The notes below the pieces were generated by a model that saw only the letters and a list, made by a program, of their open reading frames with translations, had not been told where the DNA came from and did no database searches. A stretch of 64,000 bases of DNA from Verrucomicrobiia bacterium (GTDB taxonomy: Bacteria; Verrucomicrobiota; Verrucomicrobiia; Opitutales; Cerasicoccaceae): NCBI GenBank assembly GCA_030432235.1, contig JAUIHT010000003.1:186001-250000 (forward strand). Direction: 5' to 3'. Positions 1 through 64,000 of this stretch are shown here, one piece after another; the first letter of the stretch is position 1, and the number at the start of each line of letters is the position of its first letter. Both the position numbers and the translations under genes were made by a program.

Positions 1-1
1 A

Positions 2-400
2 GCCGTGGCCGAGGCCATCGTGAGCTTCCCCGCAGAGGCATGGGCCACGCTGAGCGAGAACGACTTCAAAACCAAAAAAGGAACGGTGACGGATGTGGCC
101 CGCATCGCCGGAGTCATGGCCGCCAAGCGCACGGCCGAGTGGATTCCCTTTTGCCACACACTGCCTTTGGAACGCTGCAAGCTGGAGGTGGAGCCCCTGC
201 CCGACTCCTGCCGCCTGCGCGTGCGATGCTCCGTTGCCACCGAGGCCAAAACCGGCGTGGAAATGGAGGCCCTCACCGGCGCTTCCGCCGCTGCGTTGAC
301 CCTTTACGACATGACCAAAAGCCTGAGCCACGGCATTGTCATCGAACAAGTACGCCTGGTTACAAAGACCGGCGGCAAAAGCGACTTTCAGGCAAAATGA
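2..400 (+). CDS. moaC: Cyclic pyranopterin monophosphate synthase MoaC (5' partial)
   Basis: Second step of molybdenum cofactor synthesis, converting the MoaA product to cyclic pyranopterin monophosphate in the cytoplasm. The visible 132 residues cover most of the family (usual length about 160) and include the signatures KKGTVTDVARIAGVMAAKRT, PFCHTLPL, and GVEMEALTGASAAALTLYDM, which contain the conserved His and the C-terminal active-site helix. The reading frame is open to the left edge, so the true start lies outside the window; the GTG at base 5 falls inside the conserved domain and is not a start. The stop overlaps the mobA start (ATGA), so this is the upstream gene of a coupled moa operon. 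Confidence 0.95.
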   Translation, partial: AVAEAIVSFPAEAWATLSENDFKTKKGTVTDVARIAGVMAAKRTAEWIPFCHTLPLERCKLEVEPLPDSCRLRVRCSVATEAKTGVEMEALTGASAAALTLYDMTKSLSHGIVIEQVRLVTKTGGKSDFQAK

Positions 401-1017
401 CTTCCACGCAGACAGCTCCCGCATTGGCCGGTCTGCTCGTAGCGGGCGGCAAAAGCCGGCGCATGGGCCGGGATAAAGCGGGTCTGGAAACCGCCGAGGG
501 TCCGCTCTGGCGAAGGACATGGGAATTACTGCGAGTGGCCTGTCCGCAGGCCCACATATCGCTTCGCCCGGGGCAGGACCTCCCTGGTTTCCAAGAAGGA
601 GAAGCTTCCTTGCTTGAAGACACGATAGCTGACGCCGGGCCGCTTGTCGGCATCCTCACGGCCTTCGATGCCAAACCGGAATGCGCATGGCTGGTCGTCG
701 CCTGTGATTTGCCGCTGCTTGATTTGCAGACACTGACGCAGCTCGTCGAGGCACGACAGCCACAGATGCTGGCCACCGCCTACCGCAGCAACTTCGACGG
801 CAAGCCGGAACCTCTCTGTGCCATCTACGAGCCGGCAGCCGCTCCATTGCTCAAAGCGCGCCTGTCAGGCGACCATCCCTGCCCACGACGTTTTCTGATG
901 AACGAATCGGCACGCGTTTCGCTCATAGACCTGGCGAAGCCATCTGCACTTGAAAACGCCAATACACCGGAAGACCTTGAACGCATCCAAACCCTTTCGC
1001 TTCAGACGCACCCATGA
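397..1017 (+). CDS. mobA: Molybdenum cofactor guanylyltransferase MobA
   Basis: Links GMP to molybdopterin to make the MGD form of the cofactor used by bacterial molybdoenzymes of the DMSO reductase class. The protein of 206 residues starts with the nucleotide-binding signature LLVAGGKSRRMGRDKAGL (about residues 11-28) and has VVACDLPLL (about 107-115) for metal binding, as in the MobA/glycosyltransferase-like fold. The ATG at 397 is chosen because it overlaps the moaC stop by four bases and directly precedes the family N-terminus; the same frame is open further upstream but only as a shadow of moaC. Its stop overlaps moaD (ATGA). Nitrogenase does not need MGD, so this gene points to other Mo enzymes in the cell. 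Confidence 0.93.
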   Translation: MTSTQTAPALAGLLVAGGKSRRMGRDKAGLETAEGPLWRRTWELLRVACPQAHISLRPGQDLPGFQEGEASLLEDTIADAGPLVGILTAFDAKPECAWLVVACDLPLLDLQTLTQLVEARQPQMLATAYRSNFDGKPEPLCAIYEPAAAPLLKARLSGDHPCPRRFLMNESARVSLIDLAKPSALENANTPEDLERIQTLSLQTHP

Positions 1018-1256
1018 TCAATGTGACCATACTTTACTTCGGCCAGTTGCGCCAGGCCGCGGCCACCGGTGAAGAGCAGGTGCAAACGCTGTCACGCACA
1101 CCCAGCGCCCTGATCGAGGAGCGCTCCAGGCAACTGGGCTTTGCCTACCAGCCCTCAACCCTGCGGTTCGCCCGTAACGAATCCTTTTGCGCGGCGGACG
1201 AGCCCCTCGCCGACGGCGACACTATCGCGTTCATGCCTCCGATGGCAGGCGGTTGA
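1014..1256 (+). CDS. moaD: Molybdopterin synthase sulfur carrier subunit MoaD
   Basis: Small ubiquitin-like protein of 80 residues that carries sulfur as a C-terminal thiocarboxylate and donates it to the pterin precursor together with MoaE. The C-terminus MPPMAGG shows the obligatory Gly-Gly, and the N-terminal VTILYFGQLRQAAA is the usual first strand of the beta-grasp fold. Start ATG overlaps the mobA stop; moaE begins three bases after the stop, so both synthase subunits are probably translated in a coupled way. Confidence 0.95.
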   Translation: MINVTILYFGQLRQAAATGEEQVQTLSRTPSALIEERSRQLGFAYQPSTLRFARNESFCAADEPLADGDTIAFMPPMAGG

Positions 1257-1258
1257 TT

Positions 1259-1717
1259 ATGAAATTCACCCTCGCACACCAATCGATTGATGTCTCCTCG
1301 CTTCGCAACTCAATGAAGCGCGTGGATGCCGGTGGCTTTTGTGTTTTTGAGGGATGGGTGCGGGATCATCATCTGGGTAAAGGCGTTGAACGCCTGGATT
1401 ACGAGGCGTACGAAAAGCTCGCCCTCAAACAAGGCACTGCGGTTCTTACGCAGGCCTTGGCACGCTACGATATTCTGGATGTCCGGGCGGAACACCGAAT
1501 CGGCACCCTTCCTCCCGGCGATCTGGCCATCTGGCTGGGCGTTTCGGCAGTCCATCGCGATGAGGCGTTTGCCGCCTGCCGCTGGACCATCGACGAAATC
1601 AAGGCCACCGTCCCCATCTGGAAGCACGAGTTTTACACCGACGGCAGCGACGAATGGGTCGACCCGACTGCCTGCCAGTGCAGCCATCGACATGAGCACC
1701 GGGAGGCGACGGCATGA
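1259..1717 (+). CDS. moaE: Molybdopterin synthase catalytic subunit MoaE
   Basis: Large subunit of molybdopterin synthase, 152 residues, which binds MoaD and cyclic pyranopterin. Motifs typical of the family are visible: GGFCVFEGWVRDHHLGKGVERLDYEAYEKLA (positions about 22-52, key residues F-x-G-x-V-R-x-H and L-x-Y-E-A-Y), RIGTLPPGDLAIWLGVSAVHRDEAF, and the lysine-rich VPIWKHEFYTDG near the C-terminus with the active-site Lys. Starts three bases after moaD and its TGA overlaps the moaA ATG. Confidence 0.95.
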   Translation: MKFTLAHQSIDVSSLRNSMKRVDAGGFCVFEGWVRDHHLGKGVERLDYEAYEKLALKQGTAVLTQALARYDILDVRAEHRIGTLPPGDLAIWLGVSAVHRDEAFAACRWTIDEIKATVPIWKHEFYTDGSDEWVDPTACQCSHRHEHREATA

Positions 1718-2757
1718 TCGCAGCCGCCCCTTCCTCAAAGCGCGAGGCCGTAGCGCAAGGCGAAGGCTTGGCCGACTCACGCGGGCGTTGGCTGCGTGAC
1801 CTGCGCCTGTCCGTCATCGACCGCTGCAACCTGCGCTGCCAGTACTGCATGCCCGCCGATGTCTTTGGGGAGGACTTCCGCTTCCGTCCCTTGTCCGAGC
1901 TGCTGACTTTCGATCAGCTCACTGCCATTGCGGCGGCGTTTATCGAGCTGGGCGTTTCCAAGATACGCCTGACCGGCGGCGAGCCACTGCTGCGCCCGGA
2001 CTTGCCCGCGCTGATTCGGCAGTTACGCGCGCTGGACGATGGCGTCGATCTGGCCCTGACCACAAACGGCCTCCGGCTCGCGGCCATGGCGGACAAGCTG
2101 AGGGAAGCAGGCCTGAACCGAGTGAATGTCAGCCTGGATGCCCTCGACCCGGAGGTGGCCGCGCGCATGGCCTGGCGTCCCGTCGATCCGCAAAGAGTTA
2201 TCCAGGCGATTGAGACGGCACAGGCATGCGGGCTGGGCGTCAAAGTGAATACGGTGATCAAGCGTGGCGTGAACGACTCGCAAATCGTACCACTGGCCAA
2301 GCTATCCCGCGAGATAGGAGTCACCTTGCGCTATATCGAATACATGGATGTCGGCTCCACCAACCGCTGGCAAGCCTCCGAGGTAGTCACCGGGACAGAG
2401 ATTCGACAGCAGTTGAAGGAACTGTCTGAAGTACAGCCACTCCCGGGAGAGTTTGGCGACGTGGCGAGAAACTACCGCTACACGGATGGCGCCGGTGAAG
2501 TCGGCTTTATCGAGTCCGTTAGCCGGCCCTTCTGCGGCAGTTGCACACGGGCGCGCGTGTCGGCGGAAGGCACCCTCTACACCTGTCTTTTTTCTTCGCA
2601 CGGCCTGCCCCTTAAGCCTCTGCTGGCCCAGGGCAATGCACTCCCCGCGCTCATCACGAAAGCTTGGCGGAAGCGCGACGACCGCTATTCAGAGCTGCGA
2701 AAAAGTGCGAAAAAGGATTCCGTCCACCCAGAGGAGATGTGGCGTCTGGGCGGGTAG
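1714..2757 (+). CDS. moaA: GTP 3',8-cyclase MoaA (radical SAM)
   Basis: First enzyme of molybdenum cofactor synthesis. Residues about 38-45 CNLRCQYC give the radical-SAM C-x3-C-x2-C cluster; a second cluster is formed by FCGSCTRARVSAEGTLYTC near residue 275, which binds GTP; the protein ends in the conserved Gly-Gly (RLGG). Length 347 is close to the family norm with a roughly 25-residue N-terminal extension. Last gene of moaC-mobA-moaD-moaE-moaA; the start overlaps moaE by ATGA. A GCGG-AAAT-CCGC hairpin follows the stop. Confidence 0.95.
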   Translation: MIAAAPSSKREAVAQGEGLADSRGRWLRDLRLSVIDRCNLRCQYCMPADVFGEDFRFRPLSELLTFDQLTAIAAAFIELGVSKIRLTGGEPLLRPDLPALIRQLRALDDGVDLALTTNGLRLAAMADKLREAGLNRVNVSLDALDPEVAARMAWRPVDPQRVIQAIETAQACGLGVKVNTVIKRGVNDSQIVPLAKLSREIGVTLRYIEYMDVGSTNRWQASEVVTGTEIRQQLKELSEVQPLPGEFGDVARNYRYTDGAGEVGFIESVSRPFCGSCTRARVSAEGTLYTCLFSSHGLPLKPLLAQGNALPALITKAWRKRDDRYSELRKSAKKDSVHPEEMWRLGG

Positions 2758-2766
2758 TGTTTGCAA

Positions 2767-2778
2767 GCGGAAATCCGC
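2767..2778. terminator. Hairpin between moaA and the convergent LamG gene
   Basis: GCGG-AAAT-CCGC lies nine bases after the moaA stop and is flanked by partly complementary GTGTTTG and CAAACAACAC arms, in a 53-base gap between convergent genes. It could stop transcription from both sides. There is no clear U-tract, so the call is tentative. Confidence 0.4.
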
Positions 2779-2810
2779 ACTTCAAACAACACACGGCACC
2801 GTGGCTGCAC

Positions 2811-5800
2811 TTAATGGAGGTACATCTCTATCACTTCCTTTTCCGTTAAGGCTTTGTCGTAGATGCGGAATCGCTCGATCTCACCGTCAAAGTAATTACT
2901 CGACGCATTCGCGCGCCCCAGGCGCAATGGAATCGAAGTATTGGTCGGATCCATACCGCTATTGGTCTGCGTATCCACAAGAACGCCATCAACGTAGAGT
3001 TCGAGCCTGTCATTGGGATATATGTTGAAGACAACATGTATCCACTCATCAGCGGCGCATACCGTGCTCACGGTCTCGTTGTCCATGCCATCGCTGTATG
3101 ACGCATACAGATTTCCGTTTTTCACGTATATCAAGTATCCCGGGTAGGCGTAATAGCCATTATAGCGTTTGCCCAAAGCATACTTTTCATTGGTCACATT
3201 GTGCGGGTTGAGCCAGCATTCGATAGCCATGGGCCCGTCAACATCGTAGCGGTCGGCACCCAAACTATCCTGATCGCTGAAAACAACATAGTCATTGCTT
3301 CCATCAAAAACCAGGCTATGACCCCCACTGCCCCACGTTGCGCCATAGATCGTTCCATCGTTCTGATTTGCGGTCGCATCTTCCAGAGTTGTTCCCGAGC
3401 CCTCGTCCATAGCCCAGGAACCGACTGTATGGCCTTTGACGTATTGCGCACTCACTTCGGCAAGTGTGAGGTTCTTACTGTAGATCCGTACCTCGTCGAT
3501 CAGTCCATCCCAATAATTGGTCGGGGCATTGGCCCGGCCAAGGCGAAGCGGATAGGTAAGGTTGCTTGGGCCGACATCGCTGTCCGTTTCCGAATCCACC
3601 AGAATGCCGTTTACATATAATTCCAACTTGTCGTCTGGAGTGATATTAAAAACGACATGCATCCATTCATTCGCACTGCACGCGGTACTGAGAAGCGTAC
3701 TGTCGCTGCCATCACTGTAACCGGCATAAAGATTTCCGTTCTTCACATAGATCAGATAGCCCGCGTAAGCATGATATGCATTATAGCGTTTACCGATGGC
3801 ATACTTTTCACTGGTCACATCGTGAGGATAGAGCCAGCACTCAATAGCCTTAGGGCCGAGAACATCAAACCCGTCGGCATCCCCCAAGTTTACGCTATCA
3901 CCGGAGCCATCGAATTCCAGACATGACCCGCTCTTGCCAACCGCCCAAGTCGCGCCGGATATCGTACCGCTGTTCTGATTCAAGGTTGCATCCGCAATAG
4001 ACGAGCCTGTGCCCTCATCCATAGGCCACGAGCCCTCAGCACACTTGATGCGGATGTAATTATAATCCGGATACAGATCCTCTGCCAAATTCAGAGGGAC
4101 GGCAAAGGACAAGGTGCTGCCCGTGACACTGTAATCAACCGGTGTTTCTATCCCATACAGGGCCGTTACCCTGCTAACCTCATAAACGCCGGCTCCGGCC
4201 GGTAATTCAACCGACACATCGCAGTGATCATCGCTGCCCGCGTAACCGCTGAGCAGGAAGAGGATATCCTCTCCCACCCAATAGGCTGATCGCTTATGCA
4301 CTTCACCCACAGAGAGGCTGATTTCCGAGCTCGGAAAAATCGACAGACGATGATCTCCCAGGAGATCCATCATGGTCTCCATGGAATAGCCCATTGGCTT
4401 TTTCACCCCGCTCCAGAAAAGCCCCCATTGCTGAGGCGCATTATAGTGCCAGTGCAGGATACGGTACTTGTTCGGGTCGTCCCAATTATGATTCAATGCC
4501 CAGCCGATTTGAGAGAAATACCGATTCGAAACGTAATAGATATCCGTATTGTTGCCGTGCTCCGTTATCCAGGCGCCCTCACAAATACCGTTGGCCACCC
4601 AATTCTGAAAAACACTGCCCGCGCCATCGTCGGTGCTCCAAGAGTAGTCCAGATAGTGCCAGTCAATAATGTCCGTACGCTGGCCGGCATTATTGTAGCT
4701 TAAGATACTGTTGTACTCTCCGCCGGTCGTATTGCTGGCGGGCCAACCACCAAAGATCACCTTACATTCCTCGCCGGCATCCTCCACCCCGTTATTGTTC
4801 AAATCCACATAGTGAGAGTGGATGATATCGGCGGCACGGTTGTAAATCATATCAATGAAGTTCTCATTCGTATCGCTCCAGAAGCCCGCCTCGTCGGTCG
4901 GCTCATTCCATATCTGCCAGTATTGCTGCTTGTAGGGCGCCGCAGAAAAGTGGGCCACGGCCTGATCCACAAAGTCTTCCCAGTCAGATAAATCCTCGGC
5001 CCGCCAGAAAAAATCATTGGACACGCCAGCCGGACTAACGGCCGCATCCGTGGCCCATAGCGCGGTATAGCCCAACATCGGCACAATCGTCATGCCGGCA
5101 GATTTGGCATCGAGTAAGATCTGCTCATAGTCTTTGCCTCCCAAGGTGCCATCGAAGTCCCACTGCCCGTCCGCTGGCTCAATATCATTCCAACTGAAAG
5201 TTTCCCGGCCGTGCTCGAGCCCTGTATCCACTTTCCAGCTGGCTACGGCTGTCCCGTTAGCGCCGAACAAGTCCCGGGCGTTGGGCGAATAGGCCGGAAT
5301 GATAGCATCGCCCATGAGCACGGAGTGCAGCTGCGCCCACGTATTATAATAGCTGCTCCACAGCGTGTAGCGGACATAGACCGCCGTCTCGCCTTCGGCA
5401 TCAAAAGAGTAAACTGAAGTATCTACGGCAAACGCGTCATTGACGGATGGGCTGCTCAGCGCCGTCAAGCTGGTCCATTGTGAATTATCGAAGCTATACT
5501 CAACGGTGATGGTGGATGTGCCCCCATACAGACTTCGGCATGCCATATAGGTCCGGACATAAAAGTCACCGGCATAGCCGTTCACGGAATCGTCGGCATC
5601 GATCCGGTAGGTTATGGTGGCCGTCGATTGCTGCCCTGAGGCGCCGTTCGCCGCCAGGGTTAAGTAGTTGGAGTCTCCCTCCGCATCATCACTTCCGGCC
5701 TGGTAGGTTTCACGAACAGGTCCGCTGAGACCACTGCGTGAGTTGGTCATGGCGATCACTTCAGAATCGCTCTGATAGCTGCTCGTACTAAAATTGTCAT

Positions 5801-5879
5801 AGTACGTCACTGCCAGGGCGGCATTTGCACAAACCAGCAAAGCGAAGCCGGCATAGAATATTGAGGGGTAGTTTTTCAT
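2811..5879 (-). CDS. Exported clan GH-A-type glycoside hydrolase with two C-terminal LamG domains
   Basis: Protein of 1022 residues with a signal peptide (MKNYPSIFYAGFALLVCANA, cleavage near ALA-V), an N-terminal beta-sandwich-like segment (about 25-190), a TIM-barrel-like segment, and two tandem LamG/concanavalin-like domains (about 613-815 and 820-1022) that repeat each other closely (GSWPMDEGTG and GSWAMDEGSG openings). The barrel shows YWQIWNEPTDEAGFW (acid/base Glu near 321) and GAWITEHGNN (putative nucleophile Glu near 439), the usual Asn-Glu/Glu pair of clan GH-A, closest to GH39-like enzymes. Substrate unknown. ATG at 5879 is preferred because it begins the signal peptide. It resembles the GH gene near 15.5 kb in barrel architecture. 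Confidence 0.75.
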   Translation of the reverse strand: MKNYPSIFYAGFALLVCANAALAVTYYDNFSTSSYQSDSEVIAMTNSRSGLSGPVRETYQAGSDDAEGDSNYLTLAANGASGQQSTATITYRIDADDSVNGYAGDFYVRTYMACRSLYGGTSTITVEYSFDNSQWTSLTALSSPSVNDAFAVDTSVYSFDAEGETAVYVRYTLWSSYYNTWAQLHSVLMGDAIIPAYSPNARDLFGANGTAVASWKVDTGLEHGRETFSWNDIEPADGQWDFDGTLGGKDYEQILLDAKSAGMTIVPMLGYTALWATDAAVSPAGVSNDFFWRAEDLSDWEDFVDQAVAHFSAAPYKQQYWQIWNEPTDEAGFWSDTNENFIDMIYNRAADIIHSHYVDLNNNGVEDAGEECKVIFGGWPASNTTGGEYNSILSYNNAGQRTDIIDWHYLDYSWSTDDGAGSVFQNWVANGICEGAWITEHGNNTDIYYVSNRYFSQIGWALNHNWDDPNKYRILHWHYNAPQQWGLFWSGVKKPMGYSMETMMDLLGDHRLSIFPSSEISLSVGEVHKRSAYWVGEDILFLLSGYAGSDDHCDVSVELPAGAGVYEVSRVTALYGIETPVDYSVTGSTLSFAVPLNLAEDLYPDYNYIRIKCAEGSWPMDEGTGSSIADATLNQNSGTISGATWAVGKSGSCLEFDGSGDSVNLGDADGFDVLGPKAIECWLYPHDVTSEKYAIGKRYNAYHAYAGYLIYVKNGNLYAGYSDGSDSTLLSTACSANEWMHVVFNITPDDKLELYVNGILVDSETDSDVGPSNLTYPLRLGRANAPTNYWDGLIDEVRIYSKNLTLAEVSAQYVKGHTVGSWAMDEGSGTTLEDATANQNDGTIYGATWGSGGHSLVFDGSNDYVVFSDQDSLGADRYDVDGPMAIECWLNPHNVTNEKYALGKRYNGYYAYPGYLIYVKNGNLYASYSDGMDNETVSTVCAADEWIHVVFNIYPNDRLELYVDGVLVDTQTNSGMDPTNTSIPLRLGRANASSNYFDGEIERFRIYDKALTEKEVIEMYLH

Positions 5880-6080
5880 TCTTCTATTTTTGTGGTTATT
5901 CGGGGTAGGAAAGCACACGGCTCTGCCGATACCGGAGGGCATCAGGCAGGCGCTTCATTCAAGGCGCACGTACGGCAGGCGCCTAAGGTGACGACAAAGG
6001 CAACAACGGTCCGGGGAAACCCGGCACGAAGAGAAACCATTTCGGGGTGAAACGATTAGCCTCATCGAATCCGCAACTGG

Positions 6081-7622
6081 CTATGCAGACGCCAAGGCTT
6101 CTTGTCCGGCCGCAAGGGCCTTCATGTCTTCAAGCATCTTTTGCTTGGCCTGCTCCACCTTCACGATGCGTGCTTCATGGCGTTTGCGGAATTGCGAAAG
6201 CTTCTCGCGACGCTCATCAATCATTCGCTGACACTCATCTGGTGAAGTGCCTCCCTGGCTGGTTGTCACCTTGACAAACTGTTCCGGGTCCAGGGCGAGC
6301 CGCAAGTCCTGTTCACTCATTTGGATGGGATGCCCGATAGTGGCGATGGCAGCCTCGTCGAGCATGTCACGCGTCACCTTATCGGCCGGCACATCGCGTT
6401 CACGTCCCAGGCAGACCAGGTGGTTTGCGACTTGATGCGCCACGCGCGCACTCATTCCATGGTCAATGACCAGACGATTGACCAGCTCACTGGCACAGGA
6501 CCAGCCACGTCTGACGCATTCGAGCATGCGCTTCTCCTTGACGGGCATACGCGGCAGGGAATGGACCCAGAGGTGCAGCACATGGCTCAGCGAGGCAATG
6601 GCCCGCAGGCTGGGTTCGCCGAAGCTCATCATCTCAACCATGTCCGCTTGAGGAGCGCGACAGGACTGGCCAAGCACTTCACTGACACACCCCTGAAGCA
6701 CCGCCGCGGAGATACGGGTGCGCTCCAGATAGGGTGAGTTGTCCACCTTGTTCGGCATGAAGTAACTGTGGGCATTGCCCTTGCCGCCTTGGCTCTGCGG
6801 CGGATGCTGATAGAACCAGGGGAAGGACAGAAAGCGGAACTCCTCGCTGGACCAGTAGTTGAAATCCAGGGACACGCGGGACCAGATGCTCCCGAGATTG
6901 GCGAGGGTGCAAACCAAGGTCACATAACCGTCGGTATAGGCCACGGCATCGTTTGCATTTTCAATGATGCCCTCCAGCCCGAGGTAGTCGGCCACCAACT
7001 GGCGGTCGATGGGCAAACTGGTGCCGGCCAAAGCTCCGCAGCCGAGCTCGCTCAAGCTCATCAGGCGATAGCTTTCTTCCAGCTGCTCCGTTACCCGCGC
7101 CATTGGGTCGTAAGCGGAAAGCAGGTAATGACCAAAAGTCTCCGGCTGCGCGTGGCGAATATGCGTGTAGCCCGGCATGACGGTAGCCTTGTACCGCTCC
7201 GCCGTGTCCAGGGTCGATTCGTGTAAGTCCAGCACGACATGCATGAGCTTCATCAGCTCGCGCCGCACATGAATCATCTGCATGTAGGGAGGGATCGTCC
7301 GCCCATGGCCGAGCGTCCCGGCGATCTCCACTCCCAGCTTGTTGATCGCGTACTTTTCGACGCTGGCAAACTCATCAATCGGAGGCTGCTCAGACTCCCA
7401 GAACTCGCAAAGGACCTGGGCGATGCGGCCGACGTTTTCCTCTGGCAGCAGTCCCTGCTTCAACAACATGACCGCCCAGGCCGTATCTGTCCACGGCCAG
7501 GTGCTTTTGGCGAAGACTGCGTCCAGGCGCTGCGCACTTTGGGATTCCTTCTCGCGTTCAAAAGGGCTGATTTCGCCCGGCTCAAGTTCGCGTGTAAATT
7601 TCAGGCCGTCTCGATAGTCCAT
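6081..7622 (-). CDS. ArgH-like lyase of the fumarase/aspartase superfamily
   Basis: 513 residues. Family marks are PGYTHIRHAQPETFGHYLL (about residues 170-188, substrate-binding His), SELGCGALAGTSLPIDR (about 211-227) and a C3-loop HSYFMPNKVDNSPYLER (about 293-309), which aligns with the ArgH signature but has a non-standard GNAHSYFMPNKVDN in place of GSSxMPQKKNP. Length and sequence place it in the argininosuccinate lyase branch; being monocistronic, away from other arg genes and beside a GntR/LacI regulator and a TauE permease, it may act on another amino-acid-succinate adduct. Divergent from the regulator at 7866, sharing a 243-base control region. Confidence 0.7.
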   Translation of the reverse strand: MDYRDGLKFTRELEPGEISPFEREKESQSAQRLDAVFAKSTWPWTDTAWAVMLLKQGLLPEENVGRIAQVLCEFWESEQPPIDEFASVEKYAINKLGVEIAGTLGHGRTIPPYMQMIHVRRELMKLMHVVLDLHESTLDTAERYKATVMPGYTHIRHAQPETFGHYLLSAYDPMARVTEQLEESYRLMSLSELGCGALAGTSLPIDRQLVADYLGLEGIIENANDAVAYTDGYVTLVCTLANLGSIWSRVSLDFNYWSSEEFRFLSFPWFYQHPPQSQGGKGNAHSYFMPNKVDNSPYLERTRISAAVLQGCVSEVLGQSCRAPQADMVEMMSFGEPSLRAIASLSHVLHLWVHSLPRMPVKEKRMLECVRRGWSCASELVNRLVIDHGMSARVAHQVANHLVCLGRERDVPADKVTRDMLDEAAIATIGHPIQMSEQDLRLALDPEQFVKVTTSQGGTSPDECQRMIDERREKLSQFRKRHEARIVKVEQAKQKMLEDMKALAAGQEALASA

Positions 7623-7865
7623 GGTATTTGCGTATTCTGATTAGATTTTTAGAAGGTTCCGCGGTCACGAAGAGACATCCTCCCGGCCACGAGCCAGACA
7701 CCTTCAGGATAGTAAAGGGGTGCAAACGATATATTCTTCGAAGTTTCGTATATTTATAGAATTAGTCAACCCTCAAAAATGAAAAACTGCTCAGATAATT
7801 GTGGATAATCCCAAGAGAGGATTGACAGATTCTGCGTTTCGCCTTTTCTTCGAAGAATATCTTTT
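7623..7865. promoter_or_regulatory. Divergent control region with two TTCGAA-centred palindromes
   Basis: Region between the lyase and the GntR/LacI-type regulator. A perfect dyad TTCTTCGAAGAA sits at 7846-7857, only eight bases before the regulator start, and a second copy with core CTTCGAAG sits at 7736-7743 within ATTCTTCGAAGTTT. The position of the first would block regulator translation or transcription, consistent with autorepression. The same dyad recurs, extended, at 17401-17426. Confidence 0.6.
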
Positions 7866-9002
7866 ATGGCAAATTCAACATCCGGGACCTTTGATTGTGA
7901 GGAGCAGCTCCGTTCCATTGTAATGGACCGCGAGAACGGCGTTCCCCTGCATGTGCAGCTGCGTCACTCGTTGCGGCGCATTATCCATGATGCCCCGGAA
8001 AACGCCGGCAAGCTGACCCCGGAAAATGTCATGGTCAAGCTGCTGGGCGTATCGCAAGCGACCGTCCGCAAGGCTCTGGACGGCCTCGTCGAAGAAGGCC
8101 TGATTGAAAGACGCCGTGCCCTCGGAACAGTCATCAAGCATACCAGCGCCAAGGCACAACTCGCGCAAGTCGCCCTCATCGTACCCAACTACGAAAGCGT
8201 TCCGGTCAACGCGCACATGACGGCCCTGACGCGGCAGACTGCTTCGCAAGGCATGAAATTCAGTTTAATCACCCTCGATCGTGGGGAGAACTGGCATTCG
8301 GCCAAGCAACAGCTTTCCTTCGGGCCGTCCGAAGGCGGCGTCATCCTGCTGGGTAATCAAGTCAGCACCTCGGTGGATCTGTATAACCTCCTGCATTCGC
8401 AAGGCTATCCGACCGTCCACATCGGCACTCCCCTGCCCGACTGCAGCTGCAACAATGTCAGCATTTCCAATTCATCCGGCATCCGCATGGGCCTGCAGCG
8501 TTTGCTGGAAGCCGGGCATCGGCGCATCCTCTTCCTCGTGGGCGAGCCGGAGGAATCCCGCTCCGTCAAGGAACGCGTACACTACTTCGAGGAGATATCC
8601 AAAGAGCTGGGGCTTAACGAAGCCCAGGTGCTCCATTGCGGCATCCACGAATGGGAAAACTCAGCCGAGGCCTCCACCCATGCCATGCACAGTGTTTGGA
8701 AACAGCGCAAGCGACCCACCGCCATCTTTGGCGTTTCCGACAGTTGCTCGGTAGGAGCCTTATTCGGACTGAACCAACTGGGTGTCAGAGTTCCGGATGA
8801 AGTATCGATTATGAGCTACGGGGGAACAGAGATCACCCGGATGGTCTCTCCGAAGCTCAGCACGGTCGTTTTCCCCATCGAAAGATTTCCCGGAACGATA
8901 TTCAACCTGCTCAGTTCCAGGCAGCAGGATCGGCATGTCTTTATCGAGCCCGAGTACCGGGAAGGCAGCAGCATCCGTAACATTCAGGATAAGCGGTCCT
9001 AG
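7866..9002 (+). CDS. GntR-headed, LacI-type sugar/ligand-binding transcriptional regulator
   Basis: 378 residues. N-terminal winged helix of GntR type (about residues 25-85; GVSQATVRKALDGLVEEGLIERRRALGT is the recognition helix and wing), joined to a periplasmic-binding-protein-like domain of LacI type (about 95-370; QVALIVPNY, EGGVILLGNQ, RMGLQRLLEAGHRRILFLVG, PTAIFGVSDSCSVGALFGLNQLGVRVPDEVSIMSYGG). This hybrid build is common in Verrucomicrobia and usually controls sugar use. The likely operator is the TTCTTCGAAGAA dyad just upstream. TauE permease follows 14 bases after the stop. Confidence 0.85.
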   Translation: MANSTSGTFDCEEQLRSIVMDRENGVPLHVQLRHSLRRIIHDAPENAGKLTPENVMVKLLGVSQATVRKALDGLVEEGLIERRRALGTVIKHTSAKAQLAQVALIVPNYESVPVNAHMTALTRQTASQGMKFSLITLDRGENWHSAKQQLSFGPSEGGVILLGNQVSTSVDLYNLLHSQGYPTVHIGTPLPDCSCNNVSISNSSGIRMGLQRLLEAGHRRILFLVGEPEESRSVKERVHYFEEISKELGLNEAQVLHCGIHEWENSAEASTHAMHSVWKQRKRPTAIFGVSDSCSVGALFGLNQLGVRVPDEVSIMSYGGTEITRMVSPKLSTVVFPIERFPGTIFNLLSSRQQDRHVFIEPEYREGSSIRNIQDKRS

Positions 9003-9016
9003 CACCTGCAGGCCAC

Positions 9017-9748
9017 ATGAGCGAATGGCTGTGGTTCTGGCTGGTCCTGTTTCTCAGTGGGGCCGTCCAAGGGATAACCGGTTTCGGCTTCGGCATGCTT
9101 GCGATTGCCTTGCTGGCGCTGGTGATCGACGTCCGTACGGCCTCTTCCTCCATCGCGGTGGTCGGCTTGTGTCTAAACATCGCCATGTTCCTGAAGCTGC
9201 GCCGGGACTTTCGCTTTGAGCGGGTTTGGCCGATGATCCTCGCTACCGGGCTGGCCGCTCCCGTGGGCATCCTGTTTTTAACCAGAGCTCCCGAACGGCT
9301 GATCATCTGCATCCTGGGAGTCGTCATGATGGCCAGCTTCATTCACATGAAATGGCCCAAGAAAACCAAGCCGAAGCCCTGGCATCCCATCTATCTGGGG
9401 GTGCCCTGTGGCCTCGCCGGCGGTTGGGTCGGCGGTGCTTTCGGCGCCGGCGGACCTCCCCTGGTAGCTTTTCTGATGACCCAACAGTTCCCGCTGCCTC
9501 GCTATATCGCCAGCCTGCAACTGGCCTTCGCCGTCGCCTCCTGCACACGCGTGATAGCGCTGTCGCAGACCGGCTTCTTCAGCGGCCCCATCATTATGCA
9601 AGTCATGATCGGCGCGGTGATTGCCGCAAGCGGGGCCATCCTTGGCTACCATGTGGCAAACCGTATTCCGAAACGCCTGCTGGCCAGCGGCACCATCTGG
9701 TTCTTTGGCGCAATCGGCGTCTATTACCTGATCAGAGGACTACTGTAA
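9017..9748 (+). CDS. TauE/SafE family membrane permease
   Basis: 243 residues with about eight hydrophobic segments and the duplicated family motif: GAVQGITGFGFGMLAIALLAL in the N-half and GLAGGWVGGAFGAGGPPLVAF in the C-half. The family exports sulfite, sulfoacetate or related organic anions; substrate here is not evident. It lies 14 bases after the GntR/LacI regulator on the same strand and may be cotranscribed with it, and stands across from the ArgH-like lyase, so a small catabolic or detoxification unit is possible. Converges with the gene at 9771. Confidence 0.85.
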   Translation: MSEWLWFWLVLFLSGAVQGITGFGFGMLAIALLALVIDVRTASSSIAVVGLCLNIAMFLKLRRDFRFERVWPMILATGLAAPVGILFLTRAPERLIICILGVVMMASFIHMKWPKKTKPKPWHPIYLGVPCGLAGGWVGGAFGAGGPPLVAFLMTQQFPLPRYIASLQLAFAVASCTRVIALSQTGFFSGPIIMQVMIGAVIAASGAILGYHVANRIPKRLLASGTIWFFGAIGVYYLIRGLL

Positions 9749-9770
9749 TTACGCCGGGCAAGAACAGGGA

Positions 9771-10490
9771 TCAGTTCTCAACCGTGAACAACTTAACCGG
9801 TGAGCTTCGCAACAGCTCTCCATGTTCACCGACTTCGTGGAACTGAGAAGCGTCCGTCTCGGTAATGAATACGCTCAGCCGACGCTGAGGCCCCAGCGCC
9901 AGCAAATTGGATGCGACGACGCGCCACTCTCCGTCCTGCTCCCGGGCGACCTTGACCTTGAGCTTCACCCGGTCACCGGCAACCATCCTGGATTCCCCGG
10001 GCTCCAAGCGAAAGGTATCTTCCCCGGCCAGGACCGCTACGGTCTGCTTGCTCACATTCATCACGAGCGCATGACCACCGGGGAACGAATCCATGGCAGG
10101 CACCGCGACGGGATGCACCTGATAGGCAAACTGGCCAGTGGGGAAAAAGAGCAGAATCACATTTTTAGCCTCCGCCGGCAACTCCACCTGGGCCACATTG
10201 CGGCGCACCTGTGGCTCGACCGTGGTATCCGTGGTGAAAAAGTGGACGAGTCGGTCTCCACCGTACACGATGGGACTGGACTTACGAAAGGCGGGCACCA
10301 TCCATTCCTGCCCTTCGCCACCGTTTCCCACTTCGAGTGACGGAATCGGTCTCTCCCAGGCGACCGCAGTCAAGGTCACATCGCTCACCGTGTCGGGAAC
10401 CTCTCGCGCCTGGCTTTGCGCGCTCACGTTGGCGCACAGCATGCATAAACTGAACGCAACGAGGGCCGTTCTGAAAATACGTACAGACAT
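9771..10490 (-). CDS. Exported protein of unknown function downstream of Verru_Chthon-A-like gene
   Basis: 239 residues with a signal peptide (MSVRIFRTALVAFSLCMLCA, cleavage after VSA). The mature part is beta-rich without recognised catalytic motifs; WERPIPSLEVGNGGEGQEW and VHFFTTDTTVEP are noticeable. ATG at 10490 is chosen since the TTG one codon upstream is less likely. The start lies four bases after the stop of the 1172-residue protein, so the two are cotranscribed and probably work together at the cell surface or in the periplasm. I do not recognise a named family. Confidence 0.6.
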   Translation of the reverse strand: MSVRIFRTALVAFSLCMLCANVSAQSQAREVPDTVSDVTLTAVAWERPIPSLEVGNGGEGQEWMVPAFRKSSPIVYGGDRLVHFFTTDTTVEPQVRRNVAQVELPAEAKNVILLFFPTGQFAYQVHPVAVPAMDSFPGGHALVMNVSKQTVAVLAGEDTFRLEPGESRMVAGDRVKLKVKVAREQDGEWRVVASNLLALGPQRRLSVFITETDASQFHEVGEHGELLRSSPVKLFTVEN

Positions 10491-10493
10491 CAA

Positions 10494-13400
10494 TCAAATT
10501 TCTCCGGCATTCAACCAACGGAAGGAAACCAGGCGAAAGCCACGCCCCAGATTTGCGGCCACGGTTGCCTCCGCAGCAGTCATGTCCGCGGGTTTTGTCC
10601 AGGCCGGTGTGACCTCGCCCACATATTCCGGGTAACGCTGGACGACTGCTTCGCACCAGGCCCGTCCATCCGGATTTCCGGTAACCGGATTCAAAGACTC
10701 GCCGTAGGCACGCACAATAAACGTGTCCGAGCGCGCGGAGATAACCGGACCGAGCGGCTGGAGCACATCCGCCTGCGTCAACCAACCGGGAATGCCCATG
10801 GCAGCGGGGCCTTCGCCCGCCCGCCAATCCATATAGCCGACTTTCATGTTCTCGTTCGGCATGACGATATCCGCAAAGTCGTCGGCCAGGTCGTCGTTGA
10901 GGCCGGAGGTATCGATGGCCATCTGCAGAGCGCCGCGCAAACCCAGCTCGGTCGCCGCCGTTTCGGGCGCATTGCGGTTCCCACCGCCATCCGGCTGTTG
11001 CACATAGGGAGAGTCGACCAGCTCACGGTTGATAAAGTGCCCCAGTGACAGGAAAGGGCCACGCAAACGAACCTGCCTCACCATGTGCTCCGCCAAGGCG
11101 TCAAGCTGGTCCGATGTCAAATCGCGAAAGCCCGCCCAGGCCTCGTCACTGGTGCCATTGTCCGCATCGTTACTGCCTAGCGTTTGCTTGAGTGAACGCG
11201 GCAGGGGCGCCTCCAGCACATTGCCGTCGAGCGAGAGATCGTGCAATGCCCCAAACATGGCACGCCAGGCTTCCACTGAGGTGGAATTCACATTGAACGC
11301 ACCGTCCAGCATCAGGTAGGCCGCCACCCGCTCTGCATCCCGGACCTGGGTATCGGTCAGGCCGTCTTCACGGAAGTGCAAACGGCCATTGGGCAGAACC
11401 GTGTCGAGCGCTGGGCTGAAGCTGCCCGATTGGGGAACCGTGGAAAAGAAATAACTGTCCCAGAGTGTCGCGTTTAGCAGATAGGACATATCAAAGGTGT
11501 CCTCCTGGTTGGACCATAGGCTCGATTTCGTCGCATAGCTTCCGGTCCACTGAGCCTCGGTGTGACTTTCGTTACGCCTCACATAAGGCGAGGCCCAGGC
11601 ATTACCCAAGGCTTGCCCCGGCTGGCTCGAAATCGACACCCGGTCCATAGCTGTTTGTGTCGCAGAACCAAGCTGATCATTGGCCGCCGACAGATCCGCA
11701 TGTCCCAGTTGCCCGATGGATAAAAATACCGGAGCGGCGTCAGAGCCACTGCGCGGAATGTCATACATCGCAAAGTCATATTTGCCACCAAATGCTTCGT
11801 CCAGGGACATGCCCCAGAATACCTCGTCAATGCCACCGGCGGAAAACGCATCCGGCGCAACCGAATTTGAGCCGAAGGCCAGCGGATTATGGTTGGACCC
11901 GCGCGCAGCCACCAAGTGCGTATGCGTCTGCTCGATAATCTGCGCACGGATATTATAGTCGGCGTGGACACGCACGCTGTAGAGAGGCATCTGCGTTACC
12001 GTGGGCAGTTGCCGCTTGATCGTGAATCCGGTAAAGGTACCACCGATACCGGGCAGGGAGCCAACGATGGCACTTTCGGGCGGGACAAAACCGATGTGCT
12101 CCTGACGCTGCAGTATGGTCTTGGAACCGCCCTGATACATATTCAAATGAGTGTGGTAGGAGCCACCCGTTTCGGAGCTGTTACCATCCGGGTCATTCGT
12201 CGCGAATATGTCGTAGTCCCAACTCGTATTCGTATCCGTATTGGTGGGCTCTTTACTCGCCTGTATGGTCAGGGCAGTGGCGGGATTGAAGCCCTCCATC
12301 AACTCCACAACCTGGGATTCGGAACCGGTGACGGGTGTGTCCTCCGACAGTGAAAATACCGTGGCCCGACCAGCAGGAATGGTTACCGGACCGGTGCGGA
12401 ACCTGAAGTTGTTCATCAAATAACGAACGTCTTCACGGTAGACAATCTCATCACCCACTTCGAAGCGGGCATGGAAACGCTTGGAACTCTGTGTCTCGTG
12501 AAAATTAAAGTCCAGAGAATCCACCTGAATCGGCACCGTGTAGGGATTGCCGATAACGAATGCCACCTGCACACGTATTTCAAAACTATCCGTGTCGGTG
12601 CGCACCGCACTGTAGGCGATGCGATACTCCAGCACGACCGCGGTGATACCCATCTCCGTGGCGGAGGCAGGCCGCATTGTAACCGCGCCGCTATCCTTGC
12701 CAAAGTCATAGTAGGATTGCAACCGCTCCCAAGTGGGCCCGAACTCCGGTCGCACTGTATCGGCGCCTGCCACTGAGAGAATCGCCGTGCCACCACCGGG
12801 AAGCGAATCACCGCCGGGAGTCACACTGTTTTCCAAGTAGTAGCTCAAATCCTCGCGCAAGCCACCCCTCTGCGTATCCGCCAAAACGCCGGAGGAGCTC
12901 ACAGAAACATCGTGAAAGCGCACATTGCCCGAGGTATTGCTAAGCCCAGGAACCATCGCCAGTTGATCGAGTTGGACTATCTGCTCCAATTCGCCCGATC
13001 CGGAATCGATAGCGTCGAATCCGCTAATCCATTCCGAACCCGCCCGCTGTGCCACCAGATAGCGGTAGCTGCCTTCCGCTGTCGCAGGATCGCTGCCGCT
13101 ATCAGCATACGGATCCCGCCGGTCAATGCGTGCCTTGATGCCTTCATCACCCACCCAATAGGCATACTTGCCCGAGGTGGCGGCGCCGCTCCCTACCGGT
13201 ACTTTTGGAGCCACGACAAAGTCCGCGGTCGTCGTGGGGAAGCCCAGACTGTTCGGACCGACCAAAAGCGCCGCTTCCTCGCCGCCAACAGTCACCGTGG
13301 AAGTCGGCAACATGGTCGTACTCAAACCACTGACGGCATCGGTCGCCATAGAGGCATCGGCCGCATCCGACGGATTAACGCTGCCGAAGCCCGTGGGATC

Positions 13401-14012
13401 CGTTGACGTGGAGTAGTTGCTTCGGTCCGCCCCGCTGACAAGCCAACCCAGGAAAACCGCTTCAGGCGTCTTCGTAAAGATGTCACCCGGTGCATCCGCC
13501 GGCGCCCAGACGCCGGACCAGTGGCGGGAACGCGTGGACCAGTAAGCACTGATATTAGTGGCCCAGGCGTCCATGGCGTTATCGTAACCCGAATCACTGC
13601 TGGGCTCCGTGGGAGACGTGGGCAAACCCGGTAATCCAGAGGAAAGCACATCGGCGGAGGCGGACGTACGCCGATCTGGTCCCGCCAGCTTTTGGATATC
13701 GCCCAACGCGATATTGAGACCCAGCAACGCATTTTGCTCAGCCTGGAATTGGCTTTTGGCCCGTACCGCCGCCCCGGTTTCAATATAGGTCAGTGATGAC
13801 AGAGAAACCAGCAGCAAGAGCAGGAAAGCCAGCAAGGTAAGGGACGCGATAAGGGCAAAGCCCTGCCGGCCCGCGATATTGTTTCGCTCCCGGCGACCAA
13901 TGCGTTGAGGCACATTATCCGTGAGCAGCCTGTGCCGACCAGAAGCCGGGAGGCCTTGAAAGTGCTCGTGCGGAGAAAAGTTTTCCTCTCGTGTTGTTGG
14001 GGTAGAATTCAC
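10494..14012 (-). CDS. Verru_Chthon cassette protein A-like giant prepilin-like protein
   Basis: 1172 residues. After a hydrophilic leader of about 52 residues comes RQGFALIASLTLLAFLLLLL (about 49-68), a class III/PilX-type prepilin-like N-terminal membrane helix with Glu after YI, followed by a very long extracytoplasmic part rich in Ser, Thr, Asp, with NALLGLNIALGDIQKLAGPD right after the helix. This layout fits the Verru_Chthon cassette protein A family of Verrucomicrobia; partners B, C and D are not adjacent. The first start is GTG at 14012; a GTG at about codon 34 (before PQRIGRRERNN) is an alternative. Followed immediately by the 239-residue exported protein. Confidence 0.7.
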   Translation of the reverse strand: MNSTPTTREENFSPHEHFQGLPASGRHRLLTDNVPQRIGRRERNNIAGRQGFALIASLTLLAFLLLLLVSLSSLTYIETGAAVRAKSQFQAEQNALLGLNIALGDIQKLAGPDRRTSASADVLSSGLPGLPTSPTEPSSDSGYDNAMDAWATNISAYWSTRSRHWSGVWAPADAPGDIFTKTPEAVFLGWLVSGADRSNYSTSTDPTGFGSVNPSDAADASMATDAVSGLSTTMLPTSTVTVGGEEAALLVGPNSLGFPTTTADFVVAPKVPVGSGAATSGKYAYWVGDEGIKARIDRRDPYADSGSDPATAEGSYRYLVAQRAGSEWISGFDAIDSGSGELEQIVQLDQLAMVPGLSNTSGNVRFHDVSVSSSGVLADTQRGGLREDLSYYLENSVTPGGDSLPGGGTAILSVAGADTVRPEFGPTWERLQSYYDFGKDSGAVTMRPASATEMGITAVVLEYRIAYSAVRTDTDSFEIRVQVAFVIGNPYTVPIQVDSLDFNFHETQSSKRFHARFEVGDEIVYREDVRYLMNNFRFRTGPVTIPAGRATVFSLSEDTPVTGSESQVVELMEGFNPATALTIQASKEPTNTDTNTSWDYDIFATNDPDGNSSETGGSYHTHLNMYQGGSKTILQRQEHIGFVPPESAIVGSLPGIGGTFTGFTIKRQLPTVTQMPLYSVRVHADYNIRAQIIEQTHTHLVAARGSNHNPLAFGSNSVAPDAFSAGGIDEVFWGMSLDEAFGGKYDFAMYDIPRSGSDAAPVFLSIGQLGHADLSAANDQLGSATQTAMDRVSISSQPGQALGNAWASPYVRRNESHTEAQWTGSYATKSSLWSNQEDTFDMSYLLNATLWDSYFFSTVPQSGSFSPALDTVLPNGRLHFREDGLTDTQVRDAERVAAYLMLDGAFNVNSTSVEAWRAMFGALHDLSLDGNVLEAPLPRSLKQTLGSNDADNGTSDEAWAGFRDLTSDQLDALAEHMVRQVRLRGPFLSLGHFINRELVDSPYVQQPDGGGNRNAPETAATELGLRGALQMAIDTSGLNDDLADDFADIVMPNENMKVGYMDWRAGEGPAAMGIPGWLTQADVLQPLGPVISARSDTFIVRAYGESLNPVTGNPDGRAWCEAVVQRYPEYVGEVTPAWTKPADMTAAEATVAANLGRGFRLVSFRWLNAGEI

Positions 14013-14036
14013 GAAGGGTTATACGCATCTATAGTT

Positions 14037-14789
14037 TTACTCCCTCCCCATTGCAGCATCAAATTGAGCCTGATGAATCAATTCGATGGACGCAACGGCG
14101 AAGCGTTCCCCCAGAAGACGATAGCCTTCCCTGGTATAGTGGATATCATTCTTCGAGCCGTTTAGATCATCCGTGTCGACCCAGGCATAATGGGGATTAC
14201 TCTCGGCAACCTGGACCTGAATATCGCGAACCATTGTCCAGTCCGGTCTGATAACATTCTGCATGTCCGTATCGCTGATTCGACCGATGACCACATAGAT
14301 ATCATCGCGGCCCAAGTCGCGTCGCAATTGGTCGAACAGTCGCTCCAGACTTGCCGCATAAACATCGCCGTGGCCTCTCTTGGCGTCTCCCTCGCCCTGC
14401 ATCCAGATCAACGTAACGGTTTCAATGTCCTCTCCCTCGATTGCCGCCTTCACTTTGGCAATCAACCGCTGATACAAGTCACCCGTCACTTTTGGAGGCT
14501 GGCCCGATGAAGGCTGCCACCCCTCAACCCATCGCCAAATCGGCTGTCCGCCCTCGGAGTCTTTGACGATAATCACATTGTCTTTTCCGAATGCCCGATT
14601 GATTTCGGGCAGAAAGATATGTGTGTGATTAAAGAGCTTCATGTTGGACTGGCCGGATAAAACAAACAGATGCTTACCCATTTCTTTGCCCTGCAGCGAA
14701 GCCACCCCGAGAGAAACCAAGAGGCAAAGACACAGCCGCATTGTCTTGCTCCATCCAAACCGATACCGCACATTGTAAGGTTGCTTCAT
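14037..14789 (-). CDS. Exported SASA/CE6-like carbohydrate esterase
   Basis: 250 residues. FVLSGQSNM (nucleophile Ser block), VTLIWMQGEGDAKRG (block III) and NDIHYTREGYRLLGERFA (Asp-x-x-His) are the markers of the sialate O-acetylesterase/DUF303 family, SGNH-fold enzymes that remove acetyl groups from glycans. A signal sequence (MRLCLCLLVSLGVASLQG) begins 16 residues after the selected start. The ATG at 14789 overlaps the stop of the GH39-like gene as TGATG, which argues for translational coupling and for one deacetylase/glycosidase unit. A longer frame exists from 14849 but would overlap the upstream gene by 60 bases. Confidence 0.8.
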   Translation of the reverse strand: MKQPYNVRYRFGWSKTMRLCLCLLVSLGVASLQGKEMGKHLFVLSGQSNMKLFNHTHIFLPEINRAFGKDNVIIVKDSEGGQPIWRWVEGWQPSSGQPPKVTGDLYQRLIAKVKAAIEGEDIETVTLIWMQGEGDAKRGHGDVYAASLERLFDQLRRDLGRDDIYVVIGRISDTDMQNVIRPDWTMVRDIQVQVAESNPHYAWVDTDDLNGSKNDIHYTREGYRLLGERFAVASIELIHQAQFDAAMGRE

Positions 14790-16315
14790 CAGTTCTTGTG
14801 GATGACTTCCACGTAAAAGGTTTGAGGACCGCGGCTTTCCCGAATCCATTCCATGGCGGGACTTTGAGGGTCGTTGGCTACTGGCACACTGATGCTTACT
14901 CCGTCATCGGTTATCTTCAGGCCTCCGGTCAGGTCCGTTTTTTGGCCAGCGATATCGACGCGGGAAACCGATTCGACGGCCCCGCCCAGATTCTTGAAAT
15001 GCAGGTCAATCGCCTTGACTCCATTCACCACCGCCAAGTCGGCGTACAAGCTGCCGTCCATATGCACCGCGACCACAACACGATTATCGATACGAAAGGC
15101 CTCGAGGCTCTTCTTACCCGGATGCAGCTCGGGACCAAGGGCAGGCGTTGCTGTTAGCCCGGAATAGCTTGCCATATTCTGCCCCTCCAAAAGTCGAGCC
15201 AATGCAATGATGCTATGGCCATGGGCCGAAAGCCGATCACCCGTGAAGAAAGTGCGGTCCTTGGACGTCTCACGCTCGGAAAGGCGCGGATTTTTATAGG
15301 AAAAGAAAAACAGTTTGTATTTGTCCGCGTAATCCCAGTCATTCGTCAGCGCCCAATAGAGAAAGCGTGGGTAATTGTTGCTGATCCAGCCGGGGTTCGG
15401 GGAATTGGCCAACTCCGTCTGCCAAATCCCCATATCTCCGCGCCCGCGTGCCACGGCCGCCTCGCGAAGTTCCGCGAAAGCCATCGGCGTCATATAGTGA
15501 ACATCAAGCGCATCAATGGAACCCCATGCCTCGTGGCGGTCCAGCAGCTCGACCAACTCGGACACCGGAGCCCCATGAATCCAGCCGCCGTAAACCACTT
15601 TGCCGCCGAGCTCGTGGATAATATTGGCCGCCGGCAAGTGAACACGCTTCATGTAGGTATCCAAATCCCCGTCCCAAAATCCGCTCTTGGGGTGGGCCTC
15701 ATTCCAAACCTGGAAGTACTCTACTTCATAGGGGGCCTGCTTCAAGGTGCCGACAACCTTGCGTACATAATTCTCCCAATCCTGAACATGGTAGGAGGCC
15801 AGCGGTATTTTGTTCTTTCGAAAACCGCCAATGACAAATGTCTTTTCCAGCATCCAGGGCGCATCGGCTGAACGGCGCGTATAAGTCCGGCAATCATAGT
15901 CCCCATTCGGACGCACTTCGATCTCACGGCGCCAGCGATCCCCATACTCGACCTCGTAAGGGACATCCAAAGACAACTCCTCCGAAGACCAACTGGTGTT
16001 ATAACCCAGCATCGGGAGCGTTTCCACACCATGCTCTTTGAACTGGGCGATTGCAGCATAGGTTGCATCCAGGTATTCGGCATCCCAAGTCCCGGGCTCA
16101 GGCTCGGCGAATTGCCAAGAGACCCCATCCCGATTCCAGCCCACGGCAACTTGCCAGAATGGAGAATCCAGATTTTCCGGCACAGCCTGGCAAACGCCAC
16201 TGAAAGCGCGAAAGCTGGGCCCAGCCCACACCTCTTGCTCGGGCTTGCCATGAATGACGCTTGCAGCTGCCGACGTAACCAAAATAATTAATTTATAACT
16301 TTTAATGGATTGCAT
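14789..16315 (-). CDS. Exported GH39-like glycoside hydrolase (clan GH-A)
   Basis: 508 residues from the ATG at 16315, which starts the signal peptide MQSIKSYKLIILVTSAAASV and is preceded by an ACAGGAC stretch; an in-frame ATG six codons earlier is less likely. YFQVWNEAHPKSGFWDGD (acid/base Glu near residue 205) and MGIWQTELANSPN (nucleophile Glu near 301) fit the clan GH-A catalytic pair. The segment LPMLGYNTSW corresponds to MLGYTALW in the GH protein at 5 kb, so the two are related. The C-terminal 100 residues are beta-rich. Coupled to the downstream SASA esterase by TGATG; the PEP-CTERM protein gene precedes it by 34 bases, suggesting a three-gene polysaccharide operon. Confidence 0.75.
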   Translation of the reverse strand: MQSIKSYKLIILVTSAAASVIHGKPEQEVWAGPSFRAFSGVCQAVPENLDSPFWQVAVGWNRDGVSWQFAEPEPGTWDAEYLDATYAAIAQFKEHGVETLPMLGYNTSWSSEELSLDVPYEVEYGDRWRREIEVRPNGDYDCRTYTRRSADAPWMLEKTFVIGGFRKNKIPLASYHVQDWENYVRKVVGTLKQAPYEVEYFQVWNEAHPKSGFWDGDLDTYMKRVHLPAANIIHELGGKVVYGGWIHGAPVSELVELLDRHEAWGSIDALDVHYMTPMAFAELREAAVARGRGDMGIWQTELANSPNPGWISNNYPRFLYWALTNDWDYADKYKLFFFSYKNPRLSERETSKDRTFFTGDRLSAHGHSIIALARLLEGQNMASYSGLTATPALGPELHPGKKSLEAFRIDNRVVVAVHMDGSLYADLAVVNGVKAIDLHFKNLGGAVESVSRVDIAGQKTDLTGGLKITDDGVSISVPVANDPQSPAMEWIRESRGPQTFYVEVIHKN

Positions 16316-16349
16316 GTCCTGTAAACGAGTCAATGAGGACCGGAAAGGC

Positions 16350-17243
16350 TTAGCGCTTGTTTCGAACCCGGCGATTCCAGATCAAGTAAAGACCGCCGCA
16401 AAAAGCCGCCAGGATATACGGTACGGAGGATGACTCCGGAATAGCAACAGCCGTGTTCCAGTCATTGGCGATAACAAGCTCATCGTAAATGATGACATCA
16501 GAATTCTCAAGCGAGGAGCCGGTCCAGATGCCAAAACGGTCCATGCTGTCTCTGAATCCAGCCGCATCGGTAGCCGTGGCATCCGGAGAATTCTCGTCCG
16601 TGGAAGACGGGTTCACCCATAGAGAAATCGTTTCGTACTTCGTAGATACGCCCTTCTCCAGACGCATGATGACCAAGTAGGTCTCATCGACGTTGGCCGT
16701 TCCGGCCGAAATCACGCCGCGTGGCGGCGAGTTTTCCAAACGTGCGAAAAACGAGCCATCGGAAGGCGTACTGGTCAACCCAGTCAGCGAGGTATCGTGA
16801 ACCGCGGAGGAATTACCCGTGATATCCAGGTAGGAAGCGATAAAATCATTTCCGTCAAATACGTCGTTATCCAGGCGCATTAAAAAGCGCAGGTAAACGG
16901 TATCCGAGGTCACGAGATTGAATTGACGCTGAACCACCGTTTGCGCGGTGCCGGTGTTTCCATTAATGCTGAGCGCGCGGTTGCCGCCATCAATGCTAAT
17001 GCCGCCACTGTTGTAACTGAGCGACGTACCCGGATCGACAATACGGGAATAATTCGTGGGGGTACCGGCATAGGTGACCCAGCCTTCCGTCCAGCCGGTG
17101 CCCCCTTCCTGCCCCGAAATGGCGCCCGTGCTGTAATCGAAGCTGTCCGATGCCAAGGTTGCGGCACTGCCCTGATTCACCAACAGGAAAGTAGCCGAAA
17201 TCAATAATGATAAAGCGAGTTTAGATGATTTTGTGGGGTTCAT
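16350..17243 (-). CDS. PEP-CTERM-type exported surface protein
   Basis: 297 residues with signal peptide (MNPTKSSKLALSLLISATFL, cleavage after GSAA). The mature domain begins LASDSFDYSTGAISGQ, a common start of verrucomicrobial lectin-like PEP-CTERM proteins. The tail has IPESSSVPYILAAFCGGLYL followed by IWNRRVRNKR, a PEP-CTERM sorting signal with PES in place of PEP, hydrophobic helix and basic end. The frame is open upstream to 17393, but only the ATG at 17243 gives a signal peptide. First gene of a likely operon with the GH39-like enzyme and esterase; a 26-base dyad at 17401-17426 lies about 160 bases upstream. Confidence 0.8.
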   Translation of the reverse strand: MNPTKSSKLALSLLISATFLLVNQGSAATLASDSFDYSTGAISGQEGGTGWTEGWVTYAGTPTNYSRIVDPGTSLSYNSGGISIDGGNRALSINGNTGTAQTVVQRQFNLVTSDTVYLRFLMRLDNDVFDGNDFIASYLDITGNSSAVHDTSLTGLTSTPSDGSFFARLENSPPRGVISAGTANVDETYLVIMRLEKGVSTKYETISLWVNPSSTDENSPDATATDAAGFRDSMDRFGIWTGSSLENSDVIIYDELVIANDWNTAVAIPESSSVPYILAAFCGGLYLIWNRRVRNKR

Positions 17244-17581
17244 TGTAGCTTGTGTGTTTTCGATTGGGTGTGGGTGTAAGCGGTTTATGGGGATCGTTAA
17301 AACAACCTGCCTCCTGTTTATTGGTCGCCTCCCCGAGACTGGCATCGCCCGAGAACACGGACAGTCAGGCAGGGTAACCGACCAAACGAACAAGGTTTAA
17401 AGTTTATTTCTTCGAAGAAACTAACTTTGGAAGAATTGTCAACCGGATTTTTGCCAAGCTTTTCCCAAATCCACGAGAATCACCTTAGCCAACCCCGACT
17501 ACGGTCGGCGGCGAGCTAACCATGACACCATTCTGTGGAACAGTACTTCATGCCTGAATTAATCAGGTAGCCGTCCCGGAT
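17244..17581. other. Intergenic region between nifA 3' end and the PEP-CTERM/GH operon
   Basis: 338 bases without a credible gene. It holds the leader and promoter zone of the minus-strand PEP-CTERM/GH39/esterase operon, including the strong dyad at 17401-17426. The part next to nifA (about 17440-17581) shows no clear rho-independent terminator. Confidence 0.6.
17401..17426. promoter_or_regulatory. 26-base palindromic operator candidate
   Basis: Dyad centred between 17413 and 17414: perfect core TTTCTTCGAAGAAA, with outer arms AGTTTA and CTAACT raising the match to 11 of 13 pairs. The 12-base core is identical to the dyad in front of the GntR/LacI regulator (7846-7857). It precedes the minus-strand PEP-CTERM/GH39/esterase genes, so control of these by that regulator is a direct inference. 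Confidence 0.6.
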
Positions 17582-19210
17582 TTAGGCCTTCGCGAAGCGT
17601 CCCAGGTCGATGTCGTACTTCTTTACACGCAGGCCCATTTTACGCTCGGTCAGGCCCAGGCGCCGGGCGGCTTCGGCCATATTGCTGCTGGTTTCCTTCA
17701 GAACATCGACGATCATTTCCCGCTCCAGAGCCTGAATGGCATCCTCCAAGGTGGGTGTGTCCTTCGACTCGCGGGCGGTTTTCATCTGCAAGGTGGGGGG
17801 CAAGTGATGCGCCTTGATCGACTGACCCTTGGCCAGCAGCACTGCGCGCTCGATGCAGTTCTCCAGCTCGCGCACATTTCCCGGCCAGTGATAGGCCATG
17901 AGCAAATCGATCGCGGCGGAGGAGATGCGCACCGGCTTGCCACCCTGGCGACGCGTGTACTTCTCGATGAAGTGATCGGCCAGCAGCAGGATGTCACACT
18001 TACGCACGCGCAGAGGCGGCATGTAGATGGGAAAAACGTTTAGACGATAATAAAGGTCTTCCCGAAAGGTACCCTCTTCCATCATCTTTTCGAGGTCCCG
18101 GCTGGTGGCGGCGACGACCCGCACGTCCGTCTTGAGTGTCTTCTGGCTCCCCACCCGTTCGAACTCACGCTCCTGCAAAACGCGCAGCAGCTTGATCTGC
18201 GTGCTGGGTGAGATGTCACCGATTTCGTCGAGGAAGATGGTTCCGCCGTCGGCGACTTCGAAGCGCCCCTTGCGCATGGCCAAGGCTCCGGTGAAGGCCC
18301 CTTTCTCATGCCCGAACAATTCACTCTCGATGATGGAGTCCGGCAAAGCCGCACAGTTAAACTTTACGAAAGGCTTGTTCTTGCGATCACAGTTTTCGAA
18401 AATGGCCTTGGCCACAAGCTCCTTACCGGTGCCGCTTTCCCCACGAATCAAAACCGTGGTGATGCTATTGGCCACCTGCTCGATATGGTAATAAACCGTG
18501 CGCATGTCGGCCGAGGTGCCGATCATCTCACGGGGTCGAAAATCCTGCGCAATCCGCTCCTGCAGGCGATCATTCTCCTCGCGGAGGCTCTGTATTTGCT
18601 CGGCGGCGTCCTGGCGTACCCGCGCCGCCTGGGCGATGATGGACGCGATCATGCTTAACAAACGCAGGTCCGCCTCCCAGCCGATCTGTGTATCGCGCTG
18701 ACGCTCGATGCTAAGGATACCACTGACGGTGTCCTCGATTTTCAGAGGCACACACAAAAGGCTAACACTGTGGTCCAGGCCCAGCTTGGCGATAACGTCG
18801 GGATCGGCATCAAACTCCTCCGCCCAGTGAACCAAGTCCGCCACAATGACGGGCTCTCGCTTATCAACCGTGCGTTTCAGCTGCGGAGTAATTAACTCGA
18901 GGTAGGCAGAGGGACGCAAACCGCGCGGCATGCCCACCGCTTCCGACAAAAGAAAGTCCCCTGTGTCGCGATTGATAATCGTGATCGTGCCGCGTCCAAG
19001 GCCCATGAAATCCTGTAGGCGCCTGAGTAAGGGACGCACAATTTCAGTGAGGTCGAAGCTGCGCTCCAGCATCTGACTAACCGCAAAGAGAAGACTCAGC
19101 TCCTGCACGGAGCGACAGCTCACGCCTGTCACTTTATCCAGTAATTCTAGCGGCGGCCCCTCGCGCGAAAGCGAGCACCCCGGCTCACGGCATGGTGTGT
19201 CTGTCTTCAT
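17582..19210 (-). CDS. nifA: Nif-specific sigma-54 activator NifA
   Basis: 542 residues: N-terminal GAF domain (about 35-195), AAA+ sigma-54 interaction domain (about 230-460) with Walker A GESGTGKE, ESELFGHEKGAFTGA (contact loop), Walker B GGTIFLDEIGD and arginine-finger region WPGNVRELENCIERAV, then a short linker and a Fis-type helix-turn-helix (NMAEAARRLGLTERKMGLRV, about 510-530). The linker has no Cys-x4-Cys pair, so the metal/redox motif of oxygen-sensitive alphaproteobacterial NifA is absent; the GAF domain may be the sensor. Transcribed divergently from nifH across 381 bases. No NifL is nearby. The start is the ATG at 19210; N-terminal CREPGCSLSREG holds two Cys of unknown role. Confidence 0.93.
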   Translation of the reverse strand: MKTDTPCREPGCSLSREGPPLELLDKVTGVSCRSVQELSLLFAVSQMLERSFDLTEIVRPLLRRLQDFMGLGRGTITIINRDTGDFLLSEAVGMPRGLRPSAYLELITPQLKRTVDKREPVIVADLVHWAEEFDADPDVIAKLGLDHSVSLLCVPLKIEDTVSGILSIERQRDTQIGWEADLRLLSMIASIIAQAARVRQDAAEQIQSLREENDRLQERIAQDFRPREMIGTSADMRTVYYHIEQVANSITTVLIRGESGTGKELVAKAIFENCDRKNKPFVKFNCAALPDSIIESELFGHEKGAFTGALAMRKGRFEVADGGTIFLDEIGDISPSTQIKLLRVLQEREFERVGSQKTLKTDVRVVAATSRDLEKMMEEGTFREDLYYRLNVFPIYMPPLRVRKCDILLLADHFIEKYTRRQGGKPVRISSAAIDLLMAYHWPGNVRELENCIERAVLLAKGQSIKAHHLPPTLQMKTARESKDTPTLEDAIQALEREMIVDVLKETSSNMAEAARRLGLTERKMGLRVKKYDIDLGRFAKA

Positions 19211-19375
19211 CAGCCCCGCATGAATTGCAGCTTACACGATGCCCAATAGGGGCCGTCGGTCAGGTATAAGCTACTCTTTATCTGTCAATTCAACTGAATA
19301 GCGGGAGACGGGATATACAACGCAAGTACATTTCCAAAACTTATTTAAATTTTTGTCAAGGTTAGGTTTTCTTAT

Positions 19376-19420
19376 CCTACATTTTTGTAGGAAACGTGCC
19401 TACACAAAACGCAAATGTAG
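19376..19420. repeat. Cluster of TGTAGG/CCTACA half-sites upstream of nifH
   Basis: CCTACA (19376-19381), TTTT, TGTAGG (19386-19391) form one inverted repeat; the same TGTAGG with CCTACA (19399-19404) forms a second with a seven-base spacer; a further TGTAG lies at 19416-19420. The cluster sits about 120-145 bases before the -24 element, the usual distance of an enhancer-type activator site, so it is a candidate NifA (or other regulator) binding array. Confidence 0.5.
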
Positions 19421-19520
19421 CTTCTGAAGAGGCCTATTTTCAGAGTAAAAATTGTGAGTATCTCAAAAATAAGTTTTTATCTATTTCATATTCAAGTTGT
19501 TGCAAAACCATAAAGAGAGG

Positions 19521-19538
19521 TTGGCACGCACTCTGTTT
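19521..19538 (+). promoter_or_regulatory. Sigma-54 (-24/-12) promoter of nifH
   Basis: TTGGCACG followed by CACTCTGTTT: the invariant GG (19523-19524) is ten bases from the -12 dinucleotide at 19535-19536, which is GT instead of GC. The -24 half is a perfect match to the consensus. Expected transcription start about 19547, leaving a leader of some 45 bases before the AGGAGG site and the ATG at 19592. Confidence 0.75.
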
Positions 19539-19543
19539 ACTAA

Positions 19544-20464
<921 letters not shown>

Positions 20465-20475
20465 GTCCGCAAAGC

Positions 20476-20538
20476 GGAATGACGAAGGCAGAAACCAGAA
20501 TGATGAACTCACTCTCAGAATAACCAATTCGTCATTCC
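20476..20538. repeat. Inverted GAATGACGAA-family repeat in the nifH-nifD spacer
   Basis: GGAATGACGAA (20476-20486) and its exact complement TTCGTCATTCC (20528-20538) enclose 41 bases, forming an 11-base-pair stem; a second, slightly changed unit ACCAGAATGATGAA begins near 20494. The stretch GGAATGACGAAGG...GAAACCAGAATGA is shared with the nifD-nifK spacer. It may stabilise nifH mRNA or attenuate read-through to nifDK. Confidence 0.65.
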
Positions 20539-20587
20539 TTAACTGCCAACAACGCAGAATCAAAACCAACACTCAACATTTCATACA

Positions 20588-22249
20588 ATGTCAGAAGAAA
20601 CCAACAGCACCGATTCGCCCATGGGACCCACCGGCCCCAGCGCGGCGGAAGCGCGTGAGGAAATGCTCAAGGTTTATCCCAAGAAGACCCTGCGCAAGCG
20701 CGGTAAGCAGATGCTGGTCAACGAATCCCCCGGTTCACCGGCGGAGATCGGGGCCAACAGCCGCACCGTACCCGGCATCATCACCCAGCGCGGCTGCTCT
20801 TACGCGGGCTGCAAAGGGGTGGTCATCGGGCCCATCTACGACATCCTGCACATCACCCACGGCCCCATCGGCTGCGGTTGGTACAGCTGGTTGTCCCGCC
20901 GCAACATGACCAAGATCCGCGCCAAGGGCGAAGTCAACTTCCTCCAGTACAGCATGTCCACCGACATGCAGGAAGACCACATCGTCTTCGGCGGGGAAAA
21001 GCGCCTCGAGGCCGCCATCCAGGAAGCCTACGACGAGTTTCATCCCAAGGCCATCAGCGTGTACGCCACCTGCCCGGTGGGCCTTATTGGAGACGACATC
21101 CACTCGGTCTGCCGCAAGATGAAGGAAAAGCTCGGCATCAATGTGTTCGGCTTCTCCTGCGAAGGCTACAAGGGCGTTTCCCAGTCGGCCGGTCACCACA
21201 TCGCCAACAACGGCGTCTTCAAGCACATGATTGGCCTGGACGACACACCGGTCGAAGCGAAGTACAAGATCAACATCCTCGGCGAATACAACATCGGCGG
21301 GGACGCCTGGGAAATCGACCGTATCCTGGCCCTCTGCGGCATCAAGATCATCGGCACGCTCTCCGGCGGGGTCAGTTATGATGAAATCTGCAACTGCCAC
21401 ATGGCCGACCTCAACGTCGTCATGTGCCACCGCTCGATCAACTACATGGCCGAGATGATGGAGCAGAAGTTCGGCATCCCCTGGTTCAAGGTCAACTTCA
21501 TCGGTCTCGAAGGCACGAAGAAGTCACTGCGCAAGATCGCCCAGTACTTCGGTGACAAGGAGCTCGTCGACCGCGTCGAGGAGGTCATCGCCGCCGAAAT
21601 GGCCGAGGTCCGGCCCGTCGTCGAAGACGTCAAGACGCGTACCACGGGCAAGACCGCCGCGCTCTTCGTCGGAGGCAGCCGTGCCCACCATTATCAGGAC
21701 TTGTTCCAGGATATGGGCATGCAGGTCATCGCCGCCGGCTACGAGTTCGCGCACCGCGACGACTATGAAGGCCGCGACGTCCTGCCGCACATCAAGGTCG
21801 ACGCCGACTCACGCAACATCGAGGAGCTGGAAGTTAAGGCCGACCCGGAACGCTTCAACACGCGCAACACACAGGAGCGCAAGAAGGAGCTCGAAGGCGA
21901 GGAGTTCGCATTCAGCGACTACGAGGGCATGATGCGCCAAATGGCCAAGGACACCCTGGTCATCGACGACATCTCCCACCACGAGATGGAAAAGCTCATC
22001 GACCTCTACAAGCCCGACGTCATCGGCTCCGGCATCAAGGACAAGTACGTCATCGAGAAGATGGGAGTGCCCTGCAAGCAGCTTCACTCCTACGACTACG
22101 GTGGTCCTTACGCCGGCTTCAAGGGCGCGATCAACTTCTTCAAGGAAATTGACCGCATGACCTCCAGCAAGATCTGGAAGCTCGCCCGCGCCCCCTGGCG
22201 CGACACCGGCGAAGCCCAAGCAGAAAAGTCCGAAGCCGTCCCGGCCTAA
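20588..22249 (+). CDS. nifD: Nitrogenase MoFe protein alpha subunit NifD
   Basis: 553 residues. P-cluster ligands Cys70 (RGCSYAGC), Cys96 (PIGCGWYS) and Cys162 (YATCPVGLIGDDI); His203 in SQSAGHHIAN beside FeMo-co; FeMo-co ligands Cys280 (VVMCHRSINYM) and His500 (QLHSYDYGGPYAGF). It has an extra segment of about 50 residues (roughly 400-455) before the cofactor His, a mark of the nitrogenase group found in clostridia, sulfate reducers and other anaerobe-associated diazotrophs, and an N-terminal extension of about 8 residues relative to Azotobacter numbering. No Shine-Dalgarno is visible. The protein is the Mo type: no anf/vnf delta subunit gene is present. Confidence 0.98.
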   Translation: MSEETNSTDSPMGPTGPSAAEAREEMLKVYPKKTLRKRGKQMLVNESPGSPAEIGANSRTVPGIITQRGCSYAGCKGVVIGPIYDILHITHGPIGCGWYSWLSRRNMTKIRAKGEVNFLQYSMSTDMQEDHIVFGGEKRLEAAIQEAYDEFHPKAISVYATCPVGLIGDDIHSVCRKMKEKLGINVFGFSCEGYKGVSQSAGHHIANNGVFKHMIGLDDTPVEAKYKINILGEYNIGGDAWEIDRILALCGIKIIGTLSGGVSYDEICNCHMADLNVVMCHRSINYMAEMMEQKFGIPWFKVNFIGLEGTKKSLRKIAQYFGDKELVDRVEEVIAAEMAEVRPVVEDVKTRTTGKTAALFVGGSRAHHYQDLFQDMGMQVIAAGYEFAHRDDYEGRDVLPHIKVDADSRNIEELEVKADPERFNTRNTQERKKELEGEEFAFSDYEGMMRQMAKDTLVIDDISHHEMEKLIDLYKPDVIGSGIKDKYVIEKMGVPCKQLHSYDYGGPYAGFKGAINFFKEIDRMTSSKIWKLARAPWRDTGEAQAEKSEAVPA

Positions 22250-22250
22250 T

Positions 22251-22322
22251 GGAATGACGAAGGATGAAACCAGAATGACGAAATGAATTTTCCCTCATTC
22301 GGATTTCTCAATTTCTCATTCC
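22251..22322. repeat. GAATGACGAA-family repeats in the nifD-nifK spacer
   Basis: GGAATGACGAAGG (22251-22263) and ACCAGAATGACGAAATGAA (from about 22269) are followed by reverse-oriented CCTCATTCGG and TTCTCATTCCC elements. The first 34 bases match the nifH-nifD spacer with few changes, so the two spacers share a duplicated element. Confidence 0.6.
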
Positions 22323-22365
22323 CCCAAAAACGAAACACACACTTAAACATTCAATATCGTTTGTC

Positions 22366-23739
22366 ATGTTAGACGGAACCACAGCCGAAATCCGGGAACG
22401 CCAGCACCTGCGCGTCAATCCCGCGAAAACCTGCCAGCCCATCGGGGCCATGTACGCCGCACTCGGCGTCAACAAGTGCATGCCGCACTCCCACGGCTCC
22501 CAGGGCTGCTGCGCCTATCACCGCAGCCAGTTAACCCGCCACTACAAGGAACCGGTGGTTGCCACCACCAGCTCCTTCACCGAAGGGGCCTCCGTATTCG
22601 GCGGCCTGGCCAACCTGAAGACCGCCCTGGATAACATCTTCACCATCTACAACCCGGACATCGTCTCGGTGCACACCACCTGCCTGTCAGAAGTTATTGG
22701 TGACGACATCCCGATGATCATCAAGAAGGCCACCGAAGACGGCATCGTCCCCGAAGGCAAACTGGTCATCCACGCCAACACGCCCAGCTTCGTGGGCAGC
22801 CACGTGACCGGCTTCGCCAACCAGTGCAAGGCCTTCGTCACCTACCTGGCCGAATCCAGCGGAGAGACCAAGAATGTGGTCAACATCTTCCCGGGATGGG
22901 TCGAGCCCGCCGACATGCGCGAGCTCAAGCGCCTCGCAGCCGGGGTCGGGGTCGAGTTCATCCTCGCGCCGGATACTTCCGACGTACTGGACACAGCCCT
23001 GGACGGTGAATACCGGATGTATCCGGACGGCGGCACCAGCATCCCGCAGCTCAAGGCCATGGGTGACAGCTTCCTGACGGTGTCCCTCGGGCCACTCTCC
23101 AGCAAGCCCGCCGCCGAGGCCCTGGAAAAGAAGTGCAAGGTGCCCTTCAAGGACCTGGAGATCCCCTACGGGGTCGCCGCCACAGACGCCTTCATCGACG
23201 CCCTCCGCCTGGCCGGTGACACCGCCGTGCCCAAGGAGCTTGAGAAGGAACGCGGCCGCCTGGTCGACATGATCAGCGACATGTCCCAGTACCTGCATAA
23301 GAAGAAGGTAGCCATCTTTGGCGACCCGGACCACCTCACCAGCATGGTTTCCTTCCTGGTCGAGATGGGCATGGAGCCCGCCATCGTCATCTCCGGCACA
23401 CCGGGCAAGAAGTGGGAGCAGAACATCCGCAACATCTGCGCCCCGGTCAACCCAGACGTCGAAGTGCGCGCCTTCAGCGACATCCACTTCCTGCACCAGT
23501 GGATCAAGAACAACCCGGTGGACCTCGTCATGGGGAACACCTACGGCAAGTACGTCGCCCGCGAGGAAAACCTGCCCTTCATCCGTTTCGGATTCCCGAT
23601 TATGGACCGGGTCGGCCACCGCGCCTTCCCCACCGTGGGGTATATGGGCGGCATGCGCATCGTCGAAAAAATCACGGACGCGATGTTCGACAAGCGCGAC
23701 CGCGAAGACCCGGACCACGAAGTGGAGTTGGTGCTCTAA
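22366..23739 (+). CDS. nifK: Nitrogenase MoFe protein beta subunit NifK
   Basis: 457 residues, the short form that lacks the N-terminal arm of about 50 residues seen in Azotobacter, matching clostridial-type NifK and the NifD insertion. P-cluster ligands Cys23 (KTCQPIGAMYAALG), Cys48 (HGSQGCCAYHRSQL) and Cys106 (SVHTTCLSEVIGDDI) are all present. Forms the alpha2-beta2 tetramer with NifD. Starts 116 bases after nifD and is followed by two UUCG-capped hairpins and the ferritin gene. Confidence 0.98.
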   Translation: MLDGTTAEIRERQHLRVNPAKTCQPIGAMYAALGVNKCMPHSHGSQGCCAYHRSQLTRHYKEPVVATTSSFTEGASVFGGLANLKTALDNIFTIYNPDIVSVHTTCLSEVIGDDIPMIIKKATEDGIVPEGKLVIHANTPSFVGSHVTGFANQCKAFVTYLAESSGETKNVVNIFPGWVEPADMRELKRLAAGVGVEFILAPDTSDVLDTALDGEYRMYPDGGTSIPQLKAMGDSFLTVSLGPLSSKPAAEALEKKCKVPFKDLEIPYGVAATDAFIDALRLAGDTAVPKELEKERGRLVDMISDMSQYLHKKKVAIFGDPDHLTSMVSFLVEMGMEPAIVISGTPGKKWEQNIRNICAPVNPDVEVRAFSDIHFLHQWIKNNPVDLVMGNTYGKYVAREENLPFIRFGFPIMDRVGHRAFPTVGYMGGMRIVEKITDAMFDKRDREDPDHEVELVL

Positions 23740-23751
23740 CCAGAGCGCCAA

Positions 23752-23793
23752 CCCCTTCGGGGAAACGGCCTCATCACACAGCCCTTCGGGGCT
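23752..23793 (+). other. Two tandem UUCG tetraloop hairpins after nifK
   Basis: CCC-TTCG-GGG (23753-23762) and AGCCC-TTCG-GGGCT (23780-23793) lie between the nifK stop and the ferritin start. TTCG with C-G closure is the very stable UUCG tetraloop. Neither is followed by a U-tract, so mRNA 3'-end protection or partial attenuation is more likely than a strong intrinsic terminator. Confidence 0.6.
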
Positions 23794-23824
23794 CACTTTC
23801 CAAACCAAACACACCACACTGACC

Positions 23825-24340
23825 ATGAACCCGATATTAAAGAAAGCACTCAACGACCAGGTTAACGGAGAGTTGGCCGCCTCACAGGCCTACTACGCCA
23901 TGGCCCTGTGGTGCGAAGACAAAGCCTACGCCGGCTTCGGCAAGTTCTTCTATAAGCAGGCCGCGGAGGAGCGCGAACATGCCCAACTGTTCGCCCAACA
24001 CCTGCTCGACCGCGGCGCCCGCCCCGAGCTGGGCACGCTGGAAGCGCCGCAGGCTGAGTTCGGCAAACTGACCGAAGTGGCCGCCCTGGCGGAAACGCTG
24101 GAGCAACGCAACAGCGCCAGCATCCAGCACTGCTATGAGCTGGCCCTGGAGGTCAAGGACTACGCCTCCTACCCGATCCTGCTGAAGCTCATCGAAGAGC
24201 AGGTCGAGGAGGAAGCCTGGGCCGCCAACATGGTCACGCTGACCAAACGGGCCGAGTGCTCCGGCGCCACCTACAACCTGGACCGCCACATCGTGCAGTC
24301 CCTCGAATCGTCAGAAGACGATTCTTCGAATGCAGAATAA
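23825..24340 (+). CDS. Ferritin-like iron storage protein within the nif operon
   Basis: 171 residues, four-helix ferritin fold. Di-iron centre residues are visible: Glu in NGELAASQAYYAMALW (about residue 17), EEREHAQ (Glu/His, about 50-56), and QRNSASIQHCYELALE with IEEQVEEEAW (Glu, about 127-133). Non-heme bacterial ferritin of the FtnA type, lacking a heme-ligand Met that would mark bacterioferritin. Its place directly after nifK suggests supply of iron for nitrogenase clusters or protection from iron-derived oxidants during fixation. ATG at 23825 begins the family-typical N-terminus. Confidence 0.88.
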   Translation: MNPILKKALNDQVNGELAASQAYYAMALWCEDKAYAGFGKFFYKQAAEEREHAQLFAQHLLDRGARPELGTLEAPQAEFGKLTEVAALAETLEQRNSASIQHCYELALEVKDYASYPILLKLIEEQVEEEAWAANMVTLTKRAECSGATYNLDRHIVQSLESSEDDSSNAE

Positions 24341-24347
24341 CGAAATC

Positions 24348-24746
24348 CGAATGAAGAAAATCATGGTCCCTGACCCTTACGAACTATCGAAGAAAAAATA
24401 AGGTTCAACTCATGCGCCTCCTTCCACAGCACAAGCGAATCTTCTCTGAGAGTGGGTACAGCCTTCGCCATCATGCGCAGCCAGTGCTTGGTCTCACGGG
24501 ATTCCTTACGACAGTAGGAAATCTTTTGAAGGAATTCCTTCTTGGTATGTGCATCATCTGCCTCGCAGTAATTTGCCCCAACACTCGTTCCCGCCCTTAC
24601 CAACTGGCTTATCAAGGGCTTGGTAATCGGGTCCACAGATACCATTCGGCAAAATCCAATAACCGCTTCGCCGAATTTCGCCGTTCGGTCCTCCAGGTCG
24701 TAGTTAGTGGGCATATTCACATCACTAGTGAATGCATCTTCATTCG
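24348..24746. mobile_element. Short inverted repeats enclosing the four-helix-bundle gene
   Basis: CGAATGAAG (24348-24356) and its exact complement CTTCATTCG (24738-24746) bracket the minus-strand gene; further CCTCATTC units follow to about 24792. The unit resembles the GAATGACGAA repeats of the neighbouring nif spacers. A 399-base cassette placed against the operon direction could be a passively mobile element, but no transposase is present. Confidence 0.4.
24361..24714 (-). CDS. Four-helix bundle protein (S23/23S rRNA intervening-sequence family)
   Basis: 117 residues from the ATG at 24714 (a GTG two codons earlier is possible). YDLEDRTAKFGEAVIGFCR at the N-terminus, LISQLVRAGTSVGANYCEAD and FLQKISYCRKESRETKHWL are the family signatures. 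These proteins form pentameric four-helix bundles; relatives are encoded in 23S rRNA insertions, in retroelements (Avd) and as orphan genes flanked by short repeats. It lies on the strand opposite to nif between ferritin and nifE, and is bracketed by 9-base inverted repeats. A role in nitrogen fixation is doubtful; an inserted passenger is more likely. Confidence 0.85.
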   Translation of the reverse strand: MPTNYDLEDRTAKFGEAVIGFCRMVSVDPITKPLISQLVRAGTSVGANYCEADDAHTKKEFLQKISYCRKESRETKHWLRMMAKAVPTLREDSLVLWKEAHELNLIFSSIVRKGQGP

Positions 24747-24802
24747 TCCTTATTTAAGTTATTCCTCATTCTGATTTCATAATTCCTCATTCACTTACAG
24801 CG

Positions 24803-26200
24803 ATGAACACAGCAACCACACCCGAAGCCATCCAGGTCCTGACCGACCGCACCGACCAGGTGTGGACCAAGGGCTCCGGCAAGGCTTTCAAGTGCGACCG
24901 CAAAAGCACGGCCGGCTCCGTTACCCAGCGGGCCTGTGCTTTCTGCGGTTCGCGGGTGGTGCTGTATCCCATAGCCGACGCCCTGCATATCGTGCATGGC
25001 CCCATCGGTTGCGCGGTCTATAACTGGGACATCCGCGGCGCCATGTCCAGCGGCCCCCAGCTTCACCGCAACAGCTTTTCCACCGATCTCGCCGAAAAGG
25101 AAGTCATCTTCGGCGGCGAGAAGAAGCTCAAGGAATCCCTCGTCGAGCTTATCGAGTACTACAAGCCCAAGGCGGCCTTCGTCTATTCCACCTGCATTGT
25201 CGGGCTCATCGGCGACGACGTCGATGCCGTCTGCAAGTCGGTCACGCAAGTTACCGGCGTCGACTGCATCCCGGTTGACTCGCCCGGCTTCAAGGGCACC
25301 AAGAAGAGCGGTTACCAGGCCGCTTGCGAGGCCGCCTTCAAACTCGTCGGCACCGGCGACACCGGCGGCATCTCCAAGTACAGCATCAACCTGCTGGGCG
25401 AGTTCAACATCGCCGGCGAGGCCTGGATGATCCGTGAGTATTTTGAAAAAATCGGCATCGAAGTCGTCGCGACCATCACCGGTGATGGCCGCGTGGACGA
25501 CCTGCGTCGCTGCCACGGAGCCGCTCTCAACCTGGTGCAGTGCTCCGGCTCCATGACCCATCTGGCCAAGAAGCTGAAGGAAGACTACGGCATCCCGATG
25601 CAGCGGGTATCCTTCTTCGGTTTCGAAGACACCGCCCGCGCGCTCTACGCCGCCGCCGAATACTTCGGCGACGAGGACTTGATGAAGCGCGCTCAGGAGC
25701 TGGTTCGCTCGGAGATCGCCAAGTACGCCCCCACCCTTCGCGCCTACAAAAAGCTGCTCAAGGGCAAGAAAGCCGCGCTCTACGTCGGCGGTGCCTTCAA
25801 AGCCTTCTCCCTCGTCACCGCGTTGCGTACCCTGGGCATGCAAACCGTCCTGGCGGGTACCCAAACCGGCAGTGCCGAGGACTACGAGCAGCTCAAGGAA
25901 ATCTGCGACCCCGGTACCGTCATCGTGGATGACTCCAACCCGCTCGAGCTGGCCAAGTTCGTTCTGGAAAAGGACGTCGACCTCTTCATCGGCGGCGTCA
26001 AGGAGCGCCCCATCGCTTTCAAGCTCGGCGTCGCTTTCTGTGACCACAACCACGAGCGCAAGATTCCCCTGGCCGGCTTCGAGGGCATGGCCCACTTCGC
26101 CGACGAGGTGGCCCGCAGCGCCCTCAGCCCCGTCTGGAAATTTGCCCCCCGCCGCAGCCTGCCCCGCGTCACCCAAAACAAGGAAGGAGTTTCGGCATGA
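24803..26200 (+). CDS. nifE: FeMo-cofactor assembly scaffold NifE
   Basis: 465 residues. With NifN it forms the NifEN scaffold where the NifB product matures to FeMo-co. Paralogue of NifD: CAFCGSRVVLYPIADALHIVHGPIGC (about 45-70, cluster Cys), STCIVGLIGDDVDAVC (about 128-143), and GEFNIAGEAW. The second half holds AALYVGGAFKAFS and VDLFIGGVKERPIAFKLG. No Shine-Dalgarno. Stop overlaps nifN start by ATGA, so the pair is translated together. Confidence 0.97.
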   Translation: MNTATTPEAIQVLTDRTDQVWTKGSGKAFKCDRKSTAGSVTQRACAFCGSRVVLYPIADALHIVHGPIGCAVYNWDIRGAMSSGPQLHRNSFSTDLAEKEVIFGGEKKLKESLVELIEYYKPKAAFVYSTCIVGLIGDDVDAVCKSVTQVTGVDCIPVDSPGFKGTKKSGYQAACEAAFKLVGTGDTGGISKYSINLLGEFNIAGEAWMIREYFEKIGIEVVATITGDGRVDDLRRCHGAALNLVQCSGSMTHLAKKLKEDYGIPMQRVSFFGFEDTARALYAAAEYFGDEDLMKRAQELVRSEIAKYAPTLRAYKKLLKGKKAALYVGGAFKAFSLVTALRTLGMQTVLAGTQTGSAEDYEQLKEICDPGTVIVDDSNPLELAKFVLEKDVDLFIGGVKERPIAFKLGVAFCDHNHERKIPLAGFEGMAHFADEVARSALSPVWKFAPRRSLPRVTQNKEGVSA

Positions 26201-27606
26201 GCAACTTCGCCGTCAGAATCGACCGCACCACCGCCGCGGGCGCGCCCACCGAAGGGCCCGAGCCGAAGGCCGCCACACGCAACGCCTGCAAGCTGTGCAG
26301 CCCGCTCGGCGCGGCCATGGTCTTCAAGGGCGTGCGCAACTGCCTGCCCTTCCTGCACGGCAGCCAGGGCTGCGCGACCTATATCCGCCGCTACATGATC
26401 AGCCACTTCCGCGAGCCGGTCGACATCGCTTCATCCAGCTTCTCCGAGGACGACGCCATCTTTGGCGGCGCGCGCAACTTCGCCGTGGGCGTGGACAACG
26501 TCATCGCGCAGTACGAGCCCGAGGTCATCGGCGTGGCCACCACCTGCCTCTCCGAAACCATTGGTGAGAACATGCTCGGCATGATCAAGGACTACAAGGA
26601 ACGCCACGAAGGCGACGGCCCGCCGCTGGTCCACGTTTCCACCCCCGCTTACACCGGTACGCACAGCGACGGCTACTACGCCGCAATCAAGGCGGTCCTG
26701 CAGGAGTTCGTCCAGCCCCTCAACCTCACCCTTTCGCATCAGGTCAACATCCTGCCGCCCATGTGCTCCTGCGCCGACCTGCGCCACCTGCGCGACCTCT
26801 GCGCGCTCTACGAGCTCGAGGCCACCATCGTCCCCGACTACAGCGACACCCTCGAAGGCGCGAGTTGGGACGCCTACCACCGCATTTCGCCCGGCGGTAC
26901 ATCCGTCGAGGACATCGCCGAGATGAGCGCCTCCAAGGCCACTCTCGAAATCGGCCACACTCAGGCCGGGCGTAAGGATAGCGCCGGAGTCTGGCTGGAA
27001 AAAGAACACGGCGTACGCCGCGAGGCCCTCGGCTGGCCCCTCGGTATTCGCCTCAGCGATGAGTTTTTCGCCTCCCTATCTCTCATATCGGGTAAGACAA
27101 TGCCGGAGACCGTCGCGGCTGAACGCGGCCGTTTGGTGGACGCCTATGTGGACGCCCACAAGTACGTATCGGGCCGACGTGCGGCGGTCTTCGGCGAACC
27201 CGATCTGGTCGTGGCCCTGGCCTCCTTCCTCAGCGAAATCGGCATCCGCCCGGTCATCTGCGCCACTGGCTCGAAGCTCAAAGGCTGGCGCGAGCTGCTG
27301 GCCGGCGAAATCGACGGCGGCATCGACGACATTGAAACCATCGCCGGGGCCGACCATGCCAAAATCGCCGAACGCACCCGCGCCCTCGAGCCCGATCTCA
27401 TGGTAGGCTCCAGCAAGGGCTATCCCATCGCCCGCGAGCTGGACATCCCCCTTGTGCGCGTCGGCTTCCCCATCCACGACCGCATCGGCTCGCAGCGGCA
27501 GCTCACCATGGGCTACCGCGGCACCCAGGAACTTTTCGACCGCGTCGTCAACGCCCTGCTGAAAGTCAAGCAGGACGACTCCGACACCGGATTCAGCTAT
27601 CTATGA
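26197..27606 (+). CDS. nifN: FeMo-cofactor assembly scaffold NifN
   Basis: 469 residues, paralogue of NifK and partner of NifE. CKLCSPLGAAMVFKGVRNC and FLHGSQGCATYIRRYMISHF (about 31-68) and GVATTCLSETIGENM (about 115) carry the cluster Cys positions. Overlaps nifE by ATGA. Ends as a complete protein of usual length, with no NifX fusion. Confidence 0.97.
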   Translation: MSNFAVRIDRTTAAGAPTEGPEPKAATRNACKLCSPLGAAMVFKGVRNCLPFLHGSQGCATYIRRYMISHFREPVDIASSSFSEDDAIFGGARNFAVGVDNVIAQYEPEVIGVATTCLSETIGENMLGMIKDYKERHEGDGPPLVHVSTPAYTGTHSDGYYAAIKAVLQEFVQPLNLTLSHQVNILPPMCSCADLRHLRDLCALYELEATIVPDYSDTLEGASWDAYHRISPGGTSVEDIAEMSASKATLEIGHTQAGRKDSAGVWLEKEHGVRREALGWPLGIRLSDEFFASLSLISGKTMPETVAAERGRLVDAYVDAHKYVSGRRAAVFGEPDLVVALASFLSEIGIRPVICATGSKLKGWRELLAGEIDGGIDDIETIAGADHAKIAERTRALEPDLMVGSSKGYPIARELDIPLVRVGFPIHDRIGSQRQLTMGYRGTQELFDRVVNALLKVKQDDSDTGFSYL

Positions 27607-27607
27607 G

Positions 27608-27723
27608 AAAATGACGAATGACCAATTTTGAATGACGAAAGGAACTACCATGAAAAACGAATCAACAAATTTTGTAGAAGAAAGCACTAGCAATTCCACA
27701 TTCGGGCTTCCTCATTCGTCATT
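27608..27723. repeat. GAATGACGAA-family repeat spanning the nifB start
   Basis: AATGACGAATG (27610-27620) upstream of nifB is complemented exactly by CATTCGTCATT (27713-27723) inside the nifB coding sequence, an 11-base-pair stem around the start codon at 27650. A second direct unit TGAATGACGAAAGG lies at 27629-27642 and provides the AAAGGA before the start; CATTCGGG at 27699 is a further inverted unit. Confidence 0.6.
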
Positions 27724-29026
27724 GAACGAAGCGCCCGATCCAGACGCCATCAATCTGGACAACCACCCGTGCTTCAACAAGGAGGCGTGCTCGAGCTTCG
27801 GGCGCATCCACCTGCCCGTCGCGCCAAAGTGCAACATCCAGTGCAACTACTGCAACCGCGACTTCGACTGCGTCAACGAAAGCCGCCCCGGTGTCACCTC
27901 CAGCGTGCTTTCGCCCGGACAGGCCCTCGTCTATCTAGATAAAATCATGGAGCAGCGCGAAGACATCGCGGTCGTCGGCATCGCCGGCCCCGGCGACCCC
28001 TTCGCCAATCCGGAGGAGACCATGGAAACCTTCCGCCTCGTGCGCGAGAAGTACCCGAAGATGATTCTCTGTCTTTCCACCAACGGCCTCGGCCTGACGG
28101 AGGAGTACGTTCAGGAACTCGCGGCGCTGAAGGTCAGCCACGTGACCATCACCATGAACGGCACCGACCCGGAAATCGCCGGCCAGGTTTACGCCTGGGC
28201 CCGTCACGAAAAGCGCATTTACCGCAAGACCGAGGCCGGGCGCATCATGATCGAAAAGCAACTCCAAGCCATCCGGTGGATCAAGCAGTACGGCATGATC
28301 GCCAAGGTCAACTCCATCATCGTGCCGACCGTCAATGACGCGCACATCCCGGAAATTGCCAAAACCGTTTCCGAGCTCGGAGCGGACATCATGAATTGCA
28401 TCCCGCTCCTGCCCACGCACAACACCGCTTTTGAACACCTGCCCGAACCGGACGCCAAGATGCGCTTCGCCCTGCGCCTCAAGTGCGGCGAGCACGTCAA
28501 CCAGATGACGCACTGCGCCCGTTGCCGCGCCGATGCCGTCGGGCGCCTCGGCCAGCAGAACACCGACGAAATCCAGGAGCTTATCCGCGCCTGTTCGCGC
28601 CTGCCGCTCAAGCCGCAGGACGAGCGCCCCTACGTGGCCGTGGCCACCCGCGAGGGCATGCTGGTCAATCTCCACCTCGGCGACGCACGCAGCTTTACCG
28701 TCTTCGGCGTCGACCCCGAGGACGAAACCGAGTTCGTCGCCGTCGACACCCGCCGCGCTCCCGAACCCGGCGCCGGCTCGATGCGCTGGGCCGTCCTCGC
28801 CGACAAGCTGAAAGACTGCAAGGCCATCCTGGTCAACGCCGCCGGGCCCTCACCGAAGCGAGCCCTGGAAGCCGCCGGCATCCGCGTCATCGAAATGGAA
28901 GGCATGATCGACATGGGCCTCTCCCACGTTTTCCACAACGAAGAGCTGCCCAGCAGCGTGGCACGGCGCTTTACCACCTGCGGCGCGGGAGTCTCCTGCG
29001 GCGGCGACGGCACCGGCTGCGGCTAA
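27650..29026 (+). CDS. nifB: FeMo-cofactor biosynthesis protein NifB with NifX-like domain
   Basis: 458 residues. Radical-SAM enzyme that makes the 8Fe core with central carbide (NifB-co). Radical-SAM Cys61-x3-Cys65-x2-Cys68 (PKCNIQCNYCNR), extra cluster motifs HPCFN (about 39-43) and CARC (about 283-286), and GIAGPGDPFANPEET for SAM. From about residue 330 (RPYVAVATREGMLVNLHLG) a NifX/NafY-type domain binds or carries the product, ending in a Gly/Cys-rich tail GVSCGGDGTGCG. ATG at 27650 is preferred over 27632 as AAAGGA precedes it by seven bases. Residues about 17-27 are encoded by a spacer-type repeat and form an unusual N-terminal extension. Confidence 0.96.
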   Translation: MKNESTNFVEESTSNSTFGLPHSSLNEAPDPDAINLDNHPCFNKEACSSFGRIHLPVAPKCNIQCNYCNRDFDCVNESRPGVTSSVLSPGQALVYLDKIMEQREDIAVVGIAGPGDPFANPEETMETFRLVREKYPKMILCLSTNGLGLTEEYVQELAALKVSHVTITMNGTDPEIAGQVYAWARHEKRIYRKTEAGRIMIEKQLQAIRWIKQYGMIAKVNSIIVPTVNDAHIPEIAKTVSELGADIMNCIPLLPTHNTAFEHLPEPDAKMRFALRLKCGEHVNQMTHCARCRADAVGRLGQQNTDEIQELIRACSRLPLKPQDERPYVAVATREGMLVNLHLGDARSFTVFGVDPEDETEFVAVDTRRAPEPGAGSMRWAVLADKLKDCKAILVNAAGPSPKRALEAAGIRVIEMEGMIDMGLSHVFHNEELPSSVARRFTTCGAGVSCGGDGTGCG

Positions 29027-29030
29027 GCCT

Positions 29031-29052
29031 CTGTATCATATATGTAATACAG
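29031..29052 (+). other. Hairpin in the nifB-ferredoxin gap
   Basis: CTGTAT, ten bases, ATACAG four bases after the nifB stop. No U-tract follows. May be a weak processing or pausing site within the operon; the spacing does not fit a NifA activator site. Confidence 0.4.
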
Positions 29053-29098
29053 ATTACACTTTCCAATAACGACACTCAAAAACGAACCAAGCATTCCC

Positions 29099-29407
29099 AT
29101 GAACAAGCCCGAACATCACCTATTCATCTGCGGCAGCGCCCGCGCCAGCGGCGAACTCAAAGGCGTCTGCTGCAACAAGGACTCCGTGGCCCTGCTCTCC
29201 TACACCCAGAGCGAGATCCAGGACCGCATGCTCAACGGCGTGGAAGTCTCCATGACCGGCTGCCTCAACATGTGCACCCGCGGCCCCGTGGTCATTGATT
29301 ACCCGGCCGGGCGCTTCTATGAAAAGGCCACCGAGGGGCTCATCGACGAGATCCTCGACGCCATCGAAGACGGCGAGGTCTGCGAAACCAACCTCATTGA
29401 GGATTAA
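29099..29407 (+). CDS. Thioredoxin-like [2Fe-2S] ferredoxin
   Basis: 102 residues. LFICGSARASGELKGVCC (first Cys pair region, about 9-26) and MTGCLNMCTRGPVVIDYP (about 54-72, Cys-x3-Cys) are the four-Cys pattern of Shethna protein I/clostridial 2Fe-2S ferredoxins with thioredoxin fold. Such proteins often accompany nif clusters and may carry electrons to nitrogenase or protect it against oxygen by complex formation. Located between nifB and the molbindin gene. Confidence 0.9.
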   Translation: MNKPEHHLFICGSARASGELKGVCCNKDSVALLSYTQSEIQDRMLNGVEVSMTGCLNMCTRGPVVIDYPAGRFYEKATEGLIDEILDAIEDGEVCETNLIED

Positions 29408-29429
29408 CCTTAACCTTGTCAAAGCGATC

Positions 29430-29642
29430 ATGAAGCTGTCCGCCCGCAATCAGATAAAGGGAGAAATCGTTTCCCTGACTACTGGAGCCTTGAACACAGA
29501 AATCGTTCTCGAACTCTCTTCCGGCCTGCAAATCGTCAGCATTATTACCAATTCCTCGGCCCAGGCATTAGGGCTGAAAGTTGGCTTGGAAGCCGTCGCC
29601 ATCATCAAGGCCAGCAACGTCATGATCGGCATCGAGGAATAA
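29430..29642 (+). CDS. Molbindin (Mop/TOBE molybdate-binding protein)
   Basis: 70 residues: SARNQIKGEIVSLTTGALNT at the start, ASNVMIGIEE at the end, the single Mop/TOBE fold that assembles into hexamers storing molybdate. Frame is chosen from the ATG at 29430. In the nif operon it likely buffers Mo for FeMo-co, analogous to clostridial MopI-III near nif genes. Its stop is three bases before nifV, and a GAGG in its 3' end serves nifV. Confidence 0.9.
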   Translation: MKLSARNQIKGEIVSLTTGALNTEIVLELSSGLQIVSIITNSSAQALGLKVGLEAVAIIKASNVMIGIEE

Positions 29643-29645
29643 GCC

Positions 29646-30782
29646 ATGGACACACGCCCGCCATACCTTATCGACACAACGCTGCGCGACGGCGAGCAAG
29701 CGGCGGGTGTGGCCTTTACGCTCTCCGAAAAGCTGGCCATCGCCAGGAAGCTCGCCGACGCCGGCGTGCCGGAACTGGAGGTGGGCATTCCGGCCATGGG
29801 CGACAGTGAAATCTCGCACATCGCGACCATTGCCGCCTCGGAATTGCCCTGCCGCATCCTCACCTGGGGACGCGCCACCATGACCGACCTCGCCGCGGCC
29901 ACCATGACCGGCGCGCACGGCTTCCACTTCTCGCTGCCGGTCAGCCGCCTGCACCTGTCCATCTGGAAAAAGGACGAGGCCTGGGTCTTCCGCACTTTGG
30001 AAAAACTCGCCACCGAGGCGCAGCACCACTTCGAGTATTTCAGCGTCGGCGCACAGGACGCCTCCCGTTCCGACCCAGGTTTTTTGCGTGAATTCCTGGA
30101 TGCGGCGGCGGGCTCCGGCGCACGGCGGCTTAGACTGGCGGACACCGCCGGGCTGCTTCATCCACTGGCCACCCACGAGTTGTTCGCCATGCTCCGCCCG
30201 ATCAGCGATATCGAGCTGGAGTTCCATGGGCACAACGATCTCGGTATGGCCGTGGGCAACACCGTGGCCGCCTTCCTCGGCGGTGCCGACTGCGCCAGCG
30301 TAACCGTCAACGGCCTCGGCGAACGCGCCGGCAACGCGCCCCTGGAGGAGGTCGCCGCCGCGCTCAAGCACGCGGCCGACATCGAGCTGCCCCTCTCTTT
30401 CAAACAATTCGGCGAGCTGAGCGATCTCGTGGCGCAAGCTTCCGGACGCCGTCTGCGCTACGACAAGCCCGTGACCGGCCCGGCCTGCTTCCGCCACGAA
30501 TCCGGCATCCACCTTGCCGGCCTACAAAAGGATCGCCGCAGCTACGAAATTATTTCCCCCGGCGATGTCGGACGCGACCAGCCCGGCGTAGTCATCGGCC
30601 GCCATAGCGGCTCAGCCGCCCTGATGGAAGCCGCCGAAACCCTTGGCATGCCGCTCACGCGGGAACTCGCCAGTCTGCTCCTGCCCGCGGTACGTCGCCG
30701 TGCCGAAACCTTCGGGCACGCTCTGCCCAAAGACGAATTACGTTCACTTCTTGAAAATTTCCTTAACCCAACCATGTCATGA
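29646..30782 (+). CDS. nifV: Homocitrate synthase NifV
   Basis: 378 residues. Condenses acetyl-CoA with 2-oxoglutarate to give R-homocitrate, the organic ligand of FeMo-co. [20 protein letters not shown] (about 9-28, catalytic Arg/Asp), [15 protein letters not shown] (metal-binding His pair, about 195-209) and [15 protein letters not shown] mark the DRE-TIM (LeuA-like) family; the chain is short, lacking the leucine-regulatory domain of LeuA. Its TGA overlaps the following ATG as ATGA. Confidence 0.95.
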
Positions 30783-31309
30783 GCTTCCTTATTTATCATT
30801 GCGACGGCGTGCGCTACGCGCGCGTCGACTCGATCAAACTGACCGGCGCGGACGGCGTGCTGGCCCGATTCCTCATGCAAAACAGTCATGTGGAAACCCC
30901 CTTCGCCTGGCAGTTGAGCGACGCCGACATAATCCAGCTGGCGCGGCCCGACCTCAACCCGACCGAGCATCGCCTCATTCTCGATATGATGCCGGGCGAT
31001 TCTCACGAGATCAGCCTCTACCACGTCACCTATCTTCAAGGATCGTCCGAACTGGACGAGAGCGACGTCGTACTGGCCAGCCGCATCCTCTTTCAAGCCA
31101 CCGAACCGGGGGCGGCCGTCGCACTCAAGCGCGCCTTCACCCTCGATAAGCCGGAAAGCAGCCGCCAGATGCTGGAAGCCATGCGGCTGACCGGCGGCAC
31201 CCTTCGCGGCAAGTATTTCTGGGCCAAACCGAAAATGGACATCGGCGCGGCTGTCTGCCCCTCCTCCACTTCTGTCCACGAGAACACCCAACCATTAGTA
31301 GAAGCATGA
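30779..31309 (+). CDS. Unknown nif-operon protein
   Basis: 176 residues, no family recognised. Soluble, no signal peptide or membrane segment, one Cys near the C-terminus. Noticeable stretches are [21 protein letters not shown] (about 11-31), [20 protein letters not shown] and [17 protein letters not shown]. It overlaps nifV upstream and the flavodoxin downstream by ATGA on both sides, so it is under tight co-translation with electron-transfer and homocitrate genes. A role in FeMo-co assembly or electron transfer is possible by context only. Confidence 0.75.
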
Positions 31310-31764
31310 AACTGACAGTACTTTACGGAACGGAGACGGGGAACAGCAAAGGCCTCGCTCAGAAAGTCGCCGCCAAAGGCGCGAAAAACGGCGTGGAGGT
31401 AGACGTCATCGACCTGGCCACCTATTCGGTCGATCAACTGGCCGAGCTCGACCATCCGACGCTCGTCATCATCTCCACCTGGGACGAAGGCCTGCCGCCG
31501 CCCAAGTGCGTCGATTTCGTCAACGCGCTCAAGAGCCGCGCCGAACCGCTGAGCAACCTACGCTACAGCGTACTGGCCCTCGGCGACACCGAGTACACGC
31601 TCTTCTGCGAATGCGGCAAGCAGGTCGACGCCAAGTTGGCCGAGCTTGGGGCCGAGTGCCTCCTGTCACGCACCGACCTGGGCGCGGACTTCATGGTCAG
31701 CTACATCGGCTGGTCCAAGAACTTCTGGAAGACCCTGGCCAAAGTCTACGGCGTAGCCGCCTGA
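31306..31764 (+). CDS. Flavodoxin (NifF-role)
   Basis: 152 residues. FMN phosphate loop YGTETGNSKGLAQKVA (about 6-21), 60-loop STWDEGLPPPKCVDF, and 90-loop LALGDTEYTLFCECGKQVD resemble the flavodoxin domain of CysJ/P450-reductase enzymes more than classic long-chain NifF. Encoded directly before nifJ, so the likely path is pyruvate to NifJ to this flavodoxin to NifH. Start overlaps the upstream gene by ATGA. Confidence 0.88.
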   Translation: MKLTVLYGTETGNSKGLAQKVAAKGAKNGVEVDVIDLATYSVDQLAELDHPTLVIISTWDEGLPPPKCVDFVNALKSRAEPLSNLRYSVLALGDTEYTLFCECGKQVDAKLAELGAECLLSRTDLGADFMVSYIGWSKNFWKTLAKVYGVAA

Positions 31765-31802
31765 TTTTCATCCATCACATTCATCATTAAAGCTCACCTA
31801 TC

Positions 31803-35372
<3,570 letters not shown>

Positions 35373-35408
35373 GCCCGGCGTCGTCACCGCGAGCGATGAA
35401 AGCCCTTT

Positions 35409-36215
35409 ATGCCCCCCTTGATTGATTCCCCGGATACCGCGATCAACCACTGCGATATCTCTCCCTGGATTCTCGCATCAGAGGAGTTCAACAGCGCACC
35501 CCGGCCGATCCAAATCGCCGGGGTGCGTGAGTCCAACCGGCACTTCTTCAGCATGCTGGACGACATCGGGGAGCCACGCCGCCGGGGGCAGGTTTTTCAC
35601 GATTACCTCGATGTCACCTTCGCGCTGCACCAGTGGGAAAACCACCGTGGCAAGGCACGCAGCAGCCTGCGCAACAGCTACGTGCGCTTCCTGCGCGGCT
35701 GGGGCCTGGAAAGCAACGGCGTCGAAGGCGCCGTCCTGAAGAGCTGGGTGCAAAGCCGCTTCGGCATCGCCCCGACCTACCACAAGGGCATCCTGCGGCA
35801 GGACGGCGGCGAGGAGGACCAGCGCTTTGCCGTCGACCGTATGAAGGGCAGCCTGAAGACCAATGCCATCTACTCCCAATTCGATCTACTCTACGAGTTC
35901 TGCCAGTACGAGTGGCAGCGCCGCAGACCGGATAGCCTCACCCTGCCGCTGTATCGTGGCACCAATGACGCCGAGGAGCATCCGGTCATCAGACGTAAGG
36001 AAAAACGAGAAAGCTGTGTGCGCCTGAACAACCTTGTTTCGTTCACCTCCGATCGCGAGAAAGCTTGGGAGTTCGGGTCAACCGTCTGGGAAAGCATCGT
36101 GCCGGCTTGCAAAATCATCTTCTTCAGCGGACTGCTACCCGACAGCCTGCTGTGGGGAGAGGACGAGTACCTCGTCATCGGCGGGCACTACTGGGTCAAG
36201 GAACTGTTGTACTGA
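35409..36215 (+). CDS. draT: Dinitrogenase reductase ADP-ribosyltransferase DraT
   Basis: 268 residues. Transfers ADP-ribose from NAD+ to the Arg of NifH (Arg113 here), switching nitrogenase off on ammonium or energy loss. Family stretches: QVFHDYLDVTFALHQW, RSSLRNSYVRFLRGWGLESN, YSQFDLLYEF, LPLYRGTND (the R-x of the ADP-ribosyltransferase fold), NLVSFTSDREKAWEFGS and GEDEYLVIGG with the catalytic Glu. Stop and draG start overlap as TGATG, so both are made from one message following nifJ by 36 bases. Confidence 0.93.
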   Translation: MPPLIDSPDTAINHCDISPWILASEEFNSAPRPIQIAGVRESNRHFFSMLDDIGEPRRRGQVFHDYLDVTFALHQWENHRGKARSSLRNSYVRFLRGWGLESNGVEGAVLKSWVQSRFGIAPTYHKGILRQDGGEEDQRFAVDRMKGSLKTNAIYSQFDLLYEFCQYEWQRRRPDSLTLPLYRGTNDAEEHPVIRRKEKRESCVRLNNLVSFTSDREKAWEFGSTVWESIVPACKIIFFSGLLPDSLLWGEDEYLVIGGHYWVKELLY

Positions 36216-37159
36216 TGAGCCTGCGGGAACACATACGCGCCGGGATGCTCGGCCTGCTGGTGGGGGACGCCTGCGGCGTGCCTTACGAATTTCGCCGTCC
36301 GGATGAGCTACCGCCCATGGATGCGCTCGACATGGAGCCACCTCAAGGCTTTCTACGCACCTATGCCCACGTGCCGCTCGGCACCTGGTCGGACGACGGC
36401 GCCCAGGCCCTGTGCCTCTTTGCCTCCCTGCTGGCCTGCCGGCAGTATCACGCGCATGACTTCGCCAGCCGCCTGCTACGCTGGCACGACAAAGGTTACC
36501 TGGCGGTGGACAACTACGTCTTCGACATCGGCAACCAGACCAGCGTCTCCATCGCCCGGCTGAAGAAGGGGCTCGTCACCAGCGACTCCGGCCTGAGCGG
36601 CGAGCGCAACAACGGCAACGGCTCGCTCATGCGCAGCCTGCCTTTGGCCCTGCTCCATCGCGGCGACGATGTCGCACTGGTGGTCGACGCCCAGCGGCAG
36701 TCCAAGCTGACCCACAAGCACCCGCGCTCGCAGATATGCTGCGCCTTGTACTGCCTGTGGGCACGCCGCGAATGGCAACGTCACCCGAATCCCTGGGCCG
36801 ACGCGGTGGACACCTTGCGTGGTCTCTATCGGGTCAACCCGGGCTTCACCCGCGAGCTGGAGGAGCATGTCCGCCCCGACGAACCGCCCGCCGGTCACGG
36901 CAGCGGCTACGTGGTGGATGCCCTGCATAGCGCACGGCTGGCCTGTGAAGAAGACAGCTACGAAGCCATCATCAAACGCGCCATCTCCCTCGGTCACGAC
37001 ACCGACACGACCGCCTGCATCGCCGGGGGCATCGCGGGCCTGCGCCACGGCGTGGAAAGCATCCCGGAGAAGTGGCTGCAACGACTCAGGGGCAAGGACA
37101 TCCTGGCCATGCTCGGCCTCTATGAAGCGCTCCCCGAAACGGTGGAGTCTCAACCATAG
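36215..37159 (+). CDS. draG: ADP-ribosyl-[dinitrogen reductase] hydrolase DraG
   Basis: 314 residues. Removes ADP-ribose from NifH and restores activity. Binuclear Mn site motifs: LGLLVGDACGVPYEF (about 12-26), GTWSDDGAQALCL (about 53-65, paired Asp), and LGHDTDTTACIAGGIAGL (about 261-278, Asp cluster). The ATG at 36215 is chosen by the TGATG overlap with draT and the family N-terminus; the frame is open upstream inside draT but not coding. Its 3' end overlaps the convergent modC by ten bases. No draB/glnB-type regulator is adjacent. Confidence 0.93.
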   Translation: MSLREHIRAGMLGLLVGDACGVPYEFRRPDELPPMDALDMEPPQGFLRTYAHVPLGTWSDDGAQALCLFASLLACRQYHAHDFASRLLRWHDKGYLAVDNYVFDIGNQTSVSIARLKKGLVTSDSGLSGERNNGNGSLMRSLPLALLHRGDDVALVVDAQRQSKLTHKHPRSQICCALYCLWARREWQRHPNPWADAVDTLRGLYRVNPGFTRELEEHVRPDEPPAGHGSGYVVDALHSARLACEEDSYEAIIKRAISLGHDTDTTACIAGGIAGLRHGVESIPEKWLQRLRGKDILAMLGLYEALPETVESQP

Positions 37160-38253
37160 ACGTTCACGGCCGTGGTTTTGAAAATGAGCTGAATCGGCAT
37201 GCCCGAACGAATTTCCAACTCCTGCACAGCGAGCGAGGTCAATTCCACCGCAATCGGCGGCAGGTAAGGCGCTTCGTCCAACAGCGTGACCAGCAGGATG
37301 CGGCCTTCCACTTCCTCCAGCTTGAGCACGCGCGCCTCCAGACAATTCCGGGCGGAGAGACCTTGCGGCGACTTGAGCGCAACCAGGATTTCGTTGGCGC
37401 GCAGCCCGATGGTGATGGCCACATCCTCGGCCTGATGAAAGGGTGGAACCAAAACTTCGGGGCCGTCTCCGCTCTCACCCAGGCGCAGGCGGCATAGCGT
37501 CTCCGAACGCTCCACCACGCGGGCCCACTGTACGTTTTCAAAGCCCTCCTGCGAAGCCGTTCCGTAAACCCGGGGATCGGTAAAGACCTCCACCGGCTTG
37601 CCGCGCGTCACGATTTTACCCTCCTGGATGGCCAGCACCTCGTCGCACAGCGCCTGTAGCTCCAGCGGCTGGTGGGACACGATGAGAATCGGCGCCTCGA
37701 ACTCCTCGCGCACCCGCTGGAGGAAAGGCAGGATGCGGTGCCTCAGCTTGCCGTCGAGTGAGGACAACGGTTCGTCCAGCAGCAAGAGACGCGGCCCGGA
37801 GCACAAGGCACGCCCGAGGGAAACCCGCTGACGCTCCCCTCCCGAAAGCGTATCCACCGAGCGCTCCATGAGCGGTGTCAGCTCCAGCATCGTCGCCACC
37901 TTGTCGAGGACGGCCTCGACGTCGAGTCCCTGAGCGTGAGCCCGCGCTGCCCCCGCCAGAAGATTTTTACGCACGCTGCGGCGCGGAAATAAAAGCAGGT
38001 CCTGCGGCACATAGCCGATCCCGCGAGCCTCGGGCGGCAGGGACTTACCGCCCTCCAGCCACGTGGTATCCTTGAAAACCAGACGCCCCCGGGCATTGCG
38101 GCGCAACCCGGCAACGGTTTCGAGCAACGTCGTCTTGCCCGAGCCGGACGGACCGAAGACGCCCGTCACGTGCGCGTCGAATCCCGCCTCCACCTTCAGG
38201 TCGAAACGATCCAACGGCACTCGCAAGGCCATCTCCAGCCAGGGCGTGCTCAT
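37150..38253 (-). CDS. modC: Molybdate ABC transporter ATP-binding protein ModC
   Basis: 367 residues: Walker [13 protein letters not shown] (about 34-45), Q-loop [12 protein letters not shown] signature [16 protein letters not shown] (about 133-148), Walker [17 protein letters not shown], His-loop IVSHQPLE, then a C-terminal TOBE-type domain (about 290-365) that senses molybdate. Overlaps modB by ATGA. Convergent with draG; the order modA-modB-modC runs opposite to the nif operon. Confidence 0.94.
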
Positions 38254-38936
38254 GCGCGCTTTACGGGTTCACGACGGCGCGGCCCCAGCAGCCACTCCAT
38301 CAGAAAGACAGCAGTGAACCCGATCACCAGAGCGATGCCGAGCAGGAGGTTGGCGCGGGGAAAATTGCCCGACTGCTGGGCACTGTAAATGGCCGAGGCG
38401 AGCGTCTGCGTGCGGCCCGGGATATTACCGGCCACCATGATGGTCGCTCCGAACTCGCCCATGGCCCGGGTGAACCCCAGGATCGTAGCCGCCGCCAGAC
38501 CCTTGGATGCCAGTGGCAGGGTGATGACGAAGAAAGTTTTGCAGGCGCTGTAGCCGAGTGTGCGGGACATCGTCTCCAGACGGGGATCCACCTCCTCAAA
38601 GCTGACTCGCGCGGCGCGCACCACCAGTGGCAGAGACATCACCGCATAGGCGACGATGACGCCCTTCCAGGTCAGGATGATGTCGAGGTCGAAGCCAAGC
38701 GTGTCGCGCCCCAGGACCCCGGCGTCCGCCAGCACATACAACAACAAGTAGCCAACCGCGGTCGGGGGCAGCACCATCGGCAGCGTGACCAAGGCGGAAA
38801 CCGCACGCTTGCCCGGGAACTCATAGCGCGCCAAACCGTAAGCTAGCGGAATCGCCGGAATCAGGACGAACGCAGTCGCCAGCAGCGCCCAGCAAACCGT
38901 GTGGATGACGACTTCCAATACCGGTGACATGATCAT
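38250..38936 (-). CDS. modB: Molybdate ABC transporter permease ModB
   Basis: 228 residues with five to six membrane segments. [19 protein letters not shown] (about 50-68) and [18 protein letters not shown] (about 153-170, the EAA loop that contacts ModC) are typical ModB sequences. Start immediately abuts the modA stop; a second in-frame ATG two codons later is also possible. Confidence 0.94.
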
Positions 38937-39731
38937 TCAGTTCTCAGGCACGATGAATCCGTTTTTTATAAAGATAGCGCGTGCCTGAGGTCCGCTCAAA
39001 AATGTCAGAAATTCTTCGCCGAGCTCCGGCTGCTTGCTACCAACCAGAATCGCCGCGGAATAATCTATCGAGGCAGTCTTGGCCAAAGGCACCTCGTATA
39101 TCAGGCGCAATGCATTGGCACGCGGCAGGTAATCGCTGCGGTAAACGACGGCCAGGATGTCCCGCTTCATCTCCGCCTGGAAAAGGGCCGCACGCACATC
39201 GGGGCAGAGGGACATCCTGCCCTCAAGCGCATCCCAGACCGTTTTCCCATCGGACGTTTTCAACGATTTCAGCCAACCTTCGGCATAGAGACCTGCCGGA
39301 ACATGCGCCGGATCGCCAATCGCCAGATAGGAAAAATCCAGCGAGGGCAGTTCCCGTGGGTCGCTCAGGCTGAAACCCGAATCGGCATTGCCGACGAGTA
39401 CCAGTTGGTTGTGCAAAATCGTCCGGCGGGAGCCGGGCAAAACTTCACCGCTTTCCTCAATCACGTCCATCCAGTGTTGATTCGCGCTCAGGTAAACGTC
39501 CGCCCGGGGCGCCGCCTGGATTTGCCGGGCCAGCGCCCCCGAGCTGGCGAAGTTGTAAACCAGCTCCACCGGATGTGTTGCCTGAAAGGCCTCGCCGATT
39601 TCCTCCACCGCATCCGTCAAGCTGGCCGCGGCAAAGATGACCAGGGTCTCCCGCTCTTCACCGTCCCGCCCGCAACCACCAAGCACAACGAGCAGGAAAA
39701 GCATCAGTCCTCCCTGAATCCAATATCTCAT
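38937..39731 (-). CDS. modA: Molybdate-binding lipoprotein ModA
   Basis: 264 residues. Lipobox LGGC (Cys19) after a hydrophobic stretch indicates a lipid-anchored protein. FAAASLTDAVEEIGEAF, NFASSGALARQIQAAPRADVYLSA, YLAIGDPAHVPAGLYAEGWL and VVYRSD are the ligand-binding motifs of the ModA family. First gene of modABC. No ModE-type site or Mo riboswitch was recognised in the 154 bases upstream. Confidence 0.94.
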   Translation of the reverse strand: MRYWIQGGLMLFLLVVLGGCGRDGEERETLVIFAAASLTDAVEEIGEAFQATHPVELVYNFASSGALARQIQAAPRADVYLSANQHWMDVIEESGEVLPGSRRTILHNQLVLVGNADSGFSLSDPRELPSLDFSYLAIGDPAHVPAGLYAEGWLKSLKTSDGKTVWDALEGRMSLCPDVRAALFQAEMKRDILAVVYRSDYLPRANALRLIYEVPLAKTASIDYSAAILVGSKQPELGEEFLTFLSGPQARAIFIKNGFIVPEN

Positions 39732-39885
39732 GCCTGGAATTCAGCAGAACCAGTACCACGAAGGCAACGAAGCAAAACTACAACACGGACTAATGGTGGC
39801 CAGCGGCCGAACTTGGTATCGGCGGACCCCAAAATGGCAAAAGTCGGCATTGCTGTGATCGGGGAACTACGCAGGCTTCTTCCGA

Positions 39886-40794
39886 ATGGATTGGGTAACG
39901 CTGGGACTGATTTCCGCGGTCGTCCTCGGATTGTACGACCTCGGCAAGAAGCATGCCGTGCGCGACAACGCGGTATTGCCGGTGCTTTTCTGGGCGCAGG
40001 TGGTTGCAGCGTCGATCTGGTTACCATGGGTAATTTTGAGTCATGTGCGCCCAGATTGGATCCCATTGAATTTCCTTCGGGTCGAATCGATCGACGCCTT
40101 GGGGCATGTGCGACTCTTTGCAAAGTCGGCCCTGGTCGGAACCTCCTGGGTCTTCGCCTATTTTGCTTTAAAGCACCTTCCTATTTCGCTGGTGGCGCCG
40201 ATTCGGGCAACCAGCCCGGTGTGGACTTTGTTCGGGGCGTTTTTTCTTTTGGGTGAGCGCTTCAACGGCCTGCAATGGACCGGGATTGCTGTCACACTCG
40301 GGGGCTTTTACCTGCTATCGCTAGCAGGAAGAAAGGAGGGGATTCGCTTTCACAAGAATCGCTGGGTCTTGTTTATCATTGTGGCAACGCTCCTGGGGGC
40401 AGTCAGTTCGCTCTACGACAAATATCTGCTGAACACTCTGGGATACCAGGCGCAGACGGTGCAGTCATGGTTCGCGCTTTATCTGGTCGTCTTCTTTTTC
40501 CCCTTCTTTTGGGGCTGGAAGCGACGCTGGTGGCCCCGGGGTGAGTTTGAGTGGCGCTGGTCGATTCCGTTCGTCGGCATAGCCCTCCTGATCGCCGACT
40601 TCGCCTACTTCCGCGCACTCGAAATCGAAGGCGTCCTCATTGGCGTGCTGTCGTGCTTGCGCCGGGGCAGCGTGCTTGTTTCCTTCGGCGGAGGCCTGTG
40701 GCTGTTCAAAGAAAAGAATGGCCTGCAAAAGCTACCTGCGCTCCTGACAATCCTGCTTGGGATCATTGTACTCGTGGCCGCTAAAGACTCCTGA
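39886..40794 (+). CDS. EamA/DMT-family membrane transporter
   Basis: 302 residues with about ten hydrophobic segments in two EamA halves; ISLVAPIRATSPVWTLFGAFFLLGERFN (about 106-133) is the usual end of the first half, with the second half opening at SSLYDKYLLNTLGY and closing with PALLTILLGIIVLVAA. Substrate unknown; the family exports metabolites such as amino acids or cofactors. Stands alone between modA and the PerR/katG pair. Confidence 0.8.
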   Translation: MDWVTLGLISAVVLGLYDLGKKHAVRDNAVLPVLFWAQVVAASIWLPWVILSHVRPDWIPLNFLRVESIDALGHVRLFAKSALVGTSWVFAYFALKHLPISLVAPIRATSPVWTLFGAFFLLGERFNGLQWTGIAVTLGGFYLLSLAGRKEGIRFHKNRWVLFIIVATLLGAVSSLYDKYLLNTLGYQAQTVQSWFALYLVVFFFPFFWGWKRRWWPRGEFEWRWSIPFVGIALLIADFAYFRALEIEGVLIGVLSCLRRGSVLVSFGGGLWLFKEKNGLQKLPALLTILLGIIVLVAAKDS

Positions 40795-40906
40795 GCGTAA
40801 GCTCTATCAGGCAGCGCCCCAATAGCCTTTTGCGACGGAAAACCAAGAGCGAAAGGGTGGAGCTGGTCTTCTCCGCCACGGTACTGCTTATGACAAATAA
40901 TAGTAC

Positions 40907-40932
40907 CCATAAAATATAATTATGGATTTTAT
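40907..40932. promoter_or_regulatory. Fur/PerR-box-like palindrome before perR-katG
   Basis: CCATAA-N7-TTATGG occupies 40907-40925 (19 bases, the length of a Fur-type box), and ATAAAAT (40909-40915) with ATTTTAT (40926-40932) makes a second overlapping dyad. AT-rich, about 45 bases before the regulator start. Autoregulation by the PerR-like protein and joint control of katG are likely. Confidence 0.6.
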
Positions 40933-40976
40933 AAACTTCTTGACACAGTCCAGAATTGAGCGCTCTTTAGGCACCC

Positions 40977-43678
<2,702 letters not shown>

Positions 43679-43708
43679 GCAGTCTGACACAGTAATCCTT
43701 CAAGCAAG

Positions 43709-43744
43709 CTCCGGTAGCGGTCCACCCCGCGCCGGAGTTTTTTT
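43709..43744 (+). terminator. Rho-independent terminator of katG
   Basis: CTCCGG (43709-43714) and CCGGAG (43732-43737) form a GC-rich stem with internal pairing in the loop (GGT/ACC), followed directly by seven T. It is the clearest intrinsic terminator of the window and lies about 30 bases after the katG stop. Confidence 0.85.
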
Positions 43745-43751
43745 GCACAAC

Positions 43752-46700
43752 CTAAGCCCTGCGCTTGCGCCAGAAAAGGACGAGGCAAGTGACGCATCCC
43801 AGAACCAGGGCATAGACGCCGGGCTCGGGCACGGCGGTAACGTTCAACAGCACGCTGCCCGATTCGGAATCCCAGTAGACCGAGCCCGCGAAGCCACTGG
43901 GCACGTCCCCCAAGGCAATACCATTGTCGGTAAAGGAATTTAAATCGGATGTCGTAATAAGCGTGTACTCGCCGACAGAAAAGCCCTCCAAGGCGACGAT
44001 ATTGACCAAGCCGTCCAACACAAAATCACCGAAGGAGACATCAATCAGGTCGTTGGTGCCGCCCCCGATCACCATGGGGTCGGCCAGCTCGAAGATCAGC
44101 ACCGAGGAATCATTGAGGAAGAGATTATCCACATTCAGAGTCCCGGGGCTATTACCGGGTGATAAGATGCCGCCATTTTCGACCGTCACAGTACCTATAT
44201 AATCGTAAGGTTTCGCTTCCAGGGTACCGCCATCCTTGATCGTGACACGACGAACATAGCCCACATCACCGGTGAAGCGCAGCGTGCCATCATTCACGGT
44301 GAAGTCTAAAGTATAGTCGTCATCGAAGCCATTGCTACCGAAGGTAATTATCCCGCTGCCGTCGATGGAGACCACTTGCCCGCTACCATTATCAATCAGA
44401 TCGTTCCCGAAGGTGAACGAGTCGCTGCGATTGATGACCAGGGTTGCATTGTCATTAAGGAAGATGGAGCCACTGTTCAGGCTGCCCGTGGCGCCACCGT
44501 TGCCGAGCTGGAGCGTGGCGCCGTCACCGATGAAAACGTCACCCATCAGGCTGCTGTTGGTGCTGCGGGTAACGGTCTTGCTGGCGGCGATGTAGATGTT
44601 CCCCGATCCTGACAGCGTGTTGTTCAAGGTCATGCTGCTCGCCGGGGCCAGATTCAACTGCCCATCGTTGATGATGTCACCCGAGCCGATGTTGTTAATT
44701 TGCAGGGTGCTGTTGGAACCAATCGTCGTGCTGCCGGAGTAGCTGTTGCTCCCGGTCAAATCATAGGTCCCCAGGCCCGCGATGCTGACGCCGCCCGCGC
44801 CGGAGATGTCATTGGCTACCGTGTGCGTGCCGCCGCTGAGGTCATGATCGAAGGCCAGCGATGCGCCGCTGGCGATGGAGACATCGCCTGAGCCTAGAGT
44901 TCCAGCGGCGGAGCTGCCGTCGCCGATCTGCAAGGTGCCGCCGCTGATAGTGGTGGTACCAGAGTAGCTGTTGGCGCCCGTCAGCGTCAGGGTGTTGCTG
45001 TTATTCTTTGTCAGTGTGCCTGTGCCGCCGATAGCTTCATCTGCGGTGTGCGCCGAAGTTTGGTTGAAGACGAGTGCGCTGTTGTTGGTCACGGTATTTC
45101 CGCCCAAATCGCCGCCGTCACCGACCTGAATGGTGCCCTCGGAAATCACGAAATCTAAAATCGAATTATCGCCGGTTAGGGTAGCCGTACCAGTGCCGAT
45201 TTTGCTGATCAAAGTGCTACCGAATGCTGTCAAGTTGCTCTGAATCGTGATTTCTGAATCGTTATCAATGGTGATGGTCGCAGTTTCACCCACTCCCAAA
45301 GAACTTTGGACCTCCGTAGCCCCCATATTACCAGAAATGATGAGTTCGGCACCGTCACCGGCCAAAGTTGTATTTCCGGTATAGGTATTGTTACCGCTCA
45401 GGCGGAGGACGGTTCCGTCTGTAAGCAGGAGACCACCCGTACCCGAAACATCGCCCGTGATCTCGAACTCGCCCACTTGGGCAAAACGTACATTCTGGAA
45501 CTGGCCACCGGCGAGTTCTATGTCCACGGCCCAAGGGCCCCAGTTCGAGGTGCCATCACCTAACTGCGAATTATGGCTGGTACGAAAGGTGCCCGTAAAC
45601 CCAGAGTTGTCACCTGTCAGGGCAACAGAGCGATCGAATCGAATTTCACCCGCGCCCGTGAAATCGTAGGGAATATCCTTAAACCCGGATATGGCGGACT
45701 GATGATTGCTGTAGAGCGTGCCTTCGTTTACATAAATCGCGGAAGCGCCCAAAGCTCCATCTTGAATGAAGGTGCCTGCTTGCACCGTTAGCGTGCCAGT
45801 AAAGCCCGCACTGTCGACATTGAGGTCGAAGGCGCCCGCACCTGTCTTGGTCAGAGCCTCGGTACCAGTGATGGCCGCGTTCTGGCTGAGGAGTTCGCCG
45901 GTATCGACCTGAATGGTGCCTGCGTTATCACTTAAATCGATAGCGTGGTCATTGGCAAAGCTGGCGGTGGCACGTAAGGTCGCAGAGGTGGCGGAACCTT
46001 CGAAAGTGATGGCACTAGAGCTGTCGCCAAGATTGGCGTTGCTTCCCACTGCCAGAGTGCCGTCAAAAATATGGGTGCCGCCCGTGTAAGTGTTGTTGCC
46101 AGTAAGGTACGTGGTGCCACCGGATTGATAGACTTCGATTGCGCCTCGGATATCCACGGCGTCGCCGTTAGACAAACCATTGTCAGTGAAATAGTAGTTG
46201 GAGCCAATGTGGTCGAAGGAGATTCGGCTGTCTGCGGTAGAAGAGGCATCACCTTCGATCCAACCGGCATCGAGCGTACCAGCAGTGTCGCTCGTTCCAT
46301 TGATTGAAATTTGAGAACGAGTGACATTATTGAATTCATCTTCCCAACTGTACATCCGAATGCCCGCTCCGTTGGAAATGGAAACGTGGCCCTGATTTTC
46401 AATAATGAGACGCCCCCGGGAAATGCTCGTGTCTTCATAGCCGAGCCGAATCGCATCCGAAGACGAGCTTGTAACCCCCGTTATATCCCAACGGGAACCC
46501 GAACCACTGACCGTGAGTTGCCCAAGTGCATTCCAGCCAAGGTAACTGGGGGAGGCATCTGACTGCGTGGTCGTGAGCGTTCCTCCATTATTGATATCCA
46601 CAGGAACCTGTGAGTTGTAACCTATAAAAATCTGGCCGGAAAAGGCATCGCTGGAACTTCCAGAGATATCTGGCGAGGCACCTGCGCTGCTAATAAGGGT

Positions 46701-46892
46701 GATACGTCCGGCAATCGGCTCAATCTGGCTTTCCCAGTTGTCGGCGTCAAACCAGTCGCTATCGACCGAGCCGTCCCAGGTGGCTACCTGAGCCTGCGCG
46801 AGCGAACCCAATAGCGATATACACGCCAGGAATACTAGACACATCAGCCCGCTGCGCATCAGAATTCCCGAAGGAACAATGTGATTTTTCAT
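43752..46892 (-). CDS. Exported autotransporter-associated beta-strand repeat protein with PEP-CTERM anchor
   Basis: 1046 residues from ATG 46892 (the ATG at 46859 just before RSGLMCLVFLACISLLGSLA is an alternative). After the signal peptide (to AQA-Q) come many repeats of the type LTKTGAGAFDL, LTGNNTYTGGTHIFDGTLAVG, LTGANSYSGTTTISGGTLQIG and LTGSNSYSGSTTIGSNSTLQI, which are passenger beta-helix units. There is no outer-membrane barrel; the chain ends VPEPGVYALVLGCVTCLVLF with basic RKRRA, a canonical PEP-CTERM signal. So this is a long surface beta-helix, probably adhesin or matrix, anchored or processed by an exosortase rather than by type V secretion. Confidence 0.85.
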   Translation of the reverse strand: MKNHIVPSGILMRSGLMCLVFLACISLLGSLAQAQVATWDGSVDSDWFDADNWESQIEPIAGRITLISSAGASPDISGSSSDAFSGQIFIGYNSQVPVDINNGGTLTTTQSDASPSYLGWNALGQLTVSGSGSRWDITGVTSSSSDAIRLGYEDTSISRGRLIIENQGHVSISNGAGIRMYSWEDEFNNVTRSQISINGTSDTAGTLDAGWIEGDASSTADSRISFDHIGSNYYFTDNGLSNGDAVDIRGAIEVYQSGGTTYLTGNNTYTGGTHIFDGTLAVGSNANLGDSSSAITFEGSATSATLRATASFANDHAIDLSDNAGTIQVDTGELLSQNAAITGTEALTKTGAGAFDLNVDSAGFTGTLTVQAGTFIQDGALGASAIYVNEGTLYSNHQSAISGFKDIPYDFTGAGEIRFDRSVALTGDNSGFTGTFRTSHNSQLGDGTSNWGPWAVDIELAGGQFQNVRFAQVGEFEITGDVSGTGGLLLTDGTVLRLSGNNTYTGNTTLAGDGAELIISGNMGATEVQSSLGVGETATITIDNDSEITIQSNLTAFGSTLISKIGTGTATLTGDNSILDFVISEGTIQVGDGGDLGGNTVTNNSALVFNQTSAHTADEAIGGTGTLTKNNSNTLTLTGANSYSGTTTISGGTLQIGDGSSAAGTLGSGDVSIASGASLAFDHDLSGGTHTVANDISGAGGVSIAGLGTYDLTGSNSYSGSTTIGSNSTLQINNIGSGDIINDGQLNLAPASSMTLNNTLSGSGNIYIAASKTVTRSTNSSLMGDVFIGDGATLQLGNGGATGSLNSGSIFLNDNATLVINRSDSFTFGNDLIDNGSGQVVSIDGSGIITFGSNGFDDDYTLDFTVNDGTLRFTGDVGYVRRVTIKDGGTLEAKPYDYIGTVTVENGGILSPGNSPGTLNVDNLFLNDSSVLIFELADPMVIGGGTNDLIDVSFGDFVLDGLVNIVALEGFSVGEYTLITTSDLNSFTDNGIALGDVPSGFAGSVYWDSESGSVLLNVTAVPEPGVYALVLGCVTCLVLFWRKRRA

Positions 46893-47075
46893 AAGAATAG
46901 AGAGCCCAACGCACAACGCGTGTTGCTGTTCGAGAGCACGCTTGCAAAAGCCTAACAATCCGCAAGCCACGCTCTTTATGCAGCGCTGCCATCTTTATGC
47001 GCGAATGCCCAAAAATGGACTTTTTCTAATCTCAAGTCTTTTATATCTAATGGGTACTGCGAATATTTGTTAACG

Positions 47076-48050
47076 ATGAGCCAAGAAAGCTACCAGTGGT
47101 TGGTCGACCGACAGAAGGCCGACGAAGACAAGGGAGAAACCAAGGTCGAAATCTCGCAAGAGGGTATCGAACTACGGCTGGAGCGCTTGGCTTTCGGCCA
47201 ATACGCCGCCGTCGACATGGCCTATATCGATACGGCGGCTCCCTTCAAACTCGTCCCGGAGGACTCCTCCCACGGGAAATCCGACCACACCATCAGCTTT
47301 CAAATTGCTCTCTCAGGGCGCGCCAACGGAACGCTCCCCGGCCTCGGTGAGTTCGTTCTGGATTCACAATGGGGGCTGATCACCGATTTCTCCGAAGGCA
47401 AGGCGGAATTCATCGTCGATCCGGCGGAACCGATCCGTACCCTTGGCGGCACGCTTTCCGTGTCGCAGATACAGGCTCTGTTTGCAGGTGACGGCTATGA
47501 CGCGGAACTGGAAAGAATAACAACCCAAAGAGGCGCCTTTCGTTCCTTTCTGATAACCCCGGCGATGCGCAATATCGTCACCAATGCACTGGCCACGCCC
47601 CTGATTGGGCCGCTGCGTCGCCTTTATCTGGAAGGAACCGTGCTCCAGCTTTTTGCCCTCATTTTCCAAAATGAATTGAACGAGCCCGTTTCCGGTGAAG
47701 TCTTATTGACGCAAGCACAAGCAAACCGGAGAAGTATCGAGTTGGCGGCAAACCTTCTGGTCAAGGATCTCGCGTGCCCACCGAACCTATTGGAGCTGAG
47801 TCAAGCCACCGGCATGAGCGCACGTAAGCTCAGCATCGGCTTCAAAGAGCTCTACGATGCCACCATCGTCGATTTCCTTACCAATCAACGACTGCAAACC
47901 GCCCGGGATTTCATTAGCGACCAACCGGACTACCCCCTCAAGGCCTTGGCCAACGACATCGGCTACAACCACGTCAGTAACTTCACCAGCGCCTTCAAAC
48001 GCAAATTCGGCATCACTCCGGCGGCCTACGCAAAGTCCGTCAGCAAATAG
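47076..48050 (+). CDS. AraC-family transcriptional regulator (PchR-like)
   Basis: 324 residues. C-terminal double helix-turn-helix (about 225-324): LLELSQATGMSARKLSIGFKELYDATIVDF and DYPLKALANDIGYNHVSNFTSAFKRKFGITPAAY (key residues in positions about 235-320). N-terminal domain resembles the PchR type (EISQEGIELRLERLAFG, ALSGRANGTLPGLGEF), which senses siderophores. ATG at 47076 chosen over a TTG three codons upstream. Divergent from the beta-repeat protein gene; target not evident. Confidence 0.85.
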   Translation: MSQESYQWLVDRQKADEDKGETKVEISQEGIELRLERLAFGQYAAVDMAYIDTAAPFKLVPEDSSHGKSDHTISFQIALSGRANGTLPGLGEFVLDSQWGLITDFSEGKAEFIVDPAEPIRTLGGTLSVSQIQALFAGDGYDAELERITTQRGAFRSFLITPAMRNIVTNALATPLIGPLRRLYLEGTVLQLFALIFQNELNEPVSGEVLLTQAQANRRSIELAANLLVKDLACPPNLLELSQATGMSARKLSIGFKELYDATIVDFLTNQRLQTARDFISDQPDYPLKALANDIGYNHVSNFTSAFKRKFGITPAAYAKSVSK

Positions 48051-48065
48051 ACGGTTCTCAAAATT

Positions 48066-48141
48066 TGGTGGAGCCGATCGGGATCGAACCGACGACCTCT
48101 TGCATGCCATGCAAGCGCTCTTCCAACTGAGCTACGGCCCC
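48066..48141 (-). tRNA. tRNA-Ala (anticodon GGC)
   Basis: 76 bases on the minus strand: acceptor GGGGCCG/CGGCTCC, D-arm GCTCAGTTGGAAGAGC, anticodon stem CTTGC/GCAAG with loop ATGGCAT (anticodon GGC), T-arm GTCGG-TTCGATC-CCGAT, discriminator A and encoded CCA. Confidence 0.97.
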
Positions 48142-48252
48142 AAGAGAAAAGGGAGAAAGTGCGGATTCGCGCGGCCAAGTCAAGGGCTATTTGAGTTAGT
48201 ATGCGCCCGGCGTTGACATTTGCCCGCGAACGGGCTTTGGTGTCAGGTTCCT

Positions 48253-49680
48253 ATGGGCAAGAATCTATTCGAGAAAGTCTGGGAGGACCACGCCATCCGC
48301 ACCCTCCCCAACGGGCAAACGCAGCTCTTGATCGGGACGCACCTCATCCACGAGGTGACCAGCCCGCAAGCCTTCGGCATGCTGCGCGACCTCGGCCTGA
48401 GCGTGCGTTATCCGCAGCGGACTTTCGCGACGGTGGACCACATCGTGCCCACCAACGAAATCCACGAGCCCTACAGCGACCCGCTGGCTCAGGCCATGAT
48501 CGAGGAACTGCGCAAGAACACCGCGGAGCACGACATCACCTTTTTCGACACCAATACCGGCAAGCAGGGCATCGTCCACATCGTCGGTCCCGAGCAGGGC
48601 ATCACCCAGCCCGGCACCACCATCGCCTGCGGGGACAGCCATACGGCCACGCACGGGGCCTTCGGCGCCATCGCCTTCGGCATCGGCACCACCCAGGTGC
48701 GCGACGTCCTGGCCACGCAGTCCATGGCCCTGAACAAGCTCAAGGTGCGCCGCATCAACGTCGAGGGCGAGCTCGGGCCGGGCGTCTACGCCAAGGACGT
48801 CATCCTGCACATCATCCGCAAGCTGGGCGTGAACGGCGGCATCGGCTTCGCCTACGAGTATGGCGGCAGCGTCTTCGACAACTTCACCATGGAGGAGCGC
48901 ATGACCGTCTGCAATATGTCCATCGAGGGCGGGGCGCGCTGCGGCTACGTCAATCCCGACGAGACCACTTTTGAGTACCTGAAGGGCCGCCCCTACTCAC
49001 CCACCGGCAAAGCCTGGGACGAGGCCGTGGCACGCTGGACGGCTTACGCCAGCGACCCGGATTGCGCCTACGACGACGTGGTCACCTACCAGGCCGAGGA
49101 CATCAAGCCGACCGTCACCTGGGGCATCACGCCCGGCCAGGGCATTTTCGTGGACGAGTTCATCCCCGCCCCCTCCGACGGCAAGACCCAGAGCGAGTCC
49201 GCCCTGATCGAGGAAGCCCTGGAGCACATGAAGTTCGAAGCCCACACGCCTATCATGGGCAAGAAGATCGACGTCGCCTTCCTCGGCTCCTGCACCAACG
49301 GCCGCCTCAGCGACTTGGAGGAAGTGGCACAGTACATCCAGGGCCACAAGGTCGCCGAGGGCGTCAAGGCCATCGTCGTGCCCGGCTCCCAAATCGTCGC
49401 GCAAATCGCACAGGAGAAGGGCCTGGACAAGATTTACACCGAAGCCGGCTTCGAGTGGCGCGGCGCAGGCTGCTCCATGTGCCTGGCCATGAATCCCGAC
49501 AAGCTCGTCGGCGATCAGCTCTGCGCCAGCTCTTCGAATCGCAACTTCAAGGGCCGCCAAGGCTCCATTACCGGGCGCACGCTGCTGATGAGCCCGCTGA
49601 TGGTCGCCGCCGCCGCCATTACCGGCGAAGTGGCCGACGCGCGTGAGGTCTTCGGCGTGGCCGAGGCCGCCGTGGCTTAA
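48253..49680 (+). CDS. leuC: 3-isopropylmalate dehydratase large subunit LeuC
   Basis: 475 residues; isomerises 2- to 3-isopropylmalate in leucine synthesis with LeuD. [4Fe-4S] ligands: [13 protein letters not shown] (about 346-358) and [13 protein letters not shown] (about 407-419); also [20 protein letters not shown]. Start ATG at 48253 begins [13 protein letters not shown], the usual start. A GCCCG-CGAA-CGGGC hairpin at 48222-48235 ends 17 bases before the ATG. LeuD is 3.7 kb away; the last 19 coding bases and two more recur at 50880-50900, showing that DNA was inserted at the 3' end of the gene. Confidence 0.97.
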
Positions 49681-49682
49681 AA
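49662..49682. repeat. 21-base direct repeat, left copy (leuC 3' end)
   Basis: Identical to 50880-50900: begins CGAGGCC and ends GTGGCTTAAAA, covering the last six codons and stop of leuC. The copies stand 1218 bases apart and bracket the exported-protein gene and the structured region, as expected for a target duplication or for site-specific integration at the end of leuC. Confidence 0.8.
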
Positions 49683-49701
49683 AAGCAGAAAGCGCGATTA
49701 A

Positions 49702-50415
49702 CTATTGCTTGGGATATAGAGGGTAATCGGTCGCGAGTGTAGGATAAGAGCCGACTGCAAGTTCCTCTCCATCGCTGTAGCCGTCTCCGTCGGTATCCCA
49801 TTTTTCAGGATTTGTGCTAACAACCATCTCTTGAAAATTGGTAATACCGTCGCCATCTAAATCACCGAGTAGACCGGTTTTGCTGTTACGTTCGTCATGA
49901 ACTAGGGGGTTGAATGCGTCGTATTGCATCTCCCAGCCATCCGACAGCAAATCCATATCTGTGTCGTAAAAGAGCGGGTCGGTGCCGAGTCTTATTTCCT
50001 CGCTATTGGTCAGCCCATCGTTGTCAAAGTCCGCCAATGAAGGATTTTCGGCGATGATTTTAGAAGTAACCAGACGAAAAAAGATAGCCTGATGGTCAGC
50101 TTCAGGTGCGTGATCAAAATAGTATTCAAGCCTGTCCCCCGTTCCCGTGGCTATGGCATCCGGCACGTAGGACCAATTTTGCAGGTCCGTTGAATACTCC
50201 AGAAAAAAGGTCAGACCTTCCTTACTATTCCACTCAGCCTTATAGCCAGAGCCAGACTGAGGAAGGAGTCGGAGTTGATAGTTTTCGACAGGCTTCGGTT
50301 TAAAAATTGCCCCCGATTGCTCGTAATCATCCATAGGCATGTCCTCATCGAATGCCGCTGATAAGCGGGAAAGGATGGCACCTGCTAGAACCGTGGCGGC
50401 AATGAGACGTTTCAC
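49702..50415 (-). CDS. Exported protein with Ca-binding type 3-like Asp repeats
   Basis: 237 residues from the GTG at 50415, which opens a good signal peptide (VKRLIAATVLAGAILSRLSA); the frame is open to another GTG at 50481 but that would put 22 residues before it. The central part (YKAEWNSKEGLTFFLEYSTDLQNW) resembles a beta-sandwich seen in verrucomicrobial exported proteins; the C-terminal 100 residues hold DFDNDGLTNSEEIRLGTDP, DTDMDLLSDGWEMQYD, DLDGDGITNFQEM and DTDGDGYSDGEEL, calcium-binding thrombospondin-3-like repeats. It ends without PEP-CTERM. It lies inside the segment bounded by the 21-base repeats. Confidence 0.75.
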   Translation of the reverse strand: MKRLIAATVLAGAILSRLSAAFDEDMPMDDYEQSGAIFKPKPVENYQLRLLPQSGSGYKAEWNSKEGLTFFLEYSTDLQNWSYVPDAIATGTGDRLEYYFDHAPEADHQAIFFRLVTSKIIAENPSLADFDNDGLTNSEEIRLGTDPLFYDTDMDLLSDGWEMQYDAFNPLVHDERNSKTGLLGDLDGDGITNFQEMVVSTNPEKWDTDGDGYSDGEELAVGSYPTLATDYPLYPKQ

Positions 50416-50579
50416 AAAAGCTGAGTGTGTACGAAGAACAGCGTAGCGTCCAGACCTATCAAACAGTGGCGAAATAGCCACGGCAGCCCATGTGTGATGG
50501 GAAAGAATAGCTTAAAAAAATTTGCCCAACTGACCACACCGACCCAACCAGGCCAACAGAGCCAACGTAACTCTTGGCG

Positions 50580-50880
50580 GGGTGTGGTAGAATGCCGGGC
50601 ATGAATGAAAAACACAGTATGCGGCCACCCTAGCCGGGCGGCCTATTCACCGAAACGCCCGCGCTGCCCGAAGCAGGAACGCCGCGGTGTTTGTCTACCT
50701 GTGCCGCCCATTGAGCGCGGTGCAGGGCCGGAGAAGGGGAGCATCCCCTCTCCGCTTAAACCGATGAACTAGCCAGCGGCGATTTCCGAATAGGGTGGCG
50801 GAGGCTGAACGGCTGTTCTTTGACATAGGCGCACTTCAGAAGTACGCGCCAGCCCTAGGAAACGCGCCCTCAATGGCAGC
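50580..50880 (+). ncRNA. Candidate structured RNA (boundaries and strand approximate)
   Basis: No open frame with coding character, GC-rich, and several strong stems in one 300-base span: a long-range helix GCCACCCTA (50624-50632) with TAGGGTGGC (50791-50799); GGGCG with CGCCC inside it (about 50637-50659); a hairpin CGGAG-A-AGGGGA / TCCCCT-CTCCG with GCA loop (50729-50754, one bulged A); GAAC-GGCT-GTTC (about 50807-50818); and GGCGC-ACTT / AAGT-AC-GCGCC (50828-50850). Single-stranded junctions contain A-rich motifs such as CACCGAAA and GGAAACG. The organisation, a closed multi-branched domain, resembles large bacterial RNAs; a solitary HEARO/omega-RNA-like element is one idea, which I cannot verify. 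No IscB-like gene is next to it. Confidence 0.45.
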
Positions 50881-50900
50881 GAGGCCGCCGTGGCTTAAAA
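50880..50900. repeat. 21-base direct repeat, right copy
   Basis: Perfect copy of the leuC 3' end (49662-49682), including the TAA, without any gene attached on its left. Marks the right boundary of the 1218-base segment. Confidence 0.8.
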
Positions 50901-50951
50901 CTTGCTTCGTAGGGAATAATACTTAGGGTACAAAGCTCTCTATATTCTCCC

Positions 50952-51635
50952 ATGAAGACGATTCTCTCCCTCCTCACACCCGCACTCGCCCTGCTGGGCG
51001 CCACTAGCGCACAGGCACTCAATGTCGCTTATTGGAATATGGACGCCTCCACGGTAATAGGCAAAGGATCCGCCAATAAGGGAAGCCAGGCCGGTTCGAT
51101 CGGCTCGACTTTCTACGAAATCAACGCAGGGTTTTTCAGCGAAATCGAGGCGGACGTCACCGGCACGGAAGATAACATCCTGCTGCCAGGGCCCATTATC
51201 AACCGCGCCGTCGGCTTTTTCCGCGCCGGTTCTGCTTACTACAACGGCGGCTTCATGATGGAGAATTTCGACTTCACCGGCCTGAGCGACGTCACCGTCT
51301 CCTTCGCCTATCAAAGCCTGAACGAGCTGACCTGGGACACCAACCTGGAAGTGGACTACCGCATCAATGACGGCTCCTGGGTGGATTTCGCCGAAGCGGA
51401 AGAATGGGCCTCTGGCTGGCAGGTTGCCGAGATCGGTTTCGGTAGCCTGCTGGATAATGCATCCGACGTGGATTTCCGCATCTATACGGTCAACTGGGCC
51501 AGCGTCGTCGGCTATCTGGATTTGGACAACATCCAGGTCAATGCCGTGCCCGAGCCGGAAACCTACGGGCTGATTCTCGGAGCCGGCCTGCTCGGGCTGG
51601 TAATCGTCCGCCGTCGCTTCAAGAAGGCGGCGTAA
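50952..51635 (+). CDS. PEP-CTERM exported protein
   Basis: 227 residues with signal peptide (MKTILSLLTPALALLGATSA, cleavage after QA). Beta-rich mature domain (VAYWNMDAS start). C-terminus VPEPETYGLILGAGLLGLVI followed by VRRRFKKAA, a canonical PEP-CTERM sorting signal. Function unknown; no homology to an enzyme seen. Its 3' end overlaps the convergent DUF1223 gene by 17 bases. Confidence 0.88.
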   Translation: MKTILSLLTPALALLGATSAQALNVAYWNMDASTVIGKGSANKGSQAGSIGSTFYEINAGFFSEIEADVTGTEDNILLPGPIINRAVGFFRAGSAYYNGGFMMENFDFTGLSDVTVSFAYQSLNELTWDTNLEVDYRINDGSWVDFAEAEEWASGWQVAEIGFGSLLDNASDVDFRIYTVNWASVVGYLDLDNIQVNAVPEPETYGLILGAGLLGLVIVRRRFKKAA

Positions 51636-52410
51636 GTTCATCACCCTGCACCCATTCACCCGCAGCCTGCAGCGGCTCGGGCGAACCGGATTCGGTCACC
51701 CATAGGGCCAACGCATAGCGTGGCGCAGTCACCTTGAGCGTGAAGTCGAGGGGCATCTCCCAGTCGCCATCGTCACTCGGCTCCGAGCGATAGCCCAGGA
51801 CGACAAAGTCCTCCGCCAGCCGACGCCCACGGTTCTCTCCACGCTTGACCTCCGTTGAGAAGCCGACGCCCAACAGCGCCACATGCAGAATCAAGCGCTC
51901 GGTTTTATCGGCGCTCACCTTCGCGGTGAGTACACCCTCATCCAGAGACGCGGTCAGCCTCGGCGCTTTTTCCGCCGGAATGCGCAACGGCTCGCCGCGA
52001 TGCAGCCCGGTCCATTCACTGCCATTGAGAACAAAGCCCGGCGTGTAAACCGAGCGCACCCGACCTGCCCGATAATAGCCGTACTGACGCTGGGTGTTGG
52101 ACTTGTGGGCAAACGGATCATCCCAGCCCAGCCGGTCCCAGTAGTCCACATGCCAGGCCACCGGCACCACCTTTTCCCAAAGAGATGGATTCCCGGTGAA
52201 TTGGCTCAACCATCGGTCGGCGCTGGGGCAACTGCTGCATCCTTGCGAGGTGAACAGTTCCAGCAGCGCGACTCTCTCTTCGCCGGAGTCAAAGACTACC
52301 GGCTCGGCCCGAGCCCAGAGAGCCCCGAACAGCAGACAAAAAACGGGAAATGTAAACCTCACTGTTTTCTTCGACGATCCAAGCGCCCAAGGCTTACACC
52401 ATACAGGCAT
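51619..52410 (-). CDS. DUF1223 thioredoxin-like exported protein
   Basis: 263 residues. The N-terminal hydrophobic segment (VRFTFPVFCLLFGALWARA) indicates export; ALLELFTSQGCSSCPSADRW (about 48-67) carries a thioredoxin-like Cys-x2-Cys motif, and PVAWHVDYWDRLGWDDPFAHKSNTQRQ (key residues W, D, P, F in positions about 84-110) is characteristic of DUF1223. Biochemical role in the family is unsettled. Start ATG at 52410; an internal GTG before RFTFPVF would remove 16 residues. Confidence 0.85.
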   Translation of the reverse strand: MPVWCKPWALGSSKKTVRFTFPVFCLLFGALWARAEPVVFDSGEERVALLELFTSQGCSSCPSADRWLSQFTGNPSLWEKVVPVAWHVDYWDRLGWDDPFAHKSNTQRQYGYYRAGRVRSVYTPGFVLNGSEWTGLHRGEPLRIPAEKAPRLTASLDEGVLTAKVSADKTERLILHVALLGVGFSTEVKRGENRGRRLAEDFVVLGYRSEPSDDGDWEMPLDFTLKVTAPRYALALWVTESGSPEPLQAAGEWVQGDELTPPS

Positions 52411-52460
52411 ATTTCCTTCACCTACCGTGAATCATCCGGGCTACCCGTAGCCTCTTTCGT

Positions 52461-53243
52461 TCACACTCCGAAACGCAATTGCCTCGAATACAGGACGGTC
52501 CCCGCCAGAACGGCCAGAGCCAAGGCACACGAAAACGCCTGCGCCTCCGGAATCGCCACAAGCTCAAACATCTGAAAGGAGTAGGCCTTGTAGTCCATCG
52601 TATCGGGATTGTAGACCGCGCTAACCGTTACGGTCATGGTTCCATCCGGATCAGGAACGATATTGGTCCAGCCCACCACGTCACCGCTGACGGTATTGTA
52701 GCCCGAGTTAATCACACCCGATAGGCCGTCCACCTCCACCCCGCTGGAGTGAGCATCGGTGGGAGTATCTCCCAGGCCCGATATCGTAAACTGAGTTTTG
52801 CGACTATTGGTTCCCACGTAGCTGGCCCCGCCCCGGTTTGCGGTGATGTAAAACTCGTAAGTCCAGTTGGGGTTCAAATTCGAAAAGCTGATGACCTGGC
52901 TGAAGGGGACACCTGCATCATCATAGGACTGCACGAAGCCGGGGTACACCCAGCTGTTGTCCATAAAGCGCGTATAGGCATCTGTGCCCATCGCATAAGT
53001 GGCATCCACTCCCCCATCGCTGTAGGTGATGATATTGCTCTCCGCTATGGACACGGAGGCGCCCAAGGTCTGCCCGGTATCAAAATTCTTGAGGTTGCCT
53101 TCGTTGTCGTTGTCCCAGTAGGTGGCATTGGCATGGACCGGGTACCCGATGCCATTAAATGCCATCCAGGCAACGGCTTGCGCCACAGGGGCGACTGCAG
53201 GAACCAGAAATAACAGTAAAAGACGCCGCAATGAGATGTGCAT
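52461..53243 (-). CDS. PEP-CTERM-like exported protein
   Basis: 260 residues. Signal peptide MHISLRRLLLLFLVPAVAPV with cleavage after AQA. Mature domain WMAFNGIGYPVHANATYWDN, then beta-rich, with ISFSNLNPNWTYEFYITANRGG resembling the fibronectin-like/carbohydrate-binding domains of verrucomicrobial exported proteins. C-terminus IPEAQAFSCALALAVLAGTVL then basic YSRQLRFG: a PEP-CTERM variant with PEA in place of PEP. Lies between leuC and leuD. Confidence 0.8.
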   Translation of the reverse strand: MHISLRRLLLLFLVPAVAPVAQAVAWMAFNGIGYPVHANATYWDNDNEGNLKNFDTGQTLGASVSIAESNIITYSDGGVDATYAMGTDAYTRFMDNSWVYPGFVQSYDDAGVPFSQVISFSNLNPNWTYEFYITANRGGASYVGTNSRKTQFTISGLGDTPTDAHSSGVEVDGLSGVINSGYNTVSGDVVGWTNIVPDPDGTMTVTVSAVYNPDTMDYKAYSFQMFELVAIPEAQAFSCALALAVLAGTVLYSRQLRFGV

Positions 53244-53412
53244 GATATGTAGAGATGATTACACTGATAACCGTGCGATTTTAGGGCATATTGATAGTAA
53301 TATGAATACGGCATAGAGCGTAGAAATTCGTAAAATACACCCTATGCCGCCCCGGGCTCGTTGCTTCATTTCAGATTTGCGCTACGGCCAGCCTTAGGCA
53401 TCTTTAACCGCT

Positions 53413-54009
53413 ATGGCTTTAGAAAAAGTAACCCAAGTGACCGGCAAGGCCGTACCCGTGCCCGGTGACGACGTCGATACCGACCGCATCATTCCGGCAC
53501 GCTTCATGAAGTGCGTAACCTTTGACGGCCTCGGCGAATACGCCTTTTACGACGTGCGCATTGGCGAGGACGGCTCGAAGAAGAAGCACCCGCTCAACGA
53601 CGCCCGGCACCAGGACGCGTCCATCATGCTGGTCGGCTCGAACTTCGGCTGCGGCAGCTCCCGCGAGCACGCCCCGCAGGCTCTGCACAAGTTCGGCATC
53701 CGCGCCATCGTGGGCCTGAGCTTCGCCGAGATTTTCTTCGGCAACAGCACGACCCTCGGCATGCCCTGCGTCAGCGTCAGCCCGGAAGACCGCACGGCCA
53801 TAGCCGGCCTGATTGAAGAGGACCCCGAGGCCCTGGTTACCATCAATCTGCAAGAGATGATCGTCACGGTGGCGGACGAAGATTACCCCTGCACCCTGCC
53901 CAAAAGCGCGCACGAGGCCCTCGTCGCTGGCGAATGGGACCCCATCGCGCTCATGCTCGACAAGCCCGAGGCCATCGACTCCGTGGTCGAGCGCCTGCAC
54001 TACGTCTGA
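53413..54009 (+). CDS. leuD: 3-isopropylmalate dehydratase small subunit LeuD
   Basis: 198 residues, swivel domain of isopropylmalate isomerase. VPGDDVDTDRIIPARFMK (about 16-33) and GSNFGCGSSREHAPQAL (about 76-92, substrate binding) are diagnostic. Separated from leuC by four unrelated genes, two of them on the other strand, so leuD needs its own promoter or a message from within the gap. Confidence 0.96.
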   Translation: MALEKVTQVTGKAVPVPGDDVDTDRIIPARFMKCVTFDGLGEYAFYDVRIGEDGSKKKHPLNDARHQDASIMLVGSNFGCGSSREHAPQALHKFGIRAIVGLSFAEIFFGNSTTLGMPCVSVSPEDRTAIAGLIEEDPEALVTINLQEMIVTVADEDYPCTLPKSAHEALVAGEWDPIALMLDKPEAIDSVVERLHYV

Positions 54010-54023
54010 GGACGGAGTGGATT

Positions 54024-54509
54024 ATGAGATTCTGGCTATCAGCATTGCTTAGCGTGATGCTGGTGAATTTTGCCGTGGCAGCGGAACCGCTGTCGTTGGC
54101 AGAATTGCAGGCAGGAGAGCAGATAGAGGTCAACTTTTCGACCACTGGGTGCTTTCATGTCTATGCCGCCAAATTTCTGTTTACCCACGATAAAGTGACC
54201 GTTTTCGATCTCCCTCGCACATGGGACAAAGAGCGCAAGCAGTACATTTATGCTAAGCCGGAACTCATCGGCTCCATGGAGCTTAATGACGAAATGAGGC
54301 AGCGGTTGGACCGGCTCTTTCTCTTATACACCATAGAGACACATGGTGGATGCTCTACGACGGATTCGATAACAATGAATCTGATAACAGGCGGGGCTAT
54401 CGTGGAATCGTATGAGTATACAGATTCAAGCTGCGCGGCGAGTAGAGTGGATGACGTACTCCCCCTGAATACGCTACTGTATGATATACGAAAGCAGTCT
54501 AAAAAGTAA
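54024..54509 (+). CDS. Small exported protein of unknown function
   Basis: 161 residues, signal peptide MRFWLSALLSVMLVNFAVAA. Mature part contains three Cys (TTGCFHVY, GGCSTTD, SSCAAS) and no recognised motif. The frame is open upstream into leuD, but the ATG at 54024 gives the signal peptide. Follows leuD by 14 bases and precedes the YggU gene by four. Confidence 0.65.
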   Translation: MRFWLSALLSVMLVNFAVAAEPLSLAELQAGEQIEVNFSTTGCFHVYAAKFLFTHDKVTVFDLPRTWDKERKQYIYAKPELIGSMELNDEMRQRLDRLFLLYTIETHGGCSTTDSITMNLITGGAIVESYEYTDSSCAASRVDDVLPLNTLLYDIRKQSKK

Positions 54510-54513
54510 CCTC

Positions 54514-54738
54514 ATGCCCGTCATCCAAATCAAAGTGAAGCCCAACGCGCGTCAGAGCCTGCTGGAAGAGGACGGTGCGGACGGCTGGCGGGCACAGTTG
54601 AAAAGCCCGCCCGTCGACGGCAAGGCCAACACCGAACTCATCGCGCTGGTGGCCAAACGCTTCGGCTGCGCCAAGAGCGCCGTGACCATCAAGAGCGGTG
54701 CCAGCGGCCGACTCAAGCGCGTGCAAATACCCGACTGA
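54514..54738 (+). CDS. YggU/DUF167 family protein
   Basis: 74 residues: IQIKVKPNARQSLLEE, LKSPPVDGKANTELIALVAKRFG and VTIKSGASGRLKRVQI are the complete small DUF167 domain. Role unknown in the family, though it is widely conserved. Start ATG at 54514 chosen as the frame's upstream ATG lies within the previous gene. SNF2 gene starts three bases after the stop. Confidence 0.88.
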   Translation: MPVIQIKVKPNARQSLLEEDGADGWRAQLKSPPVDGKANTELIALVAKRFGCAKSAVTIKSGASGRLKRVQIPD

Positions 54739-54741
54739 CGC

Positions 54742-57240
54742 ATGGACGGGCCACAGTTGCAGTCCATCGCGCTTTCGCCGGACGGCGCTCCGCTTAGCTG
54801 GCGCCTGCTCCTGCCACCCAACCTGCGGGCGGGTCAAAAGAGCATACCGGTCAAACTGGAGGCCGAAACTAGTGGCGAAACCATCGCTCCCGAAAAGCTC
54901 TCCAGAACGAACGCCTATTGGCTGGAGCCGCCGCACCTGCTCGCCGCACTCCTGTTGGAAAGCTGGTGCGACGGCAAGCTCGCCAGCCTGCTCATGCTGA
55001 CGCCCGACCGGCTCCGGCAGCTTCTCCAGCCCCTCGAAGGCCAGCCTTGTGTTTTTAGCCTAAAGACGCCAAAGGCAGCCCTCTCCTGGGCCGACGGCAA
55101 ACTACCCGGCGTGCATGAATTTTTGGAAGAGCCCAAAGTCGAAAGCCCAAAACCAAAAACCGTTCCTGCCTCCTCACCCAAATCTGAAATCAGATATCAA
55201 AAATCTGAAATCGATTTATCTCCACTGGAAGTCGACGGTTCGACGCACTTTCTGGCTATCACCCTGCCCTCCCGCGAAAGCGCGATTTACTCCGAGGCTC
55301 TGGAGCTGGTCAAAGATCACGGGTTTCGCCTGGAACCCTCGAACCGCAAGTGGTGGCTGCGTGACCGCCACAAGACCCTGCAATTCCTCTCCGAACATTG
55401 GGACCGCCTGGAGAACCATTACCGGGCAAGGTTCACGGAAAATTTCCAACAGCGCACCGCCAATATCCGCCGGGCGGAGGTTGCCTTCGACGCACAGGAG
55501 CAGCGCGACGGTTACACCGTGGACCTGCGGCTGGCCGCGAAGGGCGTCCCCAGCGAGCAACTGTCACAAGCCCTGGCCAAGGGGCAAGCTTACCTGGAAA
55601 AGGACGGCGATGAGATCGTGCTGGTCGAAGCGGCGAAGCTGCAAAAATTCACCGAAGCCGGACGCAAGCTCAGCGGCGAGGACCACGCCGCCCCCACCCC
55701 ACGCCTGCGCGTGAAACTCTCCCATGCGGAACTCGCGGCCGCCGACGAAGCCCTCGAAGCGCTAGACCTGGCCACGCAAACGCCCGAGACCTGGCAACGG
55801 CGTAGCACGGCTCTGCATGACCTGTCCCGCCTGGAATCCATCGACTTGCCGGATACGTTGTCGGCCAAGCTCAGGCCCTATCAGCAGCTCGGCGCCGGAT
55901 GGCTCTGGCACCTCTACCGCAACCAGCTCGGCGGCATCCTGGCCGACGAAATGGGCCTCGGCAAAACCCTGCAGGCCCTCTGTCTGCTGACCGCCGTCCG
56001 GCAAAACCAGCCCGAAGGCGGCCCGGCGCTCGTGGTATGCCCAGCAGGCCTGGTGGAGAACTGGCGGCGCGAAGCAGCCACCTTCACTCCATGGTTGAAG
56101 ACGTTTAATCATCACGGCTCGACCCGTCTGGAGTCGGCGGAAGCGTTCGCCCGGTACGACCTTGTCATTACCTCGTACGGCACCCTCGCGCGTGACGCCA
56201 CGTTGCTGCATCAAGTCACCTTCTCCTGCATCGTCGGCGACGAGGCGCAACACATCAAAAATCGCCAGACCCAAAACGCCAAGGCCCTACGGGGACTGCA
56301 AGGTGGCCAACGCTTCCTGCTGACCGGCACCCCCGTCGAAAACAGCCTCGACGACCTCCGCGCGCTCTTCGAATTTATTCTGCCCGGTTACCTGAAGAAG
56401 CCGCCCGCCGGTCTCGGTCGTGACGAACGCGACTGGCACAATGCACGCCTGCGCGAGCGCGCCGCTCCCTACATCCTGCGGCGCTCCAAGCGCGACGTCG
56501 CCCCCGAGCTACCTGAGAAAATCGAGCAGACCGTCTTTTGCGAACTGGGCCGTGCCCAGCAGGCCTTTTACCGCGAGGTCGAGCAGCGTGCGCGGCGGGA
56601 GGTCATGCAGCTCGAGATGGGCAACGCCTCCGAAGGCCGCCTGCGCGTAGCCGCCTTTCAGGAGCTCCTCCGATTGCGCCAAGCCTGCATCGACCCGCGC
56701 CTCATCGACCAGGCCCACGCGGATGTCGACTCGGCCAAGCTGGAAGCCTTCCGGGAAATCCTGGAAGAATCCCTCGATGGCGGCCACCGCCTGCTGGTCT
56801 TTTCGCAATTCACCACCGCGCTCAAGCTGTTGGAGGCCGAGCTGAACGCACAGGAGATTTCTCACCTGTACCTGGATGGGAGCACGAAGAACCGGGCCGC
56901 TCTTTGCCAGCGATTCAATGAGGACGAGAGCATTCCCGTCTTCCTGATATCGCTTAAGGCCGGCGGCGTCGGCTTGAACCTCACCGGGGCCGACACCGTG
57001 GTGCATTACGACCCCTGGTGGAATCCCGCCGTCGAAGCCCAGGCCACGGACCGCGCCCACCGCATCGGCCAGACGCGCGTGGTGACGAGCTACAAGCTCA
57101 TCTGCGCCGGCACAGTCGAAGAGCGGGTGCTGGCCCTGCAGCAATCCAAAGCCGCCCTGCTACGCGATCTCTTCGAGGCCAGCGAGGCCGCCAACGCCAA
57201 GATAGGCTTCGCCGACCTAAAGGCGCTATTGGATGGCTGA
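54742..57240 (+). CDS. SNF2-family helicase
   Basis: 832 residues. Helicase core in the C-terminal 470 residues: motif I ADEMGLGKTLQ (about 401-411), Ia VVCPAGLVENW, II GDEAQH (DEAQ box, about 498), III LLTGTPVENSLDDLRALFEF, IV LVFSQFT, V LKAGGVGLNLTGADTV, VI QATDRAHRIGQTR. The N-terminal 370 residues are a weakly conserved part with HepA/Rad54-like character. A linker near residues 130-155 (ESPKPKTVPASSPKSEIRYQ) is encoded by a short repeat resembling an inserted interspersed element. Likely role in transcription recycling or DNA repair. Confidence 0.92.
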   Translation: MDGPQLQSIALSPDGAPLSWRLLLPPNLRAGQKSIPVKLEAETSGETIAPEKLSRTNAYWLEPPHLLAALLLESWCDGKLASLLMLTPDRLRQLLQPLEGQPCVFSLKTPKAALSWADGKLPGVHEFLEEPKVESPKPKTVPASSPKSEIRYQKSEIDLSPLEVDGSTHFLAITLPSRESAIYSEALELVKDHGFRLEPSNRKWWLRDRHKTLQFLSEHWDRLENHYRARFTENFQQRTANIRRAEVAFDAQEQRDGYTVDLRLAAKGVPSEQLSQALAKGQAYLEKDGDEIVLVEAAKLQKFTEAGRKLSGEDHAAPTPRLRVKLSHAELAAADEALEALDLATQTPETWQRRSTALHDLSRLESIDLPDTLSAKLRPYQQLGAGWLWHLYRNQLGGILADEMGLGKTLQALCLLTAVRQNQPEGGPALVVCPAGLVENWRREAATFTPWLKTFNHHGSTRLESAEAFARYDLVITSYGTLARDATLLHQVTFSCIVGDEAQHIKNRQTQNAKALRGLQGGQRFLLTGTPVENSLDDLRALFEFILPGYLKKPPAGLGRDERDWHNARLRERAAPYILRRSKRDVAPELPEKIEQTVFCELGRAQQAFYREVEQRARREVMQLEMGNASEGRLRVAAFQELLRLRQACIDPRLIDQAHADVDSAKLEAFREILEESLDGGHRLLVFSQFTTALKLLEAELNAQEISHLYLDGSTKNRAALCQRFNEDESIPVFLISLKAGGVGLNLTGADTVVHYDPWWNPAVEAQATDRAHRIGQTRVVTSYKLICAGTVEERVLALQQSKAALLRDLFEASEAANAKIGFADLKALLDG

Positions 57241-57249
57241 AAGCCTATG

Positions 57250-57295
57250 GGGGCAGCGCCATGCGGAGCATGTGCGCGATGGGGCACAGCCCCAT
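57250..57295. terminator. Paired hairpins between SNF2 and PhyH genes
   Basis: CATGC-GGA-GCATG (57260-57272) and ATGGGGC-ACA-GCCCCAT (57279-57295) lie in the 77-base gap between two convergent genes. Both stems could serve as bidirectional terminators, though no T-run follows. Confidence 0.45.
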
Positions 57296-57317
57296 GATTG
57301 TCCTATGCGGTCACGTA

Positions 57318-58238
57318 TCAGCAGATCACGCCGCGATGCACGTGCGGCCCATGCCCCGGCGGGTTTTCACCGACCCAACGCTCGTCGACGGGCTCGGAGG
57401 CGAGCTGGTAGCGGCTGTCCGAGGAAAGGCGAAGACGGTTCGTATGATTATCCAGGCTGCCATGGATAGTGGACATGGGGAACACCAGCACGTCGCCCAT
57501 ACTGAATTCGGTGGTCAACCAACGCCCGCCGAACTTGTGCGGCAGCGTGTCGGGTTGCTTGGACAGGATGCCGTCAAAAAGCCACTGGTCAGGATGCTCT
57601 TCCTGCTTCTGGGTCATGGGCTTGTTTTCGCAATAGCTGTCCACGTCTTTATCCAGATATTTGCGGATGCGGTCGGCCTTGAGGTGTGACTTTTCCAGAA
57701 TCATCAGCCCGCCCAGTTCGCGTGTGATATCGCCAAAGGGGGTCCAGGCGGTATAAAGATTGTGCGTGCCACGGCTCATGTAAACGAGGTCGCAGTGCGG
57801 CCAACTGGCCTGACCGTGCGTCATGGCGCGGAACCAGGTGAAGTCGAAATGCAACGCCTCTGCGCCCAGCAGGTCACGGAAAAAGGCCATCATGCGGCTA
57901 CCGTAGAGCACCTTCTCAATAGCGGGATTGCCCATCGCGAAGTCAGGAATAAACCGGCCTTTAAAATCCGCGCGCGCAACGCCCTCCTCCAGCGGTGCAT
58001 TTTCGTCGAGCGCGCCCTCGGCCTGGAATTTCTCCAGAATGGAAAGGCGCCCCTGCCGCACCGCTTCACGATCGAGCAGGCCAGGCATGTACAGGTAGCC
58101 GTCCTCCATCATCCGTGCGCGCAAGGCCTCGGGCTGGCCAAGTAAATCCGAAGAGCGCCTGAGCTCGCCAAAATACTCCGGGGAAGCGTCGAGCTCGACG
58201 CCGTTACAACTGACGGGGATATCCAAAACTGTAGACAT
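57318..58238 (-). CDS. Phytanoyl-CoA dioxygenase (PhyH) family oxygenase
   Basis: 306 residues. Fe(II)/2-oxoglutarate dioxygenase fold: WPHCDLVYMSRG gives the His-x-Asp pair (about 163-168), STIHGSLDN the distal His, and NRLRLSSDSRYQ the 2-oxoglutarate-binding Arg. Substrate unknown; verrucomicrobial relatives are often in sugar or osmolyte gene groups. ATG at 58238 is chosen over 58289, as the upstream residues are hydrophobic shadow of the promoter. Divergent from an AraC regulator, which likely controls it. Confidence 0.85.
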   Translation of the reverse strand: MSTVLDIPVSCNGVELDASPEYFGELRRSSDLLGQPEALRARMMEDGYLYMPGLLDREAVRQGRLSILEKFQAEGALDENAPLEEGVARADFKGRFIPDFAMGNPAIEKVLYGSRMMAFFRDLLGAEALHFDFTWFRAMTHGQASWPHCDLVYMSRGTHNLYTAWTPFGDITRELGGLMILEKSHLKADRIRKYLDKDVDSYCENKPMTQKQEEHPDQWLFDGILSKQPDTLPHKFGGRWLTTEFSMGDVLVFPMSTIHGSLDNHTNRLRLSSDSRYQLASEPVDERWVGENPPGHGPHVHRGVIC

Positions 58239-58313
58239 GCTAATAAGGATAACAAGAAATGCTTGGTTAAGGAATGGTTGCCATGGCATATTTCATGTGT
58301 TTTTTGGCATGCT

Positions 58314-59168
58314 ATGAATGCCCCCAAACCTGTGGTAACACCCCTGACCGGAACCGATCCGGAACCGCATTCTTTAGGAAGGATACTTCAAGGAGGAGAA
58401 ATCCAGGCCAGCCCGGGGATGCCTCTGAACCGTTTTCGCCACCTGGACTGCTATGCGCTCGTTTATGTGCATCGAGGCCAAGGTACATTCAAAGACGAAT
58501 CCGGGCTGAGGCACTCCGTCCGGGCAGGCGACTTCTTTGTACTCTTTCCCGGATATGGCCACAGCTACGGAAGCCAGGAGGGCTGGGACGAGATTTTTGT
58601 TATCTTTGATGGGCCGATCTTCGCCCTGCTGGAGCAGCATGGTGTCATCCAACGCCAACGGCCTCTGTGGCGACTCGAGCCGACGCATTACTGGCTGGGA
58701 CGCTTCCGGCAAGCCATCACCCCGGCCAAGGACGACGCTGCCTCCGCCTTGGAGCGGCTCGGACGGCTCGCCGGCTTCATCCTCGAGACGGTTGAGGCCC
58801 GCGATTCCGACGACGACCCGGAGCAACTCTGGCTGCGCCGCGCCCGTCGCGAAATCGAGTCCTCCCTTTCGGAGACGACAGACCTGCCCGCAGTGGCATC
58901 CCGGATGGGGGTTTCGTACGAAACCTTCCGGAAACGCTTCTCCCTGCTGTCCGGGGAGAGCCCGGGCCGCTACCGGGATCAGCGCCTGCACGAGCGCGCG
59001 GCCAACCTTCTGCGCAAGACGAGCCTGAGCGTCGCGGAAATCGCCGAGCAACTGAACTACTGCGACGCCTTCCACTTCTCCAAGCAGTTCAAAAAACACA
59101 CCGGCCTGAGCCCGCGGGATTTCCGCAATCAGTTTTGGCGTCCCGATTCCTCCGGTGATGCTCAGTGA
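58314..59168 (+). CDS. AraC-family regulator (divergent from PhyH)
   Basis: 284 residues. N-terminal cupin-like sensing domain (LDCYALVYVHRGQGTFKDES, VRAGDFFVLFPGYGHSYGS), C-terminal double helix-turn-helix (TDLPAVASRMGVSYETFRKRFSLLSG, key residues about 199-224, and SVAEIAEQLNYCDAFHFSKQFKKHTGLSP). Set back to back with the PhyH oxygenase over a 75-base gap, so it is the likely activator of that gene. Its 3' end overlaps convergent rlmH by seven bases. Confidence 0.88.
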   Translation: MNAPKPVVTPLTGTDPEPHSLGRILQGGEIQASPGMPLNRFRHLDCYALVYVHRGQGTFKDESGLRHSVRAGDFFVLFPGYGHSYGSQEGWDEIFVIFDGPIFALLEQHGVIQRQRPLWRLEPTHYWLGRFRQAITPAKDDAASALERLGRLAGFILETVEARDSDDDPEQLWLRRARREIESSLSETTDLPAVASRMGVSYETFRKRFSLLSGESPGRYRDQRLHERAANLLRKTSLSVAEIAEQLNYCDAFHFSKQFKKHTGLSPRDFRNQFWRPDSSGDAQ

Positions 59169-59596
59169 TGGTAGCCGCTGCCCGCGTTGATACTGAGCGC
59201 GCGGTAGAGCTGCTCCAGCAGGACCACGCGGGCCATTTCGTGGGTATAGGTCATGGCCGAGAGCGAAAACAGCCGCCCGGCCACTTTGACCTCGTCACTG
59301 AGGCCGTACGCACCACCGATGACAAAGGCATAGCTGCCGCCCGGATCCTCGTCCAGCGAAGTGGCCAGTTGTCGCGAGGTCATGCCCGCGCCTTCTTCGC
59401 TGAGAATGAACACCCGGTCCGGCTTCGCCGTCTCAAGGGCAGCGCGCAAGCGCTCCCCCTCCTTCGCGGGGTCGGCATCGCGCACCTCCACCACCTCGAG
59501 TTTGGCCTGACGCCGGATACGCACGGCGTAGTCCTCGGCCAGCGCGCGCCAATGCGTATTCTTCAGCTTGCCGACGGCGATGACGCTCAGGCGCAT
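59162..59596 (-). CDS. rlmH: 23S rRNA (pseudouridine1915-N3)-methyltransferase RlmH
   Basis: 144 residues, SPOUT-class enzyme that methylates helix 69 of 23S rRNA. ILSEEGAGMTSRQLA, FVIGGAYGLSDEV (SAM-binding knot) and LSAMTYTHEMARVVLLEQLYRA followed by GSGYHH at the end are all diagnostic. Seven bases before metF on the same strand, so probably cotranscribed. Confidence 0.96.
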   Translation of the reverse strand: MRLSVIAVGKLKNTHWRALAEDYAVRIRRQAKLEVVEVRDADPAKEGERLRAALETAKPDRVFILSEEGAGMTSRQLATSLDEDPGGSYAFVIGGAYGLSDEVKVAGRLFSLSAMTYTHEMARVVLLEQLYRALSINAGSGYHH

Positions 59597-59603
59597 GGCG
59601 AGA

Positions 59604-60494
59604 TTACTTCAGGAGCCCCTCGGCCCGGAGGCGCTCGGTCAAAGCCACCGTTGCCCCGGAGCGATTCAGAATATAAAGATGAACCCCCGGCGCACCACCC
59701 TCCAGAAGGCCACGGATTTGCTCGAAGGCCCAGTCGACACCCACCTTTTGCGAGGCTTCCTCGTCGTCAGCCACAGCGGCCAGACGCTCTTCAAGCTCCT
59801 CAGGGATTGTCGCCTGGCAAAAGCCGCAAAAGCGCTTTAGCTGGCTGTGCGACAAGGCCGGAAGAATCCCCGGCACAATAGGCACCGCGATGTTTAATTC
59901 CCGACAACGCCCCACAAACCGGAAGTAGTCGGCGTTATTAAAGAAGAGTTGCGTAGTGATGAAGTCCGCGCCCTGGACCACCTTATGACGCAAGTGGGCC
60001 AGATCCGTCTCCATATCGGTCGCCTCGGGGTGTTTTTCGGGATACCCGCCGACGCCCAGGCAGAAGTCCGGGCAGGTTTCCCGGATGAAGGCCACCAACT
60101 CGGAGGCATAGGCCAGGCCGTCGGGGTGCGGTTTGAACTCGGTTTCGCCCTTGGGAGGGTCCCCGCGCAAAGTCATGATGTTGTGAAAACCGCACTTGCG
60201 GAAACGCTCGAGGATGCCGCGCAGCTCGTCTCGGGAGTGGCCGACACAGGTCAGGTGAGGCATGACCTCGTAGCCGAAAATGTCCTGGAGGAGCTCGCCG
60301 TAGTCCAGCGTACGCTCGCGGGTGGAGCCACCGGCGCCATAGGTGATGGAGACGAAATCCGGCCGACTCGCCTGCAGGGCCTTGGCCGTACGCAGGATCT
60401 GACGGGCGCCCTCCTCGGTCTTGGGGGGAAAGAATTCTACGGAGAAAACCGGGGCAGCAGCCGCCAGCATCTCTTTGATGGATTGGGTTTTCAT
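59604..60494 (-). CDS. metF: Methylenetetrahydrofolate reductase MetF
   Basis: 296 residues. Reduces 5,10-methylene-THF to 5-methyl-THF for methionine synthesis with FAD. FSVEFFPPKTEEG (about 17-29), SITYGAGGSTRERT (about 49-62), HLTCVGHSRDEL, MTLRGDPPKGE and FITTQLFFNNADYFRF are MTHFR signatures. The upstream 24-base palindrome at 60501-60524 lies six bases before the start, where a repressor would bind. Confidence 0.96.
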   Translation of the reverse strand: MKTQSIKEMLAAAAPVFSVEFFPPKTEEGARQILRTAKALQASRPDFVSITYGAGGSTRERTLDYGELLQDIFGYEVMPHLTCVGHSRDELRGILERFRKCGFHNIMTLRGDPPKGETEFKPHPDGLAYASELVAFIRETCPDFCLGVGGYPEKHPEATDMETDLAHLRHKVVQGADFITTQLFFNNADYFRFVGRCRELNIAVPIVPGILPALSHSQLKRFCGFCQATIPEELEERLAAVADDEEASQKVGVDWAFEQIRGLLEGGAPGVHLYILNRSGATVALTERLRAEGLLK

Positions 60495-60500
60495 TTTCGC

Positions 60501-60524
60501 ATCAACGTATCATGATGGGTTGAT
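60501..60524. promoter_or_regulatory. 24-base palindrome at the metF start
   Basis: Outer arms ATCAAC (60501-60506) and GTTGAT (60519-60524) and inner ATCATGAT share one centre, so 10 of 12 base pairs match. It lies just upstream of metF on the minus strand. It is a strong operator candidate for a methionine/SAH-type repressor; the regulator is not in the window. Confidence 0.65.
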
Positions 60525-60548
60525 ATGTAAAGCCCTTTCCGGGGAGCC

Positions 60549-60950
60549 TCAATGATAAAATGACGGGGGCAGGGGCCGGCCCAGCCAAAAGAACACACTG
60601 ATCATAAAATTGACAAGCAGTCCCATGCGGATGGCCGCTTCAAAGGTCAGTATCACCAGCGCGTACTTGAGGCCCATGGAGCGACGCAGAGCATAGCCCA
60701 ACAGCGAGGCGACCAGCATGATGAAGCCCTGCAGGGCACCCCGCGCGCTGAATACCATGGCGGCCATATAGGCCCACATGGCAAAAGCTCCCGCCAGCCA
60801 AAAAAGAGCCAGCCAGACCGGGCCGCTCTTGCCGGCTTCCAGCGGGTGGACTCCGGCGCGGATCTGCTTGATGCCGATATAACGCTCAGCCGCCACCAAC
60901 TGGAAAATGTCGAAGGCGATAAACAGCGGCGCAATGTAAGCGAGCCACAT
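60549..60950 (-). CDS. Small integral membrane protein
   Basis: 133 residues with four hydrophobic segments (LAYIAPLFIAFDIFQLVAA, ALFWLAGAFAMWAYMAAMV, LQGFIMLVASLLGYAL and LVNFMISVFFWLG). ERYIGIKQIRAGVHP is the only charged loop of note. Function unknown. A GTG at 60959 could add three residues. Confidence 0.7.
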   Translation of the reverse strand: MWLAYIAPLFIAFDIFQLVAAERYIGIKQIRAGVHPLEAGKSGPVWLALFWLAGAFAMWAYMAAMVFSARGALQGFIMLVASLLGYALRRSMGLKYALVILTFEAAIRMGLLVNFMISVFFWLGRPLPPSFYH

Positions 60951-61051
60951 GGCAGGCACACGCTAAGGCCACCCGCCACTGCGGCAACGACGAAGTGCGC
61001 GGGCCATTGGGGCTTGTTAAAACATGGCGCACACTCTAAGACCGTTATAAG

Positions 61052-61720
61052 ATGAAAACACTATTCCCCTCCCTCCTCGGTCTGTGCTGCCTGTGCACCA
61101 GTGTGTTTGCCGCGCCTGAGTTTATCCAGCAGCCGGCAAATACCTACGCGCCCAAGAACGGCGTATTCACCTACAGCTTCAAAGTACGGGCCAGCTTATC
61201 GGTTACCATGAGCTATCCCGACGGCTCCCCGGCAGAGGTATTCGATGCCTCCAGCGAGTCCACCGAGCAAAGCGGCAATGATAACATCTACACCGTCCGC
61301 ATCACTTGGGGTGTCCGGGCAGACGAGGGAACGACCGGCACCTTCCGGGTAGCGGTGACGGACTCCACCGGCACGACCAACTCCAATCCGTTCACCGGCA
61401 CGATGGTCTCGGAGTTCTTCCGCTTCGGCGAAAATCGCGGCGGCGGCTACTTTGAGCAATCCACCCTCGGCCTGGTGTATGCCGCCAACCCGCCCTACGT
61501 TTACCAGAATGAAGGCCTGGGCTGGTTTACGCTCAATCCCAATTCGAGCTTCCAGGTCTGGCTCTACTCGCTGGATACCAATCTGGACTGGATGTATTTC
61601 ACTCCCCTTACTTACCCGTGGATTTACGTGCCCAAGCTGGATTCATGGACCTATTTCGTCTATCTGAATGGCGGACGCTTCTTCTACGTCCAACGCACCG
61701 ATGAATGGATATCCGGCTAA
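61052..61720 (+). CDS. Exported protein of unknown function
   Basis: 222 residues, signal peptide MKTLFPSLLGLCCLCTSVFA. An Ig-like segment follows (FIQQPANTYAPKNGVFTYSFKV), then a C-terminal part rich in Trp, Tyr and Phe (GLGWFTLNPNSSFQVWLYSL, YPWIYVPKLDSWTYFVYLNG) that recurs in verrucomicrobial exported proteins, perhaps glycan-binding. No PEP-CTERM tail. Confidence 0.7.
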   Translation: MKTLFPSLLGLCCLCTSVFAAPEFIQQPANTYAPKNGVFTYSFKVRASLSVTMSYPDGSPAEVFDASSESTEQSGNDNIYTVRITWGVRADEGTTGTFRVAVTDSTGTTNSNPFTGTMVSEFFRFGENRGGGYFEQSTLGLVYAANPPYVYQNEGLGWFTLNPNSSFQVWLYSLDTNLDWMYFTPLTYPWIYVPKLDSWTYFVYLNGGRFFYVQRTDEWISG

Positions 61721-61741
61721 CCGGCCGCTGAACATTCCCGA

Positions 61742-61933
61742 ATGACGCCCCTTCGCTACACTCTGCTGAACCTGCTGGTCCTCTCCCTGACCGCCCCCTG
61801 GCCGTTCGTGGCCGGAAGCGGGCAAACCCTGGCCGGCTGGCCGCTGTGGGCGGTGTATGCCGTCGTGGCGAGTACGGTCTACGCATGCTTCGTCGCGTGG
61901 AGCCTGAAACACTACTGGAACCACTGGGAGTGA
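61742..61933 (+). CDS. Small membrane partner of a sodium:solute symporter
   Basis: 63 residues with two membrane segments (LLNLLVLSLTAPWPFVAG, PLWAVYAVVASTVYACFVAW) and end SLKHYWNHWE, the DUF3311/DUF997-like small subunit that is typically encoded directly before SSS transporters. Its stop overlaps the start of the symporter as GTGA. Confidence 0.75.
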   Translation: MTPLRYTLLNLLVLSLTAPWPFVAGSGQTLAGWPLWAVYAVVASTVYACFVAWSLKHYWNHWE

Positions 61934-63435
61934 TTCAGGCAAAAACCATCGCCGTGGCCGGCGCGCCACTGATCGAAGGCTGGGGGCTCTGGATGCTGGG
62001 CGCCTATCTGGGGTCGCTTCTGCTGCTGGGTGTCCTTGGACGCCTGGCGCGCAAAAGCAATTCGCTGGGCGACTTCTTCCTGGCGGGCCGCGGGCTCGGC
62101 TTCTTTGTCCTTCTGCTGACGCTGTACGCCACCCAGTACAGTGGCAACACGCTGATCGGCTTCTCCGCTTCGGGCTATCGTAACGGCTTCATGTTCCTCG
62201 CCAGCGTGGGCTTCATGATGGGCATCGTGGGCGTCTACCTGAGCTTTGCGCCGCGCCTGCGAAAGCTCTCGGCGGAAGAAGGATTCGTCACGCTGGGCGA
62301 TTACATCCAGTCGCGCTTCGGCAGCCGTCTGCTGACCGTCTGCATCAGCGTCTCCGGGATTATCGCACTGTGCAATTTCCTCATCACTAATTTGAAGGCC
62401 ATGGGCGAAGTCACCGCCGAGGTCACCGGTGGTGCGGTCAGCCCGGCAATGGGTATCGGCGTGCTGGCCGTCATCATTATCATCTATGAAACCCTCGGCG
62501 GGCTGCGCAGTGTGGCCTGGACCGATGTCATCCAGGGGCTGATGCTCTTCTTCGGCTGCGCCGTCATCTTCGCGGCCGTCATCGCGTCCTTTGGCGGGTT
62601 GGAAACCCTCGCGGAGCGCCTGCACGAGGTCCGGCCGGAATTCTGGAAAACGCCTCCCACGGGCAAACTCGTAACCTGGACCAGCACACTGCTGATCGTC
62701 GCCATCGGCATCGCCCTCTATCCCCAGGCCATCCAGCGGATTTACGCGGCCAGCAGCGGGCAATCCCTGCGTCGGGCGCTGACCATCATGGTGTTCATGC
62801 CGCTGTTCACCACACTGCCGATGGTACTGCTGGGCATCCTCGCCAACGTCCCCTTCCCCGGGCTCGACAACGACGGCAGCGAGCGCGCCACCGTCCTCAT
62901 GCTGGAGCAGGTTGCGCACGCCTACCCCGGAGTGAAATGGATCGTGGTGCTCTTCGTCGGCGCGGTCCTGGCCGCCATCATGTCGACGGCAGACTCCGCG
63001 CTCCTGTCCATTTCCTCTTCTGTCACCAAGGACCTCATCCAGCCATTGAATCCCAGCCTGCCCGAAAGCAAACTGACCCTCCTCGGCAAAATTCTGTCCT
63101 GGCTGGTCATGGGCATCGCCGCGCTGCTGGCGGTGATTCTGCCACAGAGCATCTGGGTCTTGATAGAAATCAAGCTGGAGCTACTGGTGCAAACGGCGCC
63201 GGCCCTGCTGCTGGGCATTCACTGGAAAGCGATCACGGCCCGCGCCGCGCTGGCGGGATTTGCCGCAGGCACAGCGCTTACCTTGCTCTTCCTGCTCGGT
63301 AATGCCTGGGGTGAGCACTTGCCTAAAAGGCCGCTGGGGGTCCATGCCGGGCTTTGGGGCTTCCTCCTCAACGTCGCCGTCATCCTGGTAATGAGCCGCT
63401 TTCGCCCAGCCAGTGCTGCTCACGCCGGTAAGTAG
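61930..63435 (+). CDS. Sodium:solute symporter (SSS family)
   Basis: 501 residues from a GTG that overlaps the previous stop (GTGA). About 13 hydrophobic segments; LGDFFLAGRGLGFFVLLLTLYATQYSGNTLIGFSASGYRNGF near the N-terminus (key residues A-T-x-Y-S-G-x-T), GGLRSVAWTDVIQGLMLFFG (about 193-212) and MSTADSALLSISSSVTKDL are SSS signatures and place it near the pantothenate/solute branch. Substrate undetermined. Converges with the AraC gene at the right edge. Confidence 0.9.
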   Translation: MIQAKTIAVAGAPLIEGWGLWMLGAYLGSLLLLGVLGRLARKSNSLGDFFLAGRGLGFFVLLLTLYATQYSGNTLIGFSASGYRNGFMFLASVGFMMGIVGVYLSFAPRLRKLSAEEGFVTLGDYIQSRFGSRLLTVCISVSGIIALCNFLITNLKAMGEVTAEVTGGAVSPAMGIGVLAVIIIIYETLGGLRSVAWTDVIQGLMLFFGCAVIFAAVIASFGGLETLAERLHEVRPEFWKTPPTGKLVTWTSTLLIVAIGIALYPQAIQRIYAASSGQSLRRALTIMVFMPLFTTLPMVLLGILANVPFPGLDNDGSERATVLMLEQVAHAYPGVKWIVVLFVGAVLAAIMSTADSALLSISSSVTKDLIQPLNPSLPESKLTLLGKILSWLVMGIAALLAVILPQSIWVLIEIKLELLVQTAPALLLGIHWKAITARAALAGFAAGTALTLLFLLGNAWGEHLPKRPLGVHAGLWGFLLNVAVILVMSRFRPASAAHAGK

Positions 63436-64000
63436 CCGGGGTGCGACCGGCATGACGCCTGAAGGCCGCACAAAACGCCGCCGCGCTGGAAAACCCGCAC
63501 TCGACCGCGATTTGTTTGATGGGTGCGTTGGACGACGACAGGCGCTCCTTGGCCGCCCGCAAACGCCGCTCGATCAGGTACTGATGGGGCGAAAGGCGCA
63601 AGTGCTGACGGAACACCGCATGCAGGTGCGGCTCGGACCAGCCCGCCAGCTCACTCAACTCCACCAAGGGCAAGGGCTCGGCATAATCGTACTCCATACG
63701 ATGCAACACCCGGCGCAAAGGCGCAGGCAGGCGCTCATCGCGCCGATGGAAGTGAAAGAGGCGCGCCTGAAAAACCAGCCGGCTAAATAGATATTCCCCC
63801 AGGTGCTGGTTGTCGAAACGCTCATCGACATAAAGCGCCACGGCCTCCTGCGTAAAGCGCTTCACCTCGTCGCGCTCCGCCCAGTGGGAAAGGCGCGGCA
63901 CATCAAGCCACCCCTCCGTATCCCGCGTGAATCTCACGGCGAGGCAGCTGTAGGGATTCTCGAAATCGCTCCGGCCAATCGTATAATGACCCGCCTGATG
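63380..64000 (-). CDS. AraC-family regulator (N-terminus beyond the window)
   Basis: Partial: the frame is open across the right edge and the visible residues begin HQAGHYTIGRSDFENPYSCL, a cupin-type sensing domain. C-terminal helix-turn-helix pair is complete (LPLVELSELAGWSEPHLHAVFRQHLRLSP and APIKQIAVECGFSSAAAFCAAFRRHAGRTPA, key residues about 120-190 of the visible chain). Its 3' end overlaps the symporter gene by 56 bases, convergent; the target is not visible. Confidence 0.85.
   Translation of the reverse strand, partial: HQAGHYTIGRSDFENPYSCLAVRFTRDTEGWLDVPRLSHWAERDEVKRFTQEAVALYVDERFDNQHLGEYLFSRLVFQARLFHFHRRDERLPAPLRRVLHRMEYDYAEPLPLVELSELAGWSEPHLHAVFRQHLRLSPHQYLIERRLRAAKERLSSSNAPIKQIAVECGFSSAAAFCAAFRRHAGRTPATYRREQHWLGESGSLPG

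Follow-up and report, generated by a model that had tools for sequence, protein, structure and literature searches.

To our knowledge, the ribosome-arrest ORFs described so far are leaders of the genes behind them. At TnaC, the leader of the tryptophanase operon, the ribosome stalls on reaching the stop codon of a short ORF with a terminal proline, and boxA is involved (PMC3902921); at toiL, the sensory uORF of E. coli topAI-yjhQ, ribosome occupancy of a short ORF is thought to set RNA structure (PMC12121999). Few C-terminal sequences stall termination in E. coli as strongly as Pro-Pro, and bacterial proteins are depleted of the Pro-Pro-stop ending (PMC7246954, citing Hayes 2002). Regulation by Nus factors is known beyond rRNA (PMC5725501), and the known boxA/Nus sites, such as those of rRNA leaders and suhB, precede a structural gene or rRNA.

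The RNA genes described here are a previously undescribed, stand-alone, folded, multi-copy family that resembles each of these systems in part. TnaC acts in cis to tnaAB, senses tryptophan via a conserved peptide of 24–36 residues and is present as one leader per operon, whereas in the RNA family only Pro-Pro-stop is conserved, the genes stand alone and there are 15 in a genome. Likewise, toiL governs a downstream toxin-antitoxin operon in cis, but the family has no such operon. The rrn boxA of sister genomes is similar to the family's motif TGTTCTTTGACA, which, however, forms the end of the RNA instead of preceding a gene. The preliminary description of the locus had brought HEARO/omega-RNA (RF02033) to mind, an element that is likewise solitary, structured and non-coding and measures about 300 nt. 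This likeness is not supported: every copy carries a promoter of its own together with a mini-ORF that is probably leaderless, and no RF02033 match was present in 49600-51000 (to E 10) or in the 16 other copy loci (to E 1). The ORFs adjoining the RNA copies do not suggest an IscB-type nuclease. Sibling small RNA families consist of several divergent copies with a common single-stranded motif. Multiple stand-alone copies with a common short motif are found here too, but these RNAs are much more highly structured and their mini-ORFs always end in the same way. We found no counterpart, in Rfam 15 or by text search, to stand-alone RNA genes whose ORF is invariant only in its arrest-prone Pro-Pro-stop.

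Copies and distribution of the RNA family

The window, a stretch of 64,000 nucleotides (C42:186001-250000), belongs to a 5.7-Mb genome of 42 contigs (G000), and its RNA copy (about 50512-50825, plus strand) is one of 15 dispersed in that genome. Blastn with the flagged stretch detected relatives at other places in G000; seven of these stretches were used to build a covariance model, which gave 13 copies, and a sequence model of the upstream region added two (C7:62337 and C7:177057), both of which the structure model also scores (E 8e-10 and 1e-8). Mean identity among the G000 copies is 51%. Applied to G001, a genome of 5.8 Mb in one contig from another genus within the same taxonomic family, the covariance model made from all 15 (R3) identified 15 loci; it identified none in 34 other relatives. 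A pattern of the 3' half that is independent of the model (CTTAAA ... GGACGG ... GTTCTTTGA) also found 15 loci in G001 and, outside these two genomes, a single chance match among 373 genomes of the order; a pattern of the ORF region, applied to 384 genomes of the class, found G000, G001 and one chance match only. The G001 copies are about 330 nt long and about 90% identical among themselves (87-96% for the intact ones), against 47% identity with those of G000. The family was seen in only two of the genera searched, and its absence from more distant genera is weak evidence because the first model (R1) missed G001 and the 15-copy model found it.

Two features of the G001 copies were noted in passing: a single strand of the chromosome carries 13 of the 15 (C1; two-sided p ~0.007), and in one copy (L121) a repeat splits the apical hairpin. 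Matches to an 18-mer, CGGACGGCTGTTCTTTGA, in GTDB genome contigs (n=9) were all rejected as chance by sequence, some of them scoring with the model only because the model includes the motif. Viral contigs gave no match and then two chance matches. No Rfam family reached the gathering threshold for the RNA itself in the window or for the RNA copies in 16 loci, and 49600-51000 gave chance matches only, up to E 10. No described family matching the RNA was found in papers, although an earlier description is not fully excludable because most subscription papers lay outside the search. We regard the identity of the RNA as a new family as almost certain.

Fold, reading frame and 3' end

The features of the window copy are collected in Table 1. 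The stretch 50560-50905 (plus strand) folds better than shuffled sequences (z -2.6; one of 100 shuffles as good), and the conserved unit alone folds at z -4.4. In a model-fitted alignment of 13 copies (A2), 90.7% of pair cells are standard, and pairing falls to 34-54% when partners are slid by 1-3 columns as a control. To allow for the bias of such an alignment toward the structure, we examined these helices again on a MAFFT alignment made without structure (A3), where 84.4% are paired (slid control 36-54%). Double changes were present in 19 of 28 pairs in A2, in 17 of 28 in A3 and in 28 of 40 in an alignment over both genomes, where pairing in the slid controls was likewise far lower, counts that do not represent independent events because paralogues within one genome are related. 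Support is best for P3, P4 and P5, fair for P2 and weak for P1. On A3, P3 is 80-85% paired and P2 is weaker (67%), while P4 is paired in 95.5% of cells over both genomes and carries a conserved CCCAnnG motif in its apical loop. A conserved CTTAAA (50755-50760) precedes the 3' strand of P3. P1, which joins the ORF end to the strand before the boxA-like motif, has the least support (48-86% paired over both genomes).

Table 1. Features of the RNA copy, in positions of the window
Feature	Position	Strand	Basis or observation
Promoter module common to the RNA copies, up to ATG	50512-50604	+	Sequence model R2, E 2e-19
Tandem 9-bp repeats, unit roughly nnnnCCAAC	50524-50567	+	Lag-9 self-similarity, upstream of promoter
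-10 box TAGAAT with TG extension	50588-50593	+	Alignment of 14 upstream regions
Mini-ORF MNEKHSMRPP-stop	50601-50633	+	Constant part is Pro-Pro-stop
Helix P2	50655-50658 with 50687-50690	+	A2: 90% of cells paired, double changes in 3 of 4 pairs
Helix P3	50691-50696 with 50762-50767	+	A2: 92% paired, double changes in 5 of 6 pairs
Hairpin P4	50698-50709 with 50715-50726	+	A2: double changes in 8 of 11 pairs
Small hairpin P5, base	50727-50728 with 50754-50755	+	A2: double changes in 2 of 2 pairs; loop variable
boxA-like 3' end TGTTCTTTGACA, end of conserved unit	50814-50825	+	Kept in nearly all copies, both genomes

The preliminary description had proposed a structured RNA, possibly of a new class, and had called for homologues beyond the locus and for covariation among them. 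This proposal is strongly supported by the 14 dispersed copies elsewhere in G000, the 15 in the other genus, the covarying helices and the lack of any Rfam match in the window or the copies. Two of the findings that it had named as refuting, a lack of homologues outside the locus and a lack of covariation, are thereby contradicted. Its details fared less well. The 9-mers GCCACCCTA (50624-50632) and TAGGGTGGC (50791-50799), described as a long-range helix, are indeed complementary, but the pairing is not conserved (48.6% of cells paired in homologues, no excess over shuffles). The conserved unit does not include the hairpin at 50828-50850, for which no consistent counterpart follows the boxA-like motif in other copies. 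The start had been put at 50560, whereas the unit begins upstream, with promoter and repeats from about 50512; and what had been taken as devoid of a coding frame contains the mini-ORF, which appears to be under selection.

The sequence model R2, made from 14 upstream regions, finds 16 places in G000 beside the window: 14 RNA copies, a GNAT gene and one further place. The GNAT acetyltransferase-like gene (L097, G000:C37:343763-343844) shares its repeat promoter and its ATGATTGAAAAACG start with some RNA copies and looks as though it had captured both. The lag-9 self-similarity of the repeats is strong in both genomes (z 11.8 in the G000 copies, z 25 in those of G001), and the repeat sequence differs by genus (nnnnCCAAC versus nnnATCAAn), running up to the promoter in both; the repeats are a probable protein-binding array. 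The 7 nt between the -10 box and the ATG are GC-rich (mean GC 0.75 and 0.86 in the two genomes). Promoters whose activity is coupled to growth rate typically have such a GC-rich stretch behind the -10 box.

In each copy an ATG lies a few nucleotides past the -10 box and is followed by an open frame to Pro-Pro-stop, an ending present in 30 of 30 copies (15 in each genome). The -10 box and the ATG lie too close together to accommodate a Shine-Dalgarno site, so the message is probably leaderless. Beside the peptide of the window, G000 has MITKSCMRPP, MKTKHPARPP, MIRKQQLRPP and others, and G001 has MNAHRIYKPP and variants; the ORFs are 9, 10, 12, 19, 20, 28, 40 or 64 codons long, all in frame. Over the 30 copies the two proline codons vary synonymously (CCG, CCA, CCT, CCC), the stop is TAG in 24, TAA in five and TGA in one, and the preceding residue may be R, K, S, H, C, V or I. 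Changes in length keep the frame, including an insertion of 54 codons (162 bases) and a shortened version, and the three G001 copies with a repeat inside the ORF all stay open (64, 64 and 40 codons), ending SPP-stop. The repeat in these copies (L117, L118 and L124) is palindromic (CGCGCAGAGGC ... GCGTCTCTGCGCG) and in frame. We read this pattern of variation as selection for translation up to Pro-Pro-stop and not for the peptide.

At the other end of the unit, GTTCTTT(GA), resembling the rRNA boxA, closes all copies but one, which has a degenerate 3' end. In most copies of both genera the boundary reads CGG, 2-5 nt, then GTTCTTTGA(C/A)A. No 16S rRNA is detectable in the assembly of the window, but in two genomes of the same taxonomic family in which it is detectable (G005 and G007) CGTTCTTTGAAAA lies about 150 nt before it, and the GTTCTTTGA core is common to this site and the RNA 3' end; on this basis the 3' motif resembles the local rrn boxA. 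No intrinsic terminator was found at the 3' end of the RNA.

Gene context

Neighbours were called with a home-made ORF scorer and ARAGORN for 28 copies, the two detected last (L099 and L102) being left out. The downstream neighbour is convergent in 20 of the 28 (9 of 13 in G000, one of them a tRNA, and 11 of 15 in G001), in some copies only 6-35 nt away, so that the regulated same-strand gene directly downstream that characterizes TnaC and toiL is not what is found here. In some copies the gene that follows, 55-355 nt away, is on the same strand, with genes reading as dnaN and ilvN-ilvC among the examples, and the copy in the window, beside a Ca-binding-type ORF and leuC, has a same-strand PEP-CTERM gene 124 nt downstream. 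No function common to the neighbours of the mapped copies was seen. Because most copies face convergent genes and their neighbours have no common function, the RNAs are stand-alone genes.

The preliminary description had the element end at the right copy of a 21-base repeat. This repeat, CGAGGCCGCCGTGGCTTAAAA, is exact (49662-49682 and 50880-50900), corresponds to the 3' end of leuC and flanks a 1.2-kb block holding the Ca-binding-type ORF and the RNA gene; the unit itself ends at the boxA-like motif and not at the repeat. As the repeat was not seen at other RNA copies, it was rejected as an element boundary, and the pair looks like the scar of an insertion or duplication. Two other RNA families were encountered near copies. 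A match resembling Large MISL RNA (RF03079; L042 1-898, minus strand; G000:C39 ~194813-195710; 178 bits, E 7e-51), which is below the gathering score because it is cut by the end of the locus, is on the same strand as one RNA copy and about 600 nt downstream of it. Acido-Lenti-1 RNA gave near-threshold matches in L043 (354-398, 36.9 bits) and L099 (2505-2549, 27.7 bits; gathering 37).

Possible function and alternative explanations

The invariant Pro-Pro-stop suggests that the RNA senses or holds ribosomes, and we propose a mechanism for this, to us the most parsimonious reading, that is tentative, its chance of being correct as a whole falling somewhat short of even. Each RNA would be transcribed from its own promoter behind the 9-bp repeat array, with a probable transcript start at or beside the AUG, and a ribosome would read the short ORF, always to Pro-Pro-stop. 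Because chains with a Pro-Pro end are released slowly, the ribosome would pause there, its leading edge on the sequence with which the folded body begins, holding the RNA in one fold and freeing it once termination proceeds; the RNA would in this way report how well termination works. The readout may take place through binding of the NusB-S10 complex by the boxA-like 3' end, in trans or on the nascent transcript. TnaC and toiL indicate that such steps exist in nature, though both in cis. Classical antitermination does not fit, because the boxA-like motif stands at the 3' end and not before an operon, and no common downstream gene or target of the RNA was found. Furthermore, P1 is the pairing that a paused ribosome would block, and its position as the least supported helix counts against the mechanism, as does the detection of the family in only two of the genera searched. 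That the RNAs are dedicated stand-alone switches, present in many copies and each capturing one ribosome at Pro-Pro-stop, which link slow termination to transcription or rRNA synthesis via the boxA-like 3' end, is possible but on the doubtful side.

Several other explanations bear on the same observations. The RNAs could be trans-acting sibling small RNAs in which the common 3' UGUUCUUUGACA serves as a base-pairing seed or a NusB-S10 decoy while the mini-ORF does no more than protect the 5' end or feed ribosome rescue. The stand-alone genes, their many divergent copies with a common 3' motif and the GC-rich stretch after the -10 box would agree with this, but the invariance of Pro-Pro-stop would then be unneeded, and no target set is apparent because, with both strands counted, the full 12-mer has only a few occurrences in the genome beyond the RNAs; we consider this explanation unlikely. 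A cis-acting leader of the TnaC or toiL type, in which a pause at the mini-ORF controls a downstream gene, is improbable given the convergent gene or tRNA behind 20 of 28 copies and the lack of common downstream functions, even though the layout of short ORF, structure and boxA resembles that of known leaders and some copies, that of the window included, do have a same-strand gene downstream.

The remaining explanations would shift attention from regulation to the spread of the copies or to the peptide. Dispersal of the copies, the 87-96% identity of intact G001 copies, the repeats inserted in some of them and the location of 13 of 15 on one strand are what would be expected of a non-autonomous mobile or repetitive element in which conservation stems from spread and not from cellular function. 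Set against this, the G000 copies average 51% identity yet retain fold, promoter and Pro-Pro-stop, the frame stays open to Pro-Pro-stop despite inserted repeats, and no terminal repeats or enzyme were identified, so that we give this explanation little credence. If instead the genes encoded small peptides, with the remainder of the RNA as mRNA, the constraint that keeps the ORF open in all copies would be accounted for, but the peptide is not conserved beyond Pro-Pro, its length ranges from 9 to 64 residues and covarying helices lie in the non-coding part, all of which makes it very improbable that the peptide is the product.

Were the proposed mechanism of a ribosome pause at Pro-Pro-stop gating fold and readout to prove true, these genes would connect translation termination directly, through RNA, to the Nus/boxA machinery. 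Were it to prove false, they would still constitute a well-supported new RNA family with an unusual constraint on its ORF.
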